Source: Prochloraceae cyanobacterium
Lineage (GTDB): Bacteria > Cyanobacteriota > Cyanobacteriia > Cyanobacteriales > JASJDA01
Assembly: GCA_030065755.1 (NCBI GenBank)
Contig: JASJDA010000063.1
Location: 1 to 48,995 of the forward strand
DNA length: 48,995 bases
Direction of reading: 5' to 3'
Shown here: piece after piece, positions 1 to 48,995 of the stretch
How positions within the stretch are numbered: position 1 is the first letter of the stretch
Layout of the letters: the number at the start of each line of letters is the position of its first letter
The notes under the pieces: model-generated
Databases searched by the model: none
What the model was told of the DNA's origin: nothing
What the model saw: only the letters and a program-made list of their open reading frames with translations
Translations under genes and position numbers: made by a program

Positions 1-35
1 CTGAAGTTGTAGAAAATTTTCAATGAGACTTTTGT

Positions 36-128
36 GAGGAGAGGGGGAGAGGGGGAGAAATAAACAGCAAACAGCCAACAGCAAACAGCCAACAGCAAAC
101 AGCCAACAGCAAACAACAAACAACAAAA
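36..128 (+). repeat. Composite repeat A: G-rich octamers plus AACAGC heptamers
   Basis: A purine-rich array with unit AGAGGGGG (36-58) is joined to a heptamer array of AACAGCA/AACAGCC units (62-118). It ends 2 nt before the ATG of the STAS gene, so it occupies the place of the ribosome-binding region. The same two-part element recurs near 3129, 24415, 25866 (inverted), 43289 and 46274. It resembles cyanobacterial STRR repeats. Confidence 0.85.
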
Positions 129-130
129 TT

Positions 131-463
131 ATGACTTTCAACGCAACTTCAGCAATAACCAATAATATAGCTCTAATTACCCTAGTTGGAGAATTAGATG
201 GTGCTACAGCATCGGTATTTAAAGCAGAAGTAGAAAAAGCAGCAGCGGCAGAGATTAAAAAACTCGTTCTCATCATGAGCAATTTAGAATATATGGCAAG
301 TGCTGGATTGCGAGTTTTAATCTTTGCCAAACAAAAAATGGGCGCAGGAGTAGATATTTATTTAGTTAGTCCTCAAGAAACTGTATTAGATACCATTGAA
401 AAAACAGGTTTTCACCACAGTGTCATTATTATGGACAAATACGATCCTCAACAATTTGCATGA
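131..463 (+). CDS. STAS-domain anti-sigma factor antagonist (SpoIIAA/RsbV-like)
   Basis: A 110-aa single-domain STAS protein. Family members bind an RsbW/SpoIIAB-type kinase and are switched off by phosphorylation of one serine. The conserved phospho-site loop is visible as MASAGLRVL with Ser57, and the N-terminal beta strand ITLVGELDG is typical. Length fits a stand-alone antagonist (about 100-115 aa). The genes at 1434 (SpoIIE-type phosphatase) and 3239 (RsbW-type ATPase) complete a partner-switching set. There is no Shine-Dalgarno sequence because a heptamer repeat array runs to 2 nt from the ATG. The target of the switch is not identifiable here. Confidence 0.9.
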   Translation: MTFNATSAITNNIALITLVGELDGATASVFKAEVEKAAAAEIKKLVLIMSNLEYMASAGLRVLIFAKQKMGAGVDIYLVSPQETVLDTIEKTGFHHSVIIMDKYDPQQFA

Positions 464-490
464 GTTAGATTCAAGCAAGTAAAAGCTGTA

Positions 491-512
491 TAGACGTTCT
501 AGAGAACGTCTA
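491..512. promoter_or_regulatory. Inverted repeat upstream of the PARG-like gene
   Basis: A perfect 10-bp inverted repeat, TAGACGTTCT and AGAACGTCTA with a 2-nt spacer, lies 8 nt before the GTG start at 521 and 28 nt after the STAS stop. On neither strand is the hairpin followed by a T run, so it does not look like a terminator. It could be an operator or a hairpin over the start region of the downstream gene. The function is inferred from position only. Confidence 0.5.
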
Positions 513-520
513 AAAAAATC

Positions 521-1372
521 GTGAACAGAAAACAAAGAGCAGAAATAGCTACAGAAACGCTTCAAATTATTAATAACGCACGCTATGAAAATCAGAAAGG
601 TGAGTCCATAAATATCGGCGATCGACTCTATTTAGCCAAGTCCCAAAGCAAGCATTATAAACCAGCAATGTTTGACCATATTTTCTTGGCTGTAGAACAA
701 ATAATTAATGCAAAAGACTCAAACAAAGAAACTCAATTTGAGATCGTCAATGAAACTACTTTGAGTGCGGCAAAAAGATTAATTGTATGGTCAGGAAAAG
801 AAGATACAGTTTGTTTAAATTTTGCTTCTGCTAAAAATCCAGGCGGAGGATTTATTAATGGTAGTAATGCTCAAGAAGAAAGTTTAGCTCGATCGTCAGG
901 TCTTTATCCTTGTATCAGTCAAATGCAGGAAATGTATCGAGCAAATAAATCTTTTGGGTCGAGTTTGTATACCGACAATATGATTTACTCGCCGAGAGTT
1001 CCAGTATTTCGCGACGATCGCGGCATCCTATTAGATTTTCCCTACTTGCTTTCTATTATCACTTCTCCTGCTGTCAATGCTGGTGCGGCAATATCGAAAG
1101 AAAAAATAAATCGAGAAATTATTGAAAATGTCATGTTAGAAAGAACTAAAAAAGTTCTTTCGTTGGCTGTTATTAACAACCATAAAAATATTATTTTGGG
1201 AGCTTGGGGATGCGGAGTTTTTCAAAACTCACCTAGAGCGATAGCTCGCATATTTCACAAACATTTAGTAGCAAGCTCTTCTTTTCACGGATGGTTTGAC
1301 AAAGTTGTTTTTGCTATTTTAGATACTTCCCAGAATAAGCATATAATCCAGCATTTTAGAGAAAAATTCTAG
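521..1372 (+). CDS. TIGR02452-type poly(ADP-ribose) glycohydrolase-like macrodomain protein
   Basis: A 283-aa protein of the microbial PARG family (TIGR02452). The diagnostic signature GGG-x(7)-QEE is present: GGG at residues 108-110 and QEE at 118-120, including the catalytic glutamate. The family is expected to remove ADP-ribose or poly(ADP-ribose) from targets. Start is GTG (521); no upstream in-frame alternative looks better. A 22-bp palindrome sits just upstream. The gene lies between the STAS antagonist and the SpoIIE-type phosphatase in the same direction, an unexpected partner for a partner-switching cluster. No ADP-ribosyltransferase gene is recognisable nearby. The fold assignment is solid; the role in the cluster is inference. 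Confidence 0.85.
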   Translation: MNRKQRAEIATETLQIINNARYENQKGESINIGDRLYLAKSQSKHYKPAMFDHIFLAVEQIINAKDSNKETQFEIVNETTLSAAKRLIVWSGKEDTVCLNFASAKNPGGGFINGSNAQEESLARSSGLYPCISQMQEMYRANKSFGSSLYTDNMIYSPRVPVFRDDRGILLDFPYLLSIITSPAVNAGAAISKEKINREIIENVMLERTKKVLSLAVINNHKNIILGAWGCGVFQNSPRAIARIFHKHLVASSSFHGWFDKVVFAILDTSQNKHIIQHFREKF

Positions 1373-1433
1373 TTTTTTTGTTTGTGTAAAAAAAAAATAC
1401 TACCTAATTCATCGTCTATTGGGATTAAAAACA

Positions 1434-3128
1434 ATGTCATATCTATATACAACTTTTCAAAAAATACCCAAAAAAATACCTAAAGGTCGTTTGTCGCGAC
1501 GCTTAGTTTTCGTAGTTTTTACGTGTATTGTTGTCATAGAAGCATTGGTGTTAATTCCTTCTGTTTTAAGACGAAAAAGAGAATTTTATATGCAAATAAA
1601 AGAAGTGTCAGAAGGACAAGTAGTATTGACAAAAAAAATTGCTGGAGGGGAGATGATAAATTGTACTTCCATCAGCACCCCAAAAGATTGCGATCTCCAA
1701 TTACTAGAAAATTTTAAAATATTAATAGATGTTATGCCAACTCCTTTAATCGGAAAATTAGAGCATAGAATTACAGGAGGTGCATTATACAAATCTGACG
1801 GACAACTCATAGGAAACTTTGGAGAAGTTCCCAAACTTTCATTTACAGATATAGAGCAAAAGAAGATAGTTGAACTGATTTCTGCTTCTAATTTCGATGC
1901 TGGTTGGACATCGAAGCAAATGGGAGATAAATATGTCCTAGTTTTACGCCACGATACCTCTACAGTCCCTCAAGAATTACAAGCTTTTATATGGCGAATT
2001 GCTGGTTTAGTTTTAATTATCTCACTTTTTGTTACCGGAGGAGTATGGATCTCGCTAGATCCAATAGTAGTGACCCCAATTTTAAAATTGAGAAAAGACT
2101 TGATTAATGCAGGGGAAGCAATCAGCAAAGACAAAAAGCCGCGTAAATTTTACTCTGCTTCTATTCAACGTCAGGATGAATTAGGAGACGTAATTAATGC
2201 TTTCGAGCGCATGTTTCAGCAGATAACAGATGCTATTGTCGCTCGCAAAAAAGCAGAATTAGCCCTACAAAAAAGTCTAGCTACAGTTCAAGCTTACTCT
2301 GATGCTCTTGACAAAGAATTAGAAAAAGGTAGAGAAATTCAAAGGAATTTTCTCCCCACCGAACTCACACAAAAACCTAATTTGGAGGTTGCAGCTTTTT
2401 TTAAACCAGCTCGTCAAGTAGCAGGAGATTTTTACGATACATTTGAACTTCCTTGCGGTTCTGTAGGTTTAGTTATTGCTGACGTATGCGATAAAGGAGT
2501 AGGTGCAGCACTATTTATGGCACTTTTTCGCAGTTTAATTCGCATCTTTGCTTCCGAAAACCCATTTAGAGGAGATCCGTCGAGTATTTTAGAAGCAAAT
2601 TTGCCAGTTGGAGATGGTTGGATAGGAACCTCACAAACAACTAACTTAGTTCATCTCAATGCTTTACAAGCGGTCTGTCAGACAAATAATTACGTCGCTC
2701 AATATCACGGCGATATGGGAATGTTTGCCACTCTGTTTTTTGGAGTGTTAGAACCAGAAACGGGACTGCTGACCTATATTAATGGGGGACACGAACCACT
2801 TTTTATCCTCAATCGATCGGGAGGCGTTAGAGAGTCTCTTAACTCTACTGGGCCAGCAGTAGGAATGTTACCCGATATGAAGTTTAAAATCAAGCAAACC
2901 TACTTGCAACGTGGGGAAGTACTTTTGGGCTACACAGATGGAGTCCCAGAAGCACGTACAGCGGATGGCAAGTTTTTTACTGCAGAAAAATTACTGTCGA
3001 TGTTGGAATTTCCTATTACTTCTGCCGAAAGTTTGCTCAAAAAAATCGCTACCAATGTAATTATGCATACTGGAGAAGCAGAACAGTTTGACGACATTAC
3101 CCTCTTAGCTGTGCGACGCTTATTTTAG
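1434..3128 (+). CDS. Membrane HAMP-SpoIIE/RsbU-type PP2C phosphatase
   Basis: A serine phosphatase of the SpoIIE/RsbU class that would dephosphorylate the STAS antagonist at 131. Taking the ATG at 1434 gives 564 aa; a TTG at 1419 adds only five residues. Order: cytoplasmic tail, TM helix near residues 24-45, an extracytoplasmic sensor region of about 135 aa, a second TM near 182-206, a HAMP linker, a short coiled coil, then the PP2C domain from about 315. Metal-binding motifs are GDFYDTF, IADVCDKG and the terminal DDITLL. The sensor region resembles no domain I can name. The signal perceived outside the membrane is unknown. Confidence 0.9.
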   Translation: MSYLYTTFQKIPKKIPKGRLSRRLVFVVFTCIVVIEALVLIPSVLRRKREFYMQIKEVSEGQVVLTKKIAGGEMINCTSISTPKDCDLQLLENFKILIDVMPTPLIGKLEHRITGGALYKSDGQLIGNFGEVPKLSFTDIEQKKIVELISASNFDAGWTSKQMGDKYVLVLRHDTSTVPQELQAFIWRIAGLVLIISLFVTGGVWISLDPIVVTPILKLRKDLINAGEAISKDKKPRKFYSASIQRQDELGDVINAFERMFQQITDAIVARKKAELALQKSLATVQAYSDALDKELEKGREIQRNFLPTELTQKPNLEVAAFFKPARQVAGDFYDTFELPCGSVGLVIADVCDKGVGAALFMALFRSLIRIFASENPFRGDPSSILEANLPVGDGWIGTSQTTNLVHLNALQAVCQTNNYVAQYHGDMGMFATLFFGVLEPETGLLTYINGGHEPLFILNRSGGVRESLNSTGPAVGMLPDMKFKIKQTYLQRGEVLLGYTDGVPEARTADGKFFTAEKLLSMLEFPITSAESLLKKIATNVIMHTGEAEQFDDITLLAVRRLF

Positions 3129-3224
3129 AGAGAGAGAGGGGGAGAGGGGGAGAGGGGGAGACTGGGAGACTGGGAGAATAACAAACAGCTAACAGCTAAC
3201 AGCCAACAGCCAACAGCAAACAAC
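3129..3224 (+). repeat. Composite repeat B
   Basis: G-rich octamers (3129-3177, AGAGGGGG units then ACTGGGAG) are followed by AACAGCT/AACAGCC heptamers (3184-3218). The element fills most of the gap between the phosphatase and the RsbW-like gene and ends 14 nt before the ATG at 3239. Its four or more G runs on the sense strand could form a G-quadruplex in the transcript. Confidence 0.85.
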
Positions 3225-3238
3225 ATTTTGACATAATT

Positions 3239-3712
3239 ATGGAGCCTTTAACTGTTTCGGGAACCTTAGATTCTTTAAGTGCGATCGCTAACTACGTTAT
3301 TAATGCGGCAAATGAAGCTGGTTTAGATAAAAAAACTACCTATAAACTGCGGCTAGCAGTAGATGAAATCGCTACTAATATTATTATTCACGGCTATGAA
3401 GAAGCAGGCTGTACTGGAACGATCGACGTACTTGCAAAGCTAGACTCCCAAAGATTATCTATTTCTCTCGAAGATACTGGTGCTATCTTTGACCCCACTC
3501 AACGATCGACCCCAGATCATTTAAATTTATCTTTAGAAAAGCGTCCGCTAGGTGGTTTGGGTGTTTATTTAGCAATTCAATCGGTCGATCGCTTTATCTA
3601 CGAACGAATTGGCGATCGCAACCAAACTACTTTTATCGTTTATCGCTCTCCTTCTAATACAAAAGAAGCCACAGTCACGGATATTAAGTTAGGAGAGGGA
3701 GTCGAGAAATAA
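3239..3712 (+). CDS. RsbW/SpoIIAB-like anti-sigma regulatory ATPase (HATPase_c_2)
   Basis: A 157-aa GHKL-fold kinase of the anti-sigma class. The N box is LAVDEIATNIIIHGY, the G1 box EDTGAIFDP and the G2 box PLGGLGVYL. Such proteins bind a partner such as a sigma factor and phosphorylate the serine of a STAS antagonist. Together with the genes at 131 and 1434 it forms the three-part switch. Many cyanobacterial homologues control targets other than sigma factors, and no target is adjacent. It ends 3 nt before the methyltransferase, so the two are probably cotranscribed. Confidence 0.9.
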   Translation: MEPLTVSGTLDSLSAIANYVINAANEAGLDKKTTYKLRLAVDEIATNIIIHGYEEAGCTGTIDVLAKLDSQRLSISLEDTGAIFDPTQRSTPDHLNLSLEKRPLGGLGVYLAIQSVDRFIYERIGDRNQTTFIVYRSPSNTKEATVTDIKLGEGVEK

Positions 3713-3715
3713 AAA

Positions 3716-4453
3716 ATGAAAGATAATTTTTCAAGACAAGCAAAAGATTATGCCAAGTTTCGACCTACTTACCCAACTAATCTCATACAATCTTTAATTT
3801 CCCTCACTAATAAGCAAGATAATGCTTGGGATTGTGGAACGGGAAACGGTCAAATAGCAACAATTTTATCTGAGTATTTTGTTAAAGTATACGCAACAGA
3901 TATCAGTAAAAATCAGATTAAAAATGCACCCAAAAAATCGAATATTATCTATAAATTAGAATCTGCTGAAACCTCATCATTGCCAGATACATCTGTGGAT
4001 CTCATCGTAGTCGCCCAAGCTATCCATTGGTTTGATTTTGACAAGTTCTATTCTCAAGTCAAAAGAGTTCTTGCAGATGAAGGCACGATCGCTGTATTAG
4101 GCTACGGTTTATTAACTATTAATCCAGATTTAGATAAAGTTATTCGGCATTTTTACACTGAGATTGTAGGTAATTATTGGGATGAAGAAAGAAAGTATGT
4201 AGACGAACAATATAAAACCATACCTTTTCCTTTTAAAGAAATACAATTACCCCCATTTAAAATTAAATATCAATGGAAATTTGACCAACTGATTGGTTAT
4301 ATTAATACTTGGTCAGCCGTCCAGCATTACATTAGAAATAATAATGAAAATCCCACTAGGTCAATCGCGCGAGAATTAGAAAAAAATTGGGGCGAAAAAG
4401 ATAGAGTTGAAGTAACTTTTAATCTTTTAACAAGAGTTGGCAAATTATCCTGA
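3716..4453 (+). CDS. Class I SAM-dependent methyltransferase
   Basis: A 245-aa protein with SAM-binding motif I at residues 38-46 (WDCGTGNGQ) and a post-motif VVAQAIHWFDFDKF typical of Methyltransf_11 proteins in the trans-aconitate methyltransferase-like group. The substrate cannot be read from the sequence. It starts 3 nt after the RsbW-like stop, which suggests translational coupling and membership of the same operon. Confidence 0.85.
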   Translation: MKDNFSRQAKDYAKFRPTYPTNLIQSLISLTNKQDNAWDCGTGNGQIATILSEYFVKVYATDISKNQIKNAPKKSNIIYKLESAETSSLPDTSVDLIVVAQAIHWFDFDKFYSQVKRVLADEGTIAVLGYGLLTINPDLDKVIRHFYTEIVGNYWDEERKYVDEQYKTIPFPFKEIQLPPFKIKYQWKFDQLIGYINTWSAVQHYIRNNNENPTRSIARELEKNWGEKDRVEVTFNLLTRVGKLS

Positions 4454-4620
4454 AGCGCGATCGCTTATATATTAAGAGGCCAGAAAATTCAATTTGCATA
4501 ATATTAATCTTTTAGCAAATAGTGCTGCAGTACTATTTCGTGGCGATCGCCACTATCGATCTTTCATAATTAATATTGCTATACTTAAAAAAATATTAAG
4601 AAATATATAACAAAAATACT
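4454..4620. other. Intergenic region with palindromes, including an extended HIP1 site
   Basis: The gap after the methyltransferase holds GCGCGATCGC near 4457, a hairpin with 7-bp arms AAATAGT/ACTATTT (4517-4538), and a 14-bp perfect palindrome centred on HIP1 (GTGGCGATCGCCAC, 4540-4553). No clear terminator T run follows. HIP1 sites are a genome-wide cyanobacterial feature. Confidence 0.5.
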
Positions 4621-4731
4621 ATGAGCCTCGATCTAGTTCTCAGATTTACATTAGTAGGAATTTTAACGGCGATGAATGGAGGAGTTTTGATCCTCATTTT
4701 ATCAGAGTGGACCCTCAAAGGTTTTCAGTGA
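4621..4731 (+). CDS. Small single-span membrane protein (36 aa)
   Basis: A short ORF starting MSLDLVLRFTL and ending EWTLKGFQ, with one hydrophobic segment at about residues 5-28. Size and composition resemble the small subunits of thylakoid complexes (photosystem, cytochrome b6f or NDH-1 subunits of 30-45 aa), but it matches none that I recognise with certainty. There is no strong Shine-Dalgarno sequence; an AT-rich stretch lies upstream. It stands alone between a methyltransferase and pgm. Confidence 0.5.
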   Translation: MSLDLVLRFTLVGILTAMNGGVLILILSEWTLKGFQ

Positions 4732-6594
<1,863 letters not shown>

Positions 6595-6899
6595 TTAATT
6601 AGTTTATTTGACCTCAGAGGGAACAGGGAACGGGCAACAGGCAATAAGGGGACTGGGGGACTGGGAGATTAAGTTTTCTGTTTGTTAACTCATTTTTATT
6701 ATGTTTCCCTATCTCCCTATCTCCCCATCTCCCCCATCATACTTTTTCATACTTTTTTTTCACAACTTAATACTAAGCTTCTATTATTTCTATACGTTTT
6801 CATACTTTTTTTTCATACTTTTCCTAACTTTTTATATTATAAACAAACTCAATTTATAGCTAGGATAATAATAGCAGAACACCCTAGGATTAAACAGAG
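6595..6899. repeat. Degenerate composite repeat and CATACTTTTT array
   Basis: The gap between pgm and the next gene holds a degenerate G-rich stretch (6640-6670), an opposed C-rich stretch with CCCTATCT units (6706-6735), and repeated CATACTTTTT-type words at 6738-6764 and 6801-6833. The last array lies about 70-160 nt before the small gene at 6900. A similar array precedes the small gene at 35131. Confidence 0.6.
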
Positions 6900-7070
6900 A
6901 TGAAATTCCAATGGCAAAACTTATTACTTAAAGCTGTTGTTTGGTTAAGTGCTGAAGTTATCTTAAATCTGATAGGACTTGACGACATGGCTGATTACGG
7001 CGAATTTGTTTTAGAACACAAACCAGTTAGTATCAAAGTGTCAATGTACTATCAAATGGAACCTCTTTAA
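6900..7070 (+). CDS. Conserved short cyanobacterial protein of unknown function (56 aa)
   Basis: A 56-aa ORF beginning MKFQWQNLLLKAVVWLSAEV, with a hydrophobic helix at residues 7-27 followed by LDDMADYGEFVLEH. From memory, short proteins with the pattern WL.AE...N..G.DD.ADY.EF occur widely in cyanobacteria without a known function. The start ATG follows GATTAAACAGAG with no strong Shine-Dalgarno sequence. The acidic DDMADYGE part suggests a small membrane-associated protein. Confidence 0.65.
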   Translation: MKFQWQNLLLKAVVWLSAEVILNLIGLDDMADYGEFVLEHKPVSIKVSMYYQMEPL

Positions 7071-7182
7071 AAAGATTCAGTCCATTGATTGCAAATTATT
7101 TTTGTTAATTTCATTATTAGGAGACAAAATCAGTGTTTGGAACTTTTGCGTTATTATTTCTAGCTTTATTTAGATAAAATAT

Positions 7183-7434
7183 CTAATAAATAAAGACGAT
7201 TGCGTCTAAAAATAATAAAATAATTAAAAGAAAACCATTAATAATAAAATCCCGTCTGTGTTCTGCTAACTTTGTCTGTAATAATTTTCCTCCATGACGA
7301 AAAATATATTTTTGCATCCAAACAGGAAATCGATCGTAGTAAGGTTTATATTGGAGTAAACTACCCACAAACTGAAAAAATCCATACAGGGTAACTCCTA
7401 AGATAACGAAGCGATAAATGTAATAAAAATTCAT
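7183..7434 (-). CDS. Small two-helix membrane protein
   Basis: An 83-aa protein with a hydrophobic segment at residues 5-25 and another at 64-83, joined by a basic loop (KPYYDRFPVWMQKYIFRHGG). I do not recognise the family. Its start overlaps the stop of the DUF1232 gene by 4 nt (ATGA), so the two are translationally coupled and probably act together at a membrane. A short AT-rich inverted repeat (7170-7186) covers its stop codon. Confidence 0.65.
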   Translation of the reverse strand: MNFYYIYRFVILGVTLYGFFQFVGSLLQYKPYYDRFPVWMQKYIFRHGGKLLQTKLAEHRRDFIINGFLLIILLFLDAIVFIY

Positions 7435-8117
7435 GCCATTTGATTGAGAAAAAACTTAACTGCAATAGTAATCGTAGCTGTTAAAATGCTACCAATTAAA
7501 GTTATTCTGACAATTTTATTGTATTTTTCCACCTGAATATCAGCCAATTGAGAGGCAACTTCTACGCCTTTATTAGCCGACTTTTCTACATAGTTACCTA
7601 ATTCATAAGCCAAACTGGAAACAACAGCAACAATCAAAGCCACGTCGTCAGCCAATCCAACCCCAGGAATTATATCGGGAATGGCATCTAGAGGAGAGAT
7701 AAGATAAACCAGAGTCCCGATCGCTAAAGCTTTTGAAGCCCAAGCAGTTTGAGGATCTCGAATCATTTTTAGGAGTGCTTGAACCTGATTCCAAACTTTC
7801 TTAACCGCTCCGCGATTCATTTTAGGGATTTTTTCATTAATTTGTTGGATATTTTCTGGTTTTGCTGCGAGAACAAAACGACGAAAAATAGCTTGAATTT
7901 TTTTGCCATAGCCTGCTTGTAATTTGTCGTTAATTTGTTCGATATTTGCCTCAATTTTTTGTTTTTCTGCTGGAGAGGTATTAAATTTTTGTCTGAGTTT
8001 GGCGATGTAATTTTTGAATTTTAAACGAAGCGAACCCTCTGTTTTCTTTGTGGTTGCGGAGTTAGAAGAGATTTCTTTTGGTTTGAAAGTGCGTTGGAGT
8101 ATTGCTTTAATGCCCAT
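7431..8117 (-). CDS. DUF1232 (YkvA-like) membrane protein
   Basis: A 228-aa protein with a charged, helical N-terminal part (residues 1-120) and a YkvA/DUF1232 core at about 128-165. The core is recognised by ALAIGTLVYLISPLDAIPD followed by LADDVALI. A C-terminal hydrophobic segment (about 205-225) could anchor it. DUF1232 proteins are membrane-associated and have no established biochemical activity. The gene is upstream of and overlapping the 83-aa membrane protein gene. Confidence 0.85.
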   Translation of the reverse strand: MGIKAILQRTFKPKEISSNSATTKKTEGSLRLKFKNYIAKLRQKFNTSPAEKQKIEANIEQINDKLQAGYGKKIQAIFRRFVLAAKPENIQQINEKIPKMNRGAVKKVWNQVQALLKMIRDPQTAWASKALAIGTLVYLISPLDAIPDIIPGVGLADDVALIVAVVSSLAYELGNYVEKSANKGVEVASQLADIQVEKYNKIVRITLIGSILTATITIAVKFFLNQMA

Positions 8118-8514
8118 AGTTGCGATCGAATTTTGAACTCTATTTAGATCTTAAGTGTCATTTCTAATTCAAGAGTAGATAAATTCCATTTTGCGTGCTA
8201 TTGTACATTCATCACTTGATAGGTCTACAAGGTAATGACTTGGGCTAAAGATTCGAGTGATACAGGAAAGAGGGAAGTAGCCTGCACCGAACCCGACCCT
8301 GCTTGGCTAAAACTGTAAACCAAGATCCAATAGTGCAAAAATTAAATATTATTTGAACCCACGGGGCTGGGGGGATCGCCTATCGCCTTGATGTCAGACT
8401 TGCATAGAGCTTGCTTTATGCAAGCAGTTAATTGGGTAGGAAGCGTACATCATAATCAATGATATTGATGTAAGTAGTTCACTATTATGCCATTTAAATT
8501 ATTCTTGCAGACGG
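8118..8514. other. Intergenic region with alternative hairpins and an AT palindrome
   Basis: This 397-nt gap between divergent genes carries two mutually exclusive hairpins: CTTGCATA/TATGCAAG (8399-8424) and GCTTGC/GCAAGC (8409-8425). A 15-nt palindrome ATCAATGATATTGAT lies at 8455-8469, 45 nt before the methyltransferase start. No tRNA or known riboswitch is recognised. Most of the region (8118-8390) shows nothing I can name. Confidence 0.4.
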
Positions 8515-9468
8515 ATGAGTGAAAAGCTAAAACCTGACTGGGCTGGTGAAGAATTGCTGTCGAGATTTGTTAATCTATTAATCGAGACTAAGCCCATATA
8601 CAAGGTCATGAAGCACCAAGCGAGGCAGGTACTCATAAAAACAGCAGAAAAAAAAGGGGTTCCTTGGCGGAAAAACTACCAGGAGCTAGAAACATCGGGA
8701 ATAGAAGATTTACTACCGAACTTTACTAATCCTAGCGTAGTCTACCCAGATTATTATCAAGTACCTTTCCACGCATACGATCGAGGAAACCTTTGTTGGG
8801 AAGCTGCTTTTGACGCTCCTTCTGCTACTCTAGCAATAGCTTTGAGAGTTTGGCCCAAAGAAAAACTGAGTCCCAAAGCAGCCCGCGATCGACTCAGAAA
8901 TACTTTTCACGAAGTTCTCGATCGCTACAGTCCTTCAACAGTCAAAGATGTTTTAGATGTTGGCTGCTCGATCGGAGACTCGACTCTAACTTTACATCGT
9001 TACTATTGTCAGAGACAAAACGCCAAAGTCCGCACTGTCGGTTTAGATTTATCTCCTTATATGCTGACAGTAGCTAAGAGTTTAGATAAAAATGAAGAGA
9101 TATCGGAGTGGGTTCACGGGAAAGGAGAAGAGACAGATTTCCCAGACAATTCCTTTGATGTAGTTACCCTTCAGTATTTATTACACGAACTGCCGCGCCA
9201 AGCAACCAAAGATATTTTCCGCGAAGCATTGCGCATTCTCCGACCTGGAGGTTGCTTAGCAGTAGTAGATATGAATCCTGCGTCTAAAGTGATTCAAAAA
9301 TTGCCCCCTGCTTTGTTTGTCTTGCTCAAAAGCACGGAACCGTGGAGCGACGATTTCTACACTTTTAATGTAGAAGCTGCCATGGAGGAAATAGGTTTCG
9401 AGTATAAAACCACTGTAGCAAGCGATCCTCGCCATCGCACCATTATTGGCATTAAACCAAGATCGTAA
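8515..9468 (+). CDS. Class I SAM-dependent methyltransferase, cyanobacterial/plastid type
   Basis: A 317-aa protein with an N-terminal extension of about 140 aa (containing YPDYYQVPFHAYDRGNLCWE) and a Rossmann methyltransferase domain. Motif I is VLDVGCSIGD (residues 146-155), followed by VGLDLSPYML (motif II region), FDVVTLQYLLHELP and LRPGGCLAVVDMNP. The long N-terminal extension is, from memory, also found in plant chloroplast homologues. The substrate is not evident. The ATG at 8515 follows ATTCTTGCAGACGG without a clear Shine-Dalgarno sequence. Confidence 0.85.
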   Translation: MSEKLKPDWAGEELLSRFVNLLIETKPIYKVMKHQARQVLIKTAEKKGVPWRKNYQELETSGIEDLLPNFTNPSVVYPDYYQVPFHAYDRGNLCWEAAFDAPSATLAIALRVWPKEKLSPKAARDRLRNTFHEVLDRYSPSTVKDVLDVGCSIGDSTLTLHRYYCQRQNAKVRTVGLDLSPYMLTVAKSLDKNEEISEWVHGKGEETDFPDNSFDVVTLQYLLHELPRQATKDIFREALRILRPGGCLAVVDMNPASKVIQKLPPALFVLLKSTEPWSDDFYTFNVEAAMEEIGFEYKTTVASDPRHRTIIGIKPRS

Positions 9469-9494
9469 TACAATAAAGGTTTATACTAAAGAGA

Positions 9495-9920
9495 AGAGAG
9501 AGTAGGCGAGGTGGTTGCAGATTCGCGCCAGTTGCAGCGAATTTGAGGAAAGTCCGAGCTCCCTAAAGACCAAACTTGCTGGGTAACGCCCAGTGCGGGC
9601 GACCGTGAGGATAGTGCCACAGAAACATACCGCCGATGGGAAGATTTTGGATAGCCTTGTGCCCTAATTCTTTCACAGGTAAGGGTGCAAAGGTGCGGTA
9701 AGAGCGCACCAGCAGCATCGAGAGGTGCTGGCTCGGTAAACCCCAGTTGGGAGCAAGGTCGGAGGGACTACGGTTGGTCTTTTACCAGTCCCGTTATGGA
9801 GTACCGCTTGAGGTATCTGGTAACAGATATCCCAGATAGATAACCGCCCTCAAAGTAGAAACGATCTTCGGATGGGTTTTTATTAGAGAACAGAACTCGG
9901 CTTACGTTCCGACTCTCTCT
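9495..9920 (+). ncRNA. rnpB: RNase P RNA
   Basis: The catalytic RNA that matures tRNA 5' ends. Diagnostic conserved blocks are GAGGAAAGTCCGAGCTCCC near 9545-9563, the TGCCACAGAAA block near 9615, GGTAAACCCC near 9736, and the 3' end AACAGAACTCGGCTTACG (near 9889-9906). The 5' end AGAGAGTAGG can pair with the 3' end GACTCTCT to form helix P1. The ends given are set by this pairing and could move by a few nt. It sits 26 nt after a methyltransferase and 22 nt before rnc. Confidence 0.95.
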
Positions 9921-9942
9921 ACATTATTTAATACGATCTCAA

Positions 9943-10695
9943 ATGAGCGAAGACCCTCGACGCGAGCGACAACTCCACAAATTAATCAAAAAACTAGGAT
10001 TATCAGAGAAAGACCCAGTGAATTGGGATTTACTCGATTTAGCACTAATTCACCCCACTATTTCTCAAAAAGCAAACTACGAACAGTTGGAATTTGTCGG
10101 GGATGCAGTGGTGCGTTTAGTTGCTTCTCAAATTCTACTAGAAACCTATCCACAAGCTCCAGTAGGAGAGTTTGCCGCTATTCGTTCTATTTTGGTCAGC
10201 GATCGCATCTTAGCTGAAATAGCCGACAGTTACGGTATAGAGCGCTATCTCTTGATTTCTCAAAGTGCAGCAGCCGATCGCGCGGGAAAAGTATCTCGGC
10301 TAGCAGATGCTTTTGAAGCAGTATTAGGCGCGCTCTATCTCAGCACTCAAACCATGTCTTTAATACGTCCCTGGCTGGAATTTCCCTTGAAGGAGAAAGC
10401 TGCTGAAATACGCCGAGATCCGGCTCGCCAAAACTACAAAGATGCTCTTCAAGAATGGACTCAAGGTCAATACAAAATTTTGCCCCAGTATCGAGTTAAA
10501 GAAAACCTCGAAACTAAACTCGATTTCGATCGTTTTGCTGCTTCTGTTTGGGTCGGCGATCGCTGTTTGGGAAAAGGAACGGGTCGTTCTAAAAAAGCAG
10601 CCGAACAAGCAGCAGCTAAAGAGGCTTTTTTCTCTGTTACAAAAGAGGAAGGTTCGCCTCTCGCTCGGAATGGAAAACGGGGAGTTTCAACTTGA
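9943..10695 (+). CDS. rnc: Ribonuclease III
   Basis: A 250-aa double-strand-specific endoribonuclease. The signature helix reads YEQLEFVGDAVVRLV (residues 46-60) with catalytic Glu50 and Asp54. A second acidic cluster is in LADAFEAVLGALY. A double-stranded RNA-binding domain follows (about residues 160-235) and ends with KKAAEQAAAKEAFF. Length fits the family. The start lies 22 nt after rnpB and the stop overlaps the next gene by 4 nt, so an RNA-processing RNA and enzyme are neighbours. Confidence 0.95.
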   Translation: MSEDPRRERQLHKLIKKLGLSEKDPVNWDLLDLALIHPTISQKANYEQLEFVGDAVVRLVASQILLETYPQAPVGEFAAIRSILVSDRILAEIADSYGIERYLLISQSAAADRAGKVSRLADAFEAVLGALYLSTQTMSLIRPWLEFPLKEKAAEIRRDPARQNYKDALQEWTQGQYKILPQYRVKENLETKLDFDRFAASVWVGDRCLGKGTGRSKKAAEQAAAKEAFFSVTKEEGSPLARNGKRGVST

Positions 10696-11738
10696 AAACC
10701 AAAATCGCTGTCCTGGGAGTAGGACGCTGGGGTACCAATCTCTTACGCAATTTTCGACAACATCCCCAAGCTGAAATCGTTGCCTTAGTCGATCGCCATC
10801 CAGAAAGATTAGCTCGCTCTCAACAACAATTCAATCTGGATAAAAATAAAGTTTTCTTGACAAACGAGTGGAAATATGCTAATCAACAAAAAGATATCGA
10901 TGCTGTAGTTGTTGCTACACCTGCTTCTACTCACTATTCTCTGATTGCGGATGCTCTCGAAACAGGTTATCACGTTCTGGCAGAAAAACCTTTAACCTTA
11001 GACCCTTCTGAATGTATCGAACTAACCCGTCTAGCGGAAAAAAAACAAAAACAGTTATTAGTAGATCACACCTACCTATTTAATCCTGCTGTAGAACGAG
11101 GAGAACAAGTAATTAAAGCGGGAAATGTGGGAAAATTACGCTACGGTTACGCCACTCGCACTAATTTAGGGCCAGTACGATATGATGTAGATGCTTTGTG
11201 GGATTTAGCCATTCACGACATCGCTATTTTCAATCGCTGGTTGGGTCAAATACCAATTAAAGTGCAAGCAAGAGGTAGTGTTTGGCTGCAAAACTCAGTA
11301 TCGGACACTCAAAGTTTATCGGACTTAGTTTGGCTAACGCTAATTTATCCCGACGGTTTTCAAGCTTACATTCACTTGTGTTGGCTCAACCCCGACAAAC
11401 AGCGTCGTCTTTGCGTAGTTGGCGATCGAGGGACTTTAATATTTGATGAAATGTCAAAAGAGACCCCATTGAGCCTGCAAAAAGGATATTTCGATCGAGA
11501 AGGACAATTTTTCTTACCTACTGGGGTATCCAGTGAAGCGATCGACATTGAAAAAGAAGAACCCTTAAAAAGAGTGTGCGATCGTTTTCTCTCGGCGATC
11601 GAACTCAATAATAGTTGCTCTATTTCTTCTGGTTGGGTTGCTAGTGAGTTAGTCAACATTCTCAGTTGTTTGAGTCTGTCTCTGCAAGGAGGAGGAAAGA
11701 CAATTGCAGTTCCTCAATTATCTTTTCTTGAAGAATAG
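10692..11738 (+). CDS. Gfo/Idh/MocA-family oxidoreductase
   Basis: A 348-aa NAD(P)-dependent dehydrogenase. The N-terminal Rossmann fold has VLGVGRWGTN (residues 8-17) and the family hallmark EKPL at 98-101. The C-terminal domain includes HDIAIFNRWLG. The substrate is probably a sugar or sugar-nucleotide but cannot be assigned. Start is TTG inside TTGA, overlapping the rnc stop by 4 nt, which indicates translational coupling. Its 3' end overlaps the convergent histidine kinase gene by 25 nt. Confidence 0.85.
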   Translation: MKTKIAVLGVGRWGTNLLRNFRQHPQAEIVALVDRHPERLARSQQQFNLDKNKVFLTNEWKYANQQKDIDAVVVATPASTHYSLIADALETGYHVLAEKPLTLDPSECIELTRLAEKKQKQLLVDHTYLFNPAVERGEQVIKAGNVGKLRYGYATRTNLGPVRYDVDALWDLAIHDIAIFNRWLGQIPIKVQARGSVWLQNSVSDTQSLSDLVWLTLIYPDGFQAYIHLCWLNPDKQRRLCVVGDRGTLIFDEMSKETPLSLQKGYFDREGQFFLPTGVSSEAIDIEKEEPLKRVCDRFLSAIELNNSCSISSGWVASELVNILSCLSLSLQGGGKTIAVPQLSFLEE

Positions 11739-13867
11739 CTAACGCCATTTCCATTGGACTTATAGGAAGCAAGTGTAGAATTTTGATTTTTTTCCACAGA
11801 ATCTAGAGAAATTTTGGCTATAGGCAAGCTAATTTTAACTGTACTACCTTTACCTAATCCTTCGCTGAATAAGGTAATATTACCTCCCATCAATTCCATT
11901 AATTTGCGCGATATCGCTAAACCCAAACCCGTTCCCCCGTACTTGCGAGTAGTGGAACCATCTACTAAAACAAAAGGACGAAAAAGTTTTTTCTGTTGAG
12001 AAGGGTCTATACCTATTCCCGTGTCTCGAACTGTTATTACTACATTTTCTCGATTGAGGTCAGTCAAAGGTGATTTTTGTGGTAAAGATTCTGTCTTATT
12101 TCCATTGTTAGGTTCCTGGGAAAAAGAAGTATTCTTAATCAGAAGTTTATTTAAATCGGAGGGCAATTGTTTTTTTTGTAGAGCATCTAACTTAGATTTT
12201 CTCCTAGCCTCCCTACTCAAAAGATCTTCTTTTTCAATAGTGGTAGCGATACTAATACTCCCAGATTCTGTAAATTTAACGGCATTGCCGATCGCGTTAA
12301 TTAAAACCTGTTTGAGTTTTCTCGGATCTGCATTAACGAAAATATCTTTTTTTTCTTCAGCAATTTTTAACTCTAAACCCTTCTCTTGTATTGTTAATGT
12401 TTGTAAATTGATTACTTCTTGCAATAGCGGCCCTATATTGATTAATTCCAGACCGACAGAGAGTTTCCCCTCTTCAATTCTCGCCATGTCTAAAATATCA
12501 TTTATAATGCCCAACAAATGGTGTGCTGCATTTTCAGCTTGTTCCAACCACTCTAAATTTTCTTCGTCGTCGGGAGAGCAATCTTCTCTAACAAACCTAA
12601 TTCCATTAATAATGACATTTAAGGGATTTCTTAATTCGTGGGACGTGGTTCTGAGAAACTCTGTTTTTAGCTGGTTAGCATTTTGAGCTTCTTTCCAAGA
12701 AGCTACTATTTCATTTCCCCAGGTTTGAAGTCTTTTAACCATGTCATTGAGAGCCATTGACAGTTGTTTGAACTCTCGAATATGGAAATTTTGGGGTATT
12801 TGTGCTGTATCTTGCAAGTTTTGCTTGTTAACCGCGTAATCTCTTAATTTTTCTACTGGTAGTGCTAGTTCCCACGAGATATATAGAGTTGCTAAAACGC
12901 TGGCAGCAATCAGAGCAAAGGTCATAATAAATAGAACTTCTTTAATCTCTCTAAGAGCAGAAAGAGCCCCCTCTAAAGGAGTTACTGCCAAAACAATCCA
13001 TTTTTTGTCTTTTTCGGTTGTAATAGGACTATCTATTGCTGTATAACCAGTTAGTAATTCTCTGCCGCTTTTTGCTGAATAAAACCAGTGAAAAAAATCT
13101 TGCTCTCCTGCAAGTGCGCTTCTCACCAAACTCTGCAATCTGTGGGCATCCCGCATTTCCTTTATGTTTCTTCCGACTTGTTGATATAAAGGATGAGCTA
13201 ATATATTTCCTTCTTGGTCAATTACTACTGGATACCCATCTAAGGAGCCTGGTTCTACTTTTTCTTGTTCTAGCAGAGATGTTTTAACGCACAGAGCGTA
13301 GCGAAGTTTATCTTCATAGTCGTACACGGGGATAGCTAGTAACAGCTCTAGTTGAGTGTTTTTTTGCTCCAAACCTTTTGCTGGCAGCGATCCTACAGCC
13401 TTGCTTTGGGGTGGAATTAGCTTAACAAATATGTCTTGAGGCTTTTTTAACTTTTGTTTTTGCCTTTGCGGCCACTTACTGATGTCTATAGTGCCCAGTA
13501 CTTGTTCTCCACAAGTACTAGCAATCACCTTACCAGTATTTAAATCTGTCAACTGCAAGCAATGTACGTGGGTGGGTAAACTCGTTCCTAGTTGTTCTAA
13601 AAAGTTTTGTTGGTCTTGTTGCCAACCTATTCTTAACACTAATGTATCGCTAGCCGTGACCAAGTTAAATCGCAGTGCTTCGATCGACTGATTAATGCTT
13701 TGTGCTTTTCTAACTGCGCTTTCAGTCAAATTCTGACGAGCAGTTTCTAAAAATGCTGAACGGGCTTTTCTATAAGTGACATATACCCCCATCAGCAAGA
13801 CCGGCACACTTAGTAACAAAAGGCGCGATAGTAAAATTGAACGAAAAGAGGAGCGACCTAACGCCAT
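11714..13867 (-). CDS. Membrane sensor histidine kinase (Cache-like, HAMP, HisKA, HATPase)
   Basis: A 717-aa kinase. TM1 spans about residues 12-30, an extracytoplasmic Cache-like sensor about 35-305, TM2 about 311-330, then HAMP. The HisKA box is TSHELRNPLN with phospho-acceptor His410. The HATPase has an N box (LINAIGNAVKF), G1 (VRDTGIGID), F box (LFRPF) and G2 (GGTGLGLAIS). A linker of about 45 aa rich in Lys and Ser interrupts the HATPase before G1. No receiver domain is fused and no response regulator gene is adjacent, so it is an orphan kinase. The sensed ligand is unknown. Confidence 0.9.
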   Translation of the reverse strand: MALGRSSFRSILLSRLLLLSVPVLLMGVYVTYRKARSAFLETARQNLTESAVRKAQSINQSIEALRFNLVTASDTLVLRIGWQQDQQNFLEQLGTSLPTHVHCLQLTDLNTGKVIASTCGEQVLGTIDISKWPQRQKQKLKKPQDIFVKLIPPQSKAVGSLPAKGLEQKNTQLELLLAIPVYDYEDKLRYALCVKTSLLEQEKVEPGSLDGYPVVIDQEGNILAHPLYQQVGRNIKEMRDAHRLQSLVRSALAGEQDFFHWFYSAKSGRELLTGYTAIDSPITTEKDKKWIVLAVTPLEGALSALREIKEVLFIMTFALIAASVLATLYISWELALPVEKLRDYAVNKQNLQDTAQIPQNFHIREFKQLSMALNDMVKRLQTWGNEIVASWKEAQNANQLKTEFLRTTSHELRNPLNVIINGIRFVREDCSPDDEENLEWLEQAENAAHHLLGIINDILDMARIEEGKLSVGLELINIGPLLQEVINLQTLTIQEKGLELKIAEEKKDIFVNADPRKLKQVLINAIGNAVKFTESGSISIATTIEKEDLLSREARRKSKLDALQKKQLPSDLNKLLIKNTSFSQEPNNGNKTESLPQKSPLTDLNRENVVITVRDTGIGIDPSQQKKLFRPFVLVDGSTTRKYGGTGLGLAISRKLMELMGGNITLFSEGLGKGSTVKISLPIAKISLDSVEKNQNSTLASYKSNGNGVSYSSRKDN

Positions 13868-14150
13868 AGAACAGGGTTTTTTATATAAAGATTATATGAT
13901 TATTTATTATCAACGATCTCAAGCTTCCATCTCTAAAAATATAGGGATTGTTGGGATGCTTTTAAATAATTCTACTGAACTATACATCCGATCGCGTTTA
14001 CCTAAGGTGGTAAAACTAGGATTTTCAGGTTAAACCTCATCCTTCAGCTCTTATGAAATTATAGCGTAAACACAAACGATAAAATAATTGTCTGCGAATC
14101 TAAGCGTAGCGCTATAATTGTCGGCTCGGCAGATTTTCTCCCCCTGCTCT
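13868..14150. other. Intergenic region with a 10-bp inverted repeat
   Basis: This 283-nt gap separates two minus-strand genes. It contains an inverted repeat AATTATAGCG (14057-14066) and CGCTATAATT (14110-14119), with GCGTAGC-type words beside it. Both arms contain TATAAT on one strand, so promoter elements are possible. Nothing else is recognised. Confidence 0.3.
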
Positions 14151-14924
14151 CTATACGCTTATCTTAGTCGTGCGAATTTCCTGAATATTAGCAGCAGATA
14201 TACCGCCAACGATGGTGCGATTAATCATAGGATGATCGTTATGAGTTGGACCAGTGTCGCTATCTGGATGATAAGCAATTACGTCCATCTCGCTATCGTC
14301 AGTAAAAAAGCTATGATGACCGTCGGTAGGAATAATGAAAATATTACCTGGTGTCAAGGGGATAGTAACATCTGAACCCGTACCATCTTCATTGCTAGGT
14401 ACAATACATCTTCCTCTTCCTTTAGCAACAATGCCTACTCGTAAAGAAGGATGAGTATGGCGGGTTTGACCAATACTAGGAGGGAAATGTAAGTAATTTA
14501 AACAGGGGTCTCCTTGAATGACAGGGGGAATTAGCAGTGAATCAGAACAACCATCAATATAGAGTAAACGTCCTTGTTTTTCGATCGGTCCACCAAGGGA
14601 AAATATCCCTTTATAACCAAGTCTTGAAATAATAAAACCGCAGCCCCCACTAATAGAAAAACTATTGGGGACGCTGAAGTACATACCAGTATCTAGATCG
14701 AATGTCTGTTGGCGATCGGAAATGGTAACAGTAATAGAGGCTCGATCGCTATACACAAATCCAAAACTAGTTCCCTCTACATTAACAGTCAGGTTTTTAC
14801 GATCGTAACCCCAAGCATAAACTTGCGTTGGATGTCGATCTTGAGATAGATCGCAGAGCATTCCATCTTTGCCAGGTAATGACACAAAATGTTTACTTTT
14901 AAAAAGAGAATCTTTTTTAATCAT
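14151..14924 (-). CDS. Cupin-domain protein
   Basis: A 257-aa protein. The C-terminal half carries a cupin barrel: motif 1 begins HTHPSLRVGIVAKGRGRCIVP and motif 2 is IPTDGHHSFFTDDSEMDVIAY, giving several histidines able to bind a metal. The N-terminal half (WGYDRKNLTV... and TFDLDTGMYFSVP) may be a second, degenerate cupin. The reaction is unknown. It lies 143 nt downstream of the CocE-type hydrolase on the same strand, so a shared pathway is possible but unproven. Confidence 0.75.
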   Translation of the reverse strand: MIKKDSLFKSKHFVSLPGKDGMLCDLSQDRHPTQVYAWGYDRKNLTVNVEGTSFGFVYSDRASITVTISDRQQTFDLDTGMYFSVPNSFSISGGCGFIISRLGYKGIFSLGGPIEKQGRLLYIDGCSDSLLIPPVIQGDPCLNYLHFPPSIGQTRHTHPSLRVGIVAKGRGRCIVPSNEDGTGSDVTIPLTPGNIFIIPTDGHHSFFTDDSEMDVIAYHPDSDTGPTHNDHPMINRTIVGGISAANIQEIRTTKISV

Positions 14925-15067
14925 GGGATTGAATATATTAATTTTGACTGCTTCAACTCATTAACCTTGGCTGGGAAATTAGCAAAACTATCAGCTAATA
15001 AGGAATCAGAGTAGGGAACTCGACGAAAAAGAAAATCTAATTAGTGATGGTTAGAATTCCCATGCTT

Positions 15068-16732
15068 TCAGCCTGGAGAGAAAGTCAACACAGACAATTG
15101 TACGTGAGATGGAAAATCGCATCGAGAGCCTACAGTTAGGGTAATAATCTTGGCATCTATGGTTTTTGCTCGAGTAGGTATTGTACCCGTTCCTGGATTA
15201 ATTGGATAAGCAGGAAAATAAGCAGCACTCAAACTCAGACGCAAACTATTTCCCCGATCGATCCGCTTACAAGTTGCTTGTAGCCCAATCTTGACGCTCT
15301 TCTTATTGTTTACTTCTTCTGGGGAACAATAAAGGTATCCCTGAGTAAAATTGTATGCCCTACCGTCGGGAAAAACCTCAGATAAGACAGCACACAAATC
15401 GAAACTGGGTGCGTCGCAGCGGCAATAAATTTCTACTGCTACATCTCCTGCTACGTGTAGATTTTCTTCTAGTGGTGCAGAAGTGTATGTTAAAACATCC
15501 GCTCGACAATCGATATTAGAGCGATCTAATGAACCTGCGGGTATGGAAGCGTGACCCCCGAAAGCTGGGACTGGTCGCCAAGGATCGTGAACTAAAACGT
15601 CAGGTGAAGAGATAGTATTTTCATTCCCGTATCCCCCTTCTAATAATATTCCGTCAGAATCTGAAATGCTGGCATTGCCATTACTTTTTAAATAATAGGA
15701 TTTTCGATCGCCTCTGGGGAAAGCATTAAAATATCGCCACCGATTAGATCCCATTTCAAAAAGACAAACGGGTTTTTCCTCTGTAATTCCCGTATCCTTC
15801 CCTTTGAGGAAACGATCGAACCAACGTAATTGTATGCGATCGACTGGACTTGTAGCTTCAGATCCGTAATCTTTTGCTCCTACTTTACGCCCCCACGGTA
15901 AATGGGCCCAAGGGCCAACAATAAGATGTTGGGGTAACTTAGAATTAGCTTCCATATGCTTGTAGAGATTGAGGGTACCGCGAAGATAGGGATCGAACCA
16001 TCCTCCTACGTGCAACACGGGCAAGTCAACGTCCTGCATTAAATATTTGGGAGATAATTTTTCCCAGTATTCGTCAGGGTGTGGACGAGCTAACCAATCG
16101 TGATAAAATGAGTCTGGCCCTAACTCTTTTAAAATCCTAGGATTAGCAGGAATGCGATCGTATAAAGGTAAATTGCGAGCAGCAGCGTATAGTTGTTGAT
16201 AAGAGTTTTCTTCTCCTCGCAAACGGGCTGTTTCTGCTGCTAGTTGAATTGCCCAGCCAAGATTGGCTTGCAAGCAAAAAGCACCCCCCTCATATGCCCA
16301 GTCCTCATATAAATCGTAAGCTATCATTGCCGGACAAATGACTTTCAAGGCGCTTGGTTTGGCAACAGCAGCATATAGCTGAGTCATTCCCTGATAAGAA
16401 AAGCCATACATTCCTACTTTACCCGTACTTCCTGGTAATTGGGATGCCCAGTTAACGCTGTCAAGTCCGTCTTCTATTTCGCGATCGAATAGCTTAAATT
16501 CTCCTTGAGAAGTGCCTCTACCCCGCACGTCTTGAATAACTACAATATAGCCTCTGGCAGCGTACCAACTGGGGTGAGCGTAAACAACAGTAGAGGCGAT
16601 CGCCCTCCCATATGGTTGGCGCATCAACAGTACTGGCAATTCCTGGGAATTATCTGGACGGTAAATATCTGCATCCAGTCGCACCCCGTCGCGAGTCTGC
16701 ATTGATGCTGTTTCTTTTTTAACTTCAAACAT
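15068..16732 (-). CDS. CocE/NonD-family alpha/beta hydrolase (peptidase S15 type)
   Basis: A 554-aa hydrolase with an X-Pro dipeptidyl-peptidase/cocaine-esterase architecture. The nucleophile elbow is GFSYQG (Ser112), with Asp247 in GGWFDPY and His277 in GPWAHLPWG completing the triad. A C-terminal beta-sandwich (from about residue 390) matches the S15 C-terminal domain. The oxyanion region QPYG (about 39-42) is present. There is no signal peptide, so it should be cytoplasmic. Substrates in this family are esters or acylated peptides; the natural one is unknown. The globin-like gene lies 28 nt upstream on the same strand. Confidence 0.9.
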   Translation of the reverse strand: MFEVKKETASMQTRDGVRLDADIYRPDNSQELPVLLMRQPYGRAIASTVVYAHPSWYAARGYIVVIQDVRGRGTSQGEFKLFDREIEDGLDSVNWASQLPGSTGKVGMYGFSYQGMTQLYAAVAKPSALKVICPAMIAYDLYEDWAYEGGAFCLQANLGWAIQLAAETARLRGEENSYQQLYAAARNLPLYDRIPANPRILKELGPDSFYHDWLARPHPDEYWEKLSPKYLMQDVDLPVLHVGGWFDPYLRGTLNLYKHMEANSKLPQHLIVGPWAHLPWGRKVGAKDYGSEATSPVDRIQLRWFDRFLKGKDTGITEEKPVCLFEMGSNRWRYFNAFPRGDRKSYYLKSNGNASISDSDGILLEGGYGNENTISSPDVLVHDPWRPVPAFGGHASIPAGSLDRSNIDCRADVLTYTSAPLEENLHVAGDVAVEIYCRCDAPSFDLCAVLSEVFPDGRAYNFTQGYLYCSPEEVNNKKSVKIGLQATCKRIDRGNSLRLSLSAAYFPAYPINPGTGTIPTRAKTIDAKIITLTVGSRCDFPSHVQLSVLTFSPG

Positions 16733-16760
16733 TATTTTTATCGATCGTTAATGGTAAATT

Positions 16761-17384
16761 TTATTTTTTCACTTTTTGGATTACATCAGAGATTAGTTCC
16801 AGAGTTTTTTCTCGACCCAGTTTTTCCACAGCTTCCTGAAAATAAACATCATGTAGTAGCCTGGCTTCTATGGTTTCAGAGTCACTATTGAGATGGTCTT
16901 CTTGTAAATTTTTTCGAATAATTGCTTCAATTCTCAGCCTATTAATATGGGACTTTACATTATGACTGTGAGAATCCCATAGAGAATATTTATCTTTAGC
17001 TCCTTCTAGAATTGAATCAATTATTATCTTGAATAGAAAGAAAAGCTCCTGTTGAATCTCTGGAGTATATCGCTCTTTTAAATAGGTTTTAAGGGCGTTC
17101 GTGAAAATATCACCTATGATTTGACAATTTTCTACAATTAAGTGAGAATCAATATATTTGCTTCCTAAAGATTTAACAAATAATTTTAAATAGCTCGTAT
17201 TGCTAATGTTTTCACAGAGTATATTCCAGTAATATGTTATTTGTTTTTCTAGTTCTTCTGTAGAATTGAAAAACTTTGTTTTAAGTTTAGGATTGCGAGC
17301 GATACGAGCAGACAATGAGGAAATAAATTCAGTAGAATCTGGTTGAAGAGTAGCAAACATTTGTTCTAAATTTTCCAGTTTCAT
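16761..17384 (-). CDS. Globin-fold protein lacking the proximal histidine
   Basis: A 207-aa helical protein. Residues 5-130 follow the bacterial haemoglobin/flavohaemoglobin pattern: NPKLKTKFF (helices B-C), LEKQITYYWN (helix E), SLGSKYIDSHLIVENCQIIG (about 72-91), then YTPEIQQELFFLFKIIIDSI (helices G-H). In heme-binding relatives the segment reads approximately LG.RH..YGV.PEHY.IVG; here Asn86 occupies the place of the heme-ligating F8 His. The protein may therefore not bind heme, like the globin-fold sensor domain of RsbR. The C-terminal 75 aa are charged and unassigned. The gene is upstream of the CocE-type hydrolase. The fold is inferred from motif spacing. Confidence 0.6.
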   Translation of the reverse strand: MKLENLEQMFATLQPDSTEFISSLSARIARNPKLKTKFFNSTEELEKQITYYWNILCENISNTSYLKLFVKSLGSKYIDSHLIVENCQIIGDIFTNALKTYLKERYTPEIQQELFFLFKIIIDSILEGAKDKYSLWDSHSHNVKSHINRLRIEAIIRKNLQEDHLNSDSETIEARLLHDVYFQEAVEKLGREKTLELISDVIQKVKK

Positions 17385-17710
17385 TTTATATTTTTTTATT
17401 TCTCTGCAAAAAAAATGGGTATTTAGAAAAAATCCAACTTCTTGCCTCAGTTCGATAGACCGAAGTTGAATGACTAAGTTTCCTTTAAAATCCCTATAAA
17501 TACCTCAGTAAACTTACCGATTTTGCAGGATTGTCAATAAGACTTTTAAGTAAAAATACAGTCGCTCGTATCTCCCACCGCTATGCATATCCTTGCGGAA
17601 TCAAGAATTTTCCTAGAAATTTCTTATTTAACCTAATATTTTGTGGCGATATTTAGGTATTTCCAGTGACGGACAAGTCAGGAGTCAGGGGTTTCTTTTA
17701 GAGAATCGAG
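17385..17710. other. Intergenic region without a recognised gene
   Basis: This gap lies upstream of the globin-like gene and contains its presumed promoter region. I see AT-rich sequence and no convincing ORF, tRNA or structured RNA. The terminator of the next minus-strand gene lies at 17711-17754. Confidence 0.4.
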
Positions 17711-17754
17711 ATAAAAGTTTGCGGTAAGAAGACTTTCAGTTTTACTTACCGCAA
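17711..17754 (-). terminator. Rho-independent terminator of the GNRP-repeat gene
   Basis: A 10-bp perfect stem TTGCGGTAAG/CTTACCGCAA (17719-17728 with 17745-17754) lies 12 nt past the stop of the minus-strand gene. On the minus strand it is followed by ACTTTTAT, a modest T run. Confidence 0.65.
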
Positions 17755-17766
17755 CACATAAAATAA

Positions 17767-18204
17767 CTAGTCTAGATATCCCATGAGTACGCCAGGTTCT
17801 TCGTCAATTTCATTAGAAGCAACGGGACGATTTCCCATGACCTTATAAGTTTCGCTGACTACGAGACTGCTAGATGATACTGGGCGATTTCCAGAGATAG
17901 TTAGAGTACTATTAACGTGAATCGTGCTAGCAGCGATCGGACGAGAACCGCCTACAGAAGAATAGCGATCGACTATTTTGAGATGACTTGGCTCAATTGG
18001 TCTATTTCCTGGTAAAATAGCTGGTTTTTGAGCTAGTTGTAAAGCCTTGGAAGTTTTTTGCGCTTCTGGTTTCACAGACAATGCTATTATTTCTTTACCT
18101 TGTTCTGCGTTATCCTGTTGTTGAGCTTGGGCATTATCTACATTTGCTTCTTTATCGCCTTCTTGAACTTGGTTACCATTAATTTCTAAATTTTCGACAC
18201 TCAT
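17767..18204 (-). CDS. GNRP-repeat protein of unknown function
   Basis: A 145-aa protein with a Gln/Glu/Asp/Asn-rich N-terminal part (residues 1-60) and four imperfect repeats of 19-20 residues starting near 66, 86, 105 and 124. Each begins G-[NG]-[SR]RP-[IV] and continues with a small-residue stretch and an alternating hydrophobic strand (for example GNRPVSSSSLVVSETYKVM). The tail is EEPGVLMGYLD. The regular short repeats suggest a small beta-solenoid or stacked hairpins. No signal peptide or membrane segment. I do not recognise a named family. It has its own terminator and faces divergently from uvrB. Confidence 0.75.
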   Translation of the reverse strand: MSVENLEINGNQVQEGDKEANVDNAQAQQQDNAEQGKEIIALSVKPEAQKTSKALQLAQKPAILPGNRPIEPSHLKIVDRYSSVGGSRPIAASTIHVNSTLTISGNRPVSSSSLVVSETYKVMGNRPVASNEIDEEPGVLMGYLD

Positions 18205-18388
18205 TTGCGTTTCTCCTTTAGATTAAAACTTTTTTGACTACTGCTAGACTTCTGTTATGGTTATTTTCTCGATTATCTGTTTTTATTTTCTTTTAAGAAT
18301 CCCCTATACATATAGGGATAATACTATCTTGGCAAATAAATTAAAAAAATAAAACAAATATACATACAAGTATATAATACGTTGAACT

Positions 18389-20386
18389 ATGAGTTCTTTT
18401 AATTTGCAAGCGCCTTTTCAAGCTACCGGAGATCAACCAACAGCGATCGCCCAACTCAGCCACTCTCTCAAAGCAGATAACCGTTTCCAGACGCTTTTAG
18501 GAGCAACGGGAACGGGTAAAACTTTTACAATAGCCTCAGTTATCGAAAAACTGGGCAAGCCTACCCTCGTTCTAGCCCATAATAAAACACTTGCGGCTCA
18601 ATTGTGTAATGAACTGCGGCAATTTTTCCCTGAGAATGCAGTGGAATACTTCATTAGCTACTACGACTACTATCAACCGGAAGCATATATACCCGTTACC
18701 GACACCTATATCGAGAAGACTGCTTCTATCAACGACGAAATAGATATGCTCAGACACTCAGCAACGCGATCGCTGTTTGAGAGAAAAGACGTTATCGTTG
18801 TCGCTTCCATCAGTTGTATTTACGGCTTGGGTATGCCCTCAGAATATCTCAAAGCAGCAATTCCTCTCCAATTAGGTGGAGAAATAGACCAACGCCAATT
18901 ATTGCGAGATTTAGTCACAGTACAATATAAGCGCAACGACTTAGATTTAGGAAGAGGAAAATTCCGTCTCAAAGGAGACGTATTAGAAATAGTCCCCGCA
19001 TACGAAGATAGAATAATCCGCATAGAATTTTTTGGGGACGAAATAGAAGCGCTTCGCTACTTAGATCCAGTCACAGGGGAAATTATTCGCAGTTTAGAGA
19101 GTGTGAGTATATATCCAGCACGTCACTTTGTTACTCCTGAAGAACAATTAGAAAGTGCTTGCGACGCGATCGAAGCGGAATTAAACCAACGTTTAGAAGA
19201 TTTAGAAAAAGGCGGAAAACTATTAGAAGCGCAGCGACTCGAACAGCGATCGCGCTACGATTTGGAAATGTTGCGAGAGGTAGGTTATTGCAACGGAGTA
19301 GAAAATTATTCTCGTCATTTAGCAGGAAGAAAAGCAGGGGAACCTCCAGAATGTTTAGTTGATTATTTTCCTAAAGATTGGCTGTTAGTAATAGACGAAT
19401 CTCACGTTACAGTTCCCCAAATTAGAGGAATGTATAACGGCGATCGATCTAGAAAAAAAGTCTTGATCGATCACGGTTTTCGCCTTCCTTCAGCAGCCGA
19501 CAACCGTCCTTTAAAAGCAGAAGAATTTTGGCAAAAAGTAAGTCAATGCGTGTTTGTTTCTGCTACTCCTGGAGAATGGGAAATAGAACAGTCAGAAGAA
19601 AGAGTAATCGAACAGATAATTCGTCCGACAGGAGTAGTAGATCCAGAAATTATCGTCCGTCCGACAGAAGGACAAGTAGACGACTTATTAGCAGAAATTA
19701 AGAAGAGAATTAAACTACACGAAAGAGTATTAATTACAACTCTAACCAAACGCATGGCAGAGGACTTAACTCAATACTTCCAAGAAAGAGATATTAAAGT
19801 CCAATATTTGCACTCAGAAATTAAATCAATTGAAAGGATAGAAATACTTCAAGCATTGAGAGAAGGAGAATTTGACGTATTAATTGGAGTTAACTTATTG
19901 CGAGAAGGACTGGACTTACCAGAAGTATCTTTAGTAGCAATTTTAGATGCAGATAAAGAAGGGTTTTTGCGTGCAGAAAGATCCTTAATACAAACTATAG
20001 GAAGGGCTGCGCGTCACGTGCGAGGACAAGCAATTTTATACGCCGATAACATGACAGATAGCATGAAAAAAGCGATCGACGAAACCGAAAGAAGGCGAGG
20101 AATACAAATTGCTTATAACAAAATGAATAATATAACTCCTCAACCAATAGTCAAAAAAGCTCAAAATGCCATTCTTTCTTTTCTAGATATTTCTCGTCGC
20201 TTGAACTCACAACAACTAGAAGAAATTTATACTAATTCCCAAGACTTACCCTTAGAAAAAGTACCAGAATTAATACAACAACTAGAAGAACAAATGAAAG
20301 AAGCAGCGAAAAAATTAGAATTTGAAGAAGCCGCTAAATATCGCGATCGCATTAAACATTTACGAGATAAATTACTCGGTCACTAG
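18389..20386 (+). CDS. uvrB: Excinuclease ABC subunit B
   Basis: A 665-aa DNA damage-verification helicase of nucleotide excision repair. Walker A is GATGTGKT (residues 38-45), the DNA-wedging beta hairpin is in [12 protein letters not shown], the DEAD-like box is IDESH, and the helicase C-terminal motif QTIGRAARH is present. A UvrC-binding UVR domain ends the protein (about 625-662). Length matches the family. It is monocistronic here; uvrA and uvrC are not in the window. Confidence 0.97.
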
Positions 20387-20411
20387 AGGTCAGGGTTCAG
20401 GGCTCAGAGGT

Positions 20412-21200
20412 TTAATCTTTTGAGTCAAAAACTTCATAAACTAACAGATTAAAAGCACCAGATCGATCGTATTTTACAGTCAATCTTTTGTACTGTTTTT
20501 CGGTAACAAACTTTCCAGCAACTAACTCAAATTCTTCTCCTTTTTGAATCTTTTTAGGGACATTAACAACAACGCGATCGCTCAAAAGTATAGTTTCATT
20601 TTTTCCTTCAGTTGGGTCTAAAACCAGTTGAGAAAATTCTTCTGTAGGAGATATTTTTAAATCTGGGGTCATAGACTGTTTTCTTCCCACCCATTTTCCA
20701 GAAATAGTTTCTACTTCTGCTGCTGGAGGTAAGTCAGAAAAACTATCTAAATGTTCTCTAATTTCCACAATTTTTTCTAAACTACCACTCTTACCGTAGA
20801 AAGGAACTATGCTAGTGCGCCAGTCTTCATATCTGAAAAATAATTCACATCCGAAAAATTTTCCCTCATTCAGCTGAGTAGATATCCAAGCATTAGCATC
20901 GTTGCCAAAAGAAACCGCCCTTGCGGACTCAGAAGCTGGATGTATTAAGCCGTCAGGTTGGTTACAAGTTTTTTTGTCTATTTGCCAGTGTTTTTCTTCT
21001 TTACTTCCGTCAGAATAGGTGTAAATATTAGTTTGATTGATAACTGTTTGATTTTCATTTGGTTTAAAACTTCTCACACCTTGATGAGACTCAAGAAAAG
21101 TTTTATCTGGCGAATAAGAAGTCCAGATTCCTTGCCAAGAAATCCCTTTTTCTGGATAAGTGCCAAATAAGTTCAGCCAATTTTGTTCTTGTGGATTCAT
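20412..21200 (-). CDS. DUF3598-family protein
   Basis: A 262-aa protein of the cyanobacterial and plastid DUF3598 family, recognised by WNWL/NWLNLFGTYPEKGISWQG at the N-terminus and the pattern GLIHP...R.V.F...A.W in the middle. It is mostly beta-rich, consistent with a lipocalin-like fold. No signal peptide. The function is unknown. It ends 25 nt from the convergent uvrB stop. Confidence 0.75.
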   Translation of the reverse strand: MNPQEQNWLNLFGTYPEKGISWQGIWTSYSPDKTFLESHQGVRSFKPNENQTVINQTNIYTYSDGSKEEKHWQIDKKTCNQPDGLIHPASESARAVSFGNDANAWISTQLNEGKFFGCELFFRYEDWRTSIVPFYGKSGSLEKIVEIREHLDSFSDLPPAAEVETISGKWVGRKQSMTPDLKISPTEEFSQLVLDPTEGKNETILLSDRVVVNVPKKIQKGEEFELVAGKFVTEKQYKRLTVKYDRSGAFNLLVYEVFDSKD

Positions 21201-21318
21201 AGTAGTTTATCGTTTTTAATAGCGATAGTTTTTAAACTTCATAATATTTTGCCAAAAGAACTTCCCTACTAGTCTAAATTTAACAATTTATGAATTTTTA
21301 ATCTAGTTTCGTTACAGT

Positions 21319-21374
21319 AATTTTTAAGGAGCGATCCCGAAGGGATCCGCGTAGCGGCACGCTCTTTAAAAAGT
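21319..21374. repeat. Palindromic repeat copy 1, upstream of the FAD monooxygenase
   Basis: The core has hairpin GATCCC-gaa-GGGATC followed by CGCGTAGCGGC, bracketed by GAGCG/CGCTC. The flanks ATTTTTAAGGAGCG and CGCTCTTTAAAAAG are complementary, extending the whole to a 56-nt stem-loop that ends 23 nt before the ATG at 21398. A second copy in opposite orientation lies inside the downstream gene (21879-21905). Confidence 0.75.
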
Positions 21375-21397
21375 AAATTAAGGACTGAGGTCAGAAA

Positions 21398-22927
21398 ATG
21401 ACGATCGAGACCAAAACCAACGAAGATACACTTACTAAAGAATCCAAACAATTTGGCGATCCAGTAGTAATTGTTGGCGGAGGACCAGCAGGACTTGCTA
21501 CTGCCCTAATGTTAGCCAAACGAGGTTGGACAAATATTACAGTTTTTGAAAAGCGTCCCTCTGCCGATTATTACGAACCGGACAAGTCATTTAATTATCT
21601 CATTGATGGTAGAGGACAAAAAATGACAGACCTCCTCGGACTCACTGAGGAATTATCTAAAATTAGCGTTCCTAATACCGAATTTTATTTAACAAGAATT
21701 GAGTCTGACGGAAGCAAAAAAACATCCAAATTACCGATAATAGATTCAAATCGAAAACCTTCCTACTGGCTACCGCGCAAAGCATTTTTACAGTTGCTAT
21801 ATGAGGAAATCGAACGGAATTGGCTCGATCGCATTACGGTCTTGTTTAAGACTAGGTGCGTCGAGATTCAGAAGACGCGCCGCTACGCGGATCCCGAAGG
21901 GATCGTTAATGATACAGAAGGGGAAAAAATCCAGATTGTAGCCAGCCAAGAAAACGGTAGTGTTATGAAGTTTGAGCCTACTTTTTTGGTTGGTTGCGAT
22001 GGCATTAACTCCATTGTCCGCCAGACTTTAAAGAAGTGGGATAAATCTGCATCTGACAGGTTTGAGATGAAATATCATCCTTCGCCAAGTTCAGGACTGA
22101 AATATAAAGTTTTGACCCTACCGCCAAATTTTCCTATCGATCGCAGTGGCAAAGAAAATTCTGTTTGCGATCGAGCATATAAAATTAATGGGGCTTTCAG
22201 AGACAAGCGGTCTGTATCCCTAGGTATACTGCCAATAAAAAACCCAGACGAACCTCGTGGGGCTAATATTATTAGATATCCAGACCACGAGGTTTGGGAA
22301 TTGACAAATGGGGAACAAGTATGGGATTTTCTCGAAAAAGCTTTCCCACAACTCCCCATACGTCAAATAGTTTCTCCTGAAGAAGCCGAGCGATTTGCTG
22401 CAAGTGAGGGAGGTTGCTTTCCTCCGCCTCAATACTGTTCTGGATCTCAATTCATACTAGGAGGCGATCGATCTTTTACTGCTGGAGTGTTACTCATAGG
22501 AGATGCCATTCATTCCTTTCCTCCAGATATCGGTCAAGGAGTGAACTCCGCATTAGAAGACGTATATGTTTTTAACGAGGCGCTTTCCCAAAGCAATGAC
22601 GACCTTTCTAGCGCTCTACCTCTATATGAATCTGGGCGAACTTCTGATATAAAAGCTCTGATTCGTCTCGTGCAAACTACTTACCCTTGGCAATACAATC
22701 AAGACCCCCTCCGCAACCAGTTGTGGAGAATCAAGTTTTTAGTTTGGCTTATATTCAGTCGGTTTTTACCCTTTCTCTTCAGTCCTCCAACCTTTTTTCT
22801 CATCCAAGATAGCCAACTCAGTTACAGTGAAATTTTACAGAAGGTCAGACGAACTACCCAAAATTTCTACTTATTTGGAGTAGCGATCTCTCTTGCTGTA
22901 TTGGCTTTAGTCTTGAAAACCCCTTAA
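21398..22927 (+). CDS. FAD-dependent monooxygenase, kynurenine 3-monooxygenase-like
   Basis: A 509-aa flavoprotein hydroxylase. It has the Rossmann FAD motif VVIVGGGPAGLATA (about residues 23-36) with acceptor Glu51, an intermediate VGCDGINSIVR, and the second FAD motif LIGDAIHSFPPDIGQG. Two hydrophobic C-terminal segments (about 447-470 and 490-508) suggest a membrane anchor, as in kynurenine 3-monooxygenase. The substrate is not proven. Residues about 158-170 (KTRRYADPEGIV) are encoded by an in-frame palindromic repeat and are probably a surface-loop insertion. Confidence 0.85.
   Translation: MTIETKTNEDTLTKESKQFGDPVVIVGGGPAGLATALMLAKRGWTNITVFEKRPSADYYEPDKSFNYLIDGRGQKMTDLLGLTEELSKISVPNTEFYLTRIESDGSKKTSKLPIIDSNRKPSYWLPRKAFLQLLYEEIERNWLDRITVLFKTRCVEIQKTRRYADPEGIVNDTEGEKIQIVASQENGSVMKFEPTFLVGCDGINSIVRQTLKKWDKSASDRFEMKYHPSPSSGLKYKVLTLPPNFPIDRSGKENSVCDRAYKINGAFRDKRSVSLGILPIKNPDEPRGANIIRYPDHEVWELTNGEQVWDFLEKAFPQLPIRQIVSPEEAERFAASEGGCFPPPQYCSGSQFILGGDRSFTAGVLLIGDAIHSFPPDIGQGVNSALEDVYVFNEALSQSNDDLSSALPLYESGRTSDIKALIRLVQTTYPWQYNQDPLRNQLWRIKFLVWLIFSRFLPFLFSPPTFFLIQDSQLSYSEILQKVRRTTQNFYLFGVAISLAVLALVLKTP
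21879..21905. repeat. Palindromic repeat copy 2, inside a coding sequence
   Basis: A 27-nt core that matches the reverse complement of the core at 21332-21358 at 24 of 27 positions; only the GAA loop is inverted. It lies in frame within the FAD monooxygenase and encodes RRYADPEGI without a stop. Confidence 0.75.
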
Positions 22928-22930
22928 AAG

Positions 22931-22999
22931 TAAGGATGAGGGATGAAAGTATAGGGATGAAAATTTATCCTTCATCCTTCATCCTTCATCCTCCATCCT
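22931..22999. repeat. Inverted heptamer repeat (GGATGAA/ATCCTTC)
   Basis: GGATGAG/GGATGAA units (22933-22961) face a tandem ATCCTTC array of about five units (22967-22999). The two arms can form a hairpin between the convergent FAD monooxygenase and grx genes and might serve as a bidirectional terminator-like structure. Confidence 0.7.
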
Positions 23000-23008
23000 C
23001 GATCGAGA

Positions 23009-23332
23009 CTAGGAAGCGAGTGCGACTTCAACCATTTGTTGTAATTCGCCGCTTTGGTAGAGTTCGATCGCGATGTCGGAACCGCCTACAAACTCACCAT
23101 TGATGTAAATTTGAGGAATAGTAGGCCAGTTGGAATATTCTTTAATTCCCTGACGAATTTCATAGTCTTCTAAAACGTCTAAGGTTTCAAAAGGAACGCC
23201 GAGGGTATTGAGAATTTGGACGACGTTGTTAGAAAAACCGCATTGGGGCATTAATTTAGTCCCCTTCATAAAAACCAATATTTTGTTTTCTTTTAGTAAA
23301 TTGTCAATTCGTTGTTTAACTTCTGGGGTCAT
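23009..23332 (-). CDS. grxD: Monothiol glutaredoxin, Grx4 type
   Basis: A 107-aa CGFS-type glutaredoxin. The active-site motif is CGFS with Cys31, preceded by [10 protein letters not shown]; the glutathione-binding elements [19 protein letters not shown] are present. These proteins bind a bridging [2Fe-2S] cluster and take part in iron-sulfur cluster trafficking, often with BolA. The bolA gene lies 81 nt upstream on the same strand. Confidence 0.95.
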
Positions 23333-23413
23333 TTTGGCTACCTAGGTTTGTTATTGTGTGAAATCAACTGGCACCGTCCTAGAAGAACCCGTGCCAGATT
23401 TGTTAATTTTAAT

Positions 23414-23674
23414 CTACATGGGTTGACCAGCAGCACTCCAGGCTTGAGGAGTGTAAGTTTTTAAAGCCAAGGCGTGAATTGCTTCTGATGCCATGGCTTC
23501 ATTTAAAGCACCATAGACTAGTTGATGTTGCTTGACTCTTGTTTTGCCTTCAAACTCCGAAGACACCACAATTGCTTCTAAATGATCTCCGCCACCAGTC
23601 AAGTCTTTGACTATTACCTTAGCATCAGGTAGTTTGGCTACAATCATTGTTTCAACATCTTTGAGGCTAACCAT
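23414..23674 (-). CDS. BolA-family protein
   Basis: An 86-aa BolA/IbaG-type protein. It has the alpha-beta fold signature [25 protein letters not shown] and the conserved helix containing [11 protein letters not shown]. BolA proteins pair with monothiol glutaredoxins through a shared [2Fe-2S] cluster; the conserved His in IHALAL is the likely ligand. It is followed directly by the Grx4 gene, an arrangement that supports the partnership. Confidence 0.95.
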
Positions 23675-23713
23675 CGAAACTCCCGTATAATTAAAGAATC
23701 TTACAAATTATTT

Positions 23714-24310
23714 TCACTGATTCTCATTGTTAGCGCCAAAGACATCAGTTTTGGAATTGCCGGTCGATCGTTCGTAAGGAGCATCAACAAATCCCAATTC
23801 GTATAGCTGCTGGTAAGATTTCTTACCTAATTCGCTAGTAGGATTTTGAGAGCGAATTACTTGAATTAGTAAAGGAACTGACAATTCCGGCTTATTTTGC
23901 GCCCGATGTACTAAAGCAAGCTGATAGGTCGCTTCATCTCGCATTTGTCCAGTTTGCAGGGCGTTACGACGCTGTTGTTCAAAGATTTTGGGCTCGATAC
24001 CAGAAAAACTGTTAGCCAATTGTAAGTAAAATTGAGACAACTGGTTAAATACCTGACGAGCTTCTTGCAGTTTTTTTGCTGCTATTTCATATCTCTCGGA
24101 GTCGATCGCTTCACTTGCTTCTTGCATGAGTCGTTTTCCCCCCTCTAAACTTAGCAAACTCTCGACCTGAGTCAGAGGACGCGCTTCAGCTTCTGATTCT
24201 TGAGCTTTTAAATTTTCAGCTCGTGTAAAGGGCATTTGTGCCGCAGCCAACAATAAAGTCAAGGAGAAAAGAAAACTGATACTAAGGCGCTCTTTTTTGG
24301 TGTGCAGCAT
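23714..24310 (-). CDS. Exported helical-repeat protein of unknown function
   Basis: A 198-aa protein with an N-terminal signal-like segment (residues 11-31, ending AQMPFTRA). The rest is alpha-helical, with TPR-like spacing in YEIAAKKLQEARQVFNQLSQ and YQLALVHRAQNKPELSVPLL. No catalytic motif is visible. Likely periplasmic or thylakoid-lumen. It is 39 nt upstream of bolA on the same strand. Confidence 0.65.
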   Translation of the reverse strand: MLHTKKERLSISFLFSLTLLLAAAQMPFTRAENLKAQESEAEARPLTQVESLLSLEGGKRLMQEASEAIDSERYEIAAKKLQEARQVFNQLSQFYLQLANSFSGIEPKIFEQQRRNALQTGQMRDEATYQLALVHRAQNKPELSVPLLIQVIRSQNPTSELGKKSYQQLYELGFVDAPYERSTGNSKTDVFGANNENQ

Positions 24311-24414
24311 ACTAACATTTTACTCGCTTATTGACAAGACAATAATCAGGTATCTTATCACTTGTCTTTCATTCTGATACCTTCAATTTAAAGATCTCAG
24401 TAATAATCCTTAAG

Positions 24415-24524
24415 AAAGGGAGAGGGGGAGAGGGGGAGAGGGGGAGCAAGGGAGCAGGGGAGAATAACAAACACCAAATAGCAAACAGCAAACAACCAAC
24501 AGCTAACAGCCAACAGCCAACAGC
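24415..24524 (+). repeat. Composite repeat C, abutting the pdhC stop
   Basis: G-rich octamers (24416-24461) followed by AACAGC-type heptamers (24483-24524). The heptamer end is 8 nt from the pdhC stop codon. Its inverted counterpart (25866-25974) lies on the other side of pdhC. Confidence 0.85.
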
Positions 24525-24532
24525 ATTGATTT

Positions 24533-25795
24533 CTACATGGTTAGTGACTGGGTTTGTGTTTCAATTAATTTGGCTAGGTCTTGTAAGAAAGCTGCGGCAT
24601 CTGCTCCGTAGATTGCTCTGTGATCGCAGGTAATGTTGACGGTCATTTGTCTTTTTATACCGAACATTCCTTCAGGTGTGGCTACTACTTGAGGAGTAGA
24701 GGCTCCAATTGCTAATATTGCTCCTTGTCCTGGGGGTAAAATAGCATCGAAGCGATCGACTCCAAACATACCTAAATTCGAGATGGTTAAGGTACCGCTG
24801 CTATACTCTGCTGGTTGTAATTGTTTAGTTCTAGCCCTCGCTACCAAATCTTTCCAATTGCGAGATAAGGAGTAAATATCTATTTGGTCAGCATTTTGCA
24901 GTACTGGAGTAATTAATCCCCCGTCTGGCATTGCTACTGCTACAGCAACGTTAATGGATGAATGATAATTAATAGCTCCTTCTACGTAATTAGAATTAAT
25001 CTTGGGATGTTTTTGGGTAGCCATCGCTACTGCTTTTGCTAGCAGCGCTGTCATGGTAACGCCTTTGGGCTTAATTTGTTGATAAAGTTTATCTAATGCG
25101 TCTGTGGTAATGGTATAGCCAACGCGAAAAGCTGGTGCCTGCAAACTAGCAACCATATTTTTGACTACTGCTTGTTGCAGGGTATTTAAGGGTACGGTTT
25201 CCCCTACAGGTACGCTAATGGGAGCAACAGGAACGGGGGCTGGTGCTGGAGTAGCAATCACTTGAGGCGTTATAGCGACGGCAGTTGGCTGTGGGGTTTC
25301 TCCTACAGCTTTCAATACGTCATCGGCTACAATTCTCCCATAAGGGCCGCTACCTTTGAGGGTTTTTAGATCTATACCGCGTTCTTTTGCTAGCTTTCGC
25401 GCCCTTGGGGACACGATCGTACGTCCGTTGCTTCTGGAAGTAGAAGTTGCTATTGGGGCTAAAGTTTCTGCTACTGGTTGTGGAGTGATGGGGGCGGATG
25501 GTGGGGCACTTTGCTGCGCAGATGCAACTTTTTGTTTTGCCTCTTCTATTTCGCTGGGCGTTTCTGCAATCAAAGCAATAGTTTGACCGACAGGGGCTTC
25601 TTGTCCTGCTTCTACGAGAATAGTAGCTAAATAGCCTTCGTAAAAAGATTCAACGTCCATGTCGGCTTTGTCTGATTCGACCACGACCACCGTTTCATTT
25701 TTTTCCACTTTATCTCCTGGGGATTTTAACCAGGAAACGATTTTCCCTTCAGTCATTGTGGAACTAAGAGCGGGCATAAAAATGTCGTGAATCAT
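24533..25795 (-). CDS. pdhC: Pyruvate dehydrogenase E2, dihydrolipoamide acetyltransferase
   Basis: A 420-aa E2 core enzyme that transfers acetyl groups from E1 to CoA. It has one lipoyl domain (residues 1-76) with the lipoylation site Lys43 in ESDKADMDV, a Pro/Ala-rich linker, a peripheral subunit-binding domain (about 126-163, IVSPRARKLAKERGIDL) and, after a second Pro/Ala linker, the acyltransferase domain with catalytic CDHRAIYGADAA near the C-terminus. Length matches cyanobacterial and plastid E2. Composite repeats lie on both sides in opposite orientations. Other pdh genes are not in the window. Confidence 0.95.
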   Translation of the reverse strand: MIHDIFMPALSSTMTEGKIVSWLKSPGDKVEKNETVVVVESDKADMDVESFYEGYLATILVEAGQEAPVGQTIALIAETPSEIEEAKQKVASAQQSAPPSAPITPQPVAETLAPIATSTSRSNGRTIVSPRARKLAKERGIDLKTLKGSGPYGRIVADDVLKAVGETPQPTAVAITPQVIATPAPAPVPVAPISVPVGETVPLNTLQQAVVKNMVASLQAPAFRVGYTITTDALDKLYQQIKPKGVTMTALLAKAVAMATQKHPKINSNYVEGAINYHSSINVAVAVAMPDGGLITPVLQNADQIDIYSLSRNWKDLVARARTKQLQPAEYSSGTLTISNLGMFGVDRFDAILPPGQGAILAIGASTPQVVATPEGMFGIKRQMTVNITCDHRAIYGADAAAFLQDLAKLIETQTQSLTM

Positions 25796-25865
25796 GGAGT
25801 GGCCTTCCGAACTAACAACAGGTTAACAACAAAAAAGTTAAGCCAACTTTAGATTATACAGCTTT

Positions 25866-25974
25866 TGGTTGTTTGCTATTTGCTGTTAGCTGTTGGCTGT
25901 TAGCTGTTGGCTGTTTGCTATTTGCTGTTTGTTATTCTCCCCTGCTCCCCCTCTCCCCCTCTCCCCCTCTCTCT
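25866..25974 (-). repeat. Composite repeat D, inverted orientation
   Basis: Read on the minus strand it is the same two-part element: G-rich octamers (25936-25974), then AACAGC heptamers (25866-25930). Its G-rich end is 3 nt from the YlqD-like stop codon and its heptamer end is 70 nt from the pdhC start. The G runs are on the transcribed sense strand here. Confidence 0.85.
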
Positions 25975-25977
25975 AAT

Positions 25978-26427
25978 TTAAACGTCGCCGCGAATCTCTT
26001 GGACTACTCCATCTTTGACTACAATTTCTACTCGGAGTTTTTTGACCAGATTATCTCCTTTTTCTAGCCTAAATACGCTTTCCATTTGACCTTGAACAAT
26101 TTCTTGTCCTAACTCTAGGGTCTGTACTTGCTGTATTTGAGTCAGGAGTTCATTTTTTTTCTCTAGTAGTTCTCTTTTCTTCTGAGAGACTTGAGTTTGG
26201 ATACCTTCGATTTGCTTAGCTACTTCGGGGGTAGGGGGGACAATGCTTTGTTTTTGCAGGTCTGACATCGCTTTTTGACCCTGCATTTCGATATTTTCTA
26301 ATCCAGAATCTAGTTGATTAATTTGAACCTGGATTTGTTGCTGTGCTTCTTCTTTCCACAAGGAAGTAACAATTACTTTAACTGTAATTGGTCGTTTTAA
26401 GAGCAAGCGTGACATACCTTCATCCAT
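25978..26427 (-). CDS. YlqD-like coiled-coil protein
   Basis: A 149-aa protein of the YlqD family. Pattern: LLKRPITVKVIVTSLWKEEA, a long central coiled coil (about residues 30-112), and a C-terminal beta motif KLRVEIVVKDGVVQEIRG. The function is unknown. It lies 39 nt downstream of the acyl-ACP synthetase on the same strand. Confidence 0.75.
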   Translation of the reverse strand: MDEGMSRLLLKRPITVKVIVTSLWKEEAQQQIQVQINQLDSGLENIEMQGQKAMSDLQKQSIVPPTPEVAKQIEGIQTQVSQKKRELLEKKNELLTQIQQVQTLELGQEIVQGQMESVFRLEKGDNLVKKLRVEIVVKDGVVQEIRGDV

Positions 26428-26466
26428 AATTTTATCTTCTCTGTCCTTAGCAGATTAGTTTGAGAG

Positions 26467-28410
26467 TTATTTTTGAAACATTCCGTCAACGATATCTCGA
26501 TACCTTTCTCTAACAACGGGACGCTTAATTTTTAAGGTTTGAGTCATCATGCCGTTTTCTTGGGAAAATGGTTCTAAAATAAGCTCAAATTGCCCTATCC
26601 TGTCATCTGCGCGGTATCCTGGACGGTTTTTGACTTCTCGATTTAATTCTTGACGGAATAAATTTACCACTGGTTGGCTGTAGAGGTCACTTTTGTTTAT
26701 TTCTTCTCTAGATACGTCAGAAGAGGGGAGTTGCAAGGAAATTTGTTGCTGTTGCGCCCATGTTTCTAAGGCTTCGAGATTGGGTACTATTAAAGCGCCG
26801 AGCGATCGCTGGTCTTGACCGACTAACATTATTTGGTCTATAAAAGCACTGCGGGCGCAAGCATCTTCAATGGGCTGCGGTTCTATATTCTCTCCGTTAG
26901 TTAGGACGATCGTGTCTTTTGCTCGTCCTGTCAAGACTAGATCGTTAGTAGAAGTCAATCGACCTAAATCCCCACTGTCAAACCAACCTTCTGAGTCAAT
27001 TGCTTTGGCTGTAGCTTCTGGTTTTTTATAATATCCTTGCATGATCTGGGGACCTCTGAGTAATACTAGACCCTGTTTCCCTGTGGGTAAAGTGCTGCGA
27101 GTTTCTGGATCGACGATGCAAACTTCGGTGTCTGCTAGAGGAAGTCCTGCTGAACCTCTGAGATTGTGATGCAAGCGACGAGCGTGGGTAACTGGAGAGG
27201 TTTCGGTAAGTCCGTAGCCGACTAATACATTAATACCGATAATTTCGTAGAAGTTATCTAAATTCAGAGACAACGCTCCACCCCCACTAATGACAGTTTT
27301 AAGCTTTCCACCAGTTGCTTGGCGAATTTTTTTATATACCAAGCGATCGCCTAGGAGGTGAATGGGTCGAAGAAGAGTAGCAATTATGCTAGCAAGTAAA
27401 CGCTCGGTTGCCGAAGGATTGAGGTTTTCTAAGTTTAATCTTTGGGCAGTTCTTCTGGCAATAATATAACGCTCGGAAACATTTAAGAAAAAGTAGGCTA
27501 GTTTTTGTTTGCTAGCAGGTTGTTCGCGAAATTGCTTGCGCACTCCTTCGTAAATTGATTCCCAAAGACGAGGAACGCCTATCATATATTGAGGTTGGTG
27601 TTTCTGAAGGTCTTTTTTAAAAGAGCGTATATTGGTATAAATCTGAGTGCCGCCAAGAGAGAGGAGAAAATATTCTGCTGTCCTTTCGTAAACGTGCCAA
27701 ATGGGAAGAATACTGAGGATGAGTTGACCTGGTCGATCGGGGGGTATAACTGAGGGCAAATTTTGGACCTGATGCAGCAAGTTTCCGTGAGATAGCATTA
27801 CCCCCTTTGGTTTGCCCGTAGTACCGGAAGTGTACATTAGGGTTGCTAGGGTTTGTTTATTTTGTTTGGTGGGTTTTAAGCTATGCTCTGACCCTGCTGC
27901 TAATAGTTGTTCGAAATTGAGGATTTTAATGTTTGTTTGTGCTTCTGGTTGTTCGTCTGAGAGTAAAACGACCAGACTAATAGGCAAATCGTCTAACTCA
28001 GGTATGAGTTTGTTGAGGGTTTTGAGATTTTCTACGACTATTGCCGTGCTGTCGCTGTCGCCGATAATATAAAGTAATTCTTGTCTTTCTGCACTGGAAG
28101 AGCGCACCACGTCTACAGCTCCAGCAGTAATAATTCCTTGGTCAGCAATCATCCAGCGAGGATTATTATCGGCAATGAGGGCAACTTTAGATTCTGCTTC
28201 TATCCCTAATGCTTGTAAACCCGTAGCGAATTGCTGAATCTTTTCCCATAATTGAGTGTAGGTTAGAGTGACTTCTGGTTGGGCGTGAGGATCGTAAAGA
28301 GCGACTATATCCTCGTATTGTTTGGCTGCTATGGGCCACATTTCTGGTAGAGATTCGATTCCAGAATAATCAGCAAATGCAGTTGTGGGAGTTGAAGATA
28401 ATTTGTTCAT
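26467..28410 (-). CDS. aas: Long-chain acyl-ACP synthetase/acyl-CoA synthetase (AMP-forming)
   Basis: A 647-aa ANL-superfamily ligase. The AMP-binding P-loop is YTSGTTGKPKG (residues 193-203), followed by GYGLTETSPV and the hinge SGDLGRLTS...LTGRAKDTIVL. The N-terminus resembles the cyanobacterial fatty-acid-recycling enzyme that activates free fatty acids onto ACP. Length is close to that family. It should act at membranes on free fatty acids. The aminotransferase 139 nt upstream has no obvious functional link. Confidence 0.9.
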   Translation of the reverse strand: MNKLSSTPTTAFADYSGIESLPEMWPIAAKQYEDIVALYDPHAQPEVTLTYTQLWEKIQQFATGLQALGIEAESKVALIADNNPRWMIADQGIITAGAVDVVRSSSAERQELLYIIGDSDSTAIVVENLKTLNKLIPELDDLPISLVVLLSDEQPEAQTNIKILNFEQLLAAGSEHSLKPTKQNKQTLATLMYTSGTTGKPKGVMLSHGNLLHQVQNLPSVIPPDRPGQLILSILPIWHVYERTAEYFLLSLGGTQIYTNIRSFKKDLQKHQPQYMIGVPRLWESIYEGVRKQFREQPASKQKLAYFFLNVSERYIIARRTAQRLNLENLNPSATERLLASIIATLLRPIHLLGDRLVYKKIRQATGGKLKTVISGGGALSLNLDNFYEIIGINVLVGYGLTETSPVTHARRLHHNLRGSAGLPLADTEVCIVDPETRSTLPTGKQGLVLLRGPQIMQGYYKKPEATAKAIDSEGWFDSGDLGRLTSTNDLVLTGRAKDTIVLTNGENIEPQPIEDACARSAFIDQIMLVGQDQRSLGALIVPNLEALETWAQQQQISLQLPSSDVSREEINKSDLYSQPVVNLFRQELNREVKNRPGYRADDRIGQFELILEPFSQENGMMTQTLKIKRPVVRERYRDIVDGMFQK

Positions 28411-28549
28411 AGTTCTACATAAAAAGTGTTTGTATTATATGGTAATCTGCGATCGAGGCGATAAGCCTGGGGCATAGCTGCGCTTACCCCTCACATATTT
28501 ATTAGTCTCTTATAAACCAAGCAAAAGATCGCAAAAAAACAATTAACAA

Positions 28550-29734
28550 TTAAGTACTAAACATCTTAGTTGACAAAATTGCGCGCAAACCTTTAACTAA
28601 TCTCTCAATACCTTCTGTTGCTGTTTCTTCAGACAAGGAACCGTAAGCAACTCGCAAGTAACATCCCTTTTCCATACCAAAAGTCGTCCCAGGAATAACG
28701 GCTACTCTATGTTCTTTTATTAGTTTTTCTGTTAATTCAAAGTCACTCATTTTAGTATTTACTTTCAAGAGAAAATAGAACGCACCATCAGCAGTAGCAC
28801 AGCTGCATAAATCCTCTATCGACTCAAGCGATCGCCTCACTATTCTTCGCACATTTATTATCTGTTCTAAATGTTTTTCACAATAGCTTTTTCCTACATT
28901 TAATGCTCCTAAAGCTGCATATTGAGATATTAATGGAGGGCAAATTAAAATTGTATCTTGGATTTTTTTAACGGCATTTAAGAGATGTTTGGGAATTACC
29001 ATATAGCCGATACGCCAACTGGCAAAACCATAAGCTTTGGAGAGACTATAAAGGGAAATTGTATGAGAATTACTCCCAGCAAATGCTCCAGGAGAATAGT
29101 GTTTTGCTCCATTGTAAGTAAAATATTCGTATGGTTCGTCGCTAATGTGATAAATACCTTTTTCTCGACAGATTTGATTTACTTCATATAAAGCAGATTG
29201 GGAATAAACTGCACCAGTAGGATTGTTAGGTGAAACTGTTACTACTGCTCTGGTTTTATTGGTAATTGCTTTAGCGATCGCCTGGGGACGTAGCTGATAG
29301 TTTTCGTCAGTTGCTACTAATATCGGGCGACAATTAGCCATAGTAATTGCCATTTCGTGATTAAAATAATAAGGCACTTGCAGGATAATTTCGTCTCCAG
29401 CAGAGGTAATGGCAAGAATAGCATTGACAAACGCCATATTACCTCCCGCAGTAACTACGATGTGATTGTCTTCGTTTATTTCAATGCCATTTTCTGCTTT
29501 TAGTTTTGATTTAATTACTGTTAATAAAGGTTCTATTCCTCCCACTGATTTGTATTTGTGATTTTCTCGATAGTCAAGGAATTTAGAAATACCAGCGATC
29601 GCTTCATTAGGAGGACTGTATGACACTACTCCTTGTCCTAAAGATATGGTTCCAGGACAGTCGCGAATTAATTTTCCAATAATAGGAATTATCGGCGACT
29701 GCACTGCATCCATGCGAGATTTGAGCTGTTTCAA
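28550..29734 (-). CDS. Class I/II pyridoxal-phosphate aminotransferase
   Basis: A 394-aa fold-type I PLP enzyme. The PLP lysine is Lys233 in SLSKAYGF, with the NNPTG motif at residues 170-174, the DEPYEYF box (199-205) and the substrate carboxylate-binding Arg in LRVAYGS near the C-terminus. It is close to the aspartate/aromatic-type aminotransferases widely found in cyanobacteria; the exact substrate pair is not assignable. Confidence 0.9.
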   Translation of the reverse strand: MKQLKSRMDAVQSPIIPIIGKLIRDCPGTISLGQGVVSYSPPNEAIAGISKFLDYRENHKYKSVGGIEPLLTVIKSKLKAENGIEINEDNHIVVTAGGNMAFVNAILAITSAGDEIILQVPYYFNHEMAITMANCRPILVATDENYQLRPQAIAKAITNKTRAVVTVSPNNPTGAVYSQSALYEVNQICREKGIYHISDEPYEYFTYNGAKHYSPGAFAGSNSHTISLYSLSKAYGFASWRIGYMVIPKHLLNAVKKIQDTILICPPLISQYAALGALNVGKSYCEKHLEQIINVRRIVRRSLESIEDLCSCATADGAFYFLLKVNTKMSDFELTEKLIKEHRVAVIPGTTFGMEKGCYLRVAYGSLSEETATEGIERLVKGLRAILSTKMFST

Positions 29735-29777
29735 ACTAATTTATTCTCCATTCACTTTGTGCGACAAGTCAACAGTT

Positions 29778-29856
29778 AAAAGTCAAAAGTCAAAAAAGTA
29801 TATTGGGTCGCTAACGCTCGAAGAAAACTTCCGACGTTATTTGACTTTTGACTTTT
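29778..29856. repeat. Inverted heptamer repeat (AAAGTCA) with a 45-nt centre
   Basis: Perfect 17-bp arms, AAAAGTCAAAAGTCAAA (29778-29794) and its complement (29840-29856), flank a centre with GGGTCGCTAACGCTCG. It lies in the 308-nt gap between the divergent aminotransferase and the large secreted protein. A GAAGTCA version of the same design is at 47472. The rest of the gap is AT-rich with no ORF. Confidence 0.8.
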
Positions 29857-30042
29857 GAAGATGTATTCTTACTCTAAATAATGTCAGAAAAATTTCTGTC
29901 TTCACTTAGCAATATTTAATTAAATTCAAAATAGTTTATCTTCAGTGATAAGATATTTTCCTTGGAGGGCAAAACAGCAGAGAAGTTTTATAGAACATCT
30001 CTACTCCGTTGTTAACTTTACAATCAGCGAGAAGATAAACGG

Positions 30043-33000
30043 ATGCTAACTTTTAAACCAGTAGGTACATTAGCTGGAAATGGTGCGGAAATTCCTGCTT
30101 ACGATCCTATATCTCGACGTTTATTTGTTACTACTGGATCTGGGGTAGATATTCTCGATATTAGCACTCCCAATAATCCCACTAGAATTAGTACTATTGA
30201 TATTTTAGCTCTAGGCGCTGGAGCTAATAGCGTTGCGGTTAAAAATGATATCGTTGCTGTCGCTGTTGAAGCTAATAATAAACAACTTCCTGGTCGAGTT
30301 GGTTTCTTCGATACTAATGGAAATCCACTCGGTTCTCTAACAGTTGGTTCTCTACCAGATATGCTGACCTTTACTTCCGACGGGACTAAGGTTTTAGTAG
30401 CAAATGAAGGGGAACCTAACGACAATTATACAGTGGATCCAGAAGGGTCTGTGAGTATTGTCGATATCTCAGCGGGGGTAGAAAATGTAACTGTTACTAC
30501 TGCGTCTTTTACTGCGTTTAACAATCGCCAACAGGAATTAATCGATAAAGGGGTGCGCATCTTTGGTCCCAATTCTAGCGTAGCCCAAGACCTCGAACCA
30601 GAATATATCGCTGTTTCACCCGATCGTACCACTGCGTTTGTCACCTTACAAGAAAACAACGCTTTTGCTGTAGTAGATATCGACTCCAACAGCAATAATT
30701 TCGGTACTGTTTTAGATATCTTACCTATAGGCTATAAAGACCACAGCCGAGGACAACCTAGTTTAGAACAATTTACCTTTACAAATTTACCAGTCCTGGG
30801 GACAACTGCAACAGTAAACCCAACTAACCCAACTCAAACTACTCCAGGACAGGATATTTTATTAGGGGGTTTGTCGGGACTATTTTATGAAGGAAAGGCA
30901 AATAATGGCAATCTTCAATTTGTTACCATACCCGATCGCGGGCCAAATGGAGAACCCACCGACGTAAATGGGGACGGAAATAAAGAAAGACCCTTTGCTT
31001 TACCAGACTATCAAGCGCGGGTGATTCGTTTCGAGTTAAATGAAACCACTGGTAATATTGAAAATCTCTCTGAAATACTCCTAACTAGGGAAGACGGTAT
31101 AACTCCTATTACGGGTCGTCCCAATAGTCCGAGGTTAGATGAAACGCCCGTAGATTTATTTGGCAATCTTCTACAATACGATCGCTTCGGTGCAGATCTA
31201 GAAGGAGTGGTAGTTGCACCAGACGGAACTTTTTGGATGTCGGACGAATACCGTCCGGCAATCTATCATTTTAATGCCAATGGAGTACTATTAGACCGCT
31301 TTATTCCCAAAGGAACGTCGGGTTTAGCTGCGTTTAGCGAGTTAGTGGTGTTTGGGGACAGTCTCTCCGATACTGGCAATTTATTTAACCTCAGCAACGG
31401 ACAACAACCACCTACACCACCCTATTTCCAGCAAAGAGTTTCTAATGGACCCCTTTGGATCGATCGTATCGCCCCCGAACTAGGTATTAACCTCAACGAC
31501 GTTACTAATTTTGCTATTAGTGGTGCAACTACAGGAACTAGTTATTTTGGCCCGTTAATTCCACCTCCACAGAATGTAGGATTACTCAATCAAATTGACA
31601 GTTATGTTGCTAGTGTTGGTGCAGCTGGTGCAGATCCAGATGCTTTATACTTTGTTTTGGCAGGTTCTAACGATATTTTACTAGCTTTATCTAGTGGAGT
31701 TCGACCGCAAAATGTGGATGTTGTCGGCGCAGTAGACAACCTGGAAACAGCAGTTAACAGATTAGTGGGTTTGGGGGCTACTAATATCGTAATACCCAAT
31801 TCTGTCGATTTGGGTGTAATACCTTTTACCTCAGCTTTCTCTAATGCAGCTACCCAAGTTACCCAAGCTTTCAATGCGGAGCTCAATAGGGCGATCGCTA
31901 CTCTAGAAGCTACCAACCCTGGGTTAAATATTATTCCAGTAGATTCTTTTGGTTTGTCTCAGAATGTTGCAACTAACCCAGGTAACTTTGGTTTTACTAA
32001 TGTCACCGATACCTTAATAACTCAAATTCAACCCCAAAATCCAGAGGGCTTTGCTTTCTGGGATCCCGCTCATCCTACCACTCAATATCACGCTTTAGTT
32101 GCCGAACAATTCCAAAATGCACTGATTAACGAGGGACTTCTCCCCAACTACGGTACGGAAACACTCCCTACAGAATATGCCAATCGCCGACGCAATCGAG
32201 GTTTTGAAGCACTTTCCCTCGATACTAACAATAGTATCCTCTACAGCTTTATTCAAACCCCTCTAGCCAATCCCGATCGCGATACGTCCGACAACTCCCA
32301 GATTATCCGCATGCTGGGTATTAACCCCGCTAACGGCAATCCCGTAGCTGAATATGCTTATGTCTTAGAAGACCCCGACTTTCGCAGTGGCGGACGGGTT
32401 GATAAAATTGCCGATGCTACTTTCGATGCTGCTAATGACGTATTTTACGTCACCGAACGGGATTCTTCTACAGCTTCAAGCGCCAGCAAGTACGTATTTG
32501 CCACAGACTTAAACAATGCTACTAATCTCCTCAATTCCTCCTTCTTCACCTCACAAATAGATAGCGTGCAAGCGGTTCCAACTAATAATTCCACCGCTAC
32601 AGGAGAAGCGGTATTGCGACTTAATGCCGCAGGAGATGCCTTAACTTATAGTATTACCGTTTCTGGATTAGATTTTGGTGCCTATTTCCCCTCACAAACT
32701 CCTCAAACTCCCGATACTGCTGACGACGTTACTCGGATTCATTTCCACAATGCACCGAGGGGCGAAAATGGGAATGTAGTTTTCGGTATTATTAATCCCA
32801 ATCAAGATGACGACGACTTAACATTTACTCTCAACCCCGACGGTTCGACTACTGTTTCTGGAATTTGGGAACAGACAGATATAGCTGCCAGTCAACCCCT
32901 AAGTAATTTTCTCTTCGACCTGCAAAATGCTCGACCCAACATAGATATTCCTCTCTACTTCAATATTCACACCACAGCTTTTCCTGGGGGAGAAATTCGC

Positions 33001-34758
33001 GGACAAATTCAAGGTGCAACTTTAGAACAATTGACCGCTGACAACTTAGCAGATTTAAATGTTAATGCAGCAGACAAGCGCAAAGTTACCAATCTTCCCT
33101 CTCTAGGATATGTAGCAGGAGACAAACCAGAAGGTTTAGCATTAGTAGATGGCAATCGCTTAGCTGTTCTCAACGATAACGACTTCGGTTTACTCGATCG
33201 AGAAATACCCGTTGACGGTACGGTTCCAGTTAATCCCAATCCGACTCCAGTAGTTTTAGGATTAATCGACTTTCCTCCTGGAAATACCCTCGATGCAAGC
33301 AATCGAGATAGTGGAATTAACCTACAAAACTATCCCATCTTCGGAATGTTTCAACCAGACGGGTTCGATTCCTTTGAAATTAATGGCAATACTTATTACA
33401 TCACCGCTAACGAAGGAGATAGCCGCGACTATACTGCTTTTAGCGAAGAAGCGCGCATAGCAGATTTAACCCTAGATCCCCAAGCTTTCCCCAACGCTGC
33501 ACGACTCCAACAAGATGCGGTATTGGGTCGCCTAAAAGTAACCACCACCTTGGGAGATACAGACGGGGATGGAGACTACGATCGATTATTTGCTTATGGC
33601 GGACGATCGTTTACCATCTGGGACGAATCTGGCAATCTAGTCTTCGATGCTGGGGACCAGTTTGAAAGAATTACCGCTCAACAAGTTCCCAATATATTTA
33701 ACTCTAATGGCGCACCCGACACTTTTGACCAACGATCGGACGATAAAGGACCAGAACCAGAAAGCGCAGTAACTGGAGTGATTGGGGCGCGCACCTATGC
33801 TTTCATAGGTTTAGAAAGGATTGGCGGATTTATGGTTTATGACGTAAGTACCCCCACTAATCCCAAATTTGTCGAATATATTCCCTCTAAACAAGGAGAT
33901 ATTTCTCCTGAAGGTCTCAAATATATCCCCCCCAGTGAAAGTCCCAATGGTTCTCCTTTGTTAGTAACTGCTAACGAAGAAAGCAAGACCACCACTATTT
34001 ACGAAATTGACACCCCAACAGAATTGATATTTGGTGGCACTAGGAACGATAATTTTAATGCTGCTGTTCCCAATTCTAATTTCGACGGTGTTAGTGATAT
34101 TGTCTTCACTGGTGCAGGTCAAGATGTTGTCGATAGCAGTGGAGTAATTGAGACTGTCCGCAATCTGTCCAACCGTATCTATACGGGTAGTGGGAACGAT
34201 CGGGCTGCAGTTGGCATAGGGGATCGGGTTTTTGCTGGTGCTGGAAACGATATCTTTGATGCAACTGCAAATAAAGGCAAAAATCGCGTCTATGGTGGAG
34301 ATGGCAAAGATCGATTTTCTGGAGGTAGTGGCGATCGCTTCTTTGGTGGAGGTGGAAACGATACTTTCGATCTCTCTACTGGCACTGGTAACAACCGCGC
34401 TTATGGTAACGAAGGTAACGATATTTTCAGACTCGGTAGTGGCGATCGAGTTATAGGTGCATCTGGCAATGACGAATTTTACGTTCGTACTGGCGGCAAT
34501 AATACTATGACTGGCGGACAAGGTGCCGACCAGTTTTGGATCTTCGATACTCAAGCTCCTAATGCTGTCAATACTGTTACCGATTTTGAAATTGCCCTTG
34601 ACGTTATTGGTTTTGTCGGTAGCGATCGAGGTGCGATCGTCTTCAGAGATGGAGCACGAGGCGCTATTATTGCTCTTAATAATGGCCCCGATCTGGCAGT
34701 TTTCTCAGGTATTGTTGCTAGCGAATTGGAGGCTAATGCTACTTTAGTTTTTTTCTAG
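30043..34758 (+). CDS. Giant multidomain secreted protein: choice-of-anchor I, phytase-like, GDSL and CHRD domains with RTX-like C-terminus
   Basis: A 1571-aa protein with nested domains. Residues 1-230 and about 1100-1320 are the two halves of a choice-of-anchor I beta-propeller (ANEGEPND early, ANEGDSRDY late). Between them is an esterase-like phytase domain (about 275-432, 700-835, 990-1080). This is itself interrupted by a GDSL hydrolase (about 433-700; Ser440 in FGDSLSD, GSND 541-544, Asp674 and His677 in DPAH) and by a CHRD domain (about 838-990, HFHNAPRGENG, GGEIRGQI). The C-terminal 245 aa contain Gly/Asn/Asp repeats (GGGGNDTFD, GGQGADQF) like haemolysin-type calcium-binding proteins, which suggests type I secretion; no Sec signal peptide is seen. 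A terminator follows. Domain borders are approximate. Confidence 0.85.
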   Translation: MLTFKPVGTLAGNGAEIPAYDPISRRLFVTTGSGVDILDISTPNNPTRISTIDILALGAGANSVAVKNDIVAVAVEANNKQLPGRVGFFDTNGNPLGSLTVGSLPDMLTFTSDGTKVLVANEGEPNDNYTVDPEGSVSIVDISAGVENVTVTTASFTAFNNRQQELIDKGVRIFGPNSSVAQDLEPEYIAVSPDRTTAFVTLQENNAFAVVDIDSNSNNFGTVLDILPIGYKDHSRGQPSLEQFTFTNLPVLGTTATVNPTNPTQTTPGQDILLGGLSGLFYEGKANNGNLQFVTIPDRGPNGEPTDVNGDGNKERPFALPDYQARVIRFELNETTGNIENLSEILLTREDGITPITGRPNSPRLDETPVDLFGNLLQYDRFGADLEGVVVAPDGTFWMSDEYRPAIYHFNANGVLLDRFIPKGTSGLAAFSELVVFGDSLSDTGNLFNLSNGQQPPTPPYFQQRVSNGPLWIDRIAPELGINLNDVTNFAISGATTGTSYFGPLIPPPQNVGLLNQIDSYVASVGAAGADPDALYFVLAGSNDILLALSSGVRPQNVDVVGAVDNLETAVNRLVGLGATNIVIPNSVDLGVIPFTSAFSNAATQVTQAFNAELNRAIATLEATNPGLNIIPVDSFGLSQNVATNPGNFGFTNVTDTLITQIQPQNPEGFAFWDPAHPTTQYHALVAEQFQNALINEGLLPNYGTETLPTEYANRRRNRGFEALSLDTNNSILYSFIQTPLANPDRDTSDNSQIIRMLGINPANGNPVAEYAYVLEDPDFRSGGRVDKIADATFDAANDVFYVTERDSSTASSASKYVFATDLNNATNLLNSSFFTSQIDSVQAVPTNNSTATGEAVLRLNAAGDALTYSITVSGLDFGAYFPSQTPQTPDTADDVTRIHFHNAPRGENGNVVFGIINPNQDDDDLTFTLNPDGSTTVSGIWEQTDIAASQPLSNFLFDLQNARPNIDIPLYFNIHTTAFPGGEIRGQIQGATLEQLTADNLADLNVNAADKRKVTNLPSLGYVAGDKPEGLALVDGNRLAVLNDNDFGLLDREIPVDGTVPVNPNPTPVVLGLIDFPPGNTLDASNRDSGINLQNYPIFGMFQPDGFDSFEINGNTYYITANEGDSRDYTAFSEEARIADLTLDPQAFPNAARLQQDAVLGRLKVTTTLGDTDGDGDYDRLFAYGGRSFTIWDESGNLVFDAGDQFERITAQQVPNIFNSNGAPDTFDQRSDDKGPEPESAVTGVIGARTYAFIGLERIGGFMVYDVSTPTNPKFVEYIPSKQGDISPEGLKYIPPSESPNGSPLLVTANEESKTTTIYEIDTPTELIFGGTRNDNFNAAVPNSNFDGVSDIVFTGAGQDVVDSSGVIETVRNLSNRIYTGSGNDRAAVGIGDRVFAGAGNDIFDATANKGKNRVYGGDGKDRFSGGSGDRFFGGGGNDTFDLSTGTGNNRAYGNEGNDIFRLGSGDRVIGASGNDEFYVRTGGNNTMTGGQGADQFWIFDTQAPNAVNTVTDFEIALDVIGFVGSDRGAIVFRDGARGAIIALNNGPDLAVFSGIVASELEANATLVFF

Positions 34759-34766
34759 TTTTTTAG

Positions 34767-34812
34767 TCGGGGAGGAAAATTTTTGCTTTCTCCCCAGAGT
34801 AACTTTTTTGTT
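34767..34812 (+). terminator. Terminator of the giant gene
   Basis: A stem GGGGAG-GAAA paired with TTTC-TCCCC (34775-34796, one bulge) begins 16 nt after the stop codon and is followed by AGAGTAACTTTTTT. This has the general layout of an intrinsic terminator, though the T run starts about 10 nt after the stem. Confidence 0.55.
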
Positions 34813-34885
34813 ATTATTCCTTTCCTTCTTCTCTTTTGATTTTTGACTTAGAAAAAGCAAATTATTAAAAATTAATTTTATAGCA

Positions 34886-34973
34886 CTACGCAATTTGGTT
34901 AGGACATCTTTAAAGCTAAGGTTGTGTTTACTAAGGAGCAAATTCGGGGAAATGTCCTAACCAAATCGCGTAG
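34886..34973. mobile_element. MITE-like element with 22-bp terminal inverted repeats
   Basis: Left arm 34886-34907 (CTACGCAATTTGGTTAGGAC + AT) and right arm 34952-34973 are inverted repeats with 21 of 22 matches. The interior is 44 nt with no coding capacity. TATAG occurs just outside both ends (34879-34883 and 34977-34981), possibly a target duplication. This fits a non-autonomous miniature transposon; its parent IS is not in the window. Confidence 0.7.
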
Positions 34974-35007
34974 CCATATAGTTAAAATTGCTTAAAATCA
35001 TCGATTC

Positions 35008-35051
35008 CCATACTTTTTAATACTTTTTCTTACTATTTTTCATACTTTTTT
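35008..35051. repeat. CATACTTTTT-type array
   Basis: Four CATACTTTTT-like words (CCATACTTTTT, AATACTTTTT, CTTACTATTTTT, CATACTTTTTT) with about 10-13-nt spacing, 80-120 nt upstream of the small gene at 35131. The same kind of array precedes the small gene at 6900. Confidence 0.5.
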
Positions 35052-35130
35052 CCACGTTAAAACCAGAAAAAAAGTTTCAAAATAGTTAATAAGAAAGAAT
35101 AATTACAACAATCAATTAGAAGGAGCAATC

Positions 35131-35277
35131 GTGAAATCCTTAGTCACCAAACAATCTATAACTCCCAATAATACTTCTCAAACAACCGAGACTCAAACGA
35201 AAGAAACTCATTTAGAAGCAAGATGGATTAAAGTTGATGGTAAGTTAGTTTGTCGTTGGGTTACGATCGAGGAATAA
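35131..35277 (+). CDS. Small conserved cyanobacterial protein (48 aa)
   Basis: A GTG-start ORF preceded by a good Shine-Dalgarno sequence (AGAAGGAG, 7 nt spacing). The N-terminal half is Thr/Gln-rich; the C-terminal half is LEARWIKVDGKLVCRWV, a motif I recall in several short cyanobacterial proteins of unknown function. No membrane segment. It is flanked upstream by the CATACTTTTT array and a MITE-like element. Confidence 0.7.
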   Translation: MKSLVTKQSITPNNTSQTTETQTKETHLEARWIKVDGKLVCRWVTIEE

Positions 35278-35385
35278 TTAAACAACACTATCGTTGACAC
35301 TCTCTCAGACCACTTTTGACAACAGAAATGATGTACGTACAGATATGACAAAATATATTGAGTTTCACTATTTCAGATAAATAAG

Positions 35386-35490
35386 ATGTCGCGCTCTCTA
35401 AAAGTAGGTAGGGAATATCTAGAGAAAGTTAAATTAGCACTGTTACGCAATAATTTTCCTTCTCAAAGAGCCCTCAACGACAATCTCTGA
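35386..35490 (+). pseudogene. Remnant of an HTH-headed signalling/NTPase gene
   Basis: A 34-codon frame MSRSLKVGREYLEKVKLALL...PSQRALNDNL then stop. From memory this matches the N-terminal leader of large cyanobacterial proteins (HTH followed by NB-ARC/STAND or WD40 modules), where a pattern RSLKVA..Y...VK.ALKRN.FPSQ.ALA..LGL starts a DNA-binding domain. Here the frame stops in the middle of that HTH and no downstream continuation is seen in any frame. Most likely a decayed gene end; a genuine micropeptide is less likely. Confidence 0.5.
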
Positions 35491-35562
35491 TTTAGTTAAC
35501 TGTGAAATAATGCTTTGTAGTCTTCTCTATCGATAAATTTTAAATGCTTATTATTATGTAAG

Positions 35563-35597
35563 GATGACGGGCTTTTTCTTTATTTATTGCCCGTCGT
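35563..35597. terminator. Possible terminator of the RRM gene
   Basis: A stem GACGGGC/GCCCGTC (35564-35570 and 35590-35596) lies about 60 nt beyond the minus-strand rbp stop. No clean T run follows on either strand, so termination is only suggested. Confidence 0.3.
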
Positions 35598-35654
35598 TTA
35601 AAGAGTTCTCCCTTGAGTGCCTGGAAAGGGCATATAATTTTCAATAAATTGGCA

Positions 35655-35969
35655 TTAATAGCGACTGCCACTAAAACCATTAGTTTTACGCTCGCCGCCA
35701 GAGAAACTGCGATTATTATTATTGTTTTCTCGCGGTCTAGCCTTGTTGACTTTCATGTTGCGACCCATCCAGGTAGCACCATCTAAGGTTTCTATTGCTG
35801 CTGTTTCTTCAGCTTCGCTAGACATTTCTACGAACCCAAAACCGCGTTTGCGTCCTGTTTCCCGATCGGTTGGGAGATAAACGCGTTTAACGGTTCCGTA
35901 TTCAGCAAATACATTGCTGAGGTCGTCTTCTGTTACCTCATATGATAAATTACCGACATAAATAGACAT
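35655..35969 (-). CDS. RRM-type RNA-binding protein
   Basis: A 104-aa single-RRM protein of the cyanobacterial Rbp family. RNP2 is IYVGNLSY (residues 3-10) and RNP1 is KRGFGFVEM (about 41-49). The C-terminal tail is short and Asn/Ser/Gly-rich (NNNNRSFSGGERKTNGFSG). In relatives these proteins bind RNA, localise mRNAs and respond to cold. The upstream gap of 454 nt leaves room for a long 5' leader, as is usual in this family. A hairpin CTAATCT/AGATTAG lies at 36079-36098. Confidence 0.95.
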   Translation of the reverse strand: MSIYVGNLSYEVTEDDLSNVFAEYGTVKRVYLPTDRETGRKRGFGFVEMSSEAEETAAIETLDGATWMGRNMKVNKARPRENNNNNRSFSGGERKTNGFSGSRY

Positions 35970-36423
35970 CGATTGTCTCCAAAATTACTACCTTGAAGAG
36001 ACAGACATCTCGGAAACAACCCTGCCAGTGCGTTTTGGAAAAAAAACATCAACATTTGAAACAAACGATGCTACCGAATCTAATCTCTTTAAAGATTAGG
36101 CTAACACAGTATTGGAGTTAGAAGTCACGGACAGAGAACTGTTACAAAAAGTAATATTTTGTTAATAATAAATATTTAAATTTATATTTAGATATCTAAC
36201 TGTATAACAATATTCAAAAAATATCTATCTACCGATCGCAGACACAATTATTTATTGGAGGGTATTCTAAAGACCGACACGTCAAAACAAAGATCGAGAC
36301 CGAGAGTGAAAATAGTATTATCTGCGGTAGAAAATAGTTTAGTTAAGCTTGGAGAAAACGACTTTTTCCCTCAGTTGGTTTCGATATGCTGGCTAGCTTT
36401 AGCTTAATTAGAGAAGGTAGACC
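35970..36423. promoter_or_regulatory. Shared upstream region of rbp and mgtE
   Basis: A 454-nt divergent intergenic region. It contains the inverted repeat CTAATCT-ctttaa-AGATTAG at 36079-36098, then AT-rich sequence (36150-36230). No M-box or other magnesium riboswitch is recognised. It must hold both promoters and probably a long rbp leader. Confidence 0.35.
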
Positions 36424-37815
36424 TTGAGAGAGAATAACAATTCAATCCAAAGCAGTTCCACAACCGAACTACGACAGTTAGTGCGCAGCCAACTGCAAAC
36501 CTTGCTGCAGCAAAACAATATAGAAGGAGCAAAAGCCTTACTCTCACCAGTACAATCAGTAGATATAGCCGAGGCGATCGAAGGTTTACCAGAGTCAATG
36601 CAGGTTATTGCCTTTCGCTTGCTACCTAAATCAGAAGCAATTGAAGTTTACGAATATTTAGATTCTGCAGTACAACAGTCCCTAATTCAAGAATTCAAAC
36701 GTCAGGAAGTCATTGACATTGTCGATAAAATGTCTCCAGACGATCGAGCTAAATTATTTGACGAATTACCAGCAAAGATCGTCAGTCGTTTACTACAACA
36801 ATTAAGTCTTAAAGAAAGACAAGCAACTGCTCTGCTGTTGGGTTATGAAGAAGATACAGCAGGGCGTATAATGACCCCTGAGTATATTTCTCTCAAAGAG
36901 AATTTAACAGTATCTCAAGCTTTAGAGAGAATTCGCAGCTTAGCACACGTTTCGGAGGTCATTTATTATCTCTACGTTACCGACCCGAAAAGACGTTTAA
37001 CTGGAATTGTTTCACTGCGAGATTTAGTCGTTTCTTCCCCAGAAACAATTCTCACCGAAATTATGACCACAGAAGTGGTCAGCGTCCATACAGATACCGA
37101 TCGAGAAGAAGTCGCCAAATTAATTCAACGCTATGACTTACTAGCATTACCGGTGGTCGATCGAGAGCAGCGTTTAGTCGGTATAATCACTGTAGATGAC
37201 ATAATTGATATCTTAGAACAAGAAGCAACCGAGGATATCTACGCCTTGGGAGCAGTGCAGTCAGATGGCGATAATTATTTTCAGAGTTCCTTAGTTACAG
37301 TTGCTCGCAAACGTGTTGTCTGGTTGTTTATATTATTAATAACTAATACTTTTACTGGCTGGATTATTAATTCTCAACAAGACCTACTCCAACAAGTTGT
37401 AGCTCTGACAGCATTTATTCCCCTATTGACGGGAACAGGAGGTAACGTAGGTTCTCAGACTTCTACAGTAGTAATTCGCGGCTTAAATACGGAAGAAATC
37501 AAAGATTTAGGACCAGGACAAGTCATATTTCGCGAAGCACTAGCAGGAGCATTATTAGGGAGCATTCTCGGTTTAGTAGCAACTGTGTGGGCTGTGTTTT
37601 TACTCAAAGGAAATTTATCTGTTGCAATGTCAGTAGGAATCAGTTTAGTCGCAATCTCTACTTTAGCTGCTACTGCTGGAAGTAGTCTGCCTTTCTTTTT
37701 CCGCTTGTTAGGTCTAGACCCTGCTTTGATGTCATCTCCTTTTATTTCTACCACAGTTGACGTTTTGGGTGTATTTATTTATTTCAGCGTCGCCAAAATG
37801 TTTCTAAACTTGTAA
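36424..37815 (+). CDS. mgtE: Magnesium transporter MgtE
   Basis: A 463-aa Mg2+ channel. The N domain (about residues 15-130) includes DKMSPDDRAKLFDELP, two CBS domains follow (about 135-260, IMTPEYISL and IMTTEVVSV), and the C-terminal region has five TM helices with the pore motif PLLTGTGGNVGSQT (about 337-350). Start is TTG at 36424 with GAAGG upstream; no ATG exists close by that keeps the N domain. Magnesium binding to the N-CBS region gates the channel in relatives. Confidence 0.95.
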   Translation: MRENNNSIQSSSTTELRQLVRSQLQTLLQQNNIEGAKALLSPVQSVDIAEAIEGLPESMQVIAFRLLPKSEAIEVYEYLDSAVQQSLIQEFKRQEVIDIVDKMSPDDRAKLFDELPAKIVSRLLQQLSLKERQATALLLGYEEDTAGRIMTPEYISLKENLTVSQALERIRSLAHVSEVIYYLYVTDPKRRLTGIVSLRDLVVSSPETILTEIMTTEVVSVHTDTDREEVAKLIQRYDLLALPVVDREQRLVGIITVDDIIDILEQEATEDIYALGAVQSDGDNYFQSSLVTVARKRVVWLFILLITNTFTGWIINSQQDLLQQVVALTAFIPLLTGTGGNVGSQTSTVVIRGLNTEEIKDLGPGQVIFREALAGALLGSILGLVATVWAVFLLKGNLSVAMSVGISLVAISTLAATAGSSLPFFFRLLGLDPALMSSPFISTTVDVLGVFIYFSVAKMFLNL

Positions 37816-37926
37816 ATTGATAACCCAACAAAAGTTTCACAAGAAGTTTTTACCACTGCTTTAACGTTTGGAGTGATAAAATCAACTTGTCAAACGAAAG
37901 ATAATGAGTGAATATCGATCGCAACT

Positions 37927-39942
37927 TTATAGTTCGTCTGCTGTGATATTAACACTAACAAATCCTGCCTTGTCAATTAGTTTTTGAGCCTCAGGTGTCA
38001 GCAACAATTGTGCATACGCAAAACCAGCTTTCTCATCTTCTCGACCGTCTTTTTTTACTATTACAAATAATCTTTGAGTCAGAGGATATTCTCCGCTGCG
38101 AAAAGCTGATTTATTGAGTTGATTGTGCTTTTTAGCACATTGAGAAGCAGGTATCAAAGGTTCTTGATAGGGAGAAACAAAACGATCTGCATAGCGACCA
38201 ACTGGCAGAGCGCGGACGGTACATTGATGTACTATATTGATAGCCCTACCGAAATATATTCCTCCTGGATCTTTTGCTACTTTTCTGATACCTGTGGTGG
38301 TATTTGGAACTTTCACCACATTATCTCCAAAATTCTCACCTTTTAAAATGTTTTTTATAAAAAAATTAATATCGTCCTCTCCTCCTGGATTGCGAGAATA
38401 AGCAACTAGAGGTAAATCTGGTCCTCCAATTTGTTTCCAGTTAGAGATTTTGCCAGTGTAAATATCTTTTAGCTCATCTAAAGTTATACCAGCAATAGGT
38501 AAGGAATGATTAGCGGCGATCGCAATTCCGTCAATAGCTACTAGTTTTTCTTCAAGGGTATAACCGAGTCTATTAGCTTTCTCATATTCTTCTTCTTTGA
38601 GAGGACGAGAGGATTGAGAAAATGAGAGGCGATTTTCTAACAACATTTTGATGCCAGTATCAGAATTTCGATCGCGACTAATTGGCTCAGTGTAGCGCAA
38701 TTCAAAGTTGGGCGAGAATAAGTTAATTGCTGGGTCTATTGTTGTGCGGATGGATGTCCAAGTGCTGCTACTACTATAGTTAAACACTCCTGAAGGAAAA
38801 TCTTCCTTATTAAAACTAAGAATTCTATTGTTTTCCTGGATATTGTTGGCAGGGATTTTTGACTGATATAGAGCGTTGTATGTATTGAAACCTAAAATTT
38901 TTAGACCAATTACAGTCGCGATCGCTGCTAAAACTTTGAACGATACTTTTATCTTGCTCGAACTGCTCTTATCGATCGATTCGAGGAAAACATTAGACTG
39001 AGAAGTATTTTTCTTAATAGAGGATTTTAGTTTAACTGAAGAGGTCGTTCCTAAAACCAGAGGTTCTAAGTCTTCTATCACTTGTTCAGCTGTTTGATAA
39101 CGCCGATCTATATCTTTTTGAATTAGCTTGTCTACGATGGCAGTTAATTCACGACTCAGTGGTTTTTTAAGGTAATCTTGCCAATTTTTGACCCAATGAT
39201 AACCTCCATATACCCATAACTTAAAGGGATTAATTCCGGTCATTAGGTGAAAACAAGTAGCTCCCAAACTGTATAAATCGCTGGCAGTAGTTGCTTTTCC
39301 GTGTAATAATTGTTCGGGAGATGCGTAACCTTGAGAACCTAAACTAGTTCCTGTCTGAATTAATGATGAGGTTATCGTTTTTGATATTCCAAAATCAATT
39401 AGTACGTATTTATTCTCCTCCGCACAATACATAATATTGCTTAGTTTGATGTCCCGATGAATTATATTGTTAGAGTGGATAAATTTCAAAATTTGCAATA
39501 TATCTATTAAGAGTTCTTTAATTTGAGTTTCCCTAAATAAGCCTTCTTGCTTCAATTTTTCATGTAGGTTTTCACCTTTAATAAACTGCTGTACTAAATA
39601 AAGATAACTATTTTCTTCAAAATAAGCTAAAAGCATGGGAATTTGAGGATGTTCGCCCAATAATTGCAATTGCTTGGCTTCTTGCTTGAATAAAGCCTTT
39701 GCTTTGTCATTTTCCTCATTGTTCTGCTCGTTAAATACTAACTGCTTGACTACGCACAGCTCGTCAAGTTTATCTTTGTCTTGTGCTAAGTAAGTTTTCC
39801 CAAAACCACCTCTGCCAATTGTGTCAAGAACTTTGTAATGGTTTCTCAGGCGATCTTGTAAGATTCTCCCGCATTGCTGGCAATGGAGCTGATTGTCAGA
39901 GTTAACTGGTTGTTGACAGTTGGGGTTTAAACAATAAATCAT
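37927..39942 (-). CDS. Transmembrane Ser/Thr kinase fused to a PstS-like phosphate-binding domain
   Basis: A 671-aa fusion. Residues 1-25 form a four-Cys zinc-ribbon (Cys4, Cys9, Cys21, Cys24). A Hanks-type kinase follows (36-295): G-loop GRGGFGKTY, Lys66, HRDIKLSN (162-169), DFG (183-185). A single TM helix lies at about 333-352. The C-terminal 290 aa resemble PstS-like substrate-binding proteins (TGKISNWKQIGGPDLPLVAYSR, then GGEDDINFFIKNIL). With the kinase inside, the binding domain would face the periplasm or lumen and could act as a ligand sensor. The downstream target is unknown. Key catalytic residues are all present. Confidence 0.9.
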   Translation of the reverse strand: MIYCLNPNCQQPVNSDNQLHCQQCGRILQDRLRNHYKVLDTIGRGGFGKTYLAQDKDKLDELCVVKQLVFNEQNNEENDKAKALFKQEAKQLQLLGEHPQIPMLLAYFEENSYLYLVQQFIKGENLHEKLKQEGLFRETQIKELLIDILQILKFIHSNNIIHRDIKLSNIMYCAEENKYVLIDFGISKTITSSLIQTGTSLGSQGYASPEQLLHGKATTASDLYSLGATCFHLMTGINPFKLWVYGGYHWVKNWQDYLKKPLSRELTAIVDKLIQKDIDRRYQTAEQVIEDLEPLVLGTTSSVKLKSSIKKNTSQSNVFLESIDKSSSSKIKVSFKVLAAIATVIGLKILGFNTYNALYQSKIPANNIQENNRILSFNKEDFPSGVFNYSSSSTWTSIRTTIDPAINLFSPNFELRYTEPISRDRNSDTGIKMLLENRLSFSQSSRPLKEEEYEKANRLGYTLEEKLVAIDGIAIAANHSLPIAGITLDELKDIYTGKISNWKQIGGPDLPLVAYSRNPGGEDDINFFIKNILKGENFGDNVVKVPNTTTGIRKVAKDPGGIYFGRAINIVHQCTVRALPVGRYADRFVSPYQEPLIPASQCAKKHNQLNKSAFRSGEYPLTQRLFVIVKKDGREDEKAGFAYAQLLLTPEAQKLIDKAGFVSVNITADEL

Positions 39943-40344
39943 GATTTTAAAAAAAGTATTAAATGAGTAAGGGTTGAACTGAAAATATTTACTATCTGTT
40001 TTTTTTATCTAAAACTGAAATTTTAAACTGCTATATATTACTTGGTATTAGCTCGCTGTTTTTATGCACCTCTTGACAAGAGAATTTTTGATTTCAAAAA
40101 ATAAAGGCTACTTGAGAGATCTTAACTAATATAGGCTGATGATTGCAGTCGCGATCGAAATTAAGGCTTGAGTTAGGCTCTTTTGGAGGAAGTGGGGGAG
40201 AGAGGAGATGAGGAGATGAGGAGCAGAGAGAGGAACAAACAGCTAACAGCCAATAGTCACGACCCTTTACACTTTCCCCTTTAACACGCCCCCACAAGCG
40301 CGTGTTAAGAATGTTTACTCGTGACTGTAACTACTTTGGAATTG
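39943..40344. other. Intergenic region with degenerate composite repeat and a hairpin
   Basis: Contents: the upstream region of the kinase gene, a degenerate composite repeat E (40193-40253: GGGGGAGAG then AACAGCTAACAGCC), and a 9-bp perfect hairpin TTAACACGC/GCGTGTTAA (40281-40308). No gene is supported. Confidence 0.5.
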
Positions 40345-40525
40345 TCATATTTTATCCTGGACTCTTCTATTTACTACTCCAGTAACTGCACAGATAATTC
40401 CAGATAAAACTTTGGGTGCAGAAAGTTCGAGGGTTAGCTTAAAGCTTCGATGTCCCCACGCTGTACCTGTTAAGGTCAGCGTGGGATGAATGCGCGATCA
40501 AAACAGTGCGTGCCCAAAATTAATA

Positions 40526-40705
40526 TCAACTATCAGTTGATGAGATTTTGGGCACAGCGCTGTTTTTATCAATTTCTACAATCGGTAGCGAGTCAATAAA
40601 ATCTTCAATAATACTGGTAATTGTCTTATCCTTATGAGCTGCGTACATTCGTAACTTATCCGAACGTCTCTTGCTTAATCTAACTCTTATATAATGCGAT
40701 TTCAT
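40526..40705 (-). CDS. Ribbon-helix-helix-like accessory protein of the tnpB element
   Basis: A 59-aa basic protein starting MKSHYIRVRLSKRRSDKLR and continuing KDKTITSIIEDFIDSLP. The pattern (short strand IRVRLS, helix, then TITSIIEDFID helix) fits a CopG/Arc-type ribbon-helix-helix DNA-binding protein. I recall similar short proteins placed divergently upstream of cyanobacterial tnpB genes. The gap to tnpB is 60 nt and contains a perfect palindrome (40729-40749) that could be its operator. Its stop codon lies in the large left-end hairpin. Confidence 0.7.
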   Translation of the reverse strand: MKSHYIRVRLSKRRSDKLRMYAAHKDKTITSIIEDFIDSLPIVEIDKNSAVPKISSTDS

Positions 40706-40728
40706 TTACTTGACTATTCTTATTTAAC

Positions 40729-40749
40729 TGTGATAATATTATTATCACA
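40729..40749. promoter_or_regulatory. Palindromic operator candidate between the RHH gene and tnpB
   Basis: A perfect inverted repeat TGTGATAAT-att-ATTATCACA, 23 nt from the RHH start and 16 nt from the tnpB ATG. Divergent position and symmetry fit autoregulation by the dimeric RHH protein. Binding is inferred, not shown. Confidence 0.5.
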
Positions 40750-40765
40750 TAAAAATCAATTGTTA

Positions 40766-42211
40766 ATGCTGCTTAACTATCAATATCGAGCCTATCCAGA
40801 AACGGCACAAAAATTAAAATTAAATAATTGGCTAAGGATATGTCGCTATTGGTATAACTATCAAATTGGCGATCGGTTTGATTGGTGGCAATTCAATCGT
40901 AGTAGTATTAATGCTTGTCCATTAACTTGTTCGATAAGAGGTTTAAAAAACAGACCAGATTATTATTCTCAAAAGAAACAATTACCAATTTTAAAGAAAA
41001 ATTTGCTCAAAGTAAGTCATTCTGGAGAGTTGCTTGATTTTGCTGATGTACCTTCTCAAACTTTACAAGACGTATCAAAGCGAGCCGCTCTAGCTTTTCA
41101 ACGTTTTATTCGAGGTGATAAAAACGGAAAAAGAAGCGGTAAACCTCGGTTTAAAAATACAGCTCGCTATCGTACTATGAAGTTTGAAAGTAATGCTATA
41201 GCCATCAAACAAGTAACAAAGAAGTGGTTATTCTTGTCTGTTTCTAAACTCGATCGTTTGTTGAGAGTGCGTTTACATCGTCCATTACCTAATGGGTTCA
41301 AACTTAAAAATGCAATGATTAGTAAAAAAGCTGATGGATGGTATGTAACCCTTTGCCTTGAAGATAAAACAGTACCACATTTTATTCCAGATGAAATAGA
41401 ACCAACTTGGGATAATTCTATTGGTATGGATGCTGTTTTACATGAAAATGATTATTTAGCTACGTCAGATGGTATTAAGTTACCATCGTTAAAATCTTTC
41501 AGATTTTCTGAAAACAAATTAGCTAAAGTAGCTAATCGTAAGTCATCTAAAAAGAAAGGGAGTAAAGCACGTCGCAAATTAGCTCATAGTGAGGCTAAGA
41601 TTCATCAGCGTATTGCTCGTTCTCGTCGCGACCATGCATTTAAAACAGCTCATGCACTCGTAAACACAGGTAAAAAAGTATTTATACGGGAAGATTTAAA
41701 CTTAAAAAGTTTATCAAAACGAAATAAAGCTAAGCAAGACGAAAAAGGGAATTACTTACCTAACGGACAATCAACACGATCGGGTTTAAACAAGTCTTGG
41801 TTAGATGCTGCATTTGGGCAGTTTTTTGAAGTTCTAGAATACATAGCCGAAAAAGCGCACCGCCCGCGCCGAGGTTTCCTCGGCGTAAGGACGGAGCAAG
41901 AAGCTGGAGCTAGAATTATGGCTGTTAAACCTGCATATACATCCCAGTTACTCTCATATCGAGATGATTTTGTCTTTACTGATTGCGATATTCGAGAGTA
42001 TTGGGACGATCGAGAATGGCTTTATATTGACCGTGATATCAACGCGGCAATAAATATAAAGCGCGTGGGGCTGGGACTGTTCCCCACGATAAAACGCCGT
42101 AAAGGGAATCGAGTAGTAAAAGCTTCTACTACTAATAGTACCTCTAAGGAAGTTCTTGATATCCTTCGAGGATGTCAGAAGCCTACACTGTATGCGCAAG
42201 CATCAGTGTAG
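40766..42211 (+). CDS. tnpB: TnpB, RuvC-like RNA-guided endonuclease of an IS605-family element
   Basis: A 481-aa protein starting MLLNYQYRAYPETAQ, the canonical TnpB N-terminus; an in-frame ATG at 40694 would add 24 atypical residues. RuvC acidic residues are present: Asp222 (IGMD), Glu309 (IREDLN), Asp424 (DRDINAAIN). The usual four-Cys zinc finger before DRD is missing; the segment TSQLLSYRDDFVFTDCDIREYW has one Cys, as I recall for a cyanobacterial subgroup. Sixteen residues (365-380, HRPRRGFLGVRTEQEA) are an in-frame palindromic insertion splitting the expected KAGARIMAVKP. No stop or frameshift, but activity could be impaired. Confidence 0.9.
   Translation: MLLNYQYRAYPETAQKLKLNNWLRICRYWYNYQIGDRFDWWQFNRSSINACPLTCSIRGLKNRPDYYSQKKQLPILKKNLLKVSHSGELLDFADVPSQTLQDVSKRAALAFQRFIRGDKNGKRSGKPRFKNTARYRTMKFESNAIAIKQVTKKWLFLSVSKLDRLLRVRLHRPLPNGFKLKNAMISKKADGWYVTLCLEDKTVPHFIPDEIEPTWDNSIGMDAVLHENDYLATSDGIKLPSLKSFRFSENKLAKVANRKSSKKKGSKARRKLAHSEAKIHQRIARSRRDHAFKTAHALVNTGKKVFIREDLNLKSLSKRNKAKQDEKGNYLPNGQSTRSGLNKSWLDAAFGQFFEVLEYIAEKAHRPRRGFLGVRTEQEAGARIMAVKPAYTSQLLSYRDDFVFTDCDIREYWDDREWLYIDRDINAAINIKRVGLGLFPTIKRRKGNRVVKASTTNSTSKEVLDILRGCQKPTLYAQASV
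41858..41905 (+). repeat. In-frame 48-nt palindromic insertion in tnpB
   Basis: The insertion contains hairpin GCCGAGG-ttt-CCTCGGC, flanked by CGCCCGC before and GTAAGGACGG after. Removing it restores ...EKAGARIMAVKP, the usual TnpB sequence. GC content is far above its surroundings. A related repeat lies at 47584-47627. Confidence 0.8.
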
Positions 42212-42220
42212 GTAGTTCAC
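42100..42220 (+). ncRNA. Candidate omega RNA (right-end RNA) scaffold
   Basis: TnpB relatives use an RNA made from the 3' end of tnpB and the transposon right end. The 3' coding region here, the hairpin CCTACACTG/CAGTGTAGG (42182-42212) and the GTAGTTCAC tail fit that scaffold. The guide would then be the flanking sequence starting near 42221 (GTAATTCTCAAACATC). The 5' limit is arbitrary. Confidence 0.45.
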
Positions 42221-42400
42221 GTAATTCTCAAACATCTTCGGAAGCAGACCTAGAATTGAAGAGTTAGGTACGACGGATTGAAAGGGAAATAGAATTAAAA
42301 ACTGCAACAATTTTTCAAGATATTGTTCAGCTCAAATAATAATGATGCTCCTTACGATTTAATAAACAAAGTCTTATCGGAAAGGAAAAGTTTTTTAATA

Positions 42401-43288
42401 ATGAACAAAAACTTAGCTTTTTTAGGACTCGGTCTCATGGGTGGGCCAATGGCAGCTAATTTAGCTCAAAGCGGTCATCGAGTCAAAGCTTGGAATCGCA
42501 CTCCAGGTCGTCCTGGTATAGAAATTGCTAAAAATGGTGGTGCCGCTATAGTAACATCCATTCAGGAAGCCGTAGAAACAGCAGATATAATTTTTACCTG
42601 CGTCTCTGATGTCCCTGATGTCGAAGAAGTTATTCTAGGAGATCGAGGAGTAGCGAAGTTTGCGCGATCGAGTGCAATAGTCGTCGATATGAGTACCATT
42701 GGTAGGGAAGGAGCTTGTAAAATAGCTGCCAAGTTACAAGAATATAATCTTCGCTTTCTCGATGCACCAGTATCGGGGGGAGATATTGGCGCGCAAAATG
42801 GGACTCTCACAATTATGGTTGGAGGCGATCGCGCTGATTTTATCGAGTGCCAACCTTTCTTTGAAATAATGGGTAAAAATATTCACCTCTGCGGGCCAGT
42901 AGGTAGCGGTCAGGCGGTAAAATTATGCAATCAGGTACTTTGTGCAGTCCACGCGATCGCTCTGTGCGAAGCTATGCAAATGGCCGACATACAGGGTATA
43001 GATCCTAATCTAATTGTAGAAGTCTGCAGCACTGGTGCGGCTGGCTCTTGGGCTTTATCTAACCTAGGACCAAAAATTATCAACTCCGATCTAGATCCTG
43101 CATTTCCGATCGAACATATTCTTAAAGATCTCAGACTCGTAGCCGAAACTATTTCTACTTCCGATAAAAATCTACCTGGAGTAGAATTAGCCGATCGTCT
43201 GTTTAAAATTGTTAAAGAACTCGATGGCGGTAAAGGAGCTAAACAAGGTATTCAGGCGATGATTCGCGCCTATCGGGAAGCAGAGTAG
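42401..43288 (+). CDS. Beta-hydroxyacid dehydrogenase (3-hydroxyisobutyrate dehydrogenase-like)
   Basis: A 295-aa NAD(P)-dependent oxidoreductase. The Rossmann motif is FLGLGLMGGPMA (about residues 7-18), the substrate-binding motif is DAPVSGGDIGAQNGTL, and the catalytic Lys lies in GSGQAVKLCNQ. The family includes 3-hydroxyisobutyrate, tartronate-semialdehyde and glyoxylate/succinic-semialdehyde reductases; the substrate is not resolved. I chose the ATG at 42401 because MNKNLAFLGLG is the normal N-terminus; a TTG at 42323 would add 26 unrelated residues. The gap to cobO is entirely composite repeat. Confidence 0.9.
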   Translation: MNKNLAFLGLGLMGGPMAANLAQSGHRVKAWNRTPGRPGIEIAKNGGAAIVTSIQEAVETADIIFTCVSDVPDVEEVILGDRGVAKFARSSAIVVDMSTIGREGACKIAAKLQEYNLRFLDAPVSGGDIGAQNGTLTIMVGGDRADFIECQPFFEIMGKNIHLCGPVGSGQAVKLCNQVLCAVHAIALCEAMQMADIQGIDPNLIVEVCSTGAAGSWALSNLGPKIINSDLDPAFPIEHILKDLRLVAETISTSDKNLPGVELADRLFKIVKELDGGKGAKQGIQAMIRAYREAE

Positions 43289-43430
43289 AAGAAGAGGAGA
43301 GGGGGAGAGGGGGAGAGGGGGAGAGGGGGAGATGGGGGAGTAGAGCAGAATAACAAACAGCAAATAGCAAACAGCAAACTGCAAACTGCAAACTGCAAAC
43401 TGCAAACTGCAAATAACAAACCACCAACCA
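43289..43430 (+). repeat. Composite repeat F filling an intergenic gap
   Basis: The whole 142-nt interval between the dehydrogenase stop and the cobO ATG is repeat: G-rich octamers (43294-43334) then heptamers, including six GCAAACT units (about 43370-43411), ending ACCACCAACCA directly before the ATG. Five GGGGG runs on the sense strand give G-quadruplex potential. Confidence 0.9.
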
Positions 43431-44045
43431 ATGGAATTAAATAACCTTTCTGCAGAACAATATAAGCGCAAAATGCAGCGCCGCAAAGAGATTCAAGAAC
43501 AACGTTTGGCTGAATCTTCTCAAGAAAAAGGCTTAATAATTGTTCACACTGGCAATGGTAAAGGAAAAACCACAGCCGCTTTAGGTATGGTAATTCGTTC
43601 TCTGGGTCACGGCTATCGGGTGGGTATCGTACAATTCATTAAAGGAGCTTGGGAACCTGCAGAAAAGGCTGTCTTGAGCCGTTGGGAAGACTTGCTTGAT
43701 TTTTACGCAATGGGAGAAGGTTTTACTTGGGAAACTCAAGATCGCGATCGAGATATAGAAAAAGCCCGACAAGCCTGGAAAAAAAGTCTAGAGTTAATCG
43801 GCAATCGAGATTACAAGCTCGTTTTATTGGATGAAATTAATGTTGCTCTCAAGCTAGGTTATCTCAAAATAGAAGATGTCCTAGCAGGATTAGAACAAAA
43901 ACCAGAAGATTCTCACGTTATCCTAACAGGTCGAGGGGCACCTCCAGAATTAATTGACAAGGCAGATTTAGTCACGGAAATGACTTTAATCAAACATCCT
44001 TTCAAAGAGCAAGGTGTTAAAGCTCAACCAGGAATTGAATTTTAA
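43431..44045 (+). CDS. cobO: Cob(I)yrinic acid a,c-diamide adenosyltransferase
   Basis: A 204-aa ATP:corrinoid adenosyltransferase (CobO/BtuR) that attaches the adenosyl group in cobalamin synthesis. The P-loop is GNGKGKTT (residues 41-48), followed by FIKGAWEPAEK and the LLDEINVAL box, and TGRGAP near 165-170. Length matches. Translation must start without a normal Shine-Dalgarno sequence because a repeat array runs up to the ATG. Confidence 0.95.
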   Translation: MELNNLSAEQYKRKMQRRKEIQEQRLAESSQEKGLIIVHTGNGKGKTTAALGMVIRSLGHGYRVGIVQFIKGAWEPAEKAVLSRWEDLLDFYAMGEGFTWETQDRDRDIEKARQAWKKSLELIGNRDYKLVLLDEINVALKLGYLKIEDVLAGLEQKPEDSHVILTGRGAPPELIDKADLVTEMTLIKHPFKEQGVKAQPGIEF

Positions 44046-44081
44046 TTTACTTTTACTCGCGATCTTTTTCCTTGTCTCCTC

Positions 44082-44696
44082 CTATCTTTCGACTTCCCAG
44101 CGCTCTTGGTGTTCCTCAAGGCACGTACTAAGTATTCGTCGATCGTTAGAGCTAATAGTATGAATTTTTTCGTATCCTGTTAATTGAGTAGAATTACTCA
44201 TTCCATAACTTGCTGCTAAGGTTGACGATGGTTCTGTCAGTGCGATCGCGTAGGAATGAATTTGATTATTGTCGTAGTGATCTACGATTGACAAATTCAC
44301 GTGTTCGGTGTTAACTGACCCATAGAAACAATAAAATTCCGAACGAGGCATATAAATCGCACCTAGCATTCTATCTTGACGAACTTCAAATACCATATAT
44401 TCTTGACCCACTTGCTCTGGTACTGAAGATTGACCGTATAGATGGATGCCATCAGATAAGGGAGAATTGGAACCGGAAACTTGAGCTACGGGAAAAGCAA
44501 TTGTCGATCGCCCTGGGTTCGTTGGCGTAATTGCCGAAATACTAGAAGTCTGTTGCTTAATTGGCGATCGCGTTTGACTTGATGCTAATAGAGGAAAAGA
44601 GTTACTTGTTACTAGTTCTAGAAACAAGAAGATGAAAGATAGATGAAATAGTGGGCATTTGCATAAAATGGCGCGGAAATTTTTTAGAAAAAACAT
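44082..44696 (-). CDS. Exported cyanobacterial protein of unknown function
   Basis: A 204-aa protein with an N-terminal hydrophobic signal-like segment (about residues 15-40, ending PLLASSQ), a low-complexity Ser/Thr/Pro linker (40-80), and a conserved-looking domain starting LYGQSSVPEQVGQEYMVFEV with YMPRSEFYCFYG and a C-terminal CLEEH. I recall similar proteins in other cyanobacteria, unnamed. Two Cys residues in the mature part (FYCFYG and STCLEE) could form a disulfide. Likely periplasmic. Confidence 0.7.
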   Translation of the reverse strand: MFFLKNFRAILCKCPLFHLSFIFLFLELVTSNSFPLLASSQTRSPIKQQTSSISAITPTNPGRSTIAFPVAQVSGSNSPLSDGIHLYGQSSVPEQVGQEYMVFEVRQDRMLGAIYMPRSEFYCFYGSVNTEHVNLSIVDHYDNNQIHSYAIALTEPSSTLAASYGMSNSTQLTGYEKIHTISSNDRRILSTCLEEHQERWEVER

Positions 44697-44816
44697 AATT
44701 CCCCACTAGTTTACTAATTTTATTTTATGCTTTAGACCTGGATCTAGACTAACGATTAATTCACTCTGTATCTGGCAAATTCCTGAAATTACAATTCTTT
44801 TTTACCTAAATACTTG

Positions 44817-44850
44817 AAAATTCCCACTCCTTCTTCAAGGAACGTGGGAA
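44817..44850 (-). terminator. Terminator of the sigma factor gene
   Basis: A hairpin TTCCCAC-TCCTT...AAGGA-AC-GTGGGAA (44821-44850) followed on the minus strand by TTTTCAAG, about 65 nt beyond the sigma factor stop. The two-part stem is strong; the T run is short. Confidence 0.6.
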
Positions 44851-44915
44851 TAATTAATCAATTACAACTCATACCAATACTCTATTTGTTCGCTCCTGTT
44901 CCGAATCTAGGAAAA

Positions 44916-45902
44916 TTAACTAGCTATGATGTATTCTTGAACGTTGGAGCGATTTCTGCGTAATTGGTTAAGAGCTTGATGTTCTAATTGTCTTACTCTC
45001 TCGCGGCTGAGGTTCATTTTTTGTCCAATTTTAGCTAAAGATAGTTCTTTACCATCTTCTAGCCCAAAACGCAAGGATAGAACTTGTCGCTGTTGAGGAT
45101 TCAGTTGTGCGAGCATATTATTTAGGTCTTGACGCAGCAATTCCTGGGTGATGAAAGTATCTGGAGAACTAGCTTCATCTTCTAGAAGTTCGGACAGTTC
45201 CGTATCCTGGTTATCTCCAACTCTCACGTCTAGAGAAATGGGCTGACGCGCCATGCTTAAATACTCTCTGATTTGAGATGTTTCTAACTCTAGCTCTCTG
45301 GCAATTTCATTAGGAGTAGCACTGCGTCCTAGTTTTTGCGATAGTTCTCGCTGGGTTTTTTTGATTTTATTAAGTTTTTCGGTAATATGGATGGGAAGGC
45401 GAATGGTACGAGCCTGTTGCGCGATCGCTCGCGTTATGGCTTGACGAATCCACCAGTATGCATAAGTAGAAAACTTATAGCCTTTAGTTGGATCGAATTT
45501 CTCCACGCCCCTTTCTAAGCCCAGGGTTCCTTCTTGTATTAGATCGAGGAATTCCATATTACGCTTCTGGTATTTCTTAGCGATCGCTACTACCAAGCGT
45601 AAGTTGGCCTCAATCATTTTGCGTTTAGCCCACTGCCCCTGTTTTAGAGCTTTTTCTAAATCTTTTTGGCTTATTTTGACGTGGTTTGCCCACTCTTCCA
45701 TACTTGGTTCGCGTTGCAGCTTTTTGAAAAGATCTTCTCTCTCTTCCTGCAAGCTCATCATTTTCTGCACTTGCTTCCCATAAACGATTTCCTGTTCGTG
45801 GGTTAGCAGTGGTACTTTTCCAATTTCGTGCAGATAAGTACGAACCATATCTGCTGAGAATAAGGGGGGTTTGTTAGTTTTTCTAGATGTATTGACGGGC
45901 AT
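44916..45902 (-). CDS. Group 2 RNA polymerase sigma factor (SigA-related, non-essential type)
   Basis: A 328-aa sigma-70 factor without the long region 1.1. Region 1.2 is [21 protein letters not shown] (from about residue 19), region 2 contains [20 protein letters not shown] and [14 protein letters not shown], region 3 [14 protein letters not shown], and region 4 [19 protein letters not shown]. The length and conserved promoter-recognition regions place it in the cyanobacterial SigB/C/D/E group; which one is not decided here. Such factors serve stress, light and carbon/nitrogen responses. Start ATG at 45902 is preceded by GGAGGC (good Shine-Dalgarno). Confidence 0.92.
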
Positions 45903-46273
45903 CTGCGCGATCGTGCCTCCTAAAATCCGTTCAAAATTCTTTAGCTGTTTATTTTTCGATTCGGAGTGTTTCTTAATTTTTCATTTGGAGCTTACCTTTA
46001 ATACTATATAAGACGAAGTCGGTATGAGTTTTGTTTCCATTATCTTATCTACAAATCTAGACTTTTGCCAACACAAAAAAGTTCACCATTTTTTTAATTA
46101 GCTCAAGTCAAATTCTCTGAAAGACTTTAAATTCAAGGATTACATGGATTTTGGTAATACGTTCTCTTTCACCTATTACTATGATTACTTAGTAATTATT
46201 TAAACTAAGTGGTCTAATATAGGCGGATCGCCGAACTATTGACCAGTTATAATGGTGAAATTTCCGAATTACG
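45903..46273. promoter_or_regulatory. Upstream region of the sigma factor gene
   Basis: An AT-rich gap without ORFs. It includes the sigma factor leader and a small palindrome GGCG-gat-CGCC at 46223-46233 beside a TATAAT-like word (46246-46251, plus strand). Nothing else is recognised. Confidence 0.3.
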
Positions 46274-46383
46274 AGGGAGTGTGGGGAGCAGGGGAGAGGG
46301 GGAGAGGGGGAGAGGGGGAGAGAGGGGTAGTAACAAACAGCCAACAGCCAACAGCCAACAGCCAACAGCCAACAGCCAACAGC
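46274..46383 (+). repeat. Composite repeat G, abutting the rlpA stop
   Basis: G-rich octamers (46274-46327) then eight near-perfect AACAGCC heptamers (46335-46383), ending 4 nt from the rlpA stop codon. It is the cleanest heptamer array of the window. Confidence 0.9.
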
Positions 46384-46387
46384 AATC

Positions 46388-47305
46388 TTATCTTTCTAGA
46401 ACTTCTACCCTAACTGGGGCTATTCCACTACCAAGCATTCCTATTTGACTGGCAGCAGCACGAGAAAGGTCTATGATTCTACCTCTTATAAATGGCCCGC
46501 GATCGTTTATACGTACAATTACGGAGCGACCGTTATTGAGATTGGTCACTCGCACCCTCGTCCCAAAAGGTAAGGTGCGATGGGCTGCTGTTAGGGCATA
46601 TTGGTTATACTTTTCTCCATTAGCGGTAGGACGACCGTGAAAACTTCCTCCATACCAAGATGCTTTTCCTCTCATTTGTCCGCGCGATCGGATGGGTTTT
46701 TGGTACGCAATTGACGGTGATGAAGATCGCATTTCTGGCTGACCTACAATTGATGTAAGTGGGGGTGCATTTCCCAGCAAGCTCCGCAGTTTGTTGGTCG
46801 CTCTTAAGGCATCTGTTGCTAAATTTTGGCTTCCTTTGGCTGAGATAGTTTTTCGATCGACTTCTACTAATTTCTCTTCGTCGATTTTAATGATGTAAGT
46901 TTTTGTCTCTTCGTTCCAACTTACATTGATTTTACTGGCATCGAAGTCTTGTCCGTAGAGTTGATTGAGGCTAGATGCTACTGTGCGGGCTCTCGCGATC
47001 GGATCGTTATTGTTCTGTTGGGATTCTTTTCTTGGCGCGATTTCTCTAAATGTTCTCTCGTTAATAGATATATCGGCAGAACTGACAAAAGTCAGTACGG
47101 GAATACCCCGAACGTAAAGAGTTGAAGCAATCTCATCTCCCCATTGATAGGAATATACTGTAGCAATAGAATTCTGTTCCTTTTTAATCGTTTGTTGAAG
47201 TCGATCGCTTTTAGCTACGGGGTTTTCCTGCGCAACTGTCTTTGTTAATGGCAAACTTGTTGTTAATAAAATAGCCGTCAGACCGATCGCAAATCTTTGA
47301 TTCAT
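46388..47305 (-). CDS. rlpA: RlpA-family septal ring lytic transglycosylase-like protein
   Basis: A 305-aa exported protein. I prefer the ATG at 47305 ([14 protein letters not shown]), preceded by GGGAAG; a TTG four codons upstream is less likely. The signal peptide covers about residues 1-26. The middle part (27-210) is unassigned. The C-terminal double-psi beta-barrel (about 213-305) carries [35 protein letters not shown] and the conserved RINDRGPF. Relatives cleave naked peptidoglycan strands or bind them. No SPOR domain is present, as usual in cyanobacterial forms. Confidence 0.9.
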
Positions 47306-47471
47306 ATATCTTCCCAAATTTTTCTTCGTGGAAATACTTAATTAACTCAGTATTAAAATCGTAGTCGTTACGAATTTGTCTTATCTTTTTGTAATAGAAG
47401 ACAATTTATCACAAAGTTTTTATTTTGAAATCAGTGAAAACCGAAATATTAGTTGAAAATGATTTACCAAT

Positions 47472-47675
47472 GAAGTCAGAAGTCAGAAGTAACGCTCTGC
47501 AGTTTGGTATAAAGCTTCCTCATAAAATGAGGAAAATATAAAAACATAATTCAATAATTGAATCCTCTTTTTTCAAAAAGCGGAGCGCCCGCTCGGAGGG
47601 AACCTCCGAGTAAGGAGAACCCGCGCAGAGGTAGAACTTCTGACTTCTGACTTCTGACTTCTGACTTCTGACTTC
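47472..47675. repeat. Large inverted heptamer repeat (GAAGTCA) around a palindromic repeat
   Basis: Arms GAAGTCAGAAGTCAGAAGT (47472-47490) and its exact complement (47636-47654, with further units to 47675) flank about 145 nt. The centre holds a palindromic repeat: GCGCCCGC, hairpin CTCGGAGG-gaa-CCTCCGAG (47592-47610), then TAAGGAGAACCCGCGC. It lies 79 nt before purM. Confidence 0.8.
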
Positions 47676-47753
47676 GTGAAATAAGTTCGCTATTTGCTCG
47701 ATAAAAAAACGGCATCCTCTAGAATAAATTAAACAGGTATTAACGGTGAGAGA

Positions 47754-48791
47754 GTGGATTATCGAGAAGCTGGGGTAGATATTGAGGCAGGTCGTTCTTT
47801 TGTCGAACAAATCCGCAAACAAGTAGAGAGTACTCACCGACCCGAAGTTATCGCGGGACTAGGAGGTTTTGGGGGTTATTTTCAATTACCATCTGGTTAT
47901 AAAGAACCCGTTCTAGTTTCAGGAACAGATGGAGTCGGGACGAAGCTAAAAATTGCCCAGGATATTAACCGCCACGACACCATTGGTATTGACCTAGTGG
48001 CTATGTGCGTCAATGACATTTTGACTTGTGGCGCAGAACCGTTATTTTTCTTAGACTATTTAGCTACTGGGAAGCTAAAACCACAACAATTAGCAGAAGT
48101 AGTGAAAGGAATTGTAGAAGGGTGTCACTTGAGTGGCTGCGCGCTCTTAGGAGGGGAAACGGCAGAAATGCCAGGTTTTTACCAGTTGGGAGAATACGAT
48201 TTAGCTGGTTTTTGCGTCGGTATTGTGGAAAAGAGCAAGCTTATCGATGGTTCTAGAGTGGAAGTAGGAGATATTGCGATCGGGTTGGGGAGTCGGGGAG
48301 TTCACAGCAACGGCTACAGTCTGGTCAGAAAAATTGTTGCTTCTAGCGGTCTAAATTGGGACGATCGTCCGGAATTACTAGGGGGTCAAAGTTTAGGAGA
48401 AGTTTTGTTAGAACCAACTAGAATTTATGTCAAGCCAGTATTAGAAGCACTGCGATCGGGTATGGAGATTCGAGCAATGGCCCACATTACTGGTGGTGGA
48501 ATCCCAGAGAATTTACCTCGTTGTCTTGGGAACGGTCAATCGGTGCAAATAAGGATCGATCGCTGGGCGATTCCACCAATTTTTAGATGGTTGACCGATA
48601 CAGGTAATGTAAGTGATGCTGCGATGTTTGAAACTTTTAATATGGGGATAGGTTTTGTATTAATTGTGCCGCCAAAAGAGGTGAAATCAGCCCTAGATTG
48701 GTTTCAATCTCAGGAGGTTGATGCTCGTGAAATAGGGGAAGTAATTGAGGGAAATAAAACGGTTCTGGGAATTCCTCAGCGATCGAACTAA
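47754..48791 (+). CDS. purM: Phosphoribosylformylglycinamidine cyclo-ligase (AIR synthetase)
   Basis: A 345-aa purine biosynthesis enzyme that closes the imidazole ring of AIR using ATP. The N-terminus [17 protein letters not shown], the metal/ATP loop [25 protein letters not shown] and the C-terminal [10 protein letters not shown] are diagnostic. Start is GTG at 47754; MDYREAG is the family's normal start. Length matches. No other pur gene is in the window. Confidence 0.97.
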
Positions 48792-48923
48792 GCAAACAAA
48801 CTAACGAATTGTATCGCAGATCGAACGTGCAAAAATGGTACGTTCAATACAACATAAAAAGATTTTGCAAAAGATATACTGAATTAAATAAATTTATCCC
48901 CCTAATTGCTGTTTTTAGTTATG

Positions 48924-48955
48924 AATCTGTCTCAGGTTTTGAAACAGATTTTTTG
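48924..48955 (+). terminator. Possible terminator downstream of purM
   Basis: A 7-bp stem AATCTGT/ACAGATT (48924-48930 and 48944-48950) followed by TTTTGTCTTTTTT. It is 133 nt past the purM stop, so if real it ends a long 3' UTR. The region 48792-48920 shows nothing else I recognise. Confidence 0.4.
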
Positions 48956-48995
48956 TCTTTTTTATACTTATTTGAAAAAACAAAGCTTTTTTGCG

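Follow-up and report, generated by a model that had tools for sequence, protein, structure and literature searches.

A receptor-like Ser/Thr kinase with a PstS-fold ectodomain and an acidic oxyanion loop in a Prochloraceae cyanobacterium

The window, a contig stretch of 48,995 nucleotides from a Prochloraceae cyanobacterium, encodes a single-pass receptor-like Ser/Thr kinase in which an active-looking kinase is joined to a PstS-fold Venus flytrap predicted to be periplasmic. This architecture is real, and the combination of a kinase with a transmembrane (TM)-anchored PstS-like domain is recurrent in cyanobacteria and apparently undescribed. The reading we favour, with a probability of roughly 0.6, is that the protein is a receptor-like kinase of this recurrent design whose ectodomain binds something other than an oxyanion, or is the ligand-less partner of two sister receptors that this genome also encodes.

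The gene occupies positions 37927-39942 of the minus strand, on which all features described below lie, and its open reading frame starts with ATG, has no internal stops and encodes 671 amino acids. The domain order, a zinc ribbon, a Hanks kinase, a TM helix and a PstS-like domain, had been given together with these coordinates in a first-pass annotation made from the sequence, and the reading frame, Pfam and NCBIfam all agree with it. The predicted zinc ribbon (residues 3-25, with C4, C9, C21 and C24; 39868-39936) matches the NCBIfam four-cysteine prefix model NF045510 with 34.1 bits against a cut-off of 24, which places the protein among the 4-Cys-prefix kinases of cyanobacteria. The Hanks-type Ser/Thr kinase domain (residues 31-292; 39067-39852) is matched by Pfam Pkinase (PF00069) at residues 36-289 with an E-value of 5.7e-45, which passes the curated cut-off. 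It has the Pkinase fold and the catalytic Lys, HRD and DFG of Hanks kinases, and appears complete, with intact motifs at GRGGFG (43-48), Lys66 in VVK, HRDIKLSN (162-169), DFG (183-185) and SPEQ (208-211). A K/S-rich, presumably cytoplasmic linker (residues 293-332; 38947-39066), recognised by low pLDDT in the full-length model and by its charge count, leads into the one TM helix that the annotation had counted (residues ~333-353; 38884-38946), which has a hydropathy peak of 1.87 with every other segment of the protein at or below 1.6. On the N side of this helix there are seven K+R and two D+E, a positive-inside balance that predicts a kinase inside and a C-terminal PstS-like domain outside. 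The same balance supports the periplasmic placement proposed for the PstS-like domain, as does a pair of cysteines, Cys574 (38221-38223) and Cys602 (38137-38139), invariant in the close family, which may form a disulfide in an oxidising compartment. The layout is that of a receptor-like kinase, with one TM helix, the sensor outside and the kinase inside, the orientation being read from the sequence.

The ectodomain (residues 384-667; 37942-38793) is matched by PBP_like_2 (PF12849) at residues 423-649 with an E-value of 3e-21, above the curated cut-off, and by the NCBIfam PstS-family model TIGR02136 at residues 427-663 (E 1.2e-32), where its 113.3 bits fall below the curated subfamily cut-off of 206.6 bits. 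An AF2 model of this SBP domain, built from an alignment with 73 relatives, has a mean pLDDT of 94.6 and a pTM of 0.90. Its top Foldseek match is 9l8j, the 'putative phosphate binding protein' Sll0540 of Synechocystis, followed by the phosphate-bound PstS of Clostridium perfringens (4gd5), and VIA-align superposes 241 residues on Vibrio cholerae PstS (1twy_A) with a Z of 26.9 and an rmsd of 1.7. PstS or phosphate-binding proteins fill the first ~35 PDB rows from Foldseek and the first 30 from VIA. TupA, FutA, OxyR and similar proteins stand lower in these lists and are taken to reflect the wider superfamily only. From the model and its VIA matches, the domain is predicted to adopt the periplasmic-binding-protein fold of PstS. 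Chance or artefact as the source of the SBP assignment is ruled out by the fold and profile evidence. The full-length model (pTM 0.52) is sound over the SBP and the greater part of the kinase; its linker and TM helix have pLDDT below 50, and neither TM nor inter-domain geometry is confident.

The SBP belongs to a family of cyanobacterial TM-anchored PstS-like proteins, most of them standalone and about 350 amino acids long. Of the 388 genomes sampled, 153 have a match at E<=1e-50, and these cover 78 of 160 genera. Among 57 loci from named genomes with at least 2 kb of upstream sequence, a Ser/Thr kinase gene lies upstream of the standalone TM-SBP gene on the same strand in 29, often within 130 bp, a count of mutually related loci that differs from a count of independent events. 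All 32 nearby kinases are encoded upstream, on the strand of the TM-SBP gene, and no kinase was found downstream of a standalone TM-SBP in 58 loci. The paired loci span Nostocales, Leptolyngbya-type and other cyanobacteria. In several operons the kinase and TM-PstS genes flank a gene for a TM-anchored protein resembling Peripla_BP_6/ANF receptors (L071:2325-3746, tested with Pfam, L081:2261-3709, L086:2286-3716 and L145:2325-3737), and more than one tethered sensor may serve the kinase there. An ANF-like gene follows the kinase/SBP pair in L064, L067, L070, L094, L123 and L129. The reverse of the usual order is seen at L045:2404-5849 in the window genome, where a TM-SBP gene is directly followed by one encoding a kinase-DUF6174-FGE-sulfatase protein.

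Kinase-TM-SBP fusions are found in three copies in the window genome and also in a genus mate, Leptothoe, Leptolyngbya, a MAG of the Synechococcales and two other genomes. Two of the three copies are sisters of the window protein, 60% and 55% identical to it over nearly the full length, and a further sister occurs in the same genus. In the kinase tree the fusions fall in about four separate places. In the SBP tree the four Prochloraceae fusions group together (100/98) beside standalone TM-SBPs of the same order, and the kinase-fusion label needs at least four changes over the whole tree; L120, a fusion on a long branch, is of unsure placement. The trees suggest that about four kinase lineages gave rise to such fusions. 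These repeated fusions and the kinase/SBP gene pairs, along with the single TM helix, bear out the likeness to receptor kinases that the first-pass annotation had pointed to.

The TM-SBP is also joined to other modules. PBP_like_2 occurs at 20 places in the window genome, about 15 of them of the TM-PstS family, in which the TM-SBP follows TPR (L002, L009, L046), CHAT (L006/L148, L147, L044) or other and short N-termini. In the genus mate (G001) it follows a Peptidase_C14 caspase domain (L053, L054) or TPR-like repeats (L055, L056), and the two caspase genes (L053:2175-4511 and L054:1092-3974) encode Peptidase_C14, TM and PstS-like ectodomain in the manner of receptor-like caspases. CHAT fusions are present elsewhere too (L143, L128); those in L006, L044, L128 and L143 were tested with Pfam. 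In two further TM-SBPs (L112:3224-4864 and L113:3182-4849) the N-terminal domain resembles a receiver on inspection by eye but has no Pfam match. The kinases of the window clade in turn have alternative C-termini, either WD40-like (by eye) or FGE-sulfatase, and with TM-SBPs behind such varied effectors this indicates that both halves are freely swapped. The presence of the same TM-SBP behind kinase, CHAT, caspase and TPR modules within one genus makes it look like a plug-in extracytoplasmic sensor.

The ligand pocket was mapped by motif alignment to the Escherichia coli PstS sequence, in which we take T10, S38, D56, R135 and S139-G140-T141 to be the phosphate ligands. The window protein has motif counterparts at S393 (T10), S427 (S38) and R517 (R135). 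The D56 position is occupied by S445, followed by R446, and Ser-Arg is also found there in most of the SBP family and in C. perfringens PstS. Two loops differ. In loop 1 (residues 389-395; 38758-38778) the family sequence YGGSTTW is replaced by YSSSSTW, so that two near-invariant glycines, kept in all 19 close relatives and in 65 and 66 of 66 wider ones, have become Ser390 and Ser391. The counterpart of S139-G140-T141 is E522-D523-D524, at the end of the oxyanion loop region R517-D524 (RNPGGEDD; 38371-38394), where the fused sisters have GGT (C180 of the window genome and the same-genus copy) or EGT (C291, also of the window genome) and most close relatives have (G/S)GT. In the full-length model, helix 523-532 has the altered loop at its N-terminus. 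In PstS, backbone NH groups at such a helix N-terminus are offered to the anion, and acidic residues at this site therefore speak against a bound oxyanion. At the position of residue 523, Asp is also present in about seven wider relatives, with the Thr mostly kept; given this precedent an acidic oxyanion loop may be tolerated, and an anion could still be held by the retained R517, S427 and S445/R446. Distant family members lack the SGT loop. Overall the window SBP departs from the consensus at 10 of 79 conserved columns, more than any other member of the close set. The assembly is a draft of 455 contigs, and a local error may affect the oxyanion loop region.

The genes around the kinase gene encode MgtE, an IS605 OrfB-type protein, a HIBADH-like dehydrogenase, a CobO-type protein and a sigma factor; there are no pst or pho genes among these neighbours, nor does the gene lie next to pstCAB transporter genes. 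The IS605 OrfB/TnpB-like gene (40694-42211) lies on the upstream side of the kinase gene and is encoded by the other strand. Elsewhere in the window, positions 30043-34758 encode a 1571-amino-acid protein that combines choice-of-anchor I, phytase-like, GDSL lipase, CHRD and RTX-type repeat regions. A Pho-box search upstream of the window gene and 12 related genes gave no excess over shuffled sequence, the sole weak case (L142, p 0.03) being expected by chance among 13.

These results bear directly on the proposal of the first-pass annotation that the protein senses phosphate or another oxyanion. As a direct receptor for phosphate (or arsenate or sulfate), the ectodomain would bind Pi like PstS and report Pi status to cytoplasmic targets. 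The fold, the phosphate-binding proteins at the head of the structure matches, the retained R517, S427 and S445/R446 positions and the GT kept in the oxyanion loops of the sisters and most relatives all speak for such a role, but the replacement of GGT by EDD and of GG by SS in two pocket loops, an upstream Pho-box-like repeat no better than shuffled sequence and the lack of pst or pho neighbours speak against it, and we consider it unlikely. The annotation had named absence of the PstS pocket residues as one observation that would count against its proposal; the absence is partial, comprising the SGT loop and the two loop-1 glycines, and the PstS fold and the remaining anion-contacting positions stand. 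Direct phosphate sensing by the window copy is therefore weakly supported, and would be more plausible for the sister receptors. The many deviating columns could instead mark a decaying paralogue with an ectodomain on the way to loss, but the full-length frame, the intact kinase motifs, the confident fold and a dN/dS of about 0.3 in both halves make this very improbable. To the nearest sister, dN/dS is ~0.26 in the kinase half and ~0.33 in the SBP half, which shows that both halves are under purifying selection and that the SBP is still constrained; with the intact frame, it rules out a pseudogene. Relative to the same-genus outgroup it is the SBP, not the kinase, that is faster in the window lineage (dN 0.357 against 0.245 in its sister for the SBP; an equal 0.295 and 0.299 for the kinase). 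Taken together, dN/dS and relative rates indicate an SBP that has changed rather than decayed.

Two other explanations turn on the company that the TM-SBP keeps. It might be a protein-interaction or cell-envelope anchor without a small ligand, a scaffold behind kinases, CHAT, caspase and TPR modules; the unlike cytoplasmic modules to which it is joined and the loss of the SGT loop in distant members suit this idea, which is nevertheless doubtful since a pure scaffold would not need the PstS-like pocket that most members keep. The fusions to CHAT and Peptidase_C14 within the genus could also point to a network of biological conflict or cell death, in which a single surface sensor of attack by phages or competitors serves kinase, CHAT and caspase effectors alike. 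Actinobacterial membrane-linked caspase systems have TM+PBP domains (PMC7159879), and the kinase half is matched by PADLOC models of the PD-T4-6 kinase. The PADLOC evidence concerns mainly the kinase half, however: the best model (5.7e-104) covers residues 1-307 only, and dozens of different kinase models match at once. The window gene also lies outside any defence island, and the standalone relatives adjoin kinases. We regard a conflict role as quite improbable.

Several known systems resemble parts of this design. The window domain shares its fold, and the greater part of the pocket scaffold, with PstS and PBP_like_2 proteins (4gd5, 1twy, 9l8j), but it is the C-terminal, TM-anchored part of a kinase without ABC-transporter genes beside it, has EDD in place of SGT and an invariant Cys pair, and scores below the TIGR02136 cut-off. 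PASTA kinases (PknB/Stk1/StkP) likewise have a cytoplasmic Hanks kinase, one TM helix and an extracytoplasmic sensor, whereas the window ectodomain is a Venus flytrap; Pfam finds no PASTA repeats, and NF033483 matches the kinase part only, with 166 of the 450 bits required. In the GlnH-GlnX-PknG route of Actinobacteria an SBP is proposed to report a periplasmic nutrient to a Ser/Thr kinase (PMC6069109, PMC9769921), which indicates that an SBP can be linked to such a kinase (PMC6069109). That route uses three separate proteins and an amino-acid ligand, namely a GlnH lipoprotein, the TM protein GlnX and PknG with TPR, whereas in the window protein, which has no TPR in the Pfam scan, sensor and kinase form one polypeptide (two adjacent genes in relatives) with a PstS-like SBP. 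Krupa and Srinivasan (2005), in their section on such proteins, describe a Streptomyces coelicolor kinase with a Glu/Gln-type SBP and a Nostoc 7120 kinase with an ANF receptor; these too unite a kinase with a periplasmic binding domain, from other binding-protein families, and that section names no PstS-type case (PMC1262709). TM+PBP is known from the System 4 caspases of actinobacteria (PMC7159879), and PBP_like_2 from 1 of 473 cyanobacterial orthocaspases (PMC8283722); both share the effector, TM and binding-protein design of the genus mate's caspase fusions, with a kinase as effector in the window protein. A literature search found no kinase-PstS receptor, description of a four-cysteine kinase or kinase/TM-PstS pair in cyanobacteria, though its PBP_like_2 wording may miss papers and others may exist.

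Under the favoured reading of a receptor-like kinase with a non-oxyanion or absent ligand, the zinc ribbon and kinase would lie in the cytoplasm and the PstS-fold Venus flytrap in the periplasm. As in other receptor kinases, binding outside would be passed across the membrane to the kinase. Closure of the SBP on its ligand, or binding of a partner, would alter the arrangement of TM helices and with it the autophosphorylation and output of the kinase. For most family members the ligand would probably be an oxyanion such as phosphate. For the window copy the oxyanion loop has turned acidic, and it would therefore most likely bind another ligand or act as a ligand-less partner of the two sister receptors. 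A broader and more tentative idea, which we hold to be possible without favouring it, is that the TM-tethered PstS-like domain is a common plug-in sensor of cyanobacteria for kinases, CHAT/caspase proteases and TPR scaffolds, expanded to about 15 receptors per genome in this genus, and that some of these, such as the window copy, have moved from oxyanions to new ligands.

To our knowledge, activating signals have been identified for few bacterial Ser/Thr kinases. A PstS-type ectodomain that has been fused to kinases several times independently, and that about half of the relatives examined encode next to a kinase gene, is a concrete candidate class of input for cyanobacterial kinases, and the contrast of EDD with GGT among sister receptors makes its ligand dependence directly testable. 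It is possibly a second route of phosphate or nutrient sensing besides two-component systems of the PhoBR/SphSR type. Through its fusion to caspase and CHAT proteases, the same sensor would couple controlled proteolysis to the sensing of nutrients or of the envelope.
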